NCBI GenBank assembly: GCA_011503125.2
Contig: WWBZ02000016.1
Span: 5,022,001 to 5,086,000, forward strand
Source of the DNA: Botryosphaeria dothidea
Taxonomy: Eukaryota > Ascomycota > Dothideomycetes > Botryosphaeriales > Botryosphaeriaceae
Direction of reading: 5' to 3'
DNA: 64,000 nucleotides
The translations under genes were made by a program, and so were the position numbers. Position 1 is the stretch's first letter. Every line of letters begins with the position of its first letter. Under the pieces are notes generated by a model. The model did no database searches and was not told the origin of the DNA. It was given only the letters and a program-made list of their open reading frames with translations. Below are positions 1 through 64,000 of the stretch, piece by piece.

Positions 1-3000
1 AGAGAGGCACAAGAAAAAAAAAATGCGGGCAAGGTAGGGTAGGATAGAAAGAGAAAAGAGACGGAGTTGCACCAGGCACCCGACCTGGCGGATGATGCCT
101 TGCGCTTCCCGCGCTCCCGCGAATTTTAGTCGCCCCCCTCCCCTCCCCATTCCTATTTGCCTGTAACAGTCCAATCACGCACATGGATACCAATGAGTGA
201 GAGTGTGACATGGTACCGGGGACTCGGGGAAGTGCGGGCGGGAAAAGAAGATGAGAGAAAGAAAAAAGGGTGCCCGTGTGCGTGGCGCGCGCCAGCCGTA
301 AATGATACGGGTCGGGCTGGGTGCGACATTACTGGCACACACCTGACCAGGTTACAATAGTCAAGTTGCAACCATGATGAAAAAGCCGACCCGGATGCTG
401 CCGATTGCCGACGACAACGATGAGAAATGAGGACAACTCCGTGGGCCAAACAGAAGAAGAAGAGAAGAAGCCCGGGAGAAAAAGAGTATTTCGAAGAAAA
501 GTGTAAAAAAGGGAACCAACCATAGGTCGTCGGCACCATGTCCCCGACAAGTGTAAAGACGGCAAGAGGACAAACCGGTAGGAGCGGCACGTGCCTCGTG
601 CGACCGTCCGTCCGTGGGAAAAGGGAAGAAGGAACAAAAAAAAACTTATTGGTTTGTGGTGCTGAAGATCGCTTGACGCGCATGAATGTCGATAACGAGA
701 AGAGAAAAAATCATCCGCACATGCAATCTCCTTTCCTTCTAGCCATTCCCACCTTACTCATCATTACCGGCCCTTCTCGCTCCTACGAGACTTCATCGCC
801 CTCCGAACAACACCGTGTCACGGACGACGTCACGGAGCGCGCTCCGTCCGGCAACTGAGAAAGACGTCGTGGGAATGAACGGAGAAACCGCAGTGTGTCG
901 GGGAAATCGGAAGGAGGACTGTAAAACTGAGGGAGAGGTTGGCTTATTATTACGGTTCAACTTTGGATAATCTTGCCGTTCTTTTTTTGTTTGTAGGTAG
1001 CATTTCCTCGCGCCGGCCCCGCGGCGGGCGCCAACGGGTGTCTGTCGGCTCGCACCTCTCCTTCGGGCTCACCGGCGCCCGGCGTGGCGGAGACCAGAAC
1101 GCGTCGCTCATTATCCCTCTGAGCATTGATGGGCAGACAGCTCTCGCTACTTGAACAGTTGGACCGAATAGCGGGGCCATGGTAAGAGCTGATCCGGAAA
1201 TCCTATGCGACCTCCGGTGTTAAGCTCACCGATTCAGCCTGTGAAGGGGCTGACTTGCTGGAGAACTCCGTGAAGCGTGGATGGCTGCTCCGGCAGCAAG
1301 CGCTTTCCACTCCCTCGGGAGGGTTGAGAATCGTGATGGAAGCCCGAGTATCCAGGTCTCGAGTCAAGACGGTGACATAGCTATGGTTTAACGGCCCAAG
1401 GCTATGGCCACTGACGGTGAGCTTGACACATCGATAGGGCTTTGCTGGATCATGGTTTCCTGTGCTGCGTTGTGCCCAGAAGCCACCAGCTGTATTAAGG
1501 ACCAAGGATTGTTGCCTGTTCTGGGAATCGACTCAGCAGAGAAGTCTAATCCGGACCGACTGCCGGCCCAACCGCTGGCTACGGCGATTCAAGCTTCGTA
1601 TGATCTGCAAGCTGTCCCTTCGTGTCCCCTTCCACCCGTGCTGAGCTACTGCGTGTGCCGATGAAGTTCCACGCACGTCGCGTGGCACATAGGACGCATC
1701 GAACGACCAAGGGAAGCAACAGCAAAGAAACGATAAATTTAGACGGCGAAATTTGACATACGCGTACGAGATGGGACAAGCGGAACTGAATCAATAAAAA
1801 CTAATGAGTATGATGCAAACGACATTTCGCTTGATGCCAAGGAATGAGAGTTCCGCGGCCGTGGGTGCGCCTGAACGGCCCCAGGTGTCAATTCTCTCAC
1901 GTGTCAAGTGGCTCGTTTTCGGCTTCGGACCCGGGCCAGTGAGTGTGAATGCGTGAGCTGCGGTGATGGCCAACGGGGTGGCCGCCGGGGTGGCCGCAGG
2001 TTCCTGTGCTCTTGAACCCTCAGGTGCGAGGCCGCACCCTGCCAGTGGGATCCTGTCAATCATCTCGTCAATAGTTGCTCGCATTCACGTGCAACATCCC
2101 CTGTCCTAGTCAGCAAATCTTCACGTTCTTGGGCTTCTCCACACAGGCGGATGCGCCGACGCGACGGACGCGTCGCAGCGAGGTCTGTGACCCCCACGTA
2201 GAAACATCCTGGACGTGCTGGATTGGTCGGTGGTTGGTGGAAAACCGGGCGGAGGCTTGGGGGTGCGTTCGTGCGCCGGTCTTGCTGCACCAGCTTCTAC
2301 GAATAGCACGGCGGCTCGGTGCAGCCGGTCTGCTGGAAAGGCTCTACGGGCCCACTTGGGAAGTTTGGGACAAGTCATATACACAGCTCCCGGATGCGTG
2401 AGTGGTGGTGACGGAAAGATCGCCAGTCAAAGCGGCGGGGCTCGGCCTGTGGGCGCTGTATCAGGTTCTCAACTTCATCCCCTCGCCCCTCCGGCTGCCC
2501 CTCTCTAGAAGGCACGGGCAGCCAGAAAGTCATTGAGCAGCAGCAAGAACTCCCGTGGAGAGGCCGGGACTCCGGCGCTGACGCTTGCAATCGGCACCGC
2601 GGCTACGCACGGGTGTCACGGCGTGCCAATCCCGCCTGTACGCGCCTGCGAGCAGGGCGGAGGCGGGAGGGATGTGCGGACAGACCGTTGGAGTGGGTGC
2701 AGAGGCTGATGGTGCAATTGGCCTGGCGGGAAGGGTAGCGTCTAGAATGGCTCGATTCCTATGGCTCGGATGCGCGAGCATTTGGCCCAAAGCGGGCGAC
2801 TGAGCATTAGGGAGAGGGTATCGTAAGCGTATCGGACAGGGGTGGAGTCAGCCGTATGGCTGGCTCGGCCAATTAGCCGACAGTTAGATCTCGGCTGGCA
2901 AAGGCAGTGAACGCTCGCTAGAAGCTGACGCTCTCCTTCTCGAAGGCAGGGCTGCTAGGTTTGCCCCTGAAGCGTTGATCGAGATCGCCGAGCTGGTCCT

Positions 3001-5499
3001 TGTAATATTCCCGCTGCGAACTTGACCGGTATGCCCGGACGTTGGTTGGAGGGCGGCGCGGCGGGACGGATTCATTCCTGGAAGCTGGTAAAGAGATTCT
3101 AGCAGATAGCTGGGCATTAGCTGGCTCCACTACGCACGTAGGTAGGCTTCTGCTTGAAACTGGACGGCGGGGCGGCGACCCTGCAGGGCAGTGATGGGCC
3201 AAAGCCCGCACACCGGTGTGGAGTGCAGGGCGTTGGGTGCGGATAATAGCTGCCGTCTGTTAAGGCAGGAGGTTCAGGGCCCGCCGGGTGGACTTCAGCT
3301 CGGGCGCGCACATGAACGGCGACGGGGCCCAGCAACGGGTTTCCAGAACCGTCAGGACCGGCAGGTGTCAAGAGAAACAGGAGAGGCAGACTGGAGTACC
3401 ACGAGGCGGTTCCTTGCGGATTGCCGTGGGCGCCGATGCTGGACGCGTTCCCCGAACGTGCGCGCGGGCGATCTATACCACCATGCTGCAGGCAATATTA
3501 ACGTCCGTAAGCTTCACCAGGCCGGATGAGGTATTTAAGTCTGCGCAGGGACCATCAGTCTGGACGTCGTATCTCCCCAGCTCTTCGCGCACTCCCGGGT
3601 GATCTGGCGCGGCCGTTGAGTGACGCGCCGCGCGTGCCTGCAGCGGCGGCAAGTCGAGGGCAGCGCGCACGCCGCATGTGGTCGGCGGCGGCGGCGATGT
3701 GGCTGGCCCGCATCGAGAGAGTGAGTGCATACAGACATACATAGACAGCAGCTGGGCGGGCGAGCGCGTAGTGGGTCACGGGCGTAGGCGAGTTCTGGAA
3801 GAAGACACCCTGGGTCAGATCGCCGACTGCTGGTGCAGCGCGGCCGGCGTCGCTTCCTGAAGCAAGCATGCTGCGGAGAATTGTGGACGGCAGCCGGTGA
3901 GTGAGCCATCCTCCAGCACGGCGAGACGGGCGAGTCTGAATGAATTAGGTGGCGGGTCGGGGGGCGCAGCGCGCCGGCAGCCACAATCGTCTGATGATGC
4001 TCCGCCGGGCGTGCGCTCCTCCTGGATCGCCGGGTCGCGCAGTGACGTGAACTGGGTGGTGATGTGTGCGCATGGAGGATGAGAGGATTGGCGGGCGCCG
4101 TTGAGCGGGCGGGCGTTTGGGCCGGCGGCGGAGGGCCGAACGGCGGCTGGCGCTGGCGCTCGCAGGCAGGCTCAAGCTTTCCCGGCGGCCTTCGAGAAGC
4201 AAGCCGCGTGCCGGGGCAGCGGTGCGTGCTCAGCACTGAGCGTGCCGACTGCTTTGCGGCCTTGTCTGGCGCTGGCGCTGGAGCTGGAGGAGACGGAGAG
4301 AGAGCGCGCAGGCCTGCGGTGCGTGATGCCCGCCGCCGTCTCTGCTGCCCGCGCCCGCCGCGCCCACGCTCCCCTGCCCTGCAAAATGCCCGCCGGCCCA
4401 AAGCGGGAGTTAGCGCGCTTGGCGGACTTTTTTGAAAAAACCCCTTCGTGAGGCACAGGCGCGGCGACCTCTGAATATTTTTCGCCAGCCCCAGCGCGCG
4501 CGCCGCCGCCTCTCGCAGCCCCCGTCCTGGCCCCGTGTGTTCTGGCTCTCGCCCAGCGCAAGCGCCGCAGCGGATCCAGTCCTGCAGTAGTCGTCGTCGG
4601 TCAAGCATCCCCGGCCCCGTAGCCGTAGGTTAGCATCTCCCGCAAGCGAGACTGGCTACGGCGGGTCGAAGCGTCAGGTCCTCGCTCGCTTCTCAGGTAA
4701 GTCCACCAGCTGCCCGTCATCTCCCCTGCCACGCCCTCTGCGAACGCCCTCTGCCTCAGGCGTGCATGCGCAACGCGCGCCCGCCCGCCGCCCGCCGCCC
4801 GCAGACGCGTGCCGTGCCCGCCGTATGGCATGCCATGGCAGGACGGGGCCAGGGCGATGCGCACCGCACCGCACCGCACCGCGCACCACCCAGCGGGCAC
4901 GCTGCCGTCGCTCAGCGCACAGCGCACAGCCACCGCAGCCGCCCGCCCGCCTACCTGGCAGCCTGGCAGCTTCCGTCTTAGGGCTGGCTCATTTCGAGGT
5001 GCTCCGCTGCCGGGCCTGCGGCTGCCGCTGATGAGCCCTCGTTCATGCCTCTGCCCAAGCCCGCGCTGCTCTCACCTCGCGCGCGCCGTACCGAGGGATG
5101 CGGACGTCGCTGATCCGGGCAGCGCCCACTTTTTTAGACAGAGAAGCACCAGCGCCCCCCTGGCGCGCACGCGCAGTAGCTCGACAGCGCTCACGTTGCG
5201 CCGATCTGAGCTGTGCCCCGAACCCGACTCAGCTCCCTGGAAGAGGCCCGTGTGATCTGCGGCCGGCCTGCCTTCTTTTCGCACTTGCGTCTTTCCGCTA
5301 TCCGCTCCGGCAGCATCAAACCACCCGGACGCCTCGTCTCGCCGTACTCTGCCTAAGCGAAGCACCTTTCCTGGTGCCAATCAGCTCGTCGTGCGCGGGA
5401 TCAGTTCCCCAAGGGACAGCGCAGCATCGGCCAGCTAGGAGGCTAATCTCGAATCTCACAGCCTTGCGCCATCGACGTGTGCTAGGCCTCTAATCAAAT
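1..5499. other. Gene-poor GC-rich region upstream of the Zn2Cys6 gene
   Basis: I see no gene here that I can support. From about 2000 to 5400 the sequence is strongly GC-rich, which opens long chance frames on both strands (for example 3535-4608 on the minus strand), but their products are Arg/Ala/Pro-rich without any domain. Short simple repeats occur, such as GCACC-type repeats near 4858-4882 and CCGCC-type repeats near 4780-4803. The last several hundred bases probably hold the promoter and 5' leader of the transcription factor that starts at 5500. Confidence 0.5.
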
Positions 5500-7690
5500 A
5501 TGGCAGACCAGTCGCCTAACCCACCGTCGCGGCAACCGCAGCAGCAGCAGCCGGCTCAACAGCAGCCGCAACCGCAGAATTCTCAGCCTCAGCAGCAGGC
5601 GCAACAACCCGCAACCTCCTCCTACCCTTCGCCTCACTCCTACCCGTCGCCGTCTATGCAGCCCACCTACACCTACCCGCCGCCCCAGGGCCCCCAAGGC
5701 AATGCGGAGCCCTATCGCGCCTCGCCCACCGTGTCCAGCATGTCGCTGCCCTCGCTGAACCTCCCGCCCATCCGCGCGCCCATTGATGGCCAGGGCCAAC
5801 CTCAGCAGCCGGGCCAACCGCCAGCTGGCTCATTGCCGCCACCCGTCGCGCCCATGGCCTACTACCCGCCGCCCGGCCACGGTCCGCCCCAGCACCATGC
5901 GATGCACATGGGCGCCGCGCCCATGGCCATGCCGCCGCAGAGTATGGGAATGCGCTACCAGCTGCCGCCGCAGGCCGACCAGAGGATCATGTCGGGGGGA
6001 CGCCACAAGAAGGAGATCAAGCGTCGCACGAAGACGGGCTGCTTGACGTGTCGCAAGCGCAGGATAAAGGTGAGGGCAGCAATTGCAGTTTTTCGTCTTT
6101 TTCTTCGCGACAGGCGTCGGTCGTGATGAGGTGAGGTTGAAACGGCGAGGTAGCGCGATCGCGTCTTCGCGTCTCGCTCGCTTCTGTAGCCTGACACCTC
6201 CCGCCGCATGGGTGGAAGCGAGAACTTTACCTGCCGTCCGACCTCACTCGCCCACCGGCGCGCCTTTTCGCGAGAGCCCGCTTCCCAACACCGACTTTCT
6301 TTGCGCGAACCCACGCTTACTCACACGCTTCGCAGTGCGACGAGGCACACCCCACCTGCAGAAATTGCCAAAAGAGCAAGCGCGAGTGCTTGGGCTACGA
6401 CCCCATCTTCAAGCAGCAACCCGGCCCCGCTCAAATACAGCCCGCACCGAGCGCCGCTCCGCCCGTCACCTCCACTCCCGCAACCGCTGCTCCTCCGGCC
6501 GCTCAGGTCGCATATTCTCACGTTCCTCAAGGCTACGCACCTGCCGCACCGAACTACGCACCTGCGCCCGGCCACAGCACCAGCCCACCTGCGCCTGGTC
6601 CCGATCCATCCTACGAACTCAGTGCCGCTATTGACCCAGCGCTTGCAGGCGCTGACCCCGCCGCTCAAATGTCGATCCCTCCGGTTGCGTATGATCCCTC
6701 CACGCGCGTGTACGTGAGGAAGGAGGACAAGGAAGGCTCGACGCCGCCGCCGCCTGAAGGCCAACCGTTGAAGAGTATGGCCACCTAGGTTCAGTTATGA
6801 TTCGAGGAACTTTCAACTGACTTGCCATAGACAAGCGCATTCACATTGATGAGCTTTTTGCGCTCCAAAGCGTTGCGCCTCACGCTCAGCCGCCGAATCC
6901 AGGCCCGATTCCCTCCCAGGTGGTCGAAGAAATTAAGATGCTCTACAGCAGAGATTACGCACTCAACATGGATCGCTGCATCGAGACCACCTGGTATTCC
7001 ACCAAGGGCTTGAATCGCCTTCTGAACGATCCAGCAACCATGGATCTCTTTGCATTTTTCGTATCACAAATCCGCGTCAACCAGGACTACGAGATGCAGC
7101 GGAGGACCACCAGCCTCGAAGCTAAGTTGGTCTGGAGGCTGCTTAGCCTGCCTCGTCAGCATGCTGTATCTGCGGCGAACGGTACCAACGGCACCAGCGA
7201 GCACGAGACGGATTTGTTGCAGAAGGAGGCCGCGCTGCGCGTCGAGGTGCTGGAGGCGCTCCTTACATATCAGGTGCTGCCGTTCAACCCTCTTGCGGAG
7301 CTGATCTATGACCCTCAGGTTCCTCACCTCAAGCAATACGAGGTGGATTTCTGGCGCCACCTGGGTACTTTTGTCACGTTCCGCGACTCGGATGATGAGT
7401 CGAACCGGAACATTGAGGCCACATTGAGCGCATGCCGAAACATTCTCGGCATGATTGAGTGCAGAGACGTCATCTATTCGATGATGATCGCGCGTCACTA
7501 CGGCGGACGTTTCCCGGATCTACCTGAGAACGTCAGCCAACAGCCGTACCCGCCGGATCAGGAGGACGACCGTTCCAAGATGGTAGTTGCCAAGAAGTTC
7601 CTTGAGGACGAATCTCAAGGTCGGGGCATGTCACAGGTCATCTTCCGCCTGGCAGGTATGGCTATTCGGTCGTGGTCACTCGGTCAGTAA
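5500..7690 (+). CDS. Zn2Cys6 (C6 fungal-type) transcription factor
   Basis: Nuclear DNA-binding regulator of about 622 residues in three exons: 5500-6069, 6336-6774 and 6831-7690. The first intron (GTGAGG..GCAG, 266 nt) splits the zinc cluster: CLTCRKRRIK ends exon 1, and exon 2 opens with the third cysteine (CDEAHPTC, CRNC, then CQKSKREC), giving the C-x2-C-x6-C-x6-C-x2-C-x6-C pattern of a Zn2Cys6 binuclear cluster at about residues 180-210. The N-terminal 170 residues are rich in Gln, Pro and Tyr, typical of a disordered activation segment. The C-terminal 280 residues are a conserved helical region without a fungal-trans MHR motif that I recognise. The target is unknown. The 5' exon starts with an ATG after a long GC-rich leader. 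Splice sites are my reading. Confidence 0.88.
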
Positions 7691-9420
7691 ACTTCTTCGT
7701 TCGAGCTTCGTTAGCGCGCTTTGGTCGCAAAGTCAGCGCTTTCGTCGCCATTGCATTTTGCAGTTTTTCCCTTCCTCTGTCAGGGTTGGATTACTGAATT
7801 TTTCGGCATTCTGCTTTGTCAGAAGAAAATCATCGGCATGGGGTTGATGGAGTCTATGCTCGGCATATTCCGCCTTCGTGGAATACTCAAGGTCTGCGGT
7901 CATTTTCGAAGGAGTTCTGTTATTGGTAAGAAACTGGCGAATACTGGGCGGTTACTATCTAAGTAAAAAGAGCGGTCTTTGCACTTTTCCTTGCAGTTGC
8001 ATCCACAAAATTTTTCGTTTCCCCATTGGCTGTCCCGTCTGCTTTCCTTTGCTTTTCTTTTCCTTTCCTTTGGTATTAGGTGCGAGAACTTGAGCGAATC
8101 AAGAGAAGTGGGTGAAGAATCGAAGCGAGCTGAGAACTGTATTAGTAGTTGCTTTGTGCAGCGTTCGCAGTCAGCAGCCAGAGATAGAGCTAGGAGCTAA
8201 TCATCGAGAATAATCATCCCATGTACTCTCCCCTGGTGAGACCTGTGCTCGTACACTTGTTTCCTTTAGACGTGTCGATAATTGGTCAAAGACGCCATCT
8301 GCCTCTCGAAAAGGTTCAATAGTACAAAGACATAGTCCGAATGATTGGGTCCTTTGCCGTTGGGACTTCATATTGTTCTGTTGTTTCAGCATCCCGGAGA
8401 AAATAGCTGTCTACCTCCGGTCTCAGTACGACTCGTCATCACGCTCGTCCCATGAACATTGCATCGGCACGGCCACTTCCGCCATTTGTGGGAAGTTAGA
8501 GAGTCTATGCGTGGATGCGAATGTTCAATTTTGCATTCGGATAGCTGCTTATAGCCCGTCCGCGTATCTGGGCGTGCTTTTGCTATGCTTGGTACCGAGC
8601 TCATATTTGGGTTCCAGAGCCTTATGCAAGGCGTTTCGAATGCTGATAAGCACGACAGCGCAACCATCGGATCGAGTGGGCCAGGGCTCGATTAGGCAAT
8701 TTGTCAGTGTCCTTGCGATAGCAGAACATGCTTCTTCCGGTTAGGCGATGCACTGCCTGCCACGTGCAGTCCTGCGATCAGCACTGGCCGCAGTCGATAC
8801 GGACAATGGGAGCCACTCGAGGATAAGCGTTTCGGAACACAAGGGCCTTGATGTCGCGAAGCCCGCGGTTTCAGCACCCCTCATCCGCGCAAACAAGCCA
8901 CTACCACCAAGCACTTGACGAACTTTGAAAAAGCACAAATGAAAGAACATGCACCGAAATCAGTCGTCCGTAAGCGACGGGCAGTCTAGCAGGCAAGACG
9001 TAATGGCCTGCCTGTATGGTGTGGTTGGAGTTCAGCAAAGTCCCGAATGCCGGCGAAAGCGACGCGCGAAATTCGAATATCACGACGAGGCATCCTTGCA
9101 GAAGAGAACCAGCCGGACGTGATCCTCCAGGGACATGTTCCCTGACACAGTGGAAACGGCATTGGAGCCGCGTTTGATGCTTTTAGTGGCGCCAAGGCTG
9201 ACGTACGGCGGTAGGGCTGAAAGGACCGGGCCGGCCATTGGTTCGCGGATCGCCCACCTTTGCCCGGTCTGAGACACGACGGCGACCCGCACTTCAACTC
9301 CTCGACGCCCTGCTGCCCGATCGCGAGATACTACGCTCTGCCATCCTCTTGCGTCGACAGCTATCACCGTCTCCGGCTGTAGATTCGACATATCACATCT
9401 CGTCACCCTCTTCCAGGACA
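7691..9420. other. Intergenic region, no gene seen
   Basis: No coding region is supported between the transcription factor and the SUZ-domain gene. Frames are short, codon use is irregular and no domain is visible. The last 200 bases before 9421 are pyrimidine-rich in places and probably hold the promoter of the next gene. Confidence 0.5.
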
Positions 9421-10315
9421 ATGAGCGGCCCGAAGGGAGGCGTTCCAGACGCCTGGGATGATGACTGGGAGACTATTGCCGACGTACGCCCCATCCGCGC
9501 ACCTATGGGAATCGACCTGACCGCCTGCTGATGCGTAGTTTAGAAGCAAGACGGTGCCCCGCTCGAGCCACAGCCTCCAAAGAAACTTTCCAAGGCTGAG
9601 CGCAGAGCCCAGCACGCCGAGTTCAACAGGCAATTGTGGGAGTCTGCGTGCGTCTACTGGCATCCCATCACATCCCAATCGAGCTGACTCAAGCTATAGA
9701 GAAACTCAGGATGAAGCGCCGCTTTTTCTTCAAGCGAAACCCGACGTCCCGGTCAAGACTGATTTCAAGGCACCCGTCAAAGTCCTCAGCCGAAAGCCCC
9801 CACCCAAAATACTGTCGCGCGAGGATGACGATGAGGATAGCGAGGAGGAGAGGCGAAAGAAGAACGAGCAGGAATTCGCAGAACGCCAAGCGAGGGCGCA
9901 GCGCGAGCGCGAAGAAAAACAGCGCAAGTACGCAGAGGTCCGGGAAAGGCTATTTGGGTCCTCTACCCCCGATACGTCGCAGGAACGGTCAGCGTCGCCT
10001 CGCGGCAATGGTGGTCGACAATTCAGAGGCAAGGGCAGGGGTAGAGGAGGTGATCGTGGTGACTCTGACGCCAATTCCTCGGCCGATCAGTCACCGGCGC
10101 GTGGTCCTGCCACCCCCAAGCGGCAGCTCTACGATCCGGCTTATACTGCGAAGCCCAACTCGTCATACGTGCAACGGCAACAGGAAGGAGGTTCGCGATC
10201 CCGATCAGGAACGCCTGGCGTGGATCAGCCCATTCGCGCGCCACGCGGACCAGATGGCGGCGGCAGAGGAGGATTTGGCTTTGCCTCTAGGGGGGGCCGA
10301 GGTGCTTCTTCGTGA
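9421..10315 (+). CDS. SUZ / SUZ-C domain RNA-binding protein
   Basis: Predicted cytoplasmic RNA-associated protein of about 260 residues in three exons (9421-9483, 9544-9647, 9700-10315). The introns are 60 and 52 nt with GTACGC..TTTAG and GTGCGT..TATAG ends. The N-terminus has the conserved DAWDDDWETIAD stretch, followed by KKLSKAERRAQHAEFN and the segment VLSRKPPPKIL. A charged coiled coil (about residues 100-136) runs into RERLFG (137-142), the core of the SUZ motif. The tail is RG/GGR-rich and ends with a SUZ-C-like stretch, PIRAPRGPDGGG..GFGFASRGGRG. SUZ motifs are known to bind RNA. The start is chosen because the family begins with this short acidic exon and the ATG follows a clean promoter. 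No partner is suggested by the context. Confidence 0.8.
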
Positions 10316-11167
10316 TCGCCTCATCAGTGTGCTTTCGGTATCGGGAGCCCCTCCGTCCAGGACAAAAAGCCCGACGCAAGAGGTCCTTTGCCAAATTCTT
10401 CCGAACGCCGGTTGGTGCGGGACTGGAACGGCATCCGCTTCCAAGCGAGGAATTCACGCAAAATATACAACCCTACCGGAAGGCTCCTGACGCTTCGTTC
10501 CTGTTGTCTACAGGACCTTTGAAAGCGTCAACACTACGGTGGCGAGTCTTCTGAAGAAAATTCCGCCATTGACTCTCCACCTTGGCAAGACAGCTCCTCC
10601 AGAGCTTGGCTCAGCTGCTCGCGGTAAGGAGGTACGCTAAGCGAGAGCAGCCGCCGTCTCGCGTTCCGAAGACGCGTCCGCATTCCAATTGTCAGGATTC
10701 GGACTGTCCACAGACGGTCAACCGACAACTTTTGAGAACATCGATGATCCTGGTAAGGCCATTCGCGGCGCGGTATGCCGTTACCGGGACAGAAGATCGT
10801 GGTGAAGTTGAGTTAGGAAAACGATAAGTTGAATTCATATTGACGCCTTCATTCTCTGCCAAGAATGTCGGTTGGTGTCATACTCGTTCAGTTCTCCTAG
10901 TCGAAGCCTATCCTCTTGTGCTATCCTGTCATGCTTCCTACTGGTCCACTTCGGAATGTTTCAAGAGTGCGAACGGCCTTCTCCTTACCTTCGTCAGATG
11001 ATTGGAATGCTGTATCTTCATGCTCTTAGCTGCGCCACTAGGTGCACTTAATGTCGCCGCTTCGTCACTGTCAGGACTACAGACATCATCGACGACCTTC
11101 ACTTTAATACCTCATTCTCTTCCTCCGGTAGGAATTGGGATACCGTAGTTTCCTCACGACTACCACC
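10316..11167. other. Intergenic region between SUZ gene and secreted protein gene
   Basis: No gene is supported. It should contain the 3' end of the SUZ-domain transcript and, near 11090-11160, a pyrimidine-rich stretch (CTTCACTTTAATACC, then CTCTTCCTCC) that looks like a fungal promoter/5' leader for the gene starting at 11168. Confidence 0.4.
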
Positions 11168-14100
11168 ATGGATACGAAAGTGGTTCTCCTCCTGGCAGCT
11201 CTGAGCGTCAATGCGGCCGCTCTGCCGCAATTTGGCCAGCCTGGGCTCGTGGCTCCTCCTGCTCAGCTACCCAATCAATTAGGTATTTTCCAGTCGGGTC
11301 CTCTTCCATCACTTCTATCTGCTTTGAACCCGTTCAGCGCAATCTCATTCGCCACACCATCCGTCAATCCCGTGGTTTCGAATGCCGTCGCAAGTGTCAT
11401 ATCAGTTGCGCCAACAAGAGTTCCTTCAAGCAACTCAGCCTTGCTTGCACCATCTGCTTCAGGTCCTCCAGCACCGGCACATTCTTTCACCAGCACTTTT
11501 TCCTTTCCAACATTAGTCTCCTCGTTAACGCCGTCTCCATTGATCTCCTCTTCCACGACACTAACGTATCTCTAGAGCGCCGCAACCCCGATCCTCAGTT
11601 GACCGTTCTAGGGGTCCTTCCGAGCATCACCCCTGCACCGTCCCTAAGCCTCGGTGCCCTCCCAACCAATGGCCTCAGCCAGGTCAACAGTGTTGTCGTC
11701 GGCGTTGGAAATGGAGTTAGCAGCGTCCTAGTTGCCCTGCCAGCGTTGCCACCTGCGACGTCGAAGGGATTCACCGCGCCCATCACCAACCAGCTCATCC
11801 AGGACCCCATCAAAGCTTACTTGAGCTTGTGGAATACCATCCTAGGTGGCGCTTTCACGGGATCTCTGAACTCGCTGACGAACCCGCTGGCTTCGTTGCT
11901 GAGCGGGTCGCCACTTACGAACTTAATCTCTATCAAGCGTCAGGCTGGGGAGGAGACTACGGAGGATGTTGGCCCTGAGGATATCGCACCTGAAGAGACC
12001 ACGACTGACGAGGTTGTTCCCGAAGATGTGGTTCCTGAGGACACTGCTCCTGAGGATGTATCCACAGAAGATGCCACACCTGAAGAGGAAACCACCGAAG
12101 ATGACGAGGATGACGAAGACGACGATGCGCCCGATGATGACGATACTGCGCTCAAGGATGAAGAAACTCCTGAGGACACTACCGAAGATGTTGATTCCGA
12201 AGAGGCTCCTGAAGATGAGAGCACTGAGGATACCACTGAAGATGATGTTCCCGACGACGAGGATTCCGAGGATGTTTCCGACGATGCGGCTCCTGAGGAC
12301 GAGGCTCCTGAGGACGTCTCCGATGACTCCTCTCCTGAGGATGTCTCCGACGACTCCTCTCCTGAAGACGTCTCCGACGACGAGACTCCTGATGATGTCT
12401 CTGATGATGTCGCCCCTGAAGACGCCACTCCTGAGGATGTTGCTCCGGTTGAGGAGACTCCAGTCGAGGAGAGCGTAGATGACGAAACTTCTGAGGCCCG
12501 GAAATTGGCCATGCGTCAAATTCCCTCGCCCGTTGTTCCTAGTGCGGCTCTCGTTCCTTCAGGTGTCACTGACGCCATTGCTGTCCCTGGCTCCTTTGCG
12601 CCACTTGTTGATGCCACCCCTCTCGCTGTTGTGCCGATTTCTCTTGCGGCCCTGGCGCCCAATGGGCTTGTGGCTTCTGCTGCGGTGCCGCCGTCCTTGA
12701 TCAGCGCCCTTGCTGATCCTACCATCAATCCTCTTGCCGTTGCCAACTCGGTGGATCCCCTTGCACCTTTGCCGACCCAGTTGATCCCTTCATCGGCGGC
12801 AGCAGCCATTGCTGCTGCCGCCACTGCGCTTGCTCCTCCTCTGGTGAGCTATCCGTCTTGTCTGGCCGTTCATTGCCATAAGTTATGGATATAACATGCT
12901 AATTGTTGCAGAAACGGGCCATTAAAGAGATTACCGCACAACAAGGTCTCCAGGAGAGAGATGTAAAAGCTCTGCAGGCCGGAATCGACACTGCTGCGGA
13001 CCCTCAAAATTTCATTGCTCAGTATATAGCTGCACAGGCCAAGCCGCTCTTGAAAGAGCTGGGCAACCAGATTCAGGCGGCGCCAGCGTTGTTCGCCAGC
13101 GTTGCTGCGGCTCAGGTATCAATGGCAGCAGCGCCTGTTTCCCTCGTTCAGGAGCAAGTCGCTGCCGCCAAGCCTCTCGTTGACGCGATCCCATCTATCG
13201 TGCAGTCACAACTGGTTGCAGCTCCCAGCGCTGCCGCTCCAATCTTCTCGGCTGCTTCCAGCATCCTTCAAGACCTCCAGTCCGCCACCGTTGGAGCTGA
13301 CAATGCCCTCAACGCGCTGCTTCCCAATCCAACGTTGATAGCTGGCATCATTTCTGGCTCTCTTCCGGAGATTTCAGTGTCGTTCGAGGCAGGAGTCTCG
13401 CAGATTTCGCCAACCGACAACCAGCCCGCGATCATCACACCTCTCCCGACCGTTCTCCCCGTTGTAGGTCCTCCCAGTAGTAGCCAACAACAGCCTGATT
13501 TCCTTCAACAATACTCCCCCATTCTTCAGCAATCCATGGCCCCTACGCAGCCATACACGCCCCAGCAACTTTCGTCTCAACCACTTACGCCCCATCCACA
13601 ACAAAGCATTTTTTCTATGCTGCCATATCAATCCGCTGCTCCAAGCCAGGGTACTAACAGCGCGACAGGCTTATTAAACGAGATTCCAACAGCGATAGCG
13701 GCGGCAGTGACACCGGCTCAAGCACCAGCAATGATAGAGCTCTCCGACAATTACTACGCAGAACCGACTGGTATAAACAATATTATCGTTGATCCTCTGA
13801 CCCAGCCGTTCTCTCCCGACACAATTACACGGTTGCTCCAGAACCAGCTCTACCTCCAAGTCGCACCCATTCTGCTGCTTGTGCAATCGTTTGCCGCCGT
13901 CTCGAATTCGTTGTTCGCGCTGTCCTCGCTGTCCTCGTCTTTGCTCCAAGGTCTCGGCTCGTTTTCTCCGAATCCTCTCCTTGACCCCAACCGTATCCTG
14001 CTCGCTTCTTCATCTTCTGCTTCTTCTCCAACACTGACTTCCCCTGCCGTCGACCCCATCACGAGATTCTGGCTAGAAGGCGTTAAGCTGCTGCAAAACA

Positions 14101-14324
14101 ACGCCATCTTTCCCACGCGCATACTTTCACCTGACGTGGACAAGGCAGCGGACTTGCTCAATTCGCTGCTCTCTGGTTCTGGTTCGTCAGATGATATCTC
14201 GTCGTTGTTGGCTCCGTTCATCGATTCTTCGTCCAGTTCGCCCTTGGTGGGGAAGCTGTCGAGGATAGCTAAGTGGTCGACTGAGACGCAGTTGGCGGCT
14301 GCCCAGCTAGGGACGAGCGCTTAG
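11168..14324 (+). CDS. Large secreted low-complexity acidic repeat protein
   Basis: Unrecognised protein of about 1000 residues. The start at 11168 gives a good signal peptide (MDTKVVLLLAALSVNAAALP); an upstream in-frame ATG would bury it. The first exon ends between about 11462 and 11515 and the second begins at 11576 or 11599; both pairings keep the frame and I cannot choose. A second intron is clear (12844-12911, GTGAGC..TTGCAG). After a Ser/Pro-rich start there is a basic site (SIKR, near 11940), then about 170 residues of Pro-Glu-Asp-Val/Thr repeats (PEDVSDD type, 11944-12480), another basic site (LAMR), a hydrophobic Ala/Pro/Val stretch, KR at the intron, and a long Ala/Gln/Ser-rich C-terminus. 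The basic sites could be Kex2-like cleavage points; that is inference. No enzyme domain, no GPI tail. Probably a wall or extracellular protein. Confidence 0.7.
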
Positions 14325-14966
14325 GCGGAGCTGGTTGAAGTTTTGTTTTCTTGATGGTAGAAGCTGGCTTCGCGCATTCCCTTTTTTTATTTTTTTTACT
14401 CTCCTTTGCGTTTGAGGTGTGTGGGGGAAAGGGTCCCTCGACTGAGAAGAAATTATTGGTCTGTTTGGAATAAGATTGAGGTTTAGAGAGATTTTATTGG
14501 TGATATTGGTGAATTGATAATTCTGTTTTTGGAGAGTGTGTTGGTTTTATGCGGTAGTGATTCAAACGAACTTATCTCTACATTTGAAGACGGCATTGAA
14601 AAGATTGAGAAGTCCAATTTTCATTGGTGGTTCCAACATAATCTATAACAGAGACAGCAATAAGCGGTGGCATCTATTGCTGGTGTGGTGAGAAAATTTC
14701 GGAAATGACCATCAACTGGTCAGACATGCATGGGAGCAGGGCCCGGCAGTGCGCTGCCTTGTGGATGTCATCACCAATCGGAATTTCGGGCCAATCAATT
14801 CTCAACACCCCCTAGCTTTTAAGGAGGCAGTGCATTGTAGTAGGCTGCAGCTGCTTATATTATAGTGGCGACACGTCACTACCTGCGCACCCAATTTTCG
14901 TTCACAGCCTGATTCAACGCGGAATTAACAAATCTGCCTTCAAATGCCGGATAATACAGCACAGTC
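14325..14966. other. Intergenic region before the HET gene
   Basis: AT-richer than its surroundings, with no frame that I can support. It presumably carries the terminator of the secreted-protein gene and the promoter of the HET-domain gene. Confidence 0.4.
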
Positions 14967-17051
14967 ATGGATCCCAAAGAATACCGCGATAAGCTCTGCA
15001 TAGATGCAGAACTGTGCAGCACATGTTGCATATTGATCAGTGACGTCTTGAGTGGGGATTTTTGTGTCAAATGGGAAGTGAGACAAAGAAAACCGCTTTG
15101 GTTTTTTCTGTTCAAGCACAGAAACCGCGATTACTTCAATATGTTGAAGAGGCCTTGCTGTCACTTATGCGAAATGAGGGCACACGCCATGTGGAATTAT
15201 CACACACCGTGTGCGCTTCAAGCGAAGGAAAGCTGGGATCTCTGGATAAACATCGAAACACGGGAGAGGAAAGCTGACATACTTCTGGATGATCTCAAGC
15301 TGTGTTGTCGTCCTGGATTGATAGAGGACAACAGCTTCAACAGTCAGCAATACTTCTTAGAATCATTCGTACTGGACATTCTACTGGAAGATTCAAAGGC
15401 CACCTCACCCCCAGACCAGTACATACTACCTGATCTGCCAATTGGGCTGCCATTTGACGAGATAAAAGGATGGATCAACCTTTGTATGGACCGCGCTGAA
15501 GGACACGAGGGCTGTCATCGACAGGAGCCGACGCTTCCAACAAGAGTTGTTGATGTGACAACCAATCCACCTAAAGTAATCTTGTCACACGGACGCACGG
15601 AACCATATATTGCCCTCAGTCACTGCTGGGGCGGGCCGATCCGGACAAGGCTACTTCATGAAAACAAGGCAAAGTTCATCAACGATGGTATATCTGAAGA
15701 CATTCTCCCGCCAACGTTCAAGGACGCGACTTTTGTTACAAGACGACTCGGCTTTCAATATCTATGGATCGACGCGCTTTGTATCGTTCAAGATGATGAC
15801 AAAGACTGGGAGAGGGAGGCTCTGCTCATGTGTCAAGTGTATGAACGCGCTTCACTTGTTCTCTCCGCGTATAGTACTTCCAGCAGCGAAGCCGGATTCC
15901 ACATTCGTAGGAGCGCTCGCATTGCGAGCAATGAGCATGGGATATTGTATGCTCAGCGTTCGATGATCTCCGAATTTGATACGGACCAGCCGTTAAGGGA
16001 CAGAGGGTGGACTCTCCAAGAGCACGCACTTGCATTCTCCATTCTGAACATTGGACGTGGAATGGTGAACTTTGTTTGCCCTGGGGGGTGTTATGTTGAA
16101 GGCAGTGGAGGAAACCTTCAACCGAACGGCAGGCGCGGAGATTTGAATGTAACGATGCCAAAAGAGTCACTATTTCAAGTAACATATCGACAGCCTCCCA
16201 CGCAAGACGACTTTTGGCGCTGGATCGTACAAGATTACAGCTCCAGAAATCTGACTTTTGCGGAAGACAAGCTGGCTGCAATTTCGGGCATCGCGGAAAA
16301 GTTTGAGACTGGCGTACCGACCTTCAAATCCTCATTCACTCAAAAGAGCTACATCGTTGGACTGTGGAGAGAAACCCTTCTCAATGATTTGATGTGGGCC
16401 ACAACTCCGGAAGCCACCGTCGTCTCCTGTCCCAACCGCGCACCATCATGGAGCTGGATCGGATGGGACGGAGCGGTAGATTGGAGATTCCTACAACATT
16501 TTGAGGGTGCAATGAACTTCCAGACACATTGTTCGATCGATACACCCGCCGTATGGGTATCCGACGACAAGAAGGCTGCCAGAAGAGTCTCTGGAGAGCT
16601 AGTAATTTCCGGGCTGCTTGTTCATGTATCCTCGTGTGGTTTGAGAAGACTTTCCATCTCTGGAGACAGCTCACTTGACCGCAGTAACAATTTGGATGAT
16701 TGCCTTCTGGCAGTCTTCGAAGGGGCAAAGGGCGCTACCAGCCGGAGATTTAGAGATATTCTTGGGATCGTTGACCGAGACACGGATGAATCTTGTTGGG
16801 CTTTGCGGCTCTATGGAGGCTACACTTGCCACCTCGTGGAGATCTCAACTGCGTTCATGTTACTTGAAAAAGTACATCATGATAGTGGGAAAGAAGCGAT
16901 GAATACGTTCCGGAGGATTGGTTTGATTGTGGTGCGTACTAACCTGACATACTTATTGTTCGAAGGAGAAACTCGACCCACAATTGCATCGGAAGACGAT
17001 ATTGACCCTTACGGGTGGCCGGGCGAAGTTCGAAGGATTACTATCATTTGA
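14967..17051 (+). CDS. HET-domain (heterokaryon incompatibility) protein
   Basis: Single-exon gene for a 694-residue protein. The HET domain spans roughly residues 205-350: YIALSHCWGG (first conserved block), then LGFQYLWIDALCIVQDD with DW shortly after (second block), and LRDRGWTLQEHALA (third block, about residue 345). HET domains act in non-self recognition after hyphal fusion and can trigger cell death; many paralogues exist per genome. The N-terminus has several Cys pairs (CSTCC, CCHLC) that may form a small metal-binding region, as in many HET proteins. The C-terminal part is divergent and has no second domain that I recognise. The ATG at 14967 is the first in the frame. The gene is intact, with no frameshift or stop. 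Confidence 0.9.
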   Translation: MDPKEYRDKLCIDAELCSTCCILISDVLSGDFCVKWEVRQRKPLWFFLFKHRNRDYFNMLKRPCCHLCEMRAHAMWNYHTPCALQAKESWDLWINIETRERKADILLDDLKLCCRPGLIEDNSFNSQQYFLESFVLDILLEDSKATSPPDQYILPDLPIGLPFDEIKGWINLCMDRAEGHEGCHRQEPTLPTRVVDVTTNPPKVILSHGRTEPYIALSHCWGGPIRTRLLHENKAKFINDGISEDILPPTFKDATFVTRRLGFQYLWIDALCIVQDDDKDWEREALLMCQVYERASLVLSAYSTSSSEAGFHIRRSARIASNEHGILYAQRSMISEFDTDQPLRDRGWTLQEHALAFSILNIGRGMVNFVCPGGCYVEGSGGNLQPNGRRGDLNVTMPKESLFQVTYRQPPTQDDFWRWIVQDYSSRNLTFAEDKLAAISGIAEKFETGVPTFKSSFTQKSYIVGLWRETLLNDLMWATTPEATVVSCPNRAPSWSWIGWDGAVDWRFLQHFEGAMNFQTHCSIDTPAVWVSDDKKAARRVSGELVISGLLVHVSSCGLRRLSISGDSSLDRSNNLDDCLLAVFEGAKGATSRRFRDILGIVDRDTDESCWALRLYGGYTCHLVEISTAFMLLEKVHHDSGKEAMNTFRRIGLIVVRTNLTYLLFEGETRPTIASEDDIDPYGWPGEVRRITII

Positions 17052-17493
17052 ACATGATGAAGAGCCCAGGGTGTAGAGCGTATGGGGAGAAAAGAGATTG
17101 AAAAAAGCAGCGCAAGAACTCGCTGCAGATATTCAGTTCAATTCTGTTTCGCTCTTTAACGTCTTCGAAGCAATTCATATTCGGCAATATGCCATGCAAA
17201 AACAGAGAGACAGATAGACACATCTATAGAATGAGATCTGAATTTGTTCAATAACGAAAAGATTGAAGCTTCATTGGAGTGTTGAAATCGAGGTTGGAAA
17301 AGAGAGCTGCCTACCGGGTATACTGCAAGATGTAACAGGGCTCCGATAATGAAGCCTTAGTTCAAGATTGTTCTCTGGGTCTTTTTGAAGACTAAAAAGC
17401 ATGTTGCAGGTTTGTTGAGGGCCGTTATCAACCAGAATGCGCCAGTGATGGAGACCCGGAAACCTTCACCATCTCTCGAAAGCAAAAAAACCA

Positions 17494-17574
17494 CGACGCC
17501 GGCAGGATTCGAACCTGCGCTCCCAAAGGAAACAGATTTCTAGTCTGTCGCGTTAACCACTCCGCCACAGCGCC
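17494..17574 (-). tRNA. tRNA-Ser (anticodon AGA)
   Basis: Read on the minus strand this 81-nt stretch folds as a class II tRNA. The acceptor stem is GGCGCTG/CGGCGTC with two G-U pairs and discriminator G. The D arm is GGCGGAGTGGTTAACGC-like, the anticodon loop is CTAGAAA (AGA), there is a long variable arm as expected for tRNA-Ser, and the T arm is GCAGG-TTCGAAT-CCTGC. No intron. Confidence 0.93.
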
Positions 17575-20500
17575 TTTGATGGAAAATGAAGGCTACAACT
17601 ATGTTTATATTGCTCAAAATAATTGGGAAGCTCAGTGAAAGTTTGGGTGACATCGAACGTTTTTGGTGGAGCCAATGGGCCGAAAGTTTGCCGGTAAGCA
17701 GTTTTCGCCTGCGCTGGTTGTGCGGAACGGCATCCGGGGGCACGTTTGGTATGGATGGCTTGCTTTCGGAAATAAGCCGACTGGTTGAATAGACGAGTTC
17801 AGGGGAACGCCACAGAGGGCTGACGAACACCACAACAGCACAATGTCTTTTGAGGCACCAGAATGCCCGGATAGTTGTTTACTGTACGTACAGAAGTCAC
17901 GGCAATTGATATGATACAATCATCCACTGTGAACCCTCATTCTGATGATGGAACATGATGGGATAATACGAACGTTGCAGAAAATGCCGACGCTTCGGTT
18001 CGAGCCCAAGAAACGCAGGCCAATGTGTTGAACTACGAGCAGGGCGCCAACAATTCAAGATTGTTTGCAGCAATAGTATTGATCCATAGAGTGCTGCACT
18101 TAGGTACAATGAGTGGTGAGAAGAGTTTGTTCCGAATGTGGCATGACCCGGACTCGTACGGCAAAATGAAAAGAAGCTGCATGCAATCTTTAAATTGACT
18201 GCTTCCAGGTTGTTACAATACTAGTAATAGTGCCAAATAGTAGATTGGTGAGTCAAATGAACCATGTTTATTCTGGGCTGCATCGCTTGGGAGAAGTGAA
18301 TGGAGAAATCATGCTCGCTTTTTCCGTTGCATAGTAGTAGAAAGAAGCAAAAATACTCATGTCCTTCGACTCATTGACACCTGTAGAATCCACGGTCCCG
18401 ATAGATTCTACCGTAGTAAGCTCCAGGTGCGTCAAAAAACTGTTCTTGAGCTCTTGTGACCTTTACAACAAGCTACAACGTAGCGAGGATCAACACTGTT
18501 TCAAATGCTTTCATAGAACTGCTCCTAAGGAAGTTATGCTTTGCGGAGTCTCCGCATTACCCCATTCACCCCTTCGCAAAGAAAAGTTGAGTTTCGGAGA
18601 CATGGCTGTTGGATATTGTGAGTCGTGGTTCATTGTCCGCTTCGACTTCTGAACACGACATGAATCAGCCCGAAAGTGTCTCCCAAAGCTACGTTTGTGC
18701 AACTAAGGCTCTTCTCGTGTCTCGCGGAAAGATAGACACCCCGTACCAAGCTTCGGCCGCCGTAGAGACGTAACCCGCTTTCACATAAGGTTCATTCAGT
18801 CGTCAGGACATTGACTTTAACGTCGCTGAGCATTCAAGTCAAGATCACTGACTCAACTTCATTTGCATACTTTTGCCTATTGTTACAACACGTTAATGCT
18901 AAAAATACCTTTGCTTGGAATGATGTAATGGTCTCACATATCAACGGCATGTGAAATTGATTGAATCCTGTGAAAGAACAGGTGTGGGTTTGCTCTGGGT
19001 TGACTGAATCAGCACGGCAGCCATGGGATAGAGTCATGCAATCGGGTTATGCTTCCTCTCAAATTCCATTACTTCCAAATACTCCAGCGCACTGTGGCCC
19101 GTCTGCAAATCCAAGCCCTTTCCGGTAATCCTCGGTAGCCGCGATAGCTATCTTGAAACATAGGGCGCATGAAGCATAGGACGGAATGAGACCCAAGCCC
19201 GCCCACATCCCATCCGTCCACGTCGTTCCCACCGCACACACCCCCCGTCAGGCACCCGCAGCACCGGGTTTTACGAACACAAGAGGCAAATGGTCGCAGG
19301 CGCAGATCGGATCAGATGTTACTCACATCCGGACCATGCGGCTGGTATACCGGTTGCGCACTGGCCTCCGGAAGAGCGGTGCTGCGGACCGGTCTTTGTC
19401 ATGCACTCCTCAGCTGACGTGGGAAGATCGTGCCCACTGCACCAATATAAGAAACTTGGACCAAGTACTATTTCTTCCTGGCCCGGATAGTGGAGACGTG
19501 GACTTGACAAGGGCGGGCGCAGGCCGGGCGAGCGGACATGTCCACCCTTTCAAATTTGACAGCTTTCTGGGCTTTCTGGGGATTTGATGGGGCCGACGGC
19601 CAAAATACTGTGGCGAAATGGCAGATCTCCAGGGACACTACCGTATAACGCAGGATGAAGCGAAACGCATGCGAAGAATACGGACGAGGAGCTTGAAAAG
19701 GGTGGTGGAGTAGCGAGGATCCTCTCGAGGCTCGGCGGAACATGGGCAGCACGGAAGTATTGGACAAAGGTGGCACGGTGCTGGTCGAGGGGCATCGAAA
19801 GTGTCGGATGCAGAGCCTGGTTGTCTAAAAATGTTGGGCCTGTTGCTTAAAGCGTCTCGCTTAAGATACCAGGGTGTCTCTTTGGGTAGCACCCCGGGGA
19901 ACTAAGAGGAGGGGTCCGTTACCTTTTTCGGAGGGATCTTGGTTGGTCCATGTGCTGAGGCTTGGGCTAAAAATTGTCTTCTGTACAAGAGTCATGACGG
20001 GTTCAAGAAAGGAGGTCGGCCAGGGTGGACAGCTGGATTCCGGAGTCTCTTGAGCGCTGCCTTGTCGCCCTTTTGCAAACGACCAATAGTTTCTTCAGGA
20101 GGCCTCCGCCGGATTCGATCAATGAGAGCAAGAGTGAGCCATTTTTCTGCATCTCAAGGAGCGCCAATTTGTAGAGAATGGCCAAGGTGGTGTTCGCGAT
20201 TGTCCCTTGCTCTTGCAACTGCGTGTTCTTCCGCAATTGGAAATGCCGAAGTTATGGGAACGGCGTGAGAAGTCGACCGATGAGGTTTGTGTGTTATGAC
20301 GACTTCTGGATTGCAGCGAGCGACGCGTCACAGGCACGCGGATTGCTAGCGCGTGTCTGACAAATCCGTCACGTGCACGATTCGCGAAAGGTTCGCGTCG
20401 CTCAACCTCAACACCATTCCTCTCCATCTCAAAACCGCGGAACTGCCCAGAACAGCAAAGCCACCGCCTCACGTCATTCGTATCACCCTGGGTTGTTTCC

Positions 20501-22343
20501 TCGCTAACATCTCCCGAAATGGACTCTTCATCGAGTGGACCTGCAACACGACACTTCACGCTTGATGAAGCCATCGGGTTCTTTGCATCTTGCAAGCCAT
20601 TGGGTTTCTGTCAGAAGATGAAGGAAACATTGCAAGTAGGCAACAATGAACAAACGCCTCCTTCAGCGTCGCTCTGCTCCACTTCACGCATCTACCGGGG
20701 AAACAAGTTTGGGCAGAACCTTCGACGACAATTAAGCACCAACAAACGCCACACAATTGATTCTTTTCTATGCCGCCATGTCGTCCAAGTAAAGTTCCGC
20801 TGTTGGTGACACAGCCAAGCTGGTGTCTAAGACCTTGGCTCGCGGTTCACAACCACTTCATTCCTGGGAATCAATCTTCACATTTAACCTTTTATTCAAG
20901 CGACAAACTTAAAACAAGGATGTTTTCCTCCTCTGTCATATCTCCCTTCTACCTTTTCCCTGCAGTGTAAGTCGGAGCCCTTGCATCCGTTTCTGAACGG
21001 CAGAAGTGCTCACCTTCACGACGAAGATGAGAAATGCGACATGTGATCAAAAGACCCCACCACTCAGAACAGGAACAAGTAACGTGGATTTTGGATGTGC
21101 TAGCTGTGGAATCGAGCGAAGAAAAATACCACAGCACTTCGACCGGCTTTTGAAATTCGCATCGGAGATTCATCTTTCCCGCTCCTAAGCATTCTCGTCT
21201 CCGGAAACAGCACGCAACGAAGATTCCACTTGGTGTCTGACAAGCCGGTCTGGACTCAGAAAAATGCTGTCGCCTTCCCGTTCCTGGTGGCCACCACGTT
21301 TCTACCGAGGCCATGCTTCAGGTCGGGGCGAAGATACCGCTCAGCGTCGTTTCGCGGAGCTCACCGGTCCCTTGCTTGAGCTGCGCTGCATCTGCAGCCA
21401 AAGTGGTAGCATCGTCGCCCTGCAATTTGCGAAGCCGCATGGTCTGGACGTTCACAACCCTACCATTTCGAGCATTGTCAGCCCGACAACGTGACAGCTT
21501 TCTCGATGTCCACCTCCAGCCCCCATATCTTGTGTTTCAGGCTGGGGAACTCGCTATCGCACCGCTACACAAACCGCTTGCCACTTCCATCTCCAGCCCC
21601 AATTGAGGTAAGCGAGAAGAAAAATATATCCAACCTCCTCCAAGAATGTACGCCATACCTCTGCAACCTGCCAGCGCAGCAACTCGTCAGCCCCACGGAT
21701 CACTTAACTGCCCATCACGTCGTGTGTTTCGTTTTGAGCAGTCGGTTACATGGACGGTTTGCGAGCCTTCCAAGAATTGCCTTTTGCAGCTCAACGCTAC
21801 TGTGTGGACGATCATCAACGTACATAATCGATTAAACCGACGAAATATCTTAATACTAAGACGATACGCAAGTGCATGTATAGCATATATTTGATTTCCC
21901 CTGCTCTGGAGAACTCTCTGGCATTCGCCGATGCATTCGAAAAGCGGCATTTTTGCGGAATTGCATCTTCGCTCCCCATGGCGGTGGGTACAGCTACGGA
22001 CATTCCTGACTGATCTTTGAAGAATGCAAGGCTTCTGTAGCTGCGGCTCCGGCGCGGAACTGTTCACCAATCTTTCCCCTCGGGAACCCGCGCGTGCCTC
22101 TTAATTGCCACAGAGACCTCTCAAGAAGTGGGCCGCTTTCGTCAGCCAGCTCTAATTCTCCAGCCTCTGTATATCTCCATCGAAGGGTATAAGAAGACGG
22201 CAAGAAGCCAGGAGCATCAGGACAAGGCAAACCTGAAGCCAAGCAGCTCTTAGCTCAATCACTCCGCTCCCCTCTTTGGCTTATCAGCTCTTGTTCTTCA
22301 TTTTCCACCGTTCGCCACCAAAGGCACTCGCGACCGCAGCGAG
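17575..22343. other. 4.8-kb gene-poor region
   Basis: I cannot support any gene here. Frames are short and unrelated to known domains. Two weak candidates are worth naming: a plus-strand frame from an ATG at 20519 (about 96 codons) preceded by a pyrimidine-rich leader, and a minus-strand frame at 20003-20236 with a leucine-rich, helix-like product that could be a terminal exon. Neither has supporting context. The stretch 22150-22340 is probably the promoter and leader of the giant repeat protein, with a TATAAG-like element near 22187. Confidence 0.4.
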
Positions 22344-25300
22344 ATGCGTCTCCCCAAGAAGGTCCTCCTGGCCGTTCTGGCAACCCTGATACATCAGGCG
22401 ACCACCGCACCAACAAGCCCTGAGGAGTACCCCATCTACAAAGAAGCACAGGCCCGCGTCGTTGAGATCCTCCCACGTCAAGCTGTTGTGGCTTCTGGCG
22501 GAGCTAACGCTGGCGTTGCGGTTAATAACCCTCTCGATACCTTGTGTCCTTCACTGCCACAGCTCATCTCGCAGCTCCCACCAGACGTCCAAAATGTGGC
22601 ACGCCAGTTGAACCTGGCTCTATCTAGCGCCATCGCCACGAACCCGGCGCTTCTACCGAGTTCGACCGCCAATCTTCTAGGTGGCCTGCCCACTGCTGGT
22701 CTGTCTTCGCTCGGACTTCCTGGTGTCCCCACAAGCGCCGCTCTCCCAGCCAGCATCGCTTCAGCAATTCCAGGCCTTGCTTCCAGCATTGCGGCCCTGC
22801 CCTCCGCTCAGATACCAAGTGCACTTTCTGCCTTGCCCTCCAATGTTGTTGGTCCGGTCGCGAGCGCGCTTCCTTCCAACGTGCTCGGAGGCCTGACCAA
22901 CCTGGCATCTGCTGTGAACCCCTCCAGCGCAGTCCCAACAAGTGGGGTTAGCAATCCGCTTGCTTCCCTCCTTAGCCAAGCTGCGCCTACGAATGCTCCG
23001 GCTGCATCGCTTCTCTCTCAGCTCGGCAGCAACATCGCCAACCCCTCGGCTATCAGCCAGATCGCGGCGACGAGCCCCCCGGTTGCTTCCCTCCTCTCCC
23101 AGATCGGCAGCAACATTGCCAGTCCATCGGTAACACCGCCGGCTCTTGCCTCTGCCCTGAACTCAGTCGCGAGCAACTTGCTCAGCAATCCTGCCAGCGT
23201 TGCCAGCCAGATTGCTCAGAACCCATCAGGTCCCTTGGCCAGTGCAGTTTCCCGACTTGCCACCAACCCTGGAAGCCTGGTTTCGACCAACGCCCCGCTC
23301 GCGTCTGCCCTCTCAAATGTTGGCTCTCTCCTTAGCAGTGCCCTGCCTTCGTCCGCCCCAGGCGTGTCATCCGCACTTTCCAGCAATGCCTTGAACTCGC
23401 TCCTCAGCGGCCTTCCAAACGCGCTCTCACAGCTTTCCTCCAATGCTGTGCCTCTCCAGTCTGCGCTGTCCCAGGTCCCTTCAGCTGCCCTGCCGTCTGT
23501 TCTGTCGCAGCTGGCTTCTGCGGCGCCCTCGATCGCCCCGGCTTTGTCGTCTCTGGTTGCAGGGCTTCCGTCCTCCGGAGCGCCTGGTGCCCCATCTAGC
23601 GGTCTCGCCTCAGGGCTGCCGTCGTCTGGCCTTCCATCCGCCGGTCTTCCATCCGGTCTCCCATCGGCCGCCATCCCGTCGGCGCTCTCGCAGCTTGCTA
23701 GCGCTCTCCCGAGCAACGTGGCTCCGTCTGTCATCTCGCAGCTGGCCAGCCAACTTTCCACGAACCCCGCTGCTCTGGCTTCCGCACTTACGAATCTGCC
23801 CTCCGCCTCCGTTCCGGGCAACCTCGCCAGCTTGGCTTCACAGTTGGCCATTCCAGCTGTCCCCACTGCACCATCTGTTGGCCTGCCTTCAACTGGCCTG
23901 CCTTCCGCCGGGCTGCCTTCTTCTGGTGTTCCGTCTGCGCCATCTGCTGCTCTGCCCAGCAACGCCCTTGGGTCACTCGTCAGCAACCTGCCTTCGAACG
24001 TGGCCAGCGCCCTCTCGCAACTCCCGTCGAACCCGGCAGCTCTCTCTTCAGCCATCGCAGGTCTCCCAAGTAGTGCTGTCCCATCGGTTCTCTCGAATCT
24101 GGGCCCTATTCTGAGTGGGCTTCCTACCGGCGCATCGTCAAATGCCGCTTCGAGCAACGCCCTTCCGAGCAACGCTCTCAACTCTCTTATCGGTGGCCTG
24201 CCTTCGAACGTAGCCAGCGCTCTCTCGCAACTGCCATCCAACGCGGCCCCTCTTTCTTCCGCCATCGCAGCACTTCCCAGCAACGCAGTTCCGTCAGTGC
24301 TCTCGAACCTAGCCCCTATCCTGAGCGGCCTCCCCAGCAGCGCTGTGCCAAGCAACGTCATCCCAAGCAATGCTGTCCCCAGCAGCGCCCTTGGCTCCCT
24401 CATTGGAAACCTGCCCTCGAACGTGGCTAGTGCTCTCTCGCAGCTGCCGTCCAACCCGGCTCCGCTGTCGTCGGCTATTGCGGCGCTTCCCAGTAATGCA
24501 GTTCCTTCGGTCCTTTCCAACTTGGCTCCAGTCCTCAGCGGCCTTCCCAGCAACGCAGTTCCTAGCAACGCAGCTCCTAGCAACGCAGCTCCTAGCAACG
24601 CAGTTCCTAGCAATGCTGTCCCAAGTAACGCGCTTCCCAGCAACGCACTCCCTAGCAACGCTCTGAACTCGCTGGTCAGTGGCCTGCCATCTAATGTGGC
24701 TAGTGCTCTCTCGCAGTACCCGACCAACCCTGGAGCTCTGTCTTCAGCTCTGGGTGCGCTGCCCAGCAACGCGGTTCCTTCTGTGCTGTCCAATCTGGCT
24801 CCTGTGCTCAGCGGTCTCCCCAGCAATGCTGTCTCCAGTAATGCTGTCCCGAGCAATGCCGTCCCGAGCAACGCCCTTCCCAGCAATCCGCTTGGTTCGC
24901 TCATCAGCGGTCTGCCATCGAACGTCGCCAGCGCTCTTTCGCAGTTCCCCTCGAACCCAGCTCAATTGTCGTCTGCACTTAGTGCTCTGCCTTCTCAGGT
25001 TCAGCCATCCGTACTTTCGCAGCTCAGCCAGATCGGCAGCGCACTTTCAGGTCTACCCACTGCCGCCTCCTCCGCTCCTGTCAACTCGCTACTGTCTGGC
25101 CTTCCTTCAAATGTGGCAAGCGCCCTTTCGCATTTCTCCTCGAACCCAGCTCAGCTGTCATCTGCGATCGGTGCTCTGCCGTCCCAGATCCAGCCGTCCG
25201 TCCTTTCGCAGCTCAGCCAAATTGGAAGCGCGCTTTCTGGTGCTTCGACCGCTGCCCCCGCTGCCCCCTCGGCCCCTCTCAACTCTGTGCTGTCGGGACT

Positions 25301-26624
25301 CCCCTCGAACGTTGCAAGCGCCCTGTCTCACGCATCAACGAACCCAGCGGCTCTGACTTCAGCCCTCAACGCCCTACCGTCCAATGCTCTTCCCTCGGTT
25401 CTGTCGGCCATCGCCCCTGCTCTCTCAAATATTGCTCCTGGCTTGGGACCGTTCGTCACCTCCGAAGTCCCACAAGGCGTCTCCCAGTTGAACAGCAATC
25501 TTGGTGTTCTCGTAACATCGCAAATCCCCAACGCCTTGAACCCGGTCGGTTCTCTCCTGACCCAGGCATTGCCCCCCGCGCTCGGAATTTCTGGTCCCCC
25601 CAGCATCGTTGCCCCCGCCGCTCCCAGCACCGCTCTACCCTCGTTGGGTCTGCCTTCTGCGGCCGTTCCATCTGCTGCTGTCCCGTCTGCCGGCCTTCCT
25701 TCGGCAGGTCTCCCGAGCGCTGGCGTTCCCTCTGCTTCACTGCCATCAGCCGGTGTTCCGTCTGCCGGCCTGCCTTCCGCTGGTCTTCCTTCTGCAGGTG
25801 TTCCTTCCGCTGGTCTGCCAAGCGCTGCTCTCCCGTCTGCTGGTCTTCCCTCAGCTGGCGTTCCATCTGCCGGGCTGCCGAGTGCTGGTCTGCCAAGCGC
25901 TGCTGTTCCTTCGGCTGGCTTGCCCTCAGCTGGCCTCCCAAGCGCAGGTCTTCCTTCTGCCGGCCTTCCTTCGATTGCACCTTCTGCGCCTACAAACCTT
26001 GCACCTTCGGCTTCGCTCCCCAGCGTTGGTCTTCCTAGCGTCGGCCTGCCAAGCATCGGCCTTCCCAGCGTTGCTGTGCCATCTGTGGGTTTGCCGTCCG
26101 TTGCAATCCCTTCAGTCGGCCTCCCATCTGTCGGCCTCCCGTCTGTCGGCCTGCCTTCCGCAGCCATCCCTTCCGGCGCTGTGCCGTCCGCAGCCGTTCC
26201 TTCGGCCGCCATCTCATCGGCAGCCGTTCCTTCCGCTGGCCTCCCATCGGCAGCCGTTCCATCTGCGGCAGTCCCCTCAGCCAACGTCCCCTCGCCCACA
26301 GTCCCCAGCGCTGCAGTCCCCTCGCGCACGGTGCCCGCCGTCAGCGGTCCGTCCATCATCGCGTCCGGCACCGTCTACGGGCAGGTCTACAACTACGTCT
26401 TCTATGCCAACACGGTCGTCAGCGTCAACGGCGGCTTCCTGGATCCGCGCACGGGTGCCATCCAAGGCCTGCTTCCCGGCGGCCAGCTGGTCGCGTTGCT
26501 GAGCGACGGCCTGCATATCGCCAACCGCCTGGTACCGTACCCGCCCGCGTGGTTGAGCCTGATCAACGTGCTGGGCATCCAGCTGCCGATTATCAGCAGG
26601 TTGCCGAACATCATTCCCGCTTAA
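22344..26624 (+). CDS. Giant secreted tandem-repeat protein, 1426 residues
   Basis: Unrecognised single-exon gene. The N-terminus is a signal peptide (MRLPKKVLLAVLATLIHQATTAP), followed by ILPRQ, a possible basic processing site. Residues of about 60-540 are degenerate Ser/Ala/Leu/Pro repeats. About 540-1040 holds seven copies of a longer unit whose core reads LPSNVASALSQ, then ALSSAI.ALPSN, then PSVLSNLAP.LSG, separated by runs of (A/V)PSN pentapeptides. About 1090-1320 is a near-pure pentapeptide array (PSAGL, PSAGV, PSAAV, PSVGL). The last 85 residues are non-repetitive, with YGQVYNYVFYANTVVSVNGG and PGGQLVALLSDGL, and look like a folded terminal domain. No cysteine-rich, enzymatic or GPI-anchor features. 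A cell-surface or matrix protein is likely; the function is unknown. Confidence 0.8.
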   Translation: MRLPKKVLLAVLATLIHQATTAPTSPEEYPIYKEAQARVVEILPRQAVVASGGANAGVAVNNPLDTLCPSLPQLISQLPPDVQNVARQLNLALSSAIATNPALLPSSTANLLGGLPTAGLSSLGLPGVPTSAALPASIASAIPGLASSIAALPSAQIPSALSALPSNVVGPVASALPSNVLGGLTNLASAVNPSSAVPTSGVSNPLASLLSQAAPTNAPAASLLSQLGSNIANPSAISQIAATSPPVASLLSQIGSNIASPSVTPPALASALNSVASNLLSNPASVASQIAQNPSGPLASAVSRLATNPGSLVSTNAPLASALSNVGSLLSSALPSSAPGVSSALSSNALNSLLSGLPNALSQLSSNAVPLQSALSQVPSAALPSVLSQLASAAPSIAPALSSLVAGLPSSGAPGAPSSGLASGLPSSGLPSAGLPSGLPSAAIPSALSQLASALPSNVAPSVISQLASQLSTNPAALASALTNLPSASVPGNLASLASQLAIPAVPTAPSVGLPSTGLPSAGLPSSGVPSAPSAALPSNALGSLVSNLPSNVASALSQLPSNPAALSSAIAGLPSSAVPSVLSNLGPILSGLPTGASSNAASSNALPSNALNSLIGGLPSNVASALSQLPSNAAPLSSAIAALPSNAVPSVLSNLAPILSGLPSSAVPSNVIPSNAVPSSALGSLIGNLPSNVASALSQLPSNPAPLSSAIAALPSNAVPSVLSNLAPVLSGLPSNAVPSNAAPSNAAPSNAVPSNAVPSNALPSNALPSNALNSLVSGLPSNVASALSQYPTNPGALSSALGALPSNAVPSVLSNLAPVLSGLPSNAVSSNAVPSNAVPSNALPSNPLGSLISGLPSNVASALSQFPSNPAQLSSALSALPSQVQPSVLSQLSQIGSALSGLPTAASSAPVNSLLSGLPSNVASALSHFSSNPAQLSSAIGALPSQIQPSVLSQLSQIGSALSGASTAAPAAPSAPLNSVLSGLPSNVASALSHASTNPAALTSALNALPSNALPSVLSAIAPALSNIAPGLGPFVTSEVPQGVSQLNSNLGVLVTSQIPNALNPVGSLLTQALPPALGISGPPSIVAPAAPSTALPSLGLPSAAVPSAAVPSAGLPSAGLPSAGVPSASLPSAGVPSAGLPSAGLPSAGVPSAGLPSAALPSAGLPSAGVPSAGLPSAGLPSAAVPSAGLPSAGLPSAGLPSAGLPSIAPSAPTNLAPSASLPSVGLPSVGLPSIGLPSVAVPSVGLPSVAIPSVGLPSVGLPSVGLPSAAIPSGAVPSAAVPSAAISSAAVPSAGLPSAAVPSAAVPSANVPSPTVPSAAVPSRTVPAVSGPSIIASGTVYGQVYNYVFYANTVVSVNGGFLDPRTGAIQGLLPGGQLVALLSDGLHIANRLVPYPPAWLSLINVLGIQLPIISRLPNIIPA
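23960..25430 (+). repeat. Seven tandem LPSNVASALS-type repeat units inside the secreted gene
   Basis: Each unit encodes a core of about 50 residues beginning with (N/G)LPSNVASALS and ending near LSGLP, with (A/V)PSN pentapeptide spacers of variable number between the first four units. The last three units drift (SHFSSN, SHASTN), which suggests outward-growing or older copies at the 3' side. This is protein-coding sequence. Confidence 0.8.
25640..26330 (+). repeat. Pentapeptide-coding minisatellite (PSAGL/PSVGL)
   Basis: About 45 consecutive 15-bp units encode Pro-Ser-Ala/Val/Ile-Gly/Ala-Leu/Val. Unit sequence differs by synonymous changes, so the array is not a recent perfect expansion. Because these units avoid stops on the opposite strand, a long antisense frame (25328-26371) appears by chance. 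Confidence 0.8.
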
Positions 26625-27206
26625 GTGGTATGATTGAGATGGATGGAACAGGAGGGTTTCTGGAATTTAAGGAAAAAAGCTCTCGTGAAGTGGTACTATA
26701 CCGTGTCGTTTCTTGATTTTTTCTTTTTTCGGTTCTTCAACACAACTTTTTCTCCTTCAACACTTTGACTGTTTTGGCTTGGAAAGAGAATTTGAAGGTT
26801 GGACTGTTGGAACCAGGATTGAGCCTGAGTGCTTGTTTTGTATTTCCTTTGGCTGTTATCCTTGTACTGTGACTGTCCTATGTGTGTGTGCGGTCTTTAG
26901 GTAGTCTTTAGGTAGCATGCAATTGATATCGAGATCCCCCTTGTTGAAACTTGTCTTTGTTCAAAATGAAATCGATAGAGTAGTAGTCCAGGTAGAAAAG
27001 GTCTCTGCAGCCCATATCGCCATCGAAATGCAGGAAAGCCATGGTAGATCTCCGGTTCGGATGAGTTAATCCGCAACGCACAGATGCGCGAAAAGGACTT
27101 CTTGCCCCACCAGCACCACCAAGCAAAATGAAACGCAAAACGTACGACGAGCCGGGATTCACCCATTTGAGTGAAGGGGGAACCAGAGTACCAAAAAATA
27201 CCTAAT
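26625..27206. other. 3' flank of the repeat gene
   Basis: T-rich 3' flank with no coding frame that I can support. It likely contains the polyadenylation region of the giant repeat gene. Confidence 0.4.
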
Positions 27207-27294
27207 TGAGGATGATGCGATTCGAACGCATAACCTTCAGGAAACTCCAGCGTTATATCTGGAATCTGACGCGCTACCGTTGCGCCACACCCCC
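27207..27294 (-). tRNA. tRNA-Trp (anticodon CCA) with intron
   Basis: The minus strand folds as a tRNA: acceptor GGGGGTG/CATCCTC, discriminator A, D arm GCGC..GCGC, T arm ATGCG-TTCGAAT-CGCAT. The anticodon loop reads TTCCAGA with CCA as anticodon. About 16-18 extra bases follow position 37 and contain CTGGA, complementary to TCCAG, as in the anticodon-intron helix of pre-tRNAs. One anticodon-stem pair (A31 against C39) is a mismatch, so the exact intron ends are approximate. Confidence 0.85.
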
Positions 27295-28061
27295 AACGTT
27301 GATGAGTAGTTTTTGGTTTATTAATTATATCATCTAGAAAAAAGTTATCGGCGAGTCATGCTTGTGGATGTGTGGCCGAGGCTCATTTCTATAAAAGTCG
27401 TGGCACATATAAAAATTACGCCCATATGCGCCCGTGCTGCACCCACCTGAATTGTGTACACAACCTACATAGTACCTTTGTACATAAGATAAACGTGTTG
27501 ATTAAGTCTGTAGATCAATTCTCTTAATTGACTAATCTATGCGCTATAGCATGCAAAAAATAAACCATAATTCTTGAGGAGCGGGGCAGATTCTAAGCAC
27601 TACTATGGACGAGATATTGCCGCTATCAAATCATCGAAGTATATATTTAACATAAGGGATGCTTTCAAACTTGAGTGTCCGCTACCTTTCATGTTCTCTT
27701 TGTCTAGAGAATCCTCATTCGGAAGCCAAAGACGCTGATGATCAAGACACAGGCGATCTCGAAGCTCCCGCGAACTCTCACCCTCATCCAGTGCATGCTA
27801 CGGTCCGTGCAGAGAAAGATGCCACCTATCAGTTTCGTGGTGTAGTAAGACAGTGTTACTTTAAGGCTTAAGAACTAGTAGATGCATGGTCAGAGGTTGT
27901 AATTTGCCAAATGGACATGAACAAATGATAATACTAATCCTTAGAGACAAATGTTTACGTTCCATAGCTCTTCTCTGTTTACCTTGAATTGCGTCCCTTC
28001 ATCCTGCCACCATTGACGGCTCATCTAGATGGAGCTGGAACTTATTTAACTCGGTGTCCAT
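27295..28061. other. AT-rich intergenic region
   Basis: AT-rich, with no gene that I can support. A 70-codon frame at 27659-27871 has no recognisable features and no context. Confidence 0.4.
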
Positions 28062-29125
28062 CTATTCCGGGCTGACCATAGAAGTCGTGAGCGTCTGAAG
28101 GCAACCCCATCCTTTGGCCTCTCTGGAAACATTCATAGCCCGAACATCGCCCCCACCTTCGCTGGAAACGACCATAGCAGTTGCGTCTCTCTCCAGCAGA
28201 GCCAGTTCCGACCAGTCAGAAATAGCAACACACTCGATGGCAAGCGACAAGCTCGGCACAGCCATCTTGTACCTTGCCGCCGCCACGGAACGCCCCATCA
28301 CGCCCCCCGACCTGCCCTCCGCAAGCGCCGCAAACGGGCCCAAGACGTCCAGCACGAAGCCCGCCACGCTACAAGGGCGTCGGCACTGGCGCCGTCCCTG
28401 GAAACGCCGAGGACGACTCGTCGCGGGCCGTCCTGGCCTTCGGCGCGCGGCTCGACCAGGAAGAGCGCCATGGTGAGCAGCAGGCGGTTGGTGAAGTGCA
28501 GGCCGTAGAGCGAGCCGCCGGCGACGACGCTGGCGTGGGCGACGGCGTCGTCGCTGCGGTGGTGGGCAAGGCTGTCTCTTCGAACCGCCTGCGATCGACC
28601 GGGCCGGTGGACCGCAAGTCCCCCTTTCACGCATTCGTGCGTCCACTGTGCGTCGGTCAGGTGTCTGAAGCGCAGGTAGGTGGCCTCGCCGGGTTCGCCC
28701 TCGACGCTGTAGACGTGCGACCAAGCCTCCCTCGGGTTGGCGAGCAAGCGGAGGTCGAAGACGCAGGCGACGGCGCCGCCGGAAGGCTTGGTGTCGTCGA
28801 GTAGGACGAGGCGGGAGTCGATCAGCGGGGCTGCCACCAGGCTGACGGACTCCTCGTCGTAGATGGCGGCGAGGAGCGAGTACATTCCGGCAACCAGCCT
28901 CTGGGTGGCTTCGAAGCTTTGTGCCCGCGTCGAACGCTGCTCAGGGGAAGTCTCCGGGTAGGGCAGCGCGACGTGGAGTGTCGTAGACGCCGCTCCGTCA
29001 CTGATTGATCTGTTCAGGCTTTGGATGATGTGTCTGATTGGGTCGTAGAAGGCTCCGCGCAGATTCGATGGAGTTGGAGGAGTGGGTGGTGGGGGAAGGA
29101 GCAGAAGAGCGCGGATGGATGCCAT
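28062..29125 (-). pseudogene. Phosphopantetheine adenylyltransferase-like gene, catalytic motif lost and frameshifted
   Basis: Resembles the fungal CoaD-like protein that transfers AMP to 4'-phosphopantetheine in CoA synthesis. Conserved landmarks are the start MASIRALLLLPPPP, the segment LLLTMALFLVEP, and near the end ATAMVVSSE..G.VRAMNVSREAKGW, the usual TALVVS..TRSGG.AVN..R..KGW region. Where the family has GTFDxLHxGH, this copy reads GSLYGLHFTN, so the nucleotide-binding HxGH is gone. Near 28372 the frame changes by one base and about ten residues of the GVTGD..L..K segment are missing; the C-terminal frame then continues to the stop at 28062. A TATATAA element lies at 29198-29204, upstream. 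Lesions plus the lost motif argue for a decayed or non-catalytic paralogue. It sits next to an NRPS gene, whose carrier domains use a CoA-derived arm, but that link is only contextual. Confidence 0.65.
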
Positions 29126-31248
29126 GGCTCGTTCGTTTACTCTGAGATGCAACGCGGTATCTTGAATTTGGTGACTGTGTAAGATGCAAAGATGGGGTAT
29201 ATAAGCGGAGGCTCACTACTGAAGCGTGCAGAGAAGGCAGCCCAAGTGAGGCAAGGACGTGACAGAGTACCTTGTCAAATTGAGTGCTGACCGCGTCTAC
29301 GTAGTACATCGTGTGAGCCATTTTGGGGATATGGCATTTGGGGAATGCGGCGAAATGCAAGGGCTGACACAGAGGAGCCCCAAGCTTGGGTTAGTTAGAC
29401 ATGGACCGGATTCTACAAAGCTGTCGGGACAACAAGTTCACCGGTAATCGCAGAGGGGCTCCTTCTCCGACCGTCAATGTGAAACAACAGCATGTACAGA
29501 GGGGTGCTACAGCCGACGGTTAGCGCCGAACATATTGTTTCTAGCAGGAGGCCGGACAAATGACAGGGAGTCGAAGCATTCGTCCGGGCGTAAGTGTGTT
29601 GTATCCCTAGGGATAAAGCCTTCCGGACGAATGCTTCTGCTCCCTATGGGAGATATTTTTGCGTCCAAGGCCGTGGCTACTGACCTCTTTACAACGCCAG
29701 GAAAGAGAAAGTGGCAGAATCGGAGCCAACACAAGATATGGCTGCCTCTATTTACCATATGGTCAGGCTCGCGCATTATCGCAACACTTACAAAATAGAA
29801 CCGGTACATGCATGACACTATCTGTTCAGCTCTGAACGTGATTGGTATGGTGGTACAATAGTCTCGTATTGGCAACTCGGTCCCTGCTCTCTAAGATCTT
29901 GAGTCCATATGGGTGGCCTGATTCGGGATGGTTGGGAGATCAGAATCTCAGAAATGATGTTGTGGGCTCCAGGTATATACACCCTGCTTTGCGTTGGCAA
30001 TGCGCATTCTTGCTGCAGCCTCCACCCATGGCGCTAATTTTGCAGCAACCTTGGGTAGTACTACCTCTAAGAGTCTATGAATAGATAAGGCTTAGTTTTC
30101 GAGACACATGCACGACGACAGACGGACACCGACAGAGCCACCGGGTGGTTACACCAAGTCGATCATTTCCACAGCTGTAACCGACACATGACTGTCGTTT
30201 CCGAATCTACGTTCCCCTTGTTACGGACGATCAGGATCTACGCTGCCAGCAGCCGGCTGAAAAGCATCTGGAACTCCAGCTGGACATCTGGATGCCTCCT
30301 AGTGCAGATCCGACATCCCAAATTTGTCCGTGGACTAAATCTAAAGCTAGGGATACCCCCTCTGAACATGGAGAAGGGAAAGGATACTCTATCACAGGGG
30401 TTAGCTCTCAAAGAGATACTTTTTGTAGTACTAAAACGCCTGTTCCATGAGCTGTACAGCCGAGACAATCACTTCTGCTCCTTGAATCTGTCGGTAAATG
30501 GTCGCATTGGACTCGCAAAAGGCCTCGTCGAGAACCTCTGCTTTGATGTGGAGTACTGCGGGGAAATACTCAATGGGAACAGATCTCAGTACCTCCGCAG
30601 GTTGCCACCAATGCACCGCTGCTGAGCAACGAGACACTTCGCGCGTACAAACGAATCAGGAACGATTCTGTGTCGTCCAAGATCCTGGAGAGTGCAGCGT
30701 CGGCCTGCATCAAGGACTAATTCACCTTTTTGATGTCCGAGCCGAGGAACAGGGTCGAAGTGGATTCCGAAGCGTGGCTCGGGAAGGGTGATGTTCCCGA
30801 GAGAAGTTAGCTTCCATCTTTTACATACCGACTTATCCCAGATTCGGATGGACTCATGCGAGACACTGCTACAGACTCAAGATATCAGATAAGGGAATGA
30901 AGCGGGCTTTCGGGATTTACGTTCCATGCGAAGTCTTCACGCGTGCAATGAGACCATAGAAGCGGCGGGTTAAGCTCGCCGGGTAGCGTTTGCGTTGTTG
31001 AATTTTGTACCGTAGAATCGCTCAAAGGCAGGACTGACTGTATGGTTAAAGATGACGGAGAGTTTTTTTTCCTCTGACTGTCAATGCATTGGAATTACAC
31101 AATTGACCGGTTGAATAAAGCCGTGAATGAATCTACAGCTCTACGGGTGTTGAACCATTACCTCGTGTCACGAATTCTACTCAATCAACAAAAGCCTCAT
31201 CATCCAAGGACGCAAACATACACAAACATTCCTACACAGCCGAAAGAA
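29126..31248. other. Intergenic region between PPAT-like pseudogene and NRPS
   Basis: No gene is supported over 2.1 kb. The frames are short and carry no domain. The part next to 31249 is the 3' flank of the NRPS gene. Confidence 0.45.
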
Positions 31249-34200
31249 TCAAGCGCCCCCAAACAACCCCTCGTCAAGCACCCCCCTCCCTTCCCCCTCC
31301 GCCACCAACTCCCCAACCGCCCCGACCAACAGCCCCAGCATCTCTTCCACGAACCCGGGATCCCTATCACTTCCCACCACACCAACATGCACCTCGCCCC
31401 CCTGCACAAACGCCACCGCCTTCACCGGCGCCGCCGCATCCCCATCCGGCTTCTCCACCCCAACCCTACACGCCCCGCCCGCCCACCCCATCTCCTCCAC
31501 GTCCTCCTCCGCCCCCTGGTAATGCACCATCGAGCCCAGCCACCCTTCTCCCTTGTCCGCGGGCCGCGCAACCACGGCGCCGCCCACCCAGTCGTGCGCG
31601 CCCGCCTCGGCGCCCTGCCGCTGCACGGCCGCCAGCAGGTCGCGCGCCGCCCAGCGCTGCTGGAAGACGACGCGCAGGCGGCGGGCGAGGACGAGGGCCC
31701 AGGCGGCGGTGAGGAGGGTGGCGGTTGTGGTGGTCGTGGGGAGGCGCTGGTGGGGGATGGGGGCGGAGCGGAAGAGGGCTTTGGCGTGGGGGTCGGTCGG
31801 CGGGGTGATGAGGCGGGCTGGGGGGCATCCGGAGAGGAGGTTGCGCCAGTAGGTGAGCGCGGCGGTGCGGGCAGGGGAGTGGGTGAGGGTGTGGGCGATG
31901 TAGGTGGAGTAGGGGGGTGGGAGAGCGGTGAGCGGGGTGCCGGTGTAGAGGGTTGAGAGGTCTTGGAGGAGGTGGGGCAGGGAGACGCCGTCGTATTGGG
32001 CGTGGGAGAGGCGGAGGATGAGGCAGGATTTGTTGGAGGTGGTGGTGATGATGATGATGTGGAAGATCTTGAGGAAAGGGGAGCCGAGGGGGAACTCGGA
32101 CTCGATGTCCGTCTTGCAGAGGTCTTTGACGTGTTGCTCGAGATCGCCGTCGGCGTGTTGCGTGGTTATGGGTGCGTGTAGCTCGTGCAGGACAACCTGG
32201 AGCGTGTTGGATCCGTCTTGGATGAAGACGGTGCGCAGGATGTCGTGGGTCTTGATCAGCTCGTTGCAGGCGCGCAATAACTTGTCTTGGTCCACGCCAT
32301 GGTCAAAGTACAGCAAGGTGTATTGCACCGACGTTCGTGGTGCGTGTATGGTTGCTCTGACGTCGAGTGCTTGGACATCTGTTGCCGGATACACATCTTG
32401 GATAGACCAAGACGGATGGGCAAGCTTCGGCCGGACGGTGTTGGATATGAATGAAGCCAGGTCCAACTCGCCCAGCGTGGAAAAGGGCTTGTAAGGCTGT
32501 ACCTTCGCTGCCGACGCCAGGTCCAATTTCATCACCTTGGCAGCATCGCCCAGACGCATGTGCTGGAAGATATCAGCCACGGATAGACTGTGTCCCTGTG
32601 CGCGGAGGCTCGACACCAGCTTCATTGCGAGGACTGAGTCGCCGCCGAGGCGGAAGAAGTTGCCATCGACGTCGATCTGCTCTGGAGAGATGCCAAGTAT
32701 CGTCGCCCAAGAGGCCTGTAGCACTTCTTCTGCGCGCGTCAAGACGGATTGAGCTGCGGTTTTCGTCCACGCCTCCTTGATTCCTTCGCGGAGCTGAATG
32801 AACACTTCCCGAGGAATCAAAAAGGCGAGCTGATCCAGGGACTTGTGATCGCTGGGAATCTTGTCAACCACAACGTACGCAAGGGGAACCGTGTATGGCG
32901 GAAGGGAGTCCCTGACGGACTTGTCGAGCTTCTTCAGTGCCACAGCAAGGCCGACAGGGATCCTGGCACAAACCCGCAGGCTCTTGCCATCATGAGTGAC
33001 GTCATGCCCTCCTGCCATGAGCTCGACGCTGTCTTCGTCAGTTGGCGGTTGCTCTGCAAAGACAACCAGCTCTTGTTCCCCCGTCTGCTGGCCGCTATCC
33101 GAAGACAGCTGCAGTACACTTGCAGCGGCGCGAATGGCCGTTGGGAGATGTCTCGACAAGTGTGCCTCGAAGTCCGCGATGTCCACCGCATGGCCCTGGA
33201 TTCTCACAACTTTGTCCTTGCGGCCCACAAACTCGAGACTGCCGTCCTCTTGCAGCCGGACCAAGTCGCCAGTCCTCTGCACCCTGCCCGTCCGGCCCGG
33301 GCAAGTAGGACTTCCAGCCACAAGCCAAGCTGGAGACTCAACCGTCTCACCCGGGAGAAAAGCGCCTTCGAGCCACAGCTCTCCAACACAACCGATCGGC
33401 GACAACATGGACCGATTGCTCGGATCACACACCCACGGCACCACCGCGCGAGGGTAGGTCTCCCCAGGCCTGACGCCCCTCCCCGCCCTCAGCGCCCCCG
33501 TCACCTCATCAACCCCCAACGGCGGCTCCCTTCCCCACCGCCAAATCGCATCCAACTCCTCGCCCGGCACGCACGCAATCTCCCCCACCCGCCGCGAACC
33601 CGGGCCCTCGCACAACGCCCTGCACGCGCACTCCAACCGCGCCAGCACGCGCCTCATCTCCGCCACCCCGACCACGCCCTTGTCGAAGCTCGCACACACC
33701 CGCACGCCGCATTGGCCGCCCCCCGCCAGCCCGCACGCCAGCATCACCGGATACGCATTGAACCGCAGCGCCTCGGCCACGACATCGCCGCCCTCGAACC
33801 CGAGCGCCCCAACGACGCCCGCGTCCGCCGGCGCCGGGGAGCGCGATGTCGCGGCCGACGAGCGTCTCGCCGAAGACGACGTCGGAGGAGCCGGTCTGGC
33901 GGGACGCGACGAGGGCCCAGGCGGCGCGGAGGAGGGTCGCGGGGGTGAAGGGCGAGCCGGGCGGCGGCGCGAGGGGGATGTGGCGGGTGAGCGTGGCGGT
34001 CGGCGTGGGGATGTAGTCGCGCGAGGGGAGGCGCGGGAACTGCGGGCCGACGGCGCCGTGCAGCTCGTGCTGCCAGAAGGCCTGCGTGGCGCTGGCGTCG
34101 GTGGCGCGGAGCCAGGCGACGAAGTCGCGCATGTGGGTGATGGTGTGGGGGGGGATGGGCGTGGTGTTGGCGAGGGCGTGCTGGACCTGGTCGAGGACGA

Positions 34201-37112
34201 GCGGCTCGGACCAGCCGTCGTAGAGGACGTGGTGGATTGTCCAGACCATGTAGTGCTGGTGGTCGTCGTCGTTGGGCGGCGTGACGATGGCGTAGCGGGC
34301 GAGGGGCTGGCCGAGCTCCATCTTCTCCTGCTGGTCGCTGTCGAGGTAGTGGGCGAGGTCGGCCGAGTGTCTCCAGGTGATGCTTTCCTTCAGTACGACT
34401 TGCTGGAGGCCGGGCTCTTGCAGCTGCGCCAGGCGACTGCGCAGGATGGGGTTTGCGGCGACGACGTCTTCCCATGCCTTTTTCCAGGCGTCGAGATCGA
34501 TGTGCTGCGGGATGCGTGCGACGCGTTGGGCGATGTAGGCTTTGGTCGATTTGAGGGCGAAGGTGAAGAGTGCCTGCTGCGTGGGGGTGGAAGGGTAGAT
34601 GTCTTCAACGGCTACCGCATCAGTTCCACACGCCAGCGCTGCTTCGAGTCGGGCACTCTCGATGTCCTGAGAAATCATCGAGAAAGGGAGAGTCTCCGTT
34701 TTCGCCTGCGAGTCGACAGTGCTGACGACGCCAGCCATGGCTGAGAGCGTAGGGTTTGCAAAGGCGCTGGTGACGGAGAGGCCGAGGCCGTGAGTTCTGC
34801 AGACCGACACTAGTTTCATCGCCGCCAGCGAGTCGCCGCCCAGTGCGAAGAGGTTGTCGTCGAGTCGAATTCCTTCTTCGTCGACGTTCAAGACCTGGCC
34901 CCAGGCCTGCCGGAGACGCTGCTCGACATCACTCAGTTCTCGAGAAGTGCTCGTCGAGCTCTGATCCGGCTGCCGCAAGTCGACCGTCTGCCCGAACTGC
35001 CTGAGCCGCTTGCGATCAGTCTTGCCCGAAATCAAGACGGGAATGCGATTGACAGGTATGTACGTGGTCGGCACCATGTAGCGCGGCACGACCCTGGCCA
35101 GCTCCGCGTCCGCCTCCGAAAGCAGAGCCCGCAGCTCTTCGGTGAGCTGTACTGCGTTGACCTCGCCATCTCCCCCGTCCTTGGTGGCCTGGAATGACAC
35201 GAACGCCACCAGCGTCGGCTGGCCGCCCGCTCCCTGCGGCACAAACACCTCCGCAATGACGTTGGTGTCCGAAGGCAGTCGTGCCCTGAGCTGGCTCTCA
35301 ATCTCGCCGAGCTCGACGCGCTGTCCGCGCAGTTTGACCTGCGTGTCTTTGCGGCCAGCAAACACAATGCCGCCCGACCCATCCGGGTCGAACTTCCCCA
35401 GGTCGCCAGTCTTGTAGAGGCGCGCGCGGCGACCAGCGTGGCCGTTGTGGCCGGCCACGAGCCAGGATGGGTCCTCGATGAAGGCGGCTGCAGTCTTCTC
35501 CGGGTCGTTCAGGTAGCCCTGTCCCACGATGGGGCCCTCGACGAGCAGCTCGCCGACGGCGCCGACGGGCACGAGGGCCTCGTGGTCGCTCGGGTCGACG
35601 ATCCAGAGGGCCGCGCCGTTGCCCGTGCCGATGCAGACGTAGTCCCTGCCCGTGGCCGCGCTGCTGTTGACGGTGCACCCGATGGTGCATTCGCAGGGGC
35701 CGTAGCCGATGATAATGGCGCTGCTCGTGTAGGTTCTGTGAGAAATCGTGACGCCTTTTGGTGTGCCCGTGCTGCCGGAGGTGAATATGATGTACATCAA
35801 CACAGACGGCGGTACGGGTGCTAATTCGGGAAGTCCTTCCAATGTGGACAGTTGTGAGAATGTGTCATCTTCCACGACAACATGCTTTCCCTCCGGCAGG
35901 ATCGAAGTCGACAGGTCGTACTGCTTGCGAGACGTCAACATCGTCTTTGCACCCACTTGGACAGCCATGTTCTGGAGGCGGGCAAGAGGGAGCGTTGGAT
36001 CCATGAGGGCGAACGTTGCTCCTGCCTTCATCACGGCAAGCACGGCGACGATGGTCCATCTTGATTTCTCAAAACACGCCGGCACGACGCTGTGCAACTC
36101 AACACCTGCCTCTTTGAACGAACACGCTAAGAATGTCGAGTACTTTTCGATTTGGCCGTACGTGAGTTCGCCGTCCCAGGATGAGATGGCCGCCTTGTCT
36201 GGCGATGCTTGGGCTCGTTTGGAGATCAGCTCGTGCATGCCAAAGTCGTAAGTAGGGGGGAGCTCATGATTCCATTCCCACATGTCGTCCAGGTCGCGAG
36301 CGGTAGGCCGAAGGCAGTCCTCAACGGATGCATTGGGATTTGAGATGCACATTTTTATGGTGTCAACGAGCACATCAACATGTCGCGTCACCGTAAACGG
36401 CAGCATGTTCTCGGTATGCCACACTGGACGAACGCCCAGCCGGCCTTTGTCAAAGCGTGCTTCGATGTGAAGCGCATCCTACGTCCAGAAAGGTCAGTCA
36501 CATGGTTTGGAAAGACGTATGGCTCACTCACTTCGTCTTTCACTTCCTCAGATGTCCGAGACAAAGAGCCGGTGCTCAAGAGGAACGAGACAGGAGAGGA
36601 CTTCGGTACACTCTGGCTCCGCTCGACAGCTGCAATGTCGCCCAAGATTGCTGCGGCAACTTTCCCGATTGGGTCTTGTAACCCTGTCGCCACCATATTC
36701 ATCGACAGACATCTTCTCGCTGGCTCGTGCTCGACATCAGAATTGTAGGCCCAGTCAAAATTCACTTGGCTGCCCTCCCGAGTCCGCAGGAGCACAATAA
36801 GCCATGACGAAAGCAGAATCTCCTCTCGCATGCCTGTCAGAGTTGTGTCCTGATCGGCTGCAAGGTCGACGATCTCGAAAGACCTGAAGTCGACCAGGCT
36901 CGTGGACTGCATGTTGGCAGGCCAGTTTGGCAGCTGATCTGGGCTTGGCGCGTCGGCGATGGGGGTGGCGCCCAATGTTGCCGGTTGTCCTACTACTCTG
37001 TTGTCGAAGACTGGCAGGATTCTGAGTGAGGAGAACCAAAAAGCTTTGGCGCAAGTTGGACCTTATCCGAGTGGTCAATGTGGATCACCTGCGGAAGAAC
37101 TGTTGCTGTCAC
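31249..37112 (-). pseudogene. sidD: sidD-type fusarinine C nonribosomal peptide synthetase, broken by several lesions
   Basis: Matches the extracellular-siderophore NRPS (SidD/NPS6), which joins three N5-anhydromevalonyl-N5-hydroxyornithine units. Order on the minus strand: N-terminal region (EEILLSSWLIVLLRTREGSQV), intron 36479-36531, adenylation domain (A3 FTSGSTGTPKGV near 35770), carrier 1 (LFALGGDSLAAMK), condensation 1 (HHVLYDGWS), remnant adenylation domain (TGDLVRL, FVGRKDKVVRIQGHAVD; degenerate in the family), carrier 2 (FRLGGDSVLAMK), condensation 2 (SHAQYDGVS), stop at 31249. Lesions: only about 16 residues separate A3 from GYGPCE where about 110 are expected; a frame change with missing sequence near 33825-33835; missing VVFG..GR segment near 31655-31680; a one-base frame change near 37005; no ATG (a GTG at 37110 stands where the reading begins). 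About 1890 codons remain. Probably non-functional, or misassembled. Confidence 0.82.
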
Positions 37113-37656
37113 TTACCCGACGAACGACGTAACCTTTGTACAGCCACAAACCTCAGGGCTCTCCTGACGATTGCGCTTTGAACTTCGCTGCGCAGGTTCC
37201 TAATGGTTTGGTAAGATGAGGTTCCTGACCATCTGATAAGACAAGCGCGTCACGCCGTGTGGAAAAATTGGCGTCAAGTACGTGCACTTCGGATGGCGCC
37301 GTGCCGCATCCACGGGAAGACTACAGAATAGGTCTTGTACTTACGCGAGCGTCGCGTCTCCGTGGCGTACGCCACATGATCTGATAAGATAATTAGTGGA
37401 GAAACGCAGGAGTCCCACGCAGACCTGAAATCCAACGCTAAATAGCGAGCCCGCAGTCTCGAACAGACGCCACGCAGGGGCCTGGATGCGATGGCTCCTC
37501 CTGCCTTAAATCCGAGAGGGCTGTCGTCAAGTCACCAAACTTGCTCATTACGTGCTCAGGGCCACGGGAACCGCGGCTCCGTTTGGGAGAAGATAAATCT
37601 GGGAGAGGAAGCTGGTCGAATTAAATGGGTCGCGACATTTGTGTATCTTCTTCCCC
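37113..37656. promoter_or_regulatory. Divergent sidD/sidH promoter with two SreA-type sites
   Basis: The intergenic region between the minus-strand NRPS and plus-strand sidH contains two exact ATCTGATAA sequences, at 37231-37239 and 37379-37387. This is the ATCWGATAA consensus bound by the fungal GATA repressor SreA, which silences siderophore genes when iron is plentiful. Sites shared by two divergent genes fit joint control. Binding itself is inferred from the consensus. Confidence 0.7.
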
Positions 37657-38550
37657 ATGGCCCTACGACCGAGACCCTCCTCCACCATGGCTCTGAGATC
37701 GAGGCCCTTGCAATTCCGAGATTTTAATGTTTCTTTCCCACATGAGCGGGTCATGCAGATCACATTGAACAGGCCCGAGAAGCTGAACTGTATCGACAAG
37801 GCCACGAGTGACGAGATCAACGAGACTTGGGAGCTCTTCGATGAAGACGAGAGCTTATGGGTTGGCATCATCACTGGCACCGGAAGGGCATTTTGCACTG
37901 GAGCCGATCTACACGGTACGCCTGGCACTCACTTCCATCGAGCCTCACTGATGTAAAAAGAATGGAACAGGATGAATGAGGAGGGGGTGGTCAACGAAAT
38001 GGCGGCGCCGGGTCTTGCTGGGCTGCCCCGCCGAAGTGGCAAAAAACCAATCATTGCTGCGGTCAACGGCATAACCATGGGAGGCGGGTTTGAGATGGTG
38101 GCCAACTGCGACCTCGTGGTAGCCTCGTCGTCTGCAGTCTTTTCCCTACCCGAGTGGAAGCGGGGAATAGTGCCGGTGGCAGGGTGCCTGCCGCGGCTGA
38201 CCCGCACCCTCGGACTGCAACGCACGTCGGAGCTTGTGTTGACCGGCAGGGAAGTCAATGCCAAAACGCTCCATGAGTGGGGCCTTGTGAACCGCCTGGT
38301 TGATGCCGACGCCGACGTTGTCCAGGCGGCTCTGAAGATTGCCCAAGAGATGTGCAACAGCAGCCCAGACGCGCTGATTCTTGGCCGGCTGGGCATTCGC
38401 TTGAGTTGGGAGGCCTGTAGCGTTGAAGAGGCAGTGACGATTATGGAGGAGAGATGGTACCCCCGGTTGGTGGAGGGCCAGAACTTTGCCGAAGGCGTCG
38501 CGGCCTTTGTTGAGAAACGACCGCCACGTTGGATAAACTCCAAGTTATGA
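37657..38550 (+). CDS. sidH: Anhydromevalonyl-CoA hydratase of siderophore synthesis (SidH)
   Basis: Enoyl-CoA hydratase/isomerase family enzyme of 282 residues, exons 37657-37915 and 37961-38550, with a 45-nt intron (GTACGC..AAAAAG) that rejoins GADLHEWNRMNEEG. SidH converts mevalonyl-CoA to anhydromevalonyl-CoA in fusarinine C/TAFC synthesis. Seen: ITLNRPEKLNCID, FCTGADL (first oxyanion-hole segment), AAVNGITMGGGFEMVANCDLVVAS (second), SLPEWKRGIVPVAG. The protein ends in SKL, a type 1 peroxisomal signal, consistent with the known peroxisomal location of this step. ATGs at 37657 and 37687 are both possible starts. It is divergent from sidD and shares the SreA-type sites. This gene looks intact although several neighbours are broken. 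Confidence 0.9.
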
Positions 38551-38809
38551 GAAGGCCTACAGATGTTAGCTAATTGAATTGAAGTGTTCCTTCTTCAAAC
38601 CATGGGTTTCTCCACTGCGTAGAGTTGCCGCATTGGCGAAAACTTGCTCAGACAGGGACCACGCGGTCCCAGCGTGGCTTTTTTCTTCACCGCCGGCAGT
38701 CATAGCGTGAAAGCGCCACAGGCTTTGGTGGTTGTTCAGTCGGAAGTGTTTGAAGACGGGTTATAATTAGGCGCGTTCTGGACCATAGCGCCGGGCCTTG
38801 AGCGAGATG

Positions 38810-38818
38810 ATCTGATAA
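38810..38818 (+). promoter_or_regulatory. SreA-type GATA site upstream of sidF
   Basis: Exact ATCTGATAA, matching the ATCWGATAA iron-repressor consensus, in the only intergenic region upstream of sidF. It lies about 860 bases from the sidF ATG. Confidence 0.6.
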
Positions 38819-39520
38819 GCAGGCGTGCGGGTCCAAGAGGAGCCAAGTCGTACGGCTGTATACCCACAGTCGGCCTCGGTCTTCTTGGCTGCATACCCGA
38901 GCTCAGATCTCTAGAGCCGAGGAGAGCGACGGCCAGCTACACGGCAGTAAAATTCTTCTTTCTCCACTTAGCGGGCTTTGAGAAGGACGTCAAGCAGCGA
39001 ACACGCAGAGTTGCCTTCCTCCGAATGCAGCCTCGGTCTTAATGGCCTCGCGCCGAGGAGAAGAGCGGTCGATGTACGTAAAGAAGCTCGTATTCTCCTC
39101 CACTCCGGAATCTCCCATCTTGTCTGATGATCGTCACGCGGGGAATCCATCTCCGAACAAGCTTCTCGAAGCGACCTCAGCACCGCCTTAGCGTCGCTTG
39201 TACGCCCCCACGGCTTCTCGGCACCTGTATGGGTCGACGTCGACTCGCCATCGGTGCCACCGCGGACGCACCTCGTATGATCAGTCGGATCAAGCCGCCG
39301 TGACCCACAATGACCGACCACCACCAGCTGGCTTTTGTGATTACCAGATTAGGCAAGAAACGCCTCAAGGTTATTGAAAGGGACGGTCGAGCGGCGTCTT
39401 CACCACCACGCCGGCCTGGAGTACATACCAACTACCGGCACCTCCGAGGTATATAGCTTATACGTGCCCACCATCTTGACTTTTACCCTCCTCTTCCATA
39501 ACAGAATCATTGTCTACACT

Positions 39521-39522
<2 letters not shown>

Positions 39523-39560
<38 letters not shown>
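39523..39560 (+). repeat. TC dinucleotide microsatellite
   Basis: Nineteen uninterrupted TC units about 120 bases upstream of the sidF ATG. Pyrimidine tracts are common near fungal transcription starts; this one could also vary in length. Confidence 0.9.
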
Positions 39561-39563
<3 letters not shown>

Positions 39564-39680
39564 GGCCAGGTTGGTTATTTCAGTCGCAGCTGAATTAAAG
39601 ATGGCTAATGCCCTCCGCAAAAGGATTTTTCAGAAATCCTGCTCCTCGCCCTGATCCCGCTCCAATTTCTACTCAGGAAA

Positions 39681-41071
<1,391 letters not shown>

Positions 41072-41296
41072 ACATGTGCTTGGTTTTGGGAGGAGTGTTT
41101 GTGTAGCGTTGATAGCTTGTTCAATCTGAATATCTCATGCACAATTCTTGACGTAGAAAGGGGCCCTCCAGTCGTTCCATAACGAGTCTGAACTTCCATT
41201 TCTTTTAGGTGACACTCCCAAGACGCATTGAATACGAGGGAGCAACCGTGATGCTGCTGGAAACCCATCTGATCTGTTATTTTTTTTTTTTTTAGC

Positions 41297-44200
41297 TCAA
41301 ACCGCCACCGTCTGATGCATGACGTTCGCCCTGTAGCTCTCCGACCTCTCGAGCAGTTCTTCATGCGAGCCCTGATCCACACACCTCCCCCCCTCGATCA
41401 AGAAGATCACATCCGCCTTCGTAATCGTCCGCAACCGATGCGCAATCGCAATCACCGTCGTCCCCCTCGCCGAAACCTTCTCCAGCCCATCCTGCAGCAG
41501 CTTCTCCGACTCGGCATCCAGCGCGCTCGTCGACTCGTCCAGAATCAGCAACCTCGGCTTCCGAACCAACGCCCGCGCCGCTGGGGCCGACGAGCGCGCA
41601 GAACTGGCCCGGCTGGACGGCGAGGCTCAAGCCGTTCAGGACCTGCGCGTCCGGGCGGGCCGGGTAGGCGAAGTGGACGTCGCGCAGCTGGACGCTCGAC
41701 GCCGGGCCGTCGGAGGCTGGAGACGCGTTCTTCTCAGGCGCGCGCTCTGCGTCTTCTTCGAGCGGCCGCACGCGCCCCTGCATGCCGGCCGAGCCGATGG
41801 AGACGAGCGCGAAGATGCGGGCCATGGCGGCGCGCGCGCCGGACAGCTCGGGCGCCAGCGCGAACATCTGGCTCCACAGCAGCGCGCTGACGAGCAGCGA
41901 GAAGACGACGATCATGAACTGCGTCTGCGTGTAGGCGCCCGCGATGATCTGCTTCGCGCCCCACCAGTACGCCAGCGCGTTGACGAGGTTGCCGAGGAAG
42001 TACGTCATGGCCTGCCAGAAGCTGGCCTGCAGCGTGACCCTGAGCGTGTCCTTGCGCGGCCCGGCGAGCGAGCGGCGGTAGGCGCCGAGCGTCTCGTATT
42101 CGAGGGAGTAGGACGCGATGGTCTTGATCGAGGTGATGGCCTCGACGCCGATGTCGACGGATTTGGTGTAGGCGTTTTCGTGCCGCTCTTCGAACTGGCC
42201 GAGCACGCGCAGCTCCATCAGCCCGGCGCCGAGGAGCAGCGGGACTAGGGCGAGACAGACCAGGGCGATTCGCCAAGCGATGATGTGGGTTAGAATGATT
42301 GCGGCGAAGAGGTTGACGGTGATCGAAAATAGGGTGCCAATTACTGAGCCACTAAAGCCGGCCAGGGCATTACCATCTCTGGTAATGTAGGCCAGAAGCA
42401 GGGCAGGTGATCGGCTTTCGGACTGGTGCCATTGGAGGTCCTGTTCGAAGAGCGAGCGAAAAGATAAGACCCTTACCGTGAAGACGACCTTTTCGGAAAC
42501 CCAACCGAATCCGGTCCAGCTAAAAATGTTGGCGAAGAACTCGATGATGGCGAGCACGAAGAACATGAGCCCGAAAAAGTCGCCTCGACTACGGATGCTC
42601 GCCTCGCTGTGGCAGAGGCTGAGACTGCCAACTGTGTTGCCGAAAATGACAGCCTCTCCAGAGAAAGCTCCGCCGACGACGACCGAGCCCAGGAGGGCGA
42701 CGGCAATGGTGAGCAGGTGCGGCCGTATGGCGGGCCCATAGCCTCGAACCAAGGCACAAAGCGATAGTTTCGGAGTCTCAGGCTCTTCTGGATCTTCTGC
42801 CGAGTCGGCGACCGGAGCTTCAGTCGTTGAGACCTGGGCTTTATCGGCGTTTTCCAGGTCATCATCAGACTGGCTGGTCTTCTCAATATCACCGCTTGCC
42901 ACCATGGGGCGTTCGGACTTGTTGATGCTCCTGTTGTCGGATGTTGACTCGTTCTGCTCAGCAGCGGGCGCGAGAGATTGAAGTTTGACGAGCTCAGCGT
43001 ACGATCCATCCTTGGCCATCAACTCCGAATGGGATCCTTGCTCCAAGATGCGTCCTCTGTGCATGACGATGATATTGTCCGCGCCAGCAATAGTCGACAA
43101 GCGATGGGCAATGGTAACGATAGTACGACCGCTGGTAATGTTTGCGATGGCCCGCTGGATACGGTCTTCGCTTCTGGAGTCGAGAGAAGCGGTGGCTTCG
43201 TCCAAAATGAGAAGCGGAGGATCCTTGACCAGGGCGCGGGCGAGGGCTACTCGTTGCTTCTGCCCGCCGCTGATGAGTCGTCCACTCGAGCCTACGGTCG
43301 TGCCGTATCCCTGTTGCAGGGCAACGATGAAGCCGTCCGCATCTGCCAGCGTCGCGGCTTTCTTGACCAAAGTAGCAATCTCGACAAATTCCGCACCCCG
43401 CTTCTCAGCTGCGGCCATGAGGTCACTTCCATGCCTGACTTCTTCTGCCAGATCGGCAAGCCGGGAACCAAGAAGGGCCGTCTCCAGGTGCGCATGGCTT
43501 TGATTGCTCGAATTGATCAAGCCATGTGCGATATTCTCCAAGAGAGAGCGGTCAAGGAGAGAAGGCTCTTGCTGCACCAATCCCAGTAAGCCTCTGAGAT
43601 CCCGGGCGTTGAGATCCTGAACATCTTGGCCATCAAACAGGATCTGTCCGTGGGTAAGGTTGTAGAGTCGTGTAGCCAGACCTGCAATGGTCGACTTGCC
43701 ACTTCCCGAAAGACCAACGAGAGCGGTGTGCTTGTTGGGAGCAATGCTGAAGCTGACGTTTTCGAGAACAGTGATCTCAGGTCTGGATGGGTAAGTGAAT
43801 GATACGTCCTTGAATTCAAAGCCGGCGCCTGCTGGCGGGAGAGCGAAGTCTGATGCAGTAATGCCATCAATCAGCGGCTCGCGGTCCATGTCCCCACGCA
43901 ACTTCTGGAAAGAGGCGACTGCCGCGGAAAAAAGGTGGATGAATGGTGCGACTTGACTCAAGAGCAGGGTAGCTTTATCGACTTGCGTTAGTGGAGATTA
44001 TATGGCAATATTCGAGCTCGACTCACCCTCTATCAGGATAAAAATGACGGTAAATGTAGCACCTACGGTGGCACCATGGCCGTCATTGCCCACTGAATCT
44101 GCTATGCGCTTACTTCCTTGCCAGAAAGCCAAACCATTCGCAGAGTAAGCAATGAAATACAAGACTCCGGTTTGGATGCCAGTGGCAGTAGCCTTCTTGA

Positions 44201-44960
44201 TGCCCTCCTGTCTTGAAGACTTGAGTGCATTGGCAAACTTTTGCTCCAGCCTACCGCTTGCGCCAAAAGCCTGGACCACGACAATGTTTGAGAGAGCCTC
44301 AGAAGCCAATGATGCAGCGGAAGCGGCATAGTCAGACATGAGCCCTGAGTATTTCTCAATGTAGTGACTCCCGACGAAAGACATCAAGAAATAGGCTGGA
44401 ACCAACGAGACGAGCATTCCTGCTAATACATCGTTCTTGATAAAGGCCACGATATACGCAGTGACGAAGAAGGATACGCTTGAGAGGCATATTCCAACTT
44501 TCTCCGACGTGCCTGAGCGGATTGTTTGGATATCGCTGTGGAGTCGAGATGCAACTTCTCCGGGAGGTAGATTGTCGAAAAACGATGGCTCTTGTCGCAG
44601 TAAGTTTTGAAGGTAATTCTCCCGCAGTCTTTGGGCTAACCGTGCCCCGTTGAGACTCCAGCACAAGAGGTGGACGTATATTGTAACGAATTGTGCAATG
44701 GCGAGGTAGAAAATGATCAGGATTTTACTGTTGATGCTGGATCGATAGTCGGATCCGGATTCCGAATCGTCTGATGAATCACATGTTGCGCCGTTGAAGT
44801 CGTCCAGAAGCTGTCCAAACAGGATTCCAATCAACGGGAACGGAACACCAGATGCTATTGCACTTATGATGCCCAGCAGTAGCGTACCCAGGTCGAGCTT
44901 CGAAGGACTGCCAGCCAGGAGAAGGCTAGGATAGCCCACGAGTTTCTGGACGGCCTTCAT
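41297..44960 (-). pseudogene. sitT: sitT-type ABC transporter, second nucleotide-binding domain gutted
   Basis: Full-size ABCB-type exporter (TMD-NBD-TMD-NBD) at the position of sitT in the siderophore cluster. Exon 1 is 44027-44960 (ATG at 44960), intron 43973-44026 (GTGAGT..TAAAG), then one long exon. NBD1 is complete: GLSGSGKST (Walker A), VQQEP (Q loop), ISGGQKQR (signature), LLILDEATASLD (Walker B), IAHRLSTI (H loop). In NBD2 the sequence reaches CALVGPSGAG and then, near 41568-41578, jumps in another frame to ALVRKPRLLILDESTSALD and IAHRL, ending at 41297. The Walker A Lys-Ser-Thr, Q loop and signature, about 95-100 residues, are absent. The junction lies in GC-rich sequence that repeats GCG. 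As read, the protein would be truncated and NBD2 dead. Confidence 0.82.
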
Positions 44961-45567
44961 GGTGACTGCAAATTGGTGGTGTCTTGCTGCAGTCCCTTTC
45001 GAGGCTCATTAGCTAAAGAGTGGCAACATGCTTGTCGGAGCCGACTTACCAGTCGGTATTTAATTGCGCTGTGGCGCTGTGCTGCGGGAAGGCTGCCGTG
45101 TCAAACCAATTGCGAGGCAGTGAGGACCGAGGGGTTCACAAAGCCATCCCACGGATTTTGTACTGTATCTGCACAGGTCCTTGGGGGGCTGAGAACGGTA
45201 CGCCCTTTTGTGGGCCCTTGCCACGATTGCTTGACAAATCTTATCAGATCAAAATTGCTTCCAAGCGGAGCCTTGTCACAAAATCGGAGGATTCGCCTGC
45301 GCCTTAGATTCGAGGTCAAGCCCAGACGCCCTCGGACTTAACCATTTTGCCGAAGGAAGCCACCGTCTTCGCTTAGCTGCGCAAGCACGAATCGGACCAC
45401 CCATCCAGATTCGGTCTATCTGATCTTGTGGGGCGTTGGCGCCCTAGTTCGAGAGCGCGGCGTGATGCGCCGGTTTTCCACGTAGGCTTTTAAGATGGAA
45501 GCCAGGCTTCGCTTGTAGCCGCCTTGGCTCAGATACCCATTTCATCCTCTTCAACCAATTTTTCAAC
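44961..45567. promoter_or_regulatory. Divergent sitT/MFS promoter with SreA-type site and CCAAT boxes
   Basis: The region holds TTATCAGAT at 45241-45249, the reverse complement of ATCTGATAA (SreA consensus). CCAAT boxes lie at 45106-45110 and 45555-45559, a motif used by the CCAAT-binding complex with HapX in iron regulation. Placement between two divergent transporter genes fits shared iron control. Confidence 0.65.
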
Positions 45568-47525
45568 ATGGCCTCGGCGCTGTGGAAGAAGTTCTTCCCA
45601 TCTCCAGAACCAGCCTCGGCGGAGGAAAGTTCTGACGCGGCACAGAACAATGCCAGCACCTTCACAGAGACGTCCGCTGAGCCAGACTCCAAAGCGCCAG
45701 CCAATGCCGTCCATCAATCCCCCAGCGAGGAGCGACCCAACGAGGAAGCCCAAGATGGAGTCACTCAGGCGGAGGCTATCACCTTGGTGTGGACCAAGAC
45801 ATCACTGGGCGCTGCCTATATCCTGCAAGTCCAGATTTAATGCTGCGAGAAGGTAAAGACATGCTGACGGCAAATAGAATGTGGTGCTTGTACCTTGTCA
45901 ATGCCTTCCAATCCCAAGTCACTTCCAACCTGTCGGCCTACATCACCAGCGACTTCGAATCTCATTCCCTGATTCCGCTCATTGCGACCGTGTCCAGCGT
46001 CATGGCGGCCGGAACTTACATGCCGGTTGCCAAAATCCTCAACCTCTGGGACCGTTCTACCGGCTTTGCCCTCATGGTTCTCTTTGCGGTTCTGGGATTG
46101 ATCTTGAGTGCAACGTGCAACGGCATTGCAACTTATTGTGCAGCCCAAGTAAGCCACCATCTCCCAATCCTCCTTGCGAAGAAGACTTACCACTACGCAG
46201 GTGTTTTACAGCGTTGGCTTTTCCGGCTTGATCTTTTGTGTCGATGTCATCACAGCCGATACGTCGACGCTCCGTGATCGAGGTCTTGCATATGCGTTCA
46301 CTTCCTCTCCCTACATCATTACCGCATACGCAGGTCCGGCTGCCGCTGCTCACTTTTACGAAAACAATTGGCGGTGGGGATATGGCTGCTTTGCCATTGT
46401 TCTCCCCGCTGTTGCCCTGCCGATGTTTTGTCTGTTGCAGTGGAACAAGCACTTGGCCAAGAAGAGGGGTCTTCTGCAAAAGAGGGAGCACGTCGACAGA
46501 ACAGTAGTGCAGAGCATCATTCACTACGTCATTGAATTCGACCGTGAGTATTCTGTACTTTTGCTGCCACAAGGTGCACTTTACTAACCTTCTCAGTGCT
46601 TGGAGTCTTTCTTCTTACGGCCGGCCTGGTCCTTTTCCTCCTTCCCTTTACCCTCGCGGGCTCAGCGGCGGGTGATTGGGACTCGGCCCACATCATCGTG
46701 ATGCTTGTCGTCGGCATCGCCTGCCTGCTTGCTTTCGTCGCGGTCGAACACTGGGTTGCTCCGGTACCCTTTCTTCCATGGGAAATGTTAGCTACCCGGA
46801 CTGTCCTTGGTGCCTGTCTTATAGACGCTACGTACCAAATTGCGTACTACTGCTGGTTCGACTACTACACGTCGTATCTCCAGGTCGTTTACGGGGTGAG
46901 CATTTCGACGGCTGGATACATCACCAGCATCTTCGATGTGGTCTCTGGAGTCTGACTCCTGGGCGTAGGACTGTGCATCAAGAAGACGGGTCGTTTCCGA
47001 TGGCTTCTTCTATGGGCAGTCCCGCTGTACCTGCTCGGAGAAGGCTTGATGATTTACTTCCGACAGCCTCACTGGTCCGTGGGCTACAACATCATGTGCC
47101 AAATATTCCTTGCTTTCTCCGGTGGTACCATGATCATCGTACAGCAAGTTGCAGTCTTGGCCGTAGCCGACCACAACAACGCTGCATCGGCTCTTGCTTT
47201 CCTCAACGTCTTCGGCAATATGGGAAGCGCGGTTGGAAGCAGTATTTCTGGTGCCATTTGGACGCACACGCTGCCTGCTGCGCTGCGACGTCTTCTCCCC
47301 GATTCGGCAAAGGCCGATTGGGAAACGATCTACGACTCGCTCGATGTTCAGCTGAGCTACGAGAGAGGAACGCCGGTCCGACACGCCATCAACCTTGCGT
47401 ACGCCGAGGCGCAGAGCAAGATGTTGATTGCTGGCACTGCGATTATGGCGCTTTCTCTGGGTTGGATGTTCTTGGTCAAGGACTTGAAGGTGACCAAGGC
47501 GCAGACCAAGGGTGTCTTGTTCTAG
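45568..47525 (+). pseudogene. Siderophore MFS transporter (MirB/MirD type) with an in-frame TGA
   Basis: Siderophore-iron:proton symporter family, about 599 codons with about 14 membrane segments. Exons: 45568-45824, 45878-46148, 46201-46543, 46597-47525. The first intron starts with GC (GCAAGT..AATAG, branch CTGAC) and is the only splice that restores AAYILMWCLYLVNAFQSQVT; the other two are GT..AG. The family stretch YYTSYLQVVYGVSISTAGYITSIFDVVSGV is followed by TGA at 46953-46955 and then continues in frame with LLGVGLCIKKTGRFRWLLLW, where the family has a Trp; TGG to TGA explains it. The rest is open to 47525. As read the product stops at about 409 residues, losing the last membrane segments. 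Position next to sitT matches mirD of A. fumigatus; substrate cannot be told from sequence. Confidence 0.82.
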
Positions 47526-48350
47526 ACTTTGGTTTGTGCTTGGCGACTGTGATGGAGAACTTACGGCTTTGAAGGGACCAGAGGATGGAAGGCTGCCCAT
47601 CTACGGGCTCAGGATGAAAGGGTGAAAGCTGCTGTATATTTGGGTTTGCTGTGTCATAGTACGAGAGTCAGATGTCCAGGTGGAGACATGTGGAGTGCTG
47701 TTGCTCGGGTGCAGGAACAAAGTTATCTGATCCGGTTTTTTGTGGCATAGCGTACCAGTGTTTTGGATTTCGACCCTTGGGCCGTGCACGTCTTAGCGAG
47801 CTTGCGCTGCTTGGCGTTTTGCTCTCAGAATCTTATCAAATTTTGTCGATCTTCTGACCTTCGTCACTTCGGCCGCTAGCGTTTCTAGAAAACGGACGCA
47901 AACTCTCTCGCTCGGGCTTGCAGGGGCCTCACGCCTCCGCTAAAACCGCTGCAACGTTCACCCCGGCTAGCGGATCAGATAGCGGCAACATCCGGGATAC
48001 GAGACTAGAAGCGGATCTGATAGCGGCAGCAACCGGCCCTTCCAGCCAAGCCACGTACTTGATGTTACAACACCTCTTCAGCCGATTCATCCTCGGAAAA
48101 ATTGAAGCGACTGCAAAACCCTCCCAGACCATCTCGGCAATACGAGCAAGTGGAGCTGGCTACAGCTACGGATCACGCAATCGTCTAGTTCACATTTGTT
48201 GACTTTTCGGTGGATCTTCGCTGCCGCAAAGGAGGGCCTATGTCGGAGACGCGTCCCTTCCAAGGCGGAGCTGATGAATCCCCCACGTGATCACATGCCA
48301 TGTTGCATTAAGCGTGTCTCTTGAGTCGGCATTCACTGACATCCATCATC
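47526..48350. other. Region between MFS gene and sidJ
   Basis: No gene is supported. It holds the 3' flank of the MFS gene and the sidJ promoter, which contains a duplicated GATA-type element. Confidence 0.5.
47971..48030 (+). promoter_or_regulatory. Duplicated near-SreA element before sidJ
   Basis: AGCGGATCAGATAGCGGCA at about 47969-47987 and AGCGGATCTGATAGCGGCA at about 48010-48028 are direct repeats 41 bases apart. Each carries ATCWGATAG, one base off the ATCWGATAA consensus. The A/T difference falls exactly on the degenerate W, which supports a functional site over chance duplication; that is inference. Confidence 0.5.
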
Positions 48351-49468
48351 ATGTACTCCAAATTTTGGCCCAAGGGGGGTCTCCCCGGCATTATCCACCA
48401 TTACGTATGCTACTCTCTCCGCGCCCATCGCCCATCGTGAATCGAGCTGAACACCGTGACGTGCAGACGGAGAGCCTCGTGGCGTTCGAGTTCACCTCCA
48501 GCACCGTCCGCAAACCCCACAGTCTGGTCTTCATCGGAGGCCTAGGAGATGGCCTCGGCACGACATCCTACATGGCCGATCTGGCGCGCGCATTGCAGCC
48601 CACCGAATGGTCTCTCTTCACCCTGAACATCACCTCGTCCTACCAATCATGGGGGCTGGGACACCTCGACCGAGACACAGATGAAATCGCCCAATGCCTG
48701 CACTACGTCAAGGACTACAAGACAAGCCGCTACGGCAAGGGCAAGCTCGTCATCATGGGCCACTCCACCGGCAGCCAACACGTGCTGCACTACCTCTACC
48801 GACCAAACCCGCACACCAGCACCCCAGCCTTCGACGCCGACCTCCAGCACACGACGCGCCCGCCGCTCGACGGCGCCATCATGCAAGCGCCCGTCTCCGA
48901 CAGAGAAGCGATCCAGTGGGTCCTGCACCACGGCTGGCTGGGCAAAACGCCCAGCGAGACGCGCGCCGTGTACGACCGGCTGGTCGCCATGGCGCAGGAC
49001 GCGAGCGCCCGCGACGGCCAGGCCTGCGACTTCTTGCTGCCGCTGGCCATGACGGCGCAGATCGGCTACCAGAACACGCCGCTCAGCGCGCGCCGCTTCC
49101 TCAGCCTCATCAGCCCGGAGAGCCCCGCGGCGCCGCGCGAGGACGACCTGTTCAGCTCGGATCTGAGCGACGAGCACCTGAAGACGACGTTCGGCATGAT
49201 TCGGGACCGCGGGCTATTGAGGTACAAGCTGATGGTCATTCCGTCCGGCGCGGATCAGTCTGTGCCCGACTGGATTGACAAGGAGAAGCTGTTGGCGAGG
49301 TGGAGGAATGCTGCCGACCACGGTGGTGAGGTTCAGATCTGGGATCAGGACTTCAGTGGGGTCATTCCGAATGCTTCCCATGCGCTGAGTAACGATGATC
49401 AGGCCGGGCCAAGGAAGGATCTTTGTGAGAGGGTTCTGGGCTACTTGTATGCAGCGGAACAGGTCTGA
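48351..49468 (+). CDS. sidJ: Fusarinine C esterase (SidJ, DUF1749)
   Basis: Alpha/beta-hydrolase of about 351 residues, exons 48351-48404 and 48467-49468, intron 62 nt (GTATGC..GTGCAG). SidJ hydrolyses the ester bonds of fusarinine-type siderophores inside the cell to release iron and recycle the acid. Seen: start MYSKFWPKGGLPGIIHHY; LVFIGGLGDGLGTTSY (oxyanion region); SSYQSWGLGHLDRDTDEI; nucleophile elbow GHSTGSQ with the catalytic Ser; LDGAIMQAPVSDREA; and PNASHAL near the C-terminus, which probably carries the catalytic His. The start is chosen because the first exon restores the family N-terminus; upstream in-frame codons lack an ATG. No lesion seen. It closes the cluster, on the same strand as the MFS gene. 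Confidence 0.87.
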
Positions 49469-50261
49469 GGAAGGCCTGTCGGAAATGAAGTACTTCATCG
49501 TGGAATCGTTTGCCTCCACATTCCACCCCTGCACTGTCCACAGTAGGGAAAGAAATGTGTAATCAGTGATATCTACTGAGATGAGTACGTCAAGTGTGAA
49601 GGAGAAAGAAAGAGCGGCGCAGGGAAATAGTCATGTCGAAGTTCGCCGGGTAACTCTGGCGTCAGCGACGACTTGGACCTCCCAGAGTGCGAGGCTGATC
49701 TCAATATCCCTCTAATATGTCGTCTCCATGGCTAATCGGATTATTGAAATTGTTCAAAGAAGATGGTCTTACTTACGCCGGGAGTAATGTTTCATCCCCA
49801 TGGTCAACGGCGGTTGCGATGAATCAGTCGTGTTTGAAAAAAGTCCTTGCCGACGATTTCTGGACCTGCCTGCCGCTTGGTTTATTTTTGAGTCACCCAT
49901 GCTCATAGCATCATAAAACAGTCAACAGGATTTGTCTCGGCGTCCTGGTGTAAATTCTGTTGCTTCGCGGCTCGGGTGGCTCAAATTTGTTAGCATCGGG
50001 GAGACGCGTCGCGCGTCATCGGCGCGTCGGCGAGTCGGCACCACATCACGTTGGCGGGCTGGCCCCCGGAGCGTCACCCAGCGCGCAAAGTGCATTTCTG
50101 ATCTTCATCCACGCCTCAAGCTCCTCCGCCCCGCCACGACCACCACCTCTGCTCCCTTTCTCCGACCCATCCCTCAACCACGCGATCCGCTCGAGCTCCC
50201 TCGAAAAATCGCACAAAATATCTCCGGCATCTATCAATTCAACCCCCAGATCCCGCACAAA
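49469..50261. other. Intergenic region before the DNA polymerase epsilon subunit gene
   Basis: No gene is supported. The last 200 bases are C-rich and pyrimidine-rich, typical of a fungal housekeeping promoter/leader. Confidence 0.45.
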
Positions 50262-51211
50262 ATGCCCGCGCGCAAGAGCAATGCTTCCGTCGCCGAGGAG
50301 GAACCAGGCCTCAGCGTCGAGGTCAGCACTCGCCCCGCCCTCGCACCTCTCTCCGCGCCGGCCCCCCAGCTTCTGACACGCTGCTGCTGCTGCAGGACCT
50401 CAACCTCCCCAAGACCATGGTCAACCGCCTGGCCAAGGGCGCACTGCCGCCCAACTTCAACGTCCAGAGCGTCGCCCAATCCGCCGTCTCCAAGAGCGCC
50501 ACCGTCTTCGTCAACTACCTGACCGCCCAGTACGTCTAGCCCTCGCACCGACGAACCCACCAGACCTTGATGCCGCAGAACACTGACACGCAACAGTGCC
50601 AGCGACATCGCCGCGCGCCAGAACAAGAAGACCATCCAGCCCAAGGACGTCCTCGACGCCCTCAAAGAGCTCGAATTCGACATGTTCATCGACCGCACCA
50701 GCAACGAGCTGAACAGTACGCCTCAACCCTCCTCCTCCCCTTTCCACACAAAAAAAAACTAACACGTCTCTCTTCTCCCCCGCGAACAGAATACCAGGAA
50801 ATCCAATGCACAAAGCGCAACACCTACCGCCGCCGCGTCAAGGACGAGAAGCGCGCCGCCGAGGCCGCCTCGACCGGCACGCCCCTGCCGCCTGGTAGCA
50901 GCGGCGAGGCTGCGGCCACGACTGCCAACGGCGGGCCGGCGCACGAGGTCGATGAGAATGGCGAGCCGCTGGCCAAAAAGGCCCGTGTGGATTTGGACAA
51001 TGGGGATCACGATATGGAGGATGATGGCGATCAGGATGATGGCGAAGACGAGGAAGGGGAGGAGGACGAGCAGGAGGAGGAGGAGGAGGAGGAAGAGGAG
51101 GAAGAGGAGGGAGATGAGCAGGAGGGGAAGGGCGAGGAGGAGGATTTGTTGGAGGAGAAGGTTGCGCGGGAGGAAGAGGATGAGGCGTTGGATGGGGAGG
51201 AGAGCGACTAG
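50262..51211 (+). CDS. DPB4: DNA polymerase epsilon subunit D (histone-fold, Dpb4/POLE3 type)
   Basis: Small nuclear histone-fold protein of about 244 residues, four exons: 50262-50321, 50396-50529, 50597-50715, 50790-51211. The three introns (74, 67, 74 nt) have GT..CAG ends. The histone fold covers about residues 21-100: DLNLPKTMVNRLAKGALP (helix 1), NVQSVAQSAVSKSATVFVNYLTAHASDIAARQ (helix 2, split by intron 2), KTIQPKDVLDALKELEFDMFI (helix 3). After YQEIQCTKRNTYRRRV the tail turns into a long Asp/Glu run and ends LDGEESD. Dpb4/POLE3 pairs with a second histone-fold subunit in polymerase epsilon and in CHRAC-type remodellers, so both roles are possible. The acidic tail is low-complexity and may vary in length. 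Confidence 0.86.
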
Positions 51212-51707
51212 GCCGGGAGCGCATACTGTTGATGTTGCGGTTGAACGAGGAAAAGGAAATGAGATTCGGGAGGCATGGTTATTGGCGTTTGCGCATCGGG
51301 CATGGGATGGTTTGCTTCTACTTTTTCTCTTCCACTGGATATGCGGCGCTCTGGGGGAGGCTGAACTTGCCAAAGCATCTTGAAACGGGATGCTTGCTCT
51401 TGAGCATCAAGGTGCTCGTTTATTGCAACGGCTTTGATACGAGTAAAGAAAAAAGATGAATATGAAAATTCCACAGCAGTGGTTGTTTGAGTTTTTGTAT
51501 TCGTCTATCCGTATTCATGTATGTGTTTTTCCGTTTTTGAGTGTCTTCGGCTTTCCATTAAGCCAGCCGTGTCATTCGTACCATTGACCACCATCAAGCC
51601 ATCTTCGATGATCTCAGTAATCCGAGCGCTTCTAGGCGTCAAATAATTTCTTCCTCCAGGAACCCCTCCAGCGCCTCCGAGTCTTCAAACCGCGTTCACG
51701 CCCCCAC
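51212..51707. other. Convergent 3' region
   Basis: Shared 3' flank of two convergent genes. No coding sequence seen. Confidence 0.5.
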
Positions 51708-52018
51708 CTACAGCGGCACCGCAGTAGCAGCAGCAGCAGCAGCAGCAGCACTGCTCAGCCTCCTCGCAGCCCCCTCCAGCGGATCGCCATACCGGTCCTT
51801 GACCATCCTCTCGCGCTCGACCAGGCCCTCCTCGGCCTTGATCCACTCCTCCTGCGCCTTCTTGTTCTTCCAGCTCCAGCCGGGCGCCTCGGCCTCACGC
51901 TCCCACCGGTACCCGCTCGCGGCGTGCACGCCCGACAGCGCCCGCTTGCCGCTTCCGCCGTCCAGCATGCCCTCCACCGACGCATCCCCGCTCGGCACGA
52001 TGCGGTTGCTGCTGCTGC

Positions 52019-52049
<31 letters not shown>

Positions 52050-52742
52050 GAAGTTCAGGCCGGTCGGGAGCACGCGCTTGCCGTTCTCGTTAATGACGGC
52101 GTCGCTGGCGGCGGTGCGTGTGGCGCTGGTGTTGGCGCCCTGCGAGCTGGGCGGTGAGAGCTCGGCGTGGGCGAGCGCGGTGGTGGGCGTGGAGGGGGGC
52201 AGCGCGACGCCGCCGCCGCCTGTGGTAGTTGTCGCGTCAGCGGCGGTGGTTGTGTTGGCGCCCGGGAAGAGGTCGTCGTCGGAGTCACCGGCCGCGGAGG
52301 TGGGCGTCGAGTGCATGGTGGAGTCGCCGTCGGCGTCTGCGTGCGCGTGCGGGGCCTGCGGTTAGTCAATGGGATCGGCGAGTTGTAGAGGCGAGGAGGG
52401 GAGAGGGAGAGATTTTGGTAGAGTGAAGTGAGGTTCGCGTTTGCTTGATGCGACGAGAGCTGATGTGCTCACTCGAGCTGCGATAACGATAGGAACAGAC
52501 ATACCGGACATGGCGGCGGGCGACTGCGAGGAGGTCTTGCTGCGCTTAGCTGGGCGGGAGACTTCTTCTGCGTCGTCCGCCAGGATTGCGGTGTTGAGCT
52601 TGCTGTCGTGGTCGTTGGTGGATGTGGATGTGGATGTGTTGGGAGGCTGAGGATGAGGGGCGGAAGAGGCGTCGTTGTCGCGGTCCATTGCAGCTACAGC
52701 GGGTTCGGCGGCGGCGCGGCGCGGTGACGTGCAGGTCGACAT
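51708..52742 (-). CDS. Uncharacterised fungal protein with C-terminal GYRW..RYGDP motif
   Basis: I recognise the C-terminal motif as conserved in fungi but know no function. Two exons: 52473-52742 and 51708-52355, joined by a 117-nt intron whose donor GTGAGC and acceptor CCGCAG, with branch TTGACTAAC, give phase 0; total about 305 residues. The N-terminal two thirds are disordered and Ser/Thr/Ala-rich, with a basic PAKRSK stretch that may be a nuclear signal. A polyglycine run and a polyserine run come from GCC and GCT repeats around 52005-52050. The conserved block GYRWEREAEAPGWSWKNKKAQEEW..VKDRYGDPLEGA lies near residues 230-285. A polyalanine tail, coded by a CAG/TGC-type triplet array near 51725-51750, ends the protein. 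Confidence 0.72.
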
Positions 52743-53203
52743 GGTTAGAGCTTCCTCCCACGGTTGAGCTTCGGCGCCTTATTTCATGAAGCTTTCCCCG
52801 CAATTCCTCTCGCTTCGTGCTTGGGTGGGCCTCACTTTCTAGAGCTGCCCGCTCTGCTGCCTGCGCCCAGCTGAGGTCTGTGAAGCGCTGCCTAGTGTGC
52901 CGAGGACAGAAAGATTCTGAAACCTTTTTGTTGAGTGGACAACCCGCGTCTTTATACTTCTGCAAAAGCTGTTGGATATCTTTTCCATTCTAAGCCTAGA
53001 CTCGTACAGCGAGGCAGCCTCACTTCTGTCTGCTAAATCTACTGCTTTCTTGTAATACTGCCGTCGTCGTATTAGCGAGCCTGTCGAAAATCCATAGTCC
53101 ATTGAATGACTCCGAGAAATGCCCTCCGTTCACAGAACGCCGTCAATTTTCCGCCGTTTGAGGAACCCCATAATTTACAGTCCCCCTTTACAGGAATACC
53201 CGC
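52743..53203. other. Intergenic region
   Basis: Lies between two minus-strand genes. An 87-codon minus frame (52839-53102) shows no domain, and I take it as non-coding. Confidence 0.45.
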
Positions 53204-55109
53204 TTACTGCTTCTGCTTCTTCACCGGTAGATTAGGTACCTTGAAGCCATCGGCATCCTTCTTGCCACCCGTCTCCGACTTGGCACCTGCAATCTGAGTG
53301 AATGTGCCACCGCTGAACCACCTATCTTCTTCCGCCTTCCTCTTCCGGTTCATCTCCTCGCGCACCTTCGGATCGACCAGCTCGAGACCTTGCACAGGTG
53401 TGAAGGCGATTGTCGAGGCCGTACCGGCAGTGCCAACGCCCGAACTCCTGATACCGTGGCCCTTGAGCACGCTAGCGTTTCCAGCGCCAGCACCACGGAT
53501 GGTGGATGCCATGCCGCTGACAGGTGTCGCACCACCCCATCCGGGGTTCTTCTTGCTCAGTTTTGCCTTGGTCCGCTGGTCGATCTGCGTAGCACGAATG
53601 CGACCGTCGTTTCCTTGGCCAATCATTCCAAGGCCCTTCGTGCCCTCGCCCGTTCCATAACCAACTTCAGACTCTTCCTTACCGAATGCCATGCGGTTCT
53701 GAGCCTTGCGCAACTCCGTCATCGCATAAGCCTCCTTAGCCTTGCGGACACGGCGACCACCGCGCTTCCGCGACGGCTTGTCATCCGGAACAGGAAGGGC
53801 GCGGACACCCTTGTTAGGCGGGGGTTCTGTGAGCTTGTCAAGGCGCTCAAGACACTGCTGCTTCAGATCCTCTCCAGTGGAGCCATCCGGGCTGCTGTGG
53901 ATACTGTCAACTCTTGCTGCCAGAACAATCTTCGCCGAAACAATCCTCATGGCCTGCTTTTTCAAATCGTTGGGGATATTGCGGATGATCTCGGAGTGAT
54001 ACAGAAATCCTTGATTCCTGATGCCGGTGTTGGTTGCAAATCCAGTTCCTGTCGATCTCTTGGAACCGAGTATAGCAATATTGCAGGCAGGCGTCTTGGC
54101 GAGACCCTTGATTCCTCCGGCATAGTTGATGAGTTGTGCGGCAGTGAGAGATCCGATAAGGTTGGTTAGGTTTGGCGCAAATATGTTCATGCGCGACTGG
54201 ACATATTCCGTCAAGACCTTCTTCGCGTGGTCGAGCTGAAGAGTCATCTCACAAGCCTTCAAGACGGTGTTCAACTCCGACTCCGTGAGATCTCGTCCCT
54301 GAGATGTTGAAGACTCAACAGTCACCACCATCATGGAGGGGCCGTCGAGGACCTTATTGAGAGGCTGGCCAACAAGATTGTCTGAGGATGCCGACTTCTT
54401 CTTGATCGAATCCGCATCCATGGGTCCATTTCCGATGATGGCAACCGTCTTTGCATAGTCCAGAGGATGGGTGACCAAAGTCTCCAATTCCGGGAAGCGA
54501 ACCGAGTAATGATCCCTGATGAACTTGTGTACCAGGATGATCTCGCTGTCAATTTGGGTGGCGAGAGTGTTGGACTGGGTGAGCAGCTTGTATTCCGGGT
54601 TGTCCTCGATGGAACCAATGTTCTTGGTCTGCTTCTCAGGTGGCAGCCCTTGGTAGTGTGCAATTTTCTGTGGACGGCGATATTCGTCAGGGCTGTATCT
54701 TCCAAGGATGTAAACCAATATATAAAGCGCAGGGTATTGGGGAAAGGCTTACCTCAAGCACGGGTTGCAGCGCCTTCATCAAGCCAGCCACGTTTCGCAC
54801 ATCATTCACACTCCCCAGCTGCATCTTCTCAACCCTAGCCTTCGTCTCTTCTTCATCTTCAGGTGCGTCGCGGGCCTGCTTTGCAGCGGCGCCATTCATC
54901 AACTCTTCATCTTCATCGACCTCCTCCTCGTCGCCGTCGAGCTCCATACCACCAGCGTCTCCACCGGTCGTAGGCTGCTGTGCTGCTCCATCTTCGGGGA
55001 AGAGTGATGCGACGCCATCATCCTGGGGACCTTCGTTGTTCTGTTCCTCCTCATTCTCGTCGCCGGAGTCCTCGAAGTCGTTCAAGAGTTCGTCTGCGAG
55101 AGTCGCCAT
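53204..55109 (-). CDS. PRP31: Pre-mRNA-processing factor 31 (PRP31), U4/U6 snRNP
   Basis: Spliceosome protein of about 606 residues that bridges U4 snRNA/15.5K and U6/U5 in the tri-snRNP. Exon 1 54753-55109, intron 54668-54752 (GTAAGC..CCACAG), exon 2 53204-54667; the join restores ALQPVLE|KIAHYQGLPPEKQ. The acidic N-terminus MATLADELLNDFEDS is followed by the NOSIC-type segment, then the Nop domain with GPSMMVVTVESSTSQGRDL, the helical NLTNLIGSLTAAQLINYAGGIKGLAKTPACNIAILGSKRS core and GFLYHSEIIRNIPNDLKKQAMRIVSAKIVLAARVD. The Prp31 C-terminal domain has KPSRKRGGRRVRKAKEAYAMTELRKAQNRMAFG. It is divergent from CLF1, another splicing factor, over a 395-bp shared promoter. Confidence 0.95.
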
Positions 55110-55504
55110 CGTGACGATTTTGTAAATCTAGATGGAAGCGAAGACTATGGGATCGATGCGATGAGCTTCGCGCGGCGCGAATAGAGTCAACGGTCGAGTG
55201 GCGAGGAAGTCCGGCCGCGGTTGGGTTGAGTTGCGGAAAGTCGAAAGTTAGGTACGGAAGGCGCGCGCCCATACATAGCTTTGACGTGCAGCGTGTCTTG
55301 GCGCCGTCGGCATTTTTGCGCGCCGACTTTGTCAATCTGCGCCGTCGCAGCTCCAACTTCCTCACCAAAACAAGCTCCTCACCACGCCCACCGCGCCCCG
55401 CATCCAACGCGTCTAGCGTTGCGGACTCTGCCCAACCTACGCCGCCTCTCCTCAACCTCGACTCATCTACCCGATTTCTACGTTGAATCCCTTCTACCGC
55501 CGCC
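55110..55504. promoter_or_regulatory. Divergent promoter of PRP31 and CLF1
   Basis: A 395-bp region separates the two start codons, which read outward. No specific factor site is claimed. The arrangement would allow coordinate expression of two splicing factors. Confidence 0.55.
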
Positions 55505-57610
55505 ATGGATTCCTCACGCGGCCCTCCGAGGGTCAAGAACAAGCAGGCGGCGCCCATCCAAATCAGCGCCGAACAGCTGCTGCGCGAAGCCGTCGACCGC
55601 CAGGAACCCGGTCTCCAGGCCCCGACCCAGCGCTTCGCCGACCTCGAGGAGCTCCATGAATTCCAAGGCCGGAAGCGCAAGGAATTCGAAGACTATGTCC
55701 GCCGCAACCGGCTGAACATGAACAACTGGATGCGCTATGCGCAGTGGGAAATCGAGCAGAAGGAGTTCCGGCGCGCTCGCTCCATCTTCGAGCGCGCTCT
55801 AGATGTCGACTCGACCAGTGTCAACCTGTGGATCCGGTACATTGATTGCGAGGTCAAGACTAGGAACATCAACCATGCGAGGAACCTGCTGGACCGCGCG
55901 GTTACGATTCAGCCACGCATTGACAAGCTGTGGTACAAGTACGTTTACATGGAGGAGACTCTGGGCAACATCCCCGGTACCCGTCAGGTCTTTGAGCGCT
56001 GGATGTCTTGGGAGCCCGATGAGAATGCCTGGAGCGCCTACATTAAGCTGGAGAAGCGCTACAACGAGTATGAGCGGGCTCGCACTATCTTCGCACGATT
56101 CTGCCAAGTCCACCCGGAGCCACGCAATTGGATCAAGTGGGCACGGTTTGAAGAGGAATACGGAACCAATGATCTGGTACGAGATGTATTTGGCCAGGCT
56201 GTGGAGGCTCTGGGCGAGGAGTTCATGGACGAGAAGCTTTTCATGGCATATGCGCGGTTTGAGGCAAGGCTGAAGGAGTTTGAGCGTGCACGCGCAATCT
56301 ACAAGTATGCCTTAGATCGTATGCCGCGGTCCAAGTCCATGAGCCTCCACAAGGCCTATACACAGTTTGAGAAGCAGTTTGGCGATCGGGAGGGTGTGGA
56401 AGATGTCGTCCTTTCCAAGCGCAGGGTCCAATACGAGGAAGCCATCAAGGAGAACCCTAAGAACTACGATAATTGGATCGATCTCGCCCGGTTAGAAGAG
56501 TCGGCAGGAGATCCAGAACGCGTGCGCGATGCCTACGAGCGTGCGATAGCACAGATTCCTCCAACCCAAGAAAAGCGTCATTGGCGGCGATACATTTATC
56601 TCTGGATTTTCTACGCCTTATGGGAAGAGATGGACGCGAAGGACATCGACCGGGCACGCCAAATTTACAACGAGTGCTTGAAGCTAATTCCTCACAAAAA
56701 GTTCACCTTCGCCAAGTTTTGGCTGCTCAAGGCCCAGTTTGAAATCAGACAGATGAATCTGACGGCGGCACGGAAGACCCTGGGCCAAGCCATCGGCATG
56801 TGCCCGAAGGACAAGCTCTTCAAGGGCTACATCGAGCTGGAGCTCAAGCTGTTCGAGTTCAACCGCTGCCGCACCCTCTACGAGAAGCACATCGAATGGA
56901 ACCCCAGCAACTCACAAGCGTGGATCAAGTTCAGCGAGCTCGAGCGCGGCCTCGACGACTTGGATCGTGCGCGCGCCATCTTTGAGCTCGCCGTACAGCA
57001 GGAGACGCTCGACATGCCCGAGCTCGTGTGGAAGGCATACATCGACTTCGAGGAGGAGGAGGGCGAGTACGACCGCACGAGGGCCCTGTACGAGCGTCTG
57101 CTAGAGAGGACGGACCACGTCAAGGTCTGGATCAGCTATGCTCACTTCGAGATCAATGTGCCGGACGAGGGCGAGGAGGAGGAAGAGGAAGAGGAGCGCC
57201 CAGTCAGCGAGGAGGCAAAGAAGCGCGCGAGAAGCGTGTTCGAGCGCGCGTACAAGAGCATGAAGGAGAAGGAGCTCAAGGAAGAGGTAAGTCTATACAA
57301 GCAAACCCAGTCATATATACAAGAACAAAAGCTAACAAGTCTGCAGCGCGTTGCCCTCCTCAATGCTTGGAAGTCTTTCGAGCAGACACACGGTTCGGCA
57401 GAGGATGTGGACAAGGTCGAGAAGCAGATGCCCAAGCGCGTCAAGAAGAGGAGGAGGCTGGATACTGCGGACGGCGGTATGGAGTTCGAGGAGTACATGG
57501 ACTATGTCTTTCCGGCGGATACGGAGAGCGAGGCCAAGTTGTCGAAGCTGCTGCAGAAGGCGGCCGAGTGGAAAAAGAAGCAGGAGGCCGAGAGCCAGAA
57601 CGGTGGTTGA
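55505..57610 (+). CDS. CLF1: Pre-mRNA-splicing factor CLF1/SYF3 (crooked-neck, HAT repeats)
   Basis: Scaffold of the Prp19/NineTeen complex, about 681 residues built almost entirely of HAT (half-a-TPR) repeats. Repeats with W..Y...E and R.IFERAL patterns run from about residue 60 ([27 protein letters not shown]) to about 590. After an acidic run (about 550-560) and a basic KKRRRLD stretch, the C-terminus is helical. A 60-nt intron at 57287-57346 (GTAAGT..CTGCAG) is in frame and open, so a naive frame reads through it; splicing gives [16 protein letters not shown], the family sequence. The ATG at 55505 begins the conserved N-terminus ([11 protein letters not shown]). Intact. Confidence 0.95.
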
Positions 57611-57846
57611 ACAAGGCCATTGGAATTTTTTGGCGAAAGAATTGGACGAGAGTACCATGGTGTTGTTGGCGACGGGATGTAGAAGATTATTTACCTCAAG
57701 GAGCACCACTGCTCCATCGAAAAATTGCTGGAGGCCGAAGCTCCGGGATTTGTCAAAATGCAAAAGTTCTACAGATGTTCTCAGAACATCTTTTTCCATC
57801 TGACATACACGTTAGGTCACATTTTTCCATTGGGAATCTCGTTCTC

Positions 57847-59198
57847 TTACATGCAAACAGTTCCGTCATCACCTCCGGAGGCAAATATCGTGGGGTCTTG
57901 AGGATGCCATGAGACTTCCGTCACGCATCCTCCAGAGGAGTGCTTCAAAATTGCTTTGAGTCTCGACTCCCTATCCCAAATGAAGACACGACCGTCTGTG
58001 CAATGGGTCAGCACAGACTTAGATTCTGTAGCTGTAACATACCTTCATTACCACTCATAATGTACTCATCATTAATGCCCCCAAAAGAGCTGTGAATGAT
58101 GGAACCCCCGACATTATAACCGTAAAATGTGCCAGTAACCTCACCACTGTGGATGTCTATTATAAGATCCGTTGCTATCCCTCGGCTGTTGGCTAGAAGG
58201 AGTTGTCGAGAGTCTTTGCTTATGTCGACACTTTCGAGATCAGCTCCGTCAAGTACAAGCTCATGGATCTTCTGTCTCGTCTCAGCGTCATATATGTAGA
58301 CGCAATCCTCGGTAATCGCGACAAGGAGGCGACCGTCCTCGCTTAGCGCAAGATGGCTGGCAAGATAGCGTTCACTCCATCCATCCACGATGGCCCCCGA
58401 TTCGCTCCAGGAAGACAGTCCATACGGTTCATATTGGGATCCTATGATGACTGTTGATGCCTGCTTTGGATCCCAAGCGCCAGATGTTGGTGGGTACGCA
58501 AATGTATTGATACATGTCAGCCATGATGATTTCTATCCCATTGGTCAGCGTCTATCGTTCCAGGTTGCGCAATTAGTATTTACTCTATTATCCCATATAC
58601 GCGCGGTGTTGTCCTCGCAGGTGGCCAATATTTTCGAGTCGTCCGGGCTCCAAGTGATGTTGTTGACAGCAAAAGATAGTGGCACACGTGATGCCGGCGT
58701 TGCGTAATTACTCGTATTGTAGATGAATATGTCACCCCCTTTGCCGGAAACTGCCAACATGGTGCCGTCATGTGAGAATGAAGTGCACCATACCTCATCC
58801 GGATGGCCCGAAAGTCTATGCAAAAGCATAAATGGGCGTTCTTGATATTCGAGCAATGAGTTCACCAACAGGCTGGCGGTGTCAGTGCCATCGGAACGGT
58901 AGGGTTCGGCCGCAGCTTGAGCTTGATTCCCCACACGCTCACGGGATAGGGCTAAACCGACTTGGTAGATCTCAACATCGGATTTCGGGAGCACCAATGC
59001 TGGTAGTCCAGCGAGTTCGCATAGTATGCTAAAGTCCAAGTCTTGAAAAGGCTCCATGGAAAACAGAGTGAGACCTTTTCCAACTCTGGAAAAGAGTACT
59101 GTTCCTTCATCTAGTCCCATTCCAGGATCCCAGAGAAATGAACTGAGATTTGTGGTATCAGCGCGGCCAACATGAGCTGACTTTGCCACGATATCCAT
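57847..59198 (-). CDS. WD40-repeat protein (Gid7/WDR26-like propeller)
   Basis: About 417 residues if it starts at the ATG at 59198; exons 58584-59198, 58043-58532 and 57847-57995, introns 58533-58583 (GTAAAT..GATAG) and 57996-58042 (GTATGT..GCACAG), all in phase. WD40 blades: HPDEVWCTSFSHDGTMLAVSGKGGDIFIYN, VNNITWSPDDSKILATCEDNTARIWD, LALSEDGRLLVAITEDCVYIYD, then NEDGRVFIWDRESRLKAILKHSSGG and EVSWHPQDPTIFASGGDDGTVCM at the end. The blade wording is closest to Gid7/WDR26, but no LisH or CTLH is present. The gene starts 17 bases after the NLR stop; a GT donor at 59246 and AG at 59177 could instead join the NLR ankyrin region to this propeller in one protein. No lesion seen. Confidence 0.72.
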
Positions 59199-59214
59199 AA
59201 TTTTTGTGATGGGT

Positions 59215-61696
59215 TTATGAGGTTGATTTCGCTGAGACAAGCTCACCTAAAAATTCATCGAGCAGAGGGCTGACCGGAATGTCGGCATCAACGAGGTCTC
59301 TGAGGAGCTCAATGGCCCCGAAATTCTCATCCCTCAATGCTACCGCAAGGGTGTCATGCCAAAGATCGCCTTTCAAACCCGAACTCTTGGCACTCTCGAT
59401 CAATAAGTGCGCTATCGTCATGGATTCCCAGATAATAGCACCGTACAGAAGAATCTGGCCGGAAATGTTTGTACGGAGGACTAGTGCTCCTGAGCTGAGA
59501 AGGTGGCGGATAATAGGATCGTTGTTGTATCTTACCGCAATCTGCAATGCCGAACGGCCATGTGGGTCAATGACGTTTATGTCCGGTGAGTCCTTGATAA
59601 GTTTCTGAGCTATCCATGTCAAACCACGTGCAATGGCGAACTGTAGCGGGACAGCTGCAATAGGAACTTGGGAGCTGAAACGTCTTCTTCTCTTCCAGTA
59701 ATCGGCTTGATACGCGTTCGCAAACGGGTGTTTGCTTTCAAGAAGATCGAGGGCCATCTCACGCACATCTTTATCAATCAGTCCGCCTTCCTCAGCACTA
59801 CGCATGTGTCGAGCCCAGAATGATGCGGCGTAAGTGAGGAAGGGAAATCTCTTGGCTCGAGCTATTAGCTCTGGCTCTGAAGGACTGCAGCCGTCTTCGG
59901 ACTCCTTGATGAGGAGATAAGCGAGACAAATCTTGGTGATATATGTTTGTGCCTGGGGAAAGCGAGTAATTCGGAGGCGCTGAAAATAATCCTGTGTAGT
60001 GAAATGCACTAGTCTGATCACGTCGCTCGACTCGTCGCCTGGAGGCCAAGACAGCTGGCCGGAATGCTCAAGTTGTGTACGTCTACTGCAACAACAGGGA
60101 GCAGAGTGAGCAAACAGCCATGAACCTCGTCAAGAGTCTATTGAGACAGCTGGTAGAAAAAGAAAAGACATTCTCACCACGGATATGCGGCCTCTACGAC
60201 AAGTTCATCAAAAGCCAGAAACGCCCATCCATAGAGGAATGGACAGAAATTCTTCTGGCGGAAGTTTCCATCTTGGACATCGCCTACATCGTGATCGATG
60301 CATTCGACGAATACTCCGAGGTGAACCGGACTCGTACCGAACTTTTGCAAGCGCTGCGTAGGATAGTCAAAGATCCGCGAGTGCAGCTGCTCATCACCGC
60401 CAGGCCAATGACAGTGGTCGATATTGACCCTGATAGAACAAGGTCTTTACGGATTCATGCACGTCCGGAGGATATGAGATTGTAACTCGAAAGTCAAATC
60501 GATCGTGATGAGCGATTGTCGCGCATCATCCGGCGAGACCCTGGACTGCGAGGGTGCATAGTCGACACGATTGTCTCCAAAGCCAATGGCATGTTCCTTG
60601 CAGCAGAATTACACCTCGCCTCCCTTGCCTCGAAAAATAGTCTGTCGAAAGTCCGCAAGTCTTTGGAAATGATCCCCGAGGATCTAGATGGAGTGTACGA
60701 TGAAGCAATGTTGCGGATCGAGGCACAAAATAAAGGCGATCTTCAACTTGCTGAAAGCATATTGTCCTGGATTACATATGGGTATCGGCCATTGAAGCTC
60801 ATCGAACTGTGTCATACTCTAGCAGTGGAGCCAGAAGAAGACACCTTGGATCCTGAGAACATACCCGACACCCTGACACTGGTCGATATTTGCGCCGAGT
60901 TGGTCACCATCGGTCAATGACTATTGATCTATAAATTGTAAACATCGTGAAAAGGTACAGGCACGAATATCTCTTACGCTAGAATGGTTTTCCCTGCAGC
61001 AGGGATTCCCGGACACCAAAGTATGGGACACGAGCCGCGTTCCCACTCTTGAAACAGCTGCTCGTCCAGAAACCAAGTCCCAGTCCCCGGTCGGCGACGC
61101 CGAAGGTGATCTTCCTGTTTTGACGTGAACGACATGTTCGAGATCCAGTCCAGGATTTGCCGTCTTTTGAGATCTTTATTGTAAATCAACCCTATCCTCG
61201 AGAGATTCTATGATATCTTACCCATATTCACGGAGGAAATCTCATCGATGCTACTTTTGATAGCAAGCGACAAGGTAAAATGATCCTGTGCAAGCGCGAC
61301 GGCAATAAGTGTCTGCAGTCGATGAATGTGTGAAAGAGAGTCTTGCGTGCCTTCTTTCGAGAACGGCCACGAAAGCATCTTCCCATATTTCTTCGTACCT
61401 CTCGCAGGCTTCAGCGTTTTCGCTATCTTTTCCAATGATTCTTTGAACTGTTCTAGCGAGCCATCTTCACCGACTAAGTTCCGAACGCCTTTGAACCACG
61501 GGTCGTTCGAGTCCGTCGTCTCCGCCCGTGATTTGAGGTCATTCAGTTGGCCGAGGAGGTTGACGCATTCTCTGGTGAGTTGATCGCGCTCAGCCTGCGC
61601 GTCTTTGACGTTGTTCAGATACTTGATCATTTTCCCAGCATACTCGAATAGCTGAGAAACACTGGCAACGAGACCTGTGATTGTTACAGGATCCAT
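59215..61696 (-). pseudogene. NLR/STAND gene (N-terminal STAND domain, NACHT, ankyrins) split by an internal inversion
   Basis: Fungal NOD-like receptor, a family linked to self/non-self recognition. On the minus strand: N-terminal domain MDPVTITGLVASVSQLFEYAGKM (start 61696), intron 61174-61221, then DLKRRQILDWIS and the NACHT P-loop CPGIPAAGKTILA (about 61000), donor at 60977 and acceptor at 60929. The next part of the NACHT domain (VVYVYCNNREQ, YIVIDAFDEY Walker B, SKANGMFLAAELHL, LVDICAELVTI) is present only on the plus strand, 60036-60912. The minus strand resumes at 60035 with DESSDVIRLVHFTTQDYFQ, then ankyrin-like repeats (GRSALQIAVRYNNDPIIRHLLSSGA) to 59215. Turning 60036-60912 around rejoins both ends in frame. 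Inside it a TAA (60483-60485) also interrupts the frame. So the gene is inactivated, or the assembly has flipped a piece. Confidence 0.85.
60036..60912 (+). other. 877-bp inverted segment within the NLR gene
   Basis: The segment begins CGCCTGG and ends CCATCG; both ends carry the self-complementary dinucleotide CG. Inverting it gives GTC-ATT-GAC|CGC-CTG-GAG (VIDRLE) at one end and ATC|GAC-GAG-TCG (LVTIDESS) at the other, both expected NLR text. I see no longer inverted repeat at the flanks and no mobile element. Confidence 0.88.
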
Positions 61697-62233
61697 GATT
61701 ATTCTGATGCGTGTCCTCGGGGAAGACGTAGGTCAAGAAACAGCTGAAGGGGTTGGAGGCAATGAGCTGGAGCCTACGGCAAGGCTGAACTGGCCCCATT
61801 TGCAGTGCGGGGCTGCGTCAGAGTACTCCGTGTCGCTTCAAGGGATCTGAACCAATCAGAGTCGTGGGTCACCCTAGCCGGCCTGTGAGATTTTGCGTCG
61901 ACTGAAACTTAGGTCGAACCGAGCATGGAATATGCTGTGCCTGAGTAGATTGTTGTGGTGTTTGTCGAAAATGGGGCACGAGCCAGATGATTGACAATCG
62001 GAAATATAGAGAAACAGAACCGAGGAACTACTTGGTGGTATGGATTATTGCGAGAATTGCGCGGTCGAAGCAGCCGCTTCTCGCTCTGGAAATCATTTGA
62101 GATTCGCCTCTTCTTTCCTCGGATTGCGCTTCACATATGGTATCTCCCGCGCATTTCAGGAAGAAGAATCAATGACACCAGTCGAGTGACTATTTCGGTG
62201 GTTTGAGTGTTCAATTTACGGAGCTGGCCAGCT
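61697..62233. other. Intergenic region
   Basis: No gene is supported. It is the promoter side of the NLR gene and the 3' side of the IMPACT-domain gene. Confidence 0.45.
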
Positions 62234-63163
62234 TCAGCCAGCATCCATTTTAGCTTGAGAATCACCGTCTGCCTTCGAGCGATTAATGTGTTCCGAGCTG
62301 TTCTCGCCGCCTGGCACATCAACCTCCTTGGGTATGTCATCGTCCTTAGACTTCGCCTTCCCCTCATCTTGGCGGTCCTCATCGGCGGTTTCCGGAACAG
62401 GAGTCTTGTCACTCTCATCCGGATCTTCGTCTCCCATGGCCTTCAAGATCTCATCTTCAATTTTGTCCAATTCCTTCAAGATGAATGCAATCGTCGCGTC
62501 CCTCGCCTTCTCCAGCTTTACCAGCGCTTGCACGGGCATGGCCTTGTAGTTCATCGGCTTCTTCAGCGTCGCCGGCTGCTTCACCGCAGCCCCATCCTCG
62601 CGCCCAACAACCCTCTTCTTATCCGCCAGTAGCCCTCTCAGCACCTCAATGCTATTGTCCCTCTCCGCCAGCACCTTCTCCAGCCCCTCCTTCGACCGCG
62701 CCTCCACCGGCGCCTCCACCTTCACCCTCTTTGCGCCATCCGCAGCGGACGTCGTCGCGGCCCTCCAATCCCGTATCGCCTGCCTCGCGCAGTTCTCGAT
62801 ATGCTCGAACCGCACCGGCCCCAGCATCACGCCGCCGTACCAGCGCGCGACGCATACGGCGCCCTCGACGCCCATCCCGTCGAGCACGCGCGCCAGCCTC
62901 TTCCCCGCATACTTCTCGCCGTCGTCGTCGTGGCCGGCGTCGAGCACGCGCGCGGAGCCGAGCAGCGAGCGCTGGGCGGTGGGCTTGCGCCAGGCGGCGA
63001 TGCGGTGGGAGGCGGTGCGGAAGTCTGGGTGGGCCTGCAGCGCTTTGGCGGAGAGGGTCGGCGAGAAGTGCGCGACGAAGACGGATTGGCGGTCGGTGAT
63101 GGGGGCGGAGCGGTGGACGGGGTCGGTGGGCGGGGGCGGGGAGCGGCCGCGCTTGAACGACAT
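62234..63163 (-). CDS. IMPACT/YIH1-type (UPF0029) domain protein
   Basis: About 309 residues, single exon, start ATG at 63163 (MSFKRGRSPPPP); the frame is open further upstream, but that extension is Arg/Pro-rich and unlike the family. The UPF0029 domain covers about residues 15-135: DRQSVFVAHFSPTLS, SHRIAAWR, DDDGEKYAGKRLARVLDGMGVEGAVCVARWYGGVMLGPVRFEHIENCARQAI. The GAVCVARWYGG..LGP.RF signature is typical. IMPACT/Yih1 proteins bind Gcn1 and dampen Gcn2 signalling through an N-terminal RWD domain that is missing here, so this protein may have another role. The C-terminal half has a coiled coil (EGLEKVLAERDNSIEVLRGLLADKK) and a long acidic, disordered tail. Confidence 0.82.
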   Translation of the reverse strand: MSFKRGRSPPPPTDPVHRSAPITDRQSVFVAHFSPTLSAKALQAHPDFRTASHRIAAWRKPTAQRSLLGSARVLDAGHDDDGEKYAGKRLARVLDGMGVEGAVCVARWYGGVMLGPVRFEHIENCARQAIRDWRAATTSAADGAKRVKVEAPVEARSKEGLEKVLAERDNSIEVLRGLLADKKRVVGREDGAAVKQPATLKKPMNYKAMPVQALVKLEKARDATIAFILKELDKIEDEILKAMGDEDPDESDKTPVPETADEDRQDEGKAKSKDDDIPKEVDVPGGENSSEHINRSKADGDSQAKMDAG

Positions 63164-63564
63164 GGCGGCGGTGCGGAGGTTTGGTGTTGAGAGTGGGAGC
63201 TTGGGAGCTTGGGCGACGGACGAGACCGTCGGGTGGGTTGGACGTGCCAGATGACGTAAGCCGGCGGCTTTTTTGCGTGCCCGCGGTGATGAGGCATGAC
63301 AACGGTACTCACTCAGCAGAGAGGCGGCGCATGCGGGGCCCCGGATTCCGCGGAGATGCCTGAGAGATCTGTGCATTTGAGGCTCTGTTCGTCCTGCACA
63401 CTTACCCCTCAGTGCCCGCTAGGTAAAACCATCGCAGCGAATCGATTCGTGCCCGCGTCCCTTCACGTAGGTAACATTTTTCTCGTTCGCATTTCATTCT
63501 TCATAAAGGCCACTGTTCCTCGCTTTCATCCGCAGTCTGCCTGACCTGTCTTCTCTTCTCTTGC
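63164..63564. other. Intergenic region
   Basis: Nothing supportable. It lies between the IMPACT-domain gene start and the 3' end of the transporter gene. Confidence 0.45.
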
Positions 63565-64000
63565 TCACGCTCCCGTCTCTCTTACTTCCCTCACCTCATT
63601 CTCCAGCGAGGACCCATTCCCGTACTTGTGCAATCCTCTCACGTCCTCCAGATGCTGAGAAGCCATGTTGCCCTTTTCGACATCCGAGTGCTCTCCGTAC
63701 GGCACTCCGTCGATCAGCGGCGCCTCCTGCTCATACAAGTACATGTACCAGTAGTACGCCCCGCAGAACAGCGCTCCGCCAAGGATGTTTCCAATCAATG
63801 CCGGGATGATACCCTTCCAGATGTACAGGCCGACGGTGATGTCCGGATTGCCCACCCAGATGCCCATCGGGATGAAGAACATGTTGGCCACCTAGAGAGT
63901 CAGCTGCCGATGCTACCAGAGCCTGGAAAAGAATGCGTACCACGTGGTCGAAGCCGAGCGACACGAAGGCGAAGATGGGCCACCAGATGCCGACGATCTT
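63565..64000 (-). CDS. Formate/nitrite transporter family protein, 3' part
   Basis: Partial gene that enters from beyond the window end. Visible exons are 63941-64000 (KIVGIWWPIFAFVSLGFDHV) and 63565-63891, joined by a 49-nt intron (GTACGC..CTCTAG). The spliced text FDHVVANMFFIPMGIWVG and the last membrane segment WKGIIPALIGNILGGALFCGAYYWYMYLY match the end of FNT pentameric channels, which carry formate or nitrite across the plasma membrane. The cytosolic tail is about 60 residues and ends EVRETGA. The substrate cannot be told without the N-terminal part. Confidence 0.88.

Follow-up and report, generated by a model that had tools for sequence, protein, structure and literature searches.

The closest described systems are the het-d, het-e and nwd genes of Podospora anserina, which encode NACHT NLRs with WD40 repeats and whose natural alleles are often dead (PMC12222747). 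In the accessible part of that report, 6 of the 16 French isolates had an inactive het-e and 12 an inactive het-d, and one paralogue, a pseudogene in the reference strain, had an open frame in some other strains. The gene described here, from the tree-canker fungus Botryosphaeria dothidea, belongs to the same kind, with ankyrin repeats as an addition relative to het-d and het-e. However, stop codons and repeat content are what the same part of the report describes in the Podospora cases, whereas the present gene carries an inversion (PMC12222747).

Inversions of small size have been described elsewhere in filamentous ascomycetes. In Sclerotinia sclerotiorum, a 3.6-kb inversion at MAT has 250-bp inverted repeat flanks and its orientations segregate 1:1, according to the abstract-level account of PMC3574095. 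It is, like the present one, a small gene-truncating inversion; nevertheless, the Botryosphaeria locus has no flanking repeat and its gene is broken either way. The size finds a parallel in Fusarium graminearum, whose strains differ by inverted stretches as short as 156 bp, according to the excerpt of PMC11152077. Botryosphaeria belongs to the Dothideomycetes (PMC8905617, in its excerpt), a class in which mesosyntenic inversions are frequent and simple repeats are over-represented within 500 bp of their breakpoints, as stated in the excerpt of PMC3516569. In contrast to those breakpoints, the present ones lie in a region (59500-61450) with no tandem array of score 30 or more. Among the literature matches listed, by their titles and the beginnings of their abstracts, none was about an inversion within a fungal NLR gene, and none in one set of 12 listed out of 1,942 carried the phrase "intragenic inversion"; examples may exist in print. 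The locus serves as a clean example of the death of a fungal NLR gene by a sub-kilobase inversion, with the uninverted junctions in relatives for comparison. It opens no new mechanism and is a tidy instance of a kind already described.

Gene layout and the inverted segment

The window, the whole stretch of 64,000 nucleotides that was analysed, covers positions 5022001-5086000 of contig C12, which is 5551323 bases long, in an assembly of 51.7 Mb and 78 contigs, and the locus lies about 0.47 Mb from the contig end. By its predicted domains, the receptor gene is of the fungal NACHT-ankyrin-WD40 NLR type, runs on the minus strand from about 61696 to 57850, and has the order N-terminal domain, NACHT, winged helix, ankyrin and WD40. 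Its features are listed in Table 1.

Table 1. Parts and lesions of the receptor gene, in window coordinates
Feature	Position	Strand	Evidence or remark
N-terminal exon, MDPVTITGL... start	61211..61696	-	P0012 starts here; P0003, P0005 and P0006 align in the exon
Possible intron, GT..AG, 48 bases	61174..61221	-	By-eye reading of the sequence; would contain in-frame TAG 61208-61210
Exon with Walker A / P-loop of NACHT	60978..61173	-	NPHP3_N (PF24883) profile 1-39, E 4.8e-10
Intron, GT..AG, just upstream of right breakpoint	60929..60977	-	By eye; P0013 and P0019 read MFTIYRSIVID there
16-base exon stub ending at right breakpoint	60913..60928	-	Runs on into TGA: ASIVIDRW, stop
Inverted segment: NACHT core after Walker A to first part of winged helix	60036..60912	+	NPHP3_N 49-164, E 3.8e-17; tblastn strands
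In-segment TAA	60483..60485	+	Sense codon there in P0002 and P0013
Remaining winged helix and ankyrin-repeat part	59241..60035	-	Pfam Ank_2, E 4.4e-07; P0011 89% identical
Shift of the reading frame from -2 to -3, compared with P0011 and P0002	59230..59240	-	Homologue alignments
WD40 part, several exons	57847..59240	-	Pfam WD40, E 2.2e-13 and 8.7e-08, two of three frames scanned

In the Pfam scan, a NACHT/NPHP3_N P-loop domain was found in two opposite-strand pieces together with C-terminal repeats, as in an NLR. The first piece of the profile lay in the minus-strand frame 60974-61207 and the second in the plus-strand frame 60018-60482, and the repeat families over the cut-off downstream, all on the minus strand, were Ank_2, Ank_3, Ank and WD40. 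The winged helix (GPIID_WHD) is cut by the breakpoint, and its match in the window was weak and below the cut-off (E 0.0048). In P0013, a protein of a close relative, it scored over the cut-off (E 9.8e-08) and spanned the ankyrin-side junction. No family passed the cut-off in the N-terminal exon, and the PDB yielded just two matches for the N-terminal domain, one at E 0.81 and one (E 0.0058) in which 21 residues matched a designed coiled coil. The in-frame TAG between this exon and the P-loop exon may be intronic or may be one more lesion.

The strands of the gene parts were compared by tblastn (E <= 1e-3) with eight homologues (P0002-P0009) that had been found via the ankyrin side. Seven of them matched the locus, and P0004 gave no row at this threshold. 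In all seven, the NACHT core matched on the plus strand and the ankyrin side on the minus strand. The upstream part with Walker A was also on the minus strand in five (P0003, P0005, P0006, P0007 and P0009), reaching 60977-60980, and was without a match in P0002 and P0008. In six of the seven, the two matches met at 60911 on the plus strand (60917 for P0002) and at 60036 on the minus strand. The homologue residues at this meeting were adjacent or overlapped by two (263/262, 578/579, 571/572, 505/506, 513/514 and 511/512), and the junction was looser in P0008 (365/403). An earlier note on this DNA had placed the NACHT core on the strand opposite to the rest of the gene and had read this as an 877-bp inversion inside an NLR-type gene. 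Both statements hold: the matching homologues agree on the strands, close relatives encode the uninverted order, and the Pfam pieces, the tblastn strands and the junctions of the relatives all fit. The inversion is present in the assembly.

A backward-inserted duplicate or paralogue was considered and rejected. The DNA of the inverted segment had a single match in the genome and is therefore not a duplicate inserted backwards, and the other genome matches reached an identity of at most 33% for the NACHT piece and 26-30% for the ankyrin piece. Moreover, the difference from the nearest relative climbed from the segment (17/260 sites) through the ankyrin part (29/264) to the WD40 part (32/175), and the difference from P0002 climbed likewise (33%, 51% and 64%). 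Because of this parallel rise, the segment appears to be native to the gene rather than converted from a paralogue.

That the DNA is uninverted in the living strain and was turned by the assembly is improbable. Large-scale oddities do occur in the assembly: on two other contigs, C36 and C78, near-identical stretches recur at a single offset. However, the segment matched only once in the genome and its ends are without repeats, so the usual causes of misassembly are absent. Furthermore, the protein P0010 (268 aa, 100% identical) begins at GTG 60021, which is the first start codon in the inverted context; an uninverted copy would place the ATGs at 60591, 60669 and 60708 upstream in its frame. 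P0010 occurs on 12 contigs, the longest of 19741 bases, which must therefore be other contigs than that of the window; the protein itself does not reach across the breakpoint, so this evidence is indirect. The plus-strand frame of the segment was not found among the predicted proteins of 85-271 aa, a result that is neutral or slightly against a real inversion.

Breakpoints and formation of the inversion

The breakpoints given by the earlier note, 60036 and 60912, were correct, and the pairs 60037-60911 and 60038-60910 are equivalent to them (two ambiguous bases inward, none outward). By eye, the stretch from the Walker A exon to the right breakpoint was read as a GT..AG intron followed by a 16-base exon that reaches the breakpoint. 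The description of both junctions as codon-exact in that note was borne out by eye, since the phase is kept at both breakpoints, but one residue differs at the breakpoint. The first codon inside the segment encodes Arg, whereas the nine homologues read have His in eight (P0003, P0005, P0006, P0007, P0009, P0013, P0019 and P0020) and Ser in one (P0008). Since the left CG of the dinucleotide common to both ends falls within that Arg codon, the common CG could be a by-product of the join itself, in which case no microhomology need have been there beforehand. In any case, when the gene region was cut at random, 3161 of 20000 cuts gave an overlap of 2 bases, about one in six. Overall, no base was gained or lost.

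For 57800-62200, 24 inverted pairs were listed, and the two ends are joined by none of them; the likeness of the two end regions in inverted orientation was at the random level (182 of 200 random pairs were as good or better). This supports the earlier note in calling homologous recombination between inverted repeats unlikely. Recombinase-like joining with a 2-base core was also rejected; in inverted orientation, the 60 bases on each side of the ends resembled each other no better than random pairs did. We consider it highly probable that the locus records a one-off inversion of 877 bases, most likely by end joining, in a recently dead NLR allele with further damage. Two double-strand breaks would have been made in the NLR gene, and the middle piece would have been turned round and rejoined by end joining.

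The earlier note had also raised an on/off switch, that is, a programmed or recurrent inversion toggling a non-self recognition gene in the manner of the Sclerotinia MAT inversion. The kept codon phase at both junctions and the zero net balance of bases would suit such a device. However, the ends are paired by no inverted repeat, in contrast to the repeat-flanked Sclerotinia segment (PMC3574095, in its abstract-level account), and no tandem array lies nearby. Neither repeats or recombination sites at the ends nor a working product in one orientation was found, and the stop and the frame change described below remain whichever way the segment lies. On these points the switch failed as a reading of this locus, and we regard it as extremely improbable.

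The wider genome argues in the same direction. At least 142 NPHP3_N hits were counted in 123 places of the assembly, a lower bound obtained from 150 scored candidates out of 179. Within 6 kb of each other, 20 pairs of hits were found; 19 were on the same strand, and the sole opposite-strand pair was the present locus, so that the 20 neighbouring pairs hold no other NACHT split of this kind. The GPIID_WHD hits, with the present locus not included, lay on the strand of the neighbouring NPHP3_N hit in 17 of 17 cases when the lists were compared by reading. Among 70 loci, many of which overlap, 41 had adjacent matches, and the strand changed only in L001, L002 and L010, all of which are the present locus. 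As far as surveyed, intragenic flips are not a habit of this genome. The NLR-like repertoire itself was large, and some NPHP3_N hits had stops inside the domain.

Further lesions, close relatives and the state of the gene

The in-segment TAA pointed out by the earlier note lies at 60483-60485, and P0002 and P0013 have a sense codon at its place. Outside the segment, the frame changes at the boundary of the ankyrin and WD40 parts, at about 59230-59240. The gene thus has at least these two lesions besides the inversion, and they break it in either orientation. Repeat-induced point mutation was rejected as the source of the stop, as TpA/ApT was 0.48-0.58 in the parts of the gene and 0.57 in the window, which is no signal. 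One continuous receptor frame is absent owing to the inversion, the stop and the frame change, so the locus reads as an NLR pseudogene and not as a working NLR. Judged from these lesions, the gene is most likely a pseudogene that was decaying anyway.

The spliced reading would end two codons after the right breakpoint, and the truncated product would keep at most the N-terminal domain and the P-loop. A different product has been deposited: P0012 (GTA08_BOTSDO03322, 283 aa; "Ankyrin repeat protein" in one source) passes from the N-terminal exon directly into the ankyrin part, leaving out about 1.6 kb, including the NACHT core. The core is missing from P0012 because it is inverted, and by this skip the public annotation hides the inversion.

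Close relatives supply the uninverted order. Over 293 residues of the segment, P0013 (501 aa) shows 92% identity; its alignment continues ungapped from the upstream exon through the segment into the ankyrin part and crosses both junctions. P0011 (475 aa, 89% identical) crosses the second junction, and P0019 (120 aa, 97% over 107 residues) crosses the first. By their alignments, all three encode the uninverted order, the only one seen in the relatives; the length limits of the two ankyrin-side searches would have passed over an uninverted protein of 533-711 aa from the same species. The proteins come from contigs with longest lengths of 73-76 kb and may belong to another species or to divergent alleles of the same one. 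By sequence, P0013 had no relative in the PDB at E <= 0.1.

The copies of the relatives look damaged, each differently. In P0013 the frame is lost within the ankyrin part, P0019 terminates within the NACHT, and the pair P0014 and P0011, which share 99% identity, passes over 136 bases of the window in its WD40 part; these proteins look like intron-blind ORF calls, and their ends may be technical. From these alignments, the receptor seems to be decaying in the relatives too.

The age of the lesions was approached by a relative-rate test with P0002 as the outgroup and with P0013 (segment) and P0011 (the rest) as the relative, over 699 sites (118 + 142 + 264 + 175). The window lineage had 20 lineage-specific replacements and the relative 22 (two-sided p 0.88), a test that is weak because the copies of the relatives also look damaged. 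For the segment alone the numbers were 8 and 6, and for its second half 7 and 3. Since the window lineage shows no excess of replacements, its lesions are probably young on the scale of the split from the relative, although 20 against 22 also agrees with selection on the gene up to a recent time or with decay at the same pace in both lineages. The earlier note had spoken of an older dead allele. The allele is dead by its inversion, stop and frame change, but the replacement counts do not make it old; it would have died recently.

Selection for the loss is the remaining alternative. The inverted allele could be a selected null or truncated allele, whose benefit would be either an N-terminal protein without a sensor or the loss of an incompatibility reaction that is costly. 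The frequent inactive NLR het alleles among the Podospora isolates mentioned above (PMC12222747, in its accessible part) are in line with it, and the damaged-looking relatives fit repeated loss. Nevertheless, the further lesion downstream looks like plain decay, and we hold a selected null to be unlikely. Still smaller is the chance that selection keeps the inverted allele, with a sawn-off N-terminal domain and P-loop that would act alone or block incompatibility and with strains that would differ in whether they carry it. The one-off inversion in an allele with further damage remains the preferred account.

In the C36 and C78 contigs, the near-identical places (L056, L057 and L070) were set apart by a constant offset of about 885.7 kb. 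Between L056 and L057 identity was complete over 3252 bases, the stretch C36:3000000-3004000 recurred at C78:2114276-2118275 with 100% identity, and two groups of NPHP3_N hits paired up likewise. As compared at these places only, the sharing may reflect redundancy in the assembly or else a duplication of recent date, which could extend over 0.57 Mb or more.
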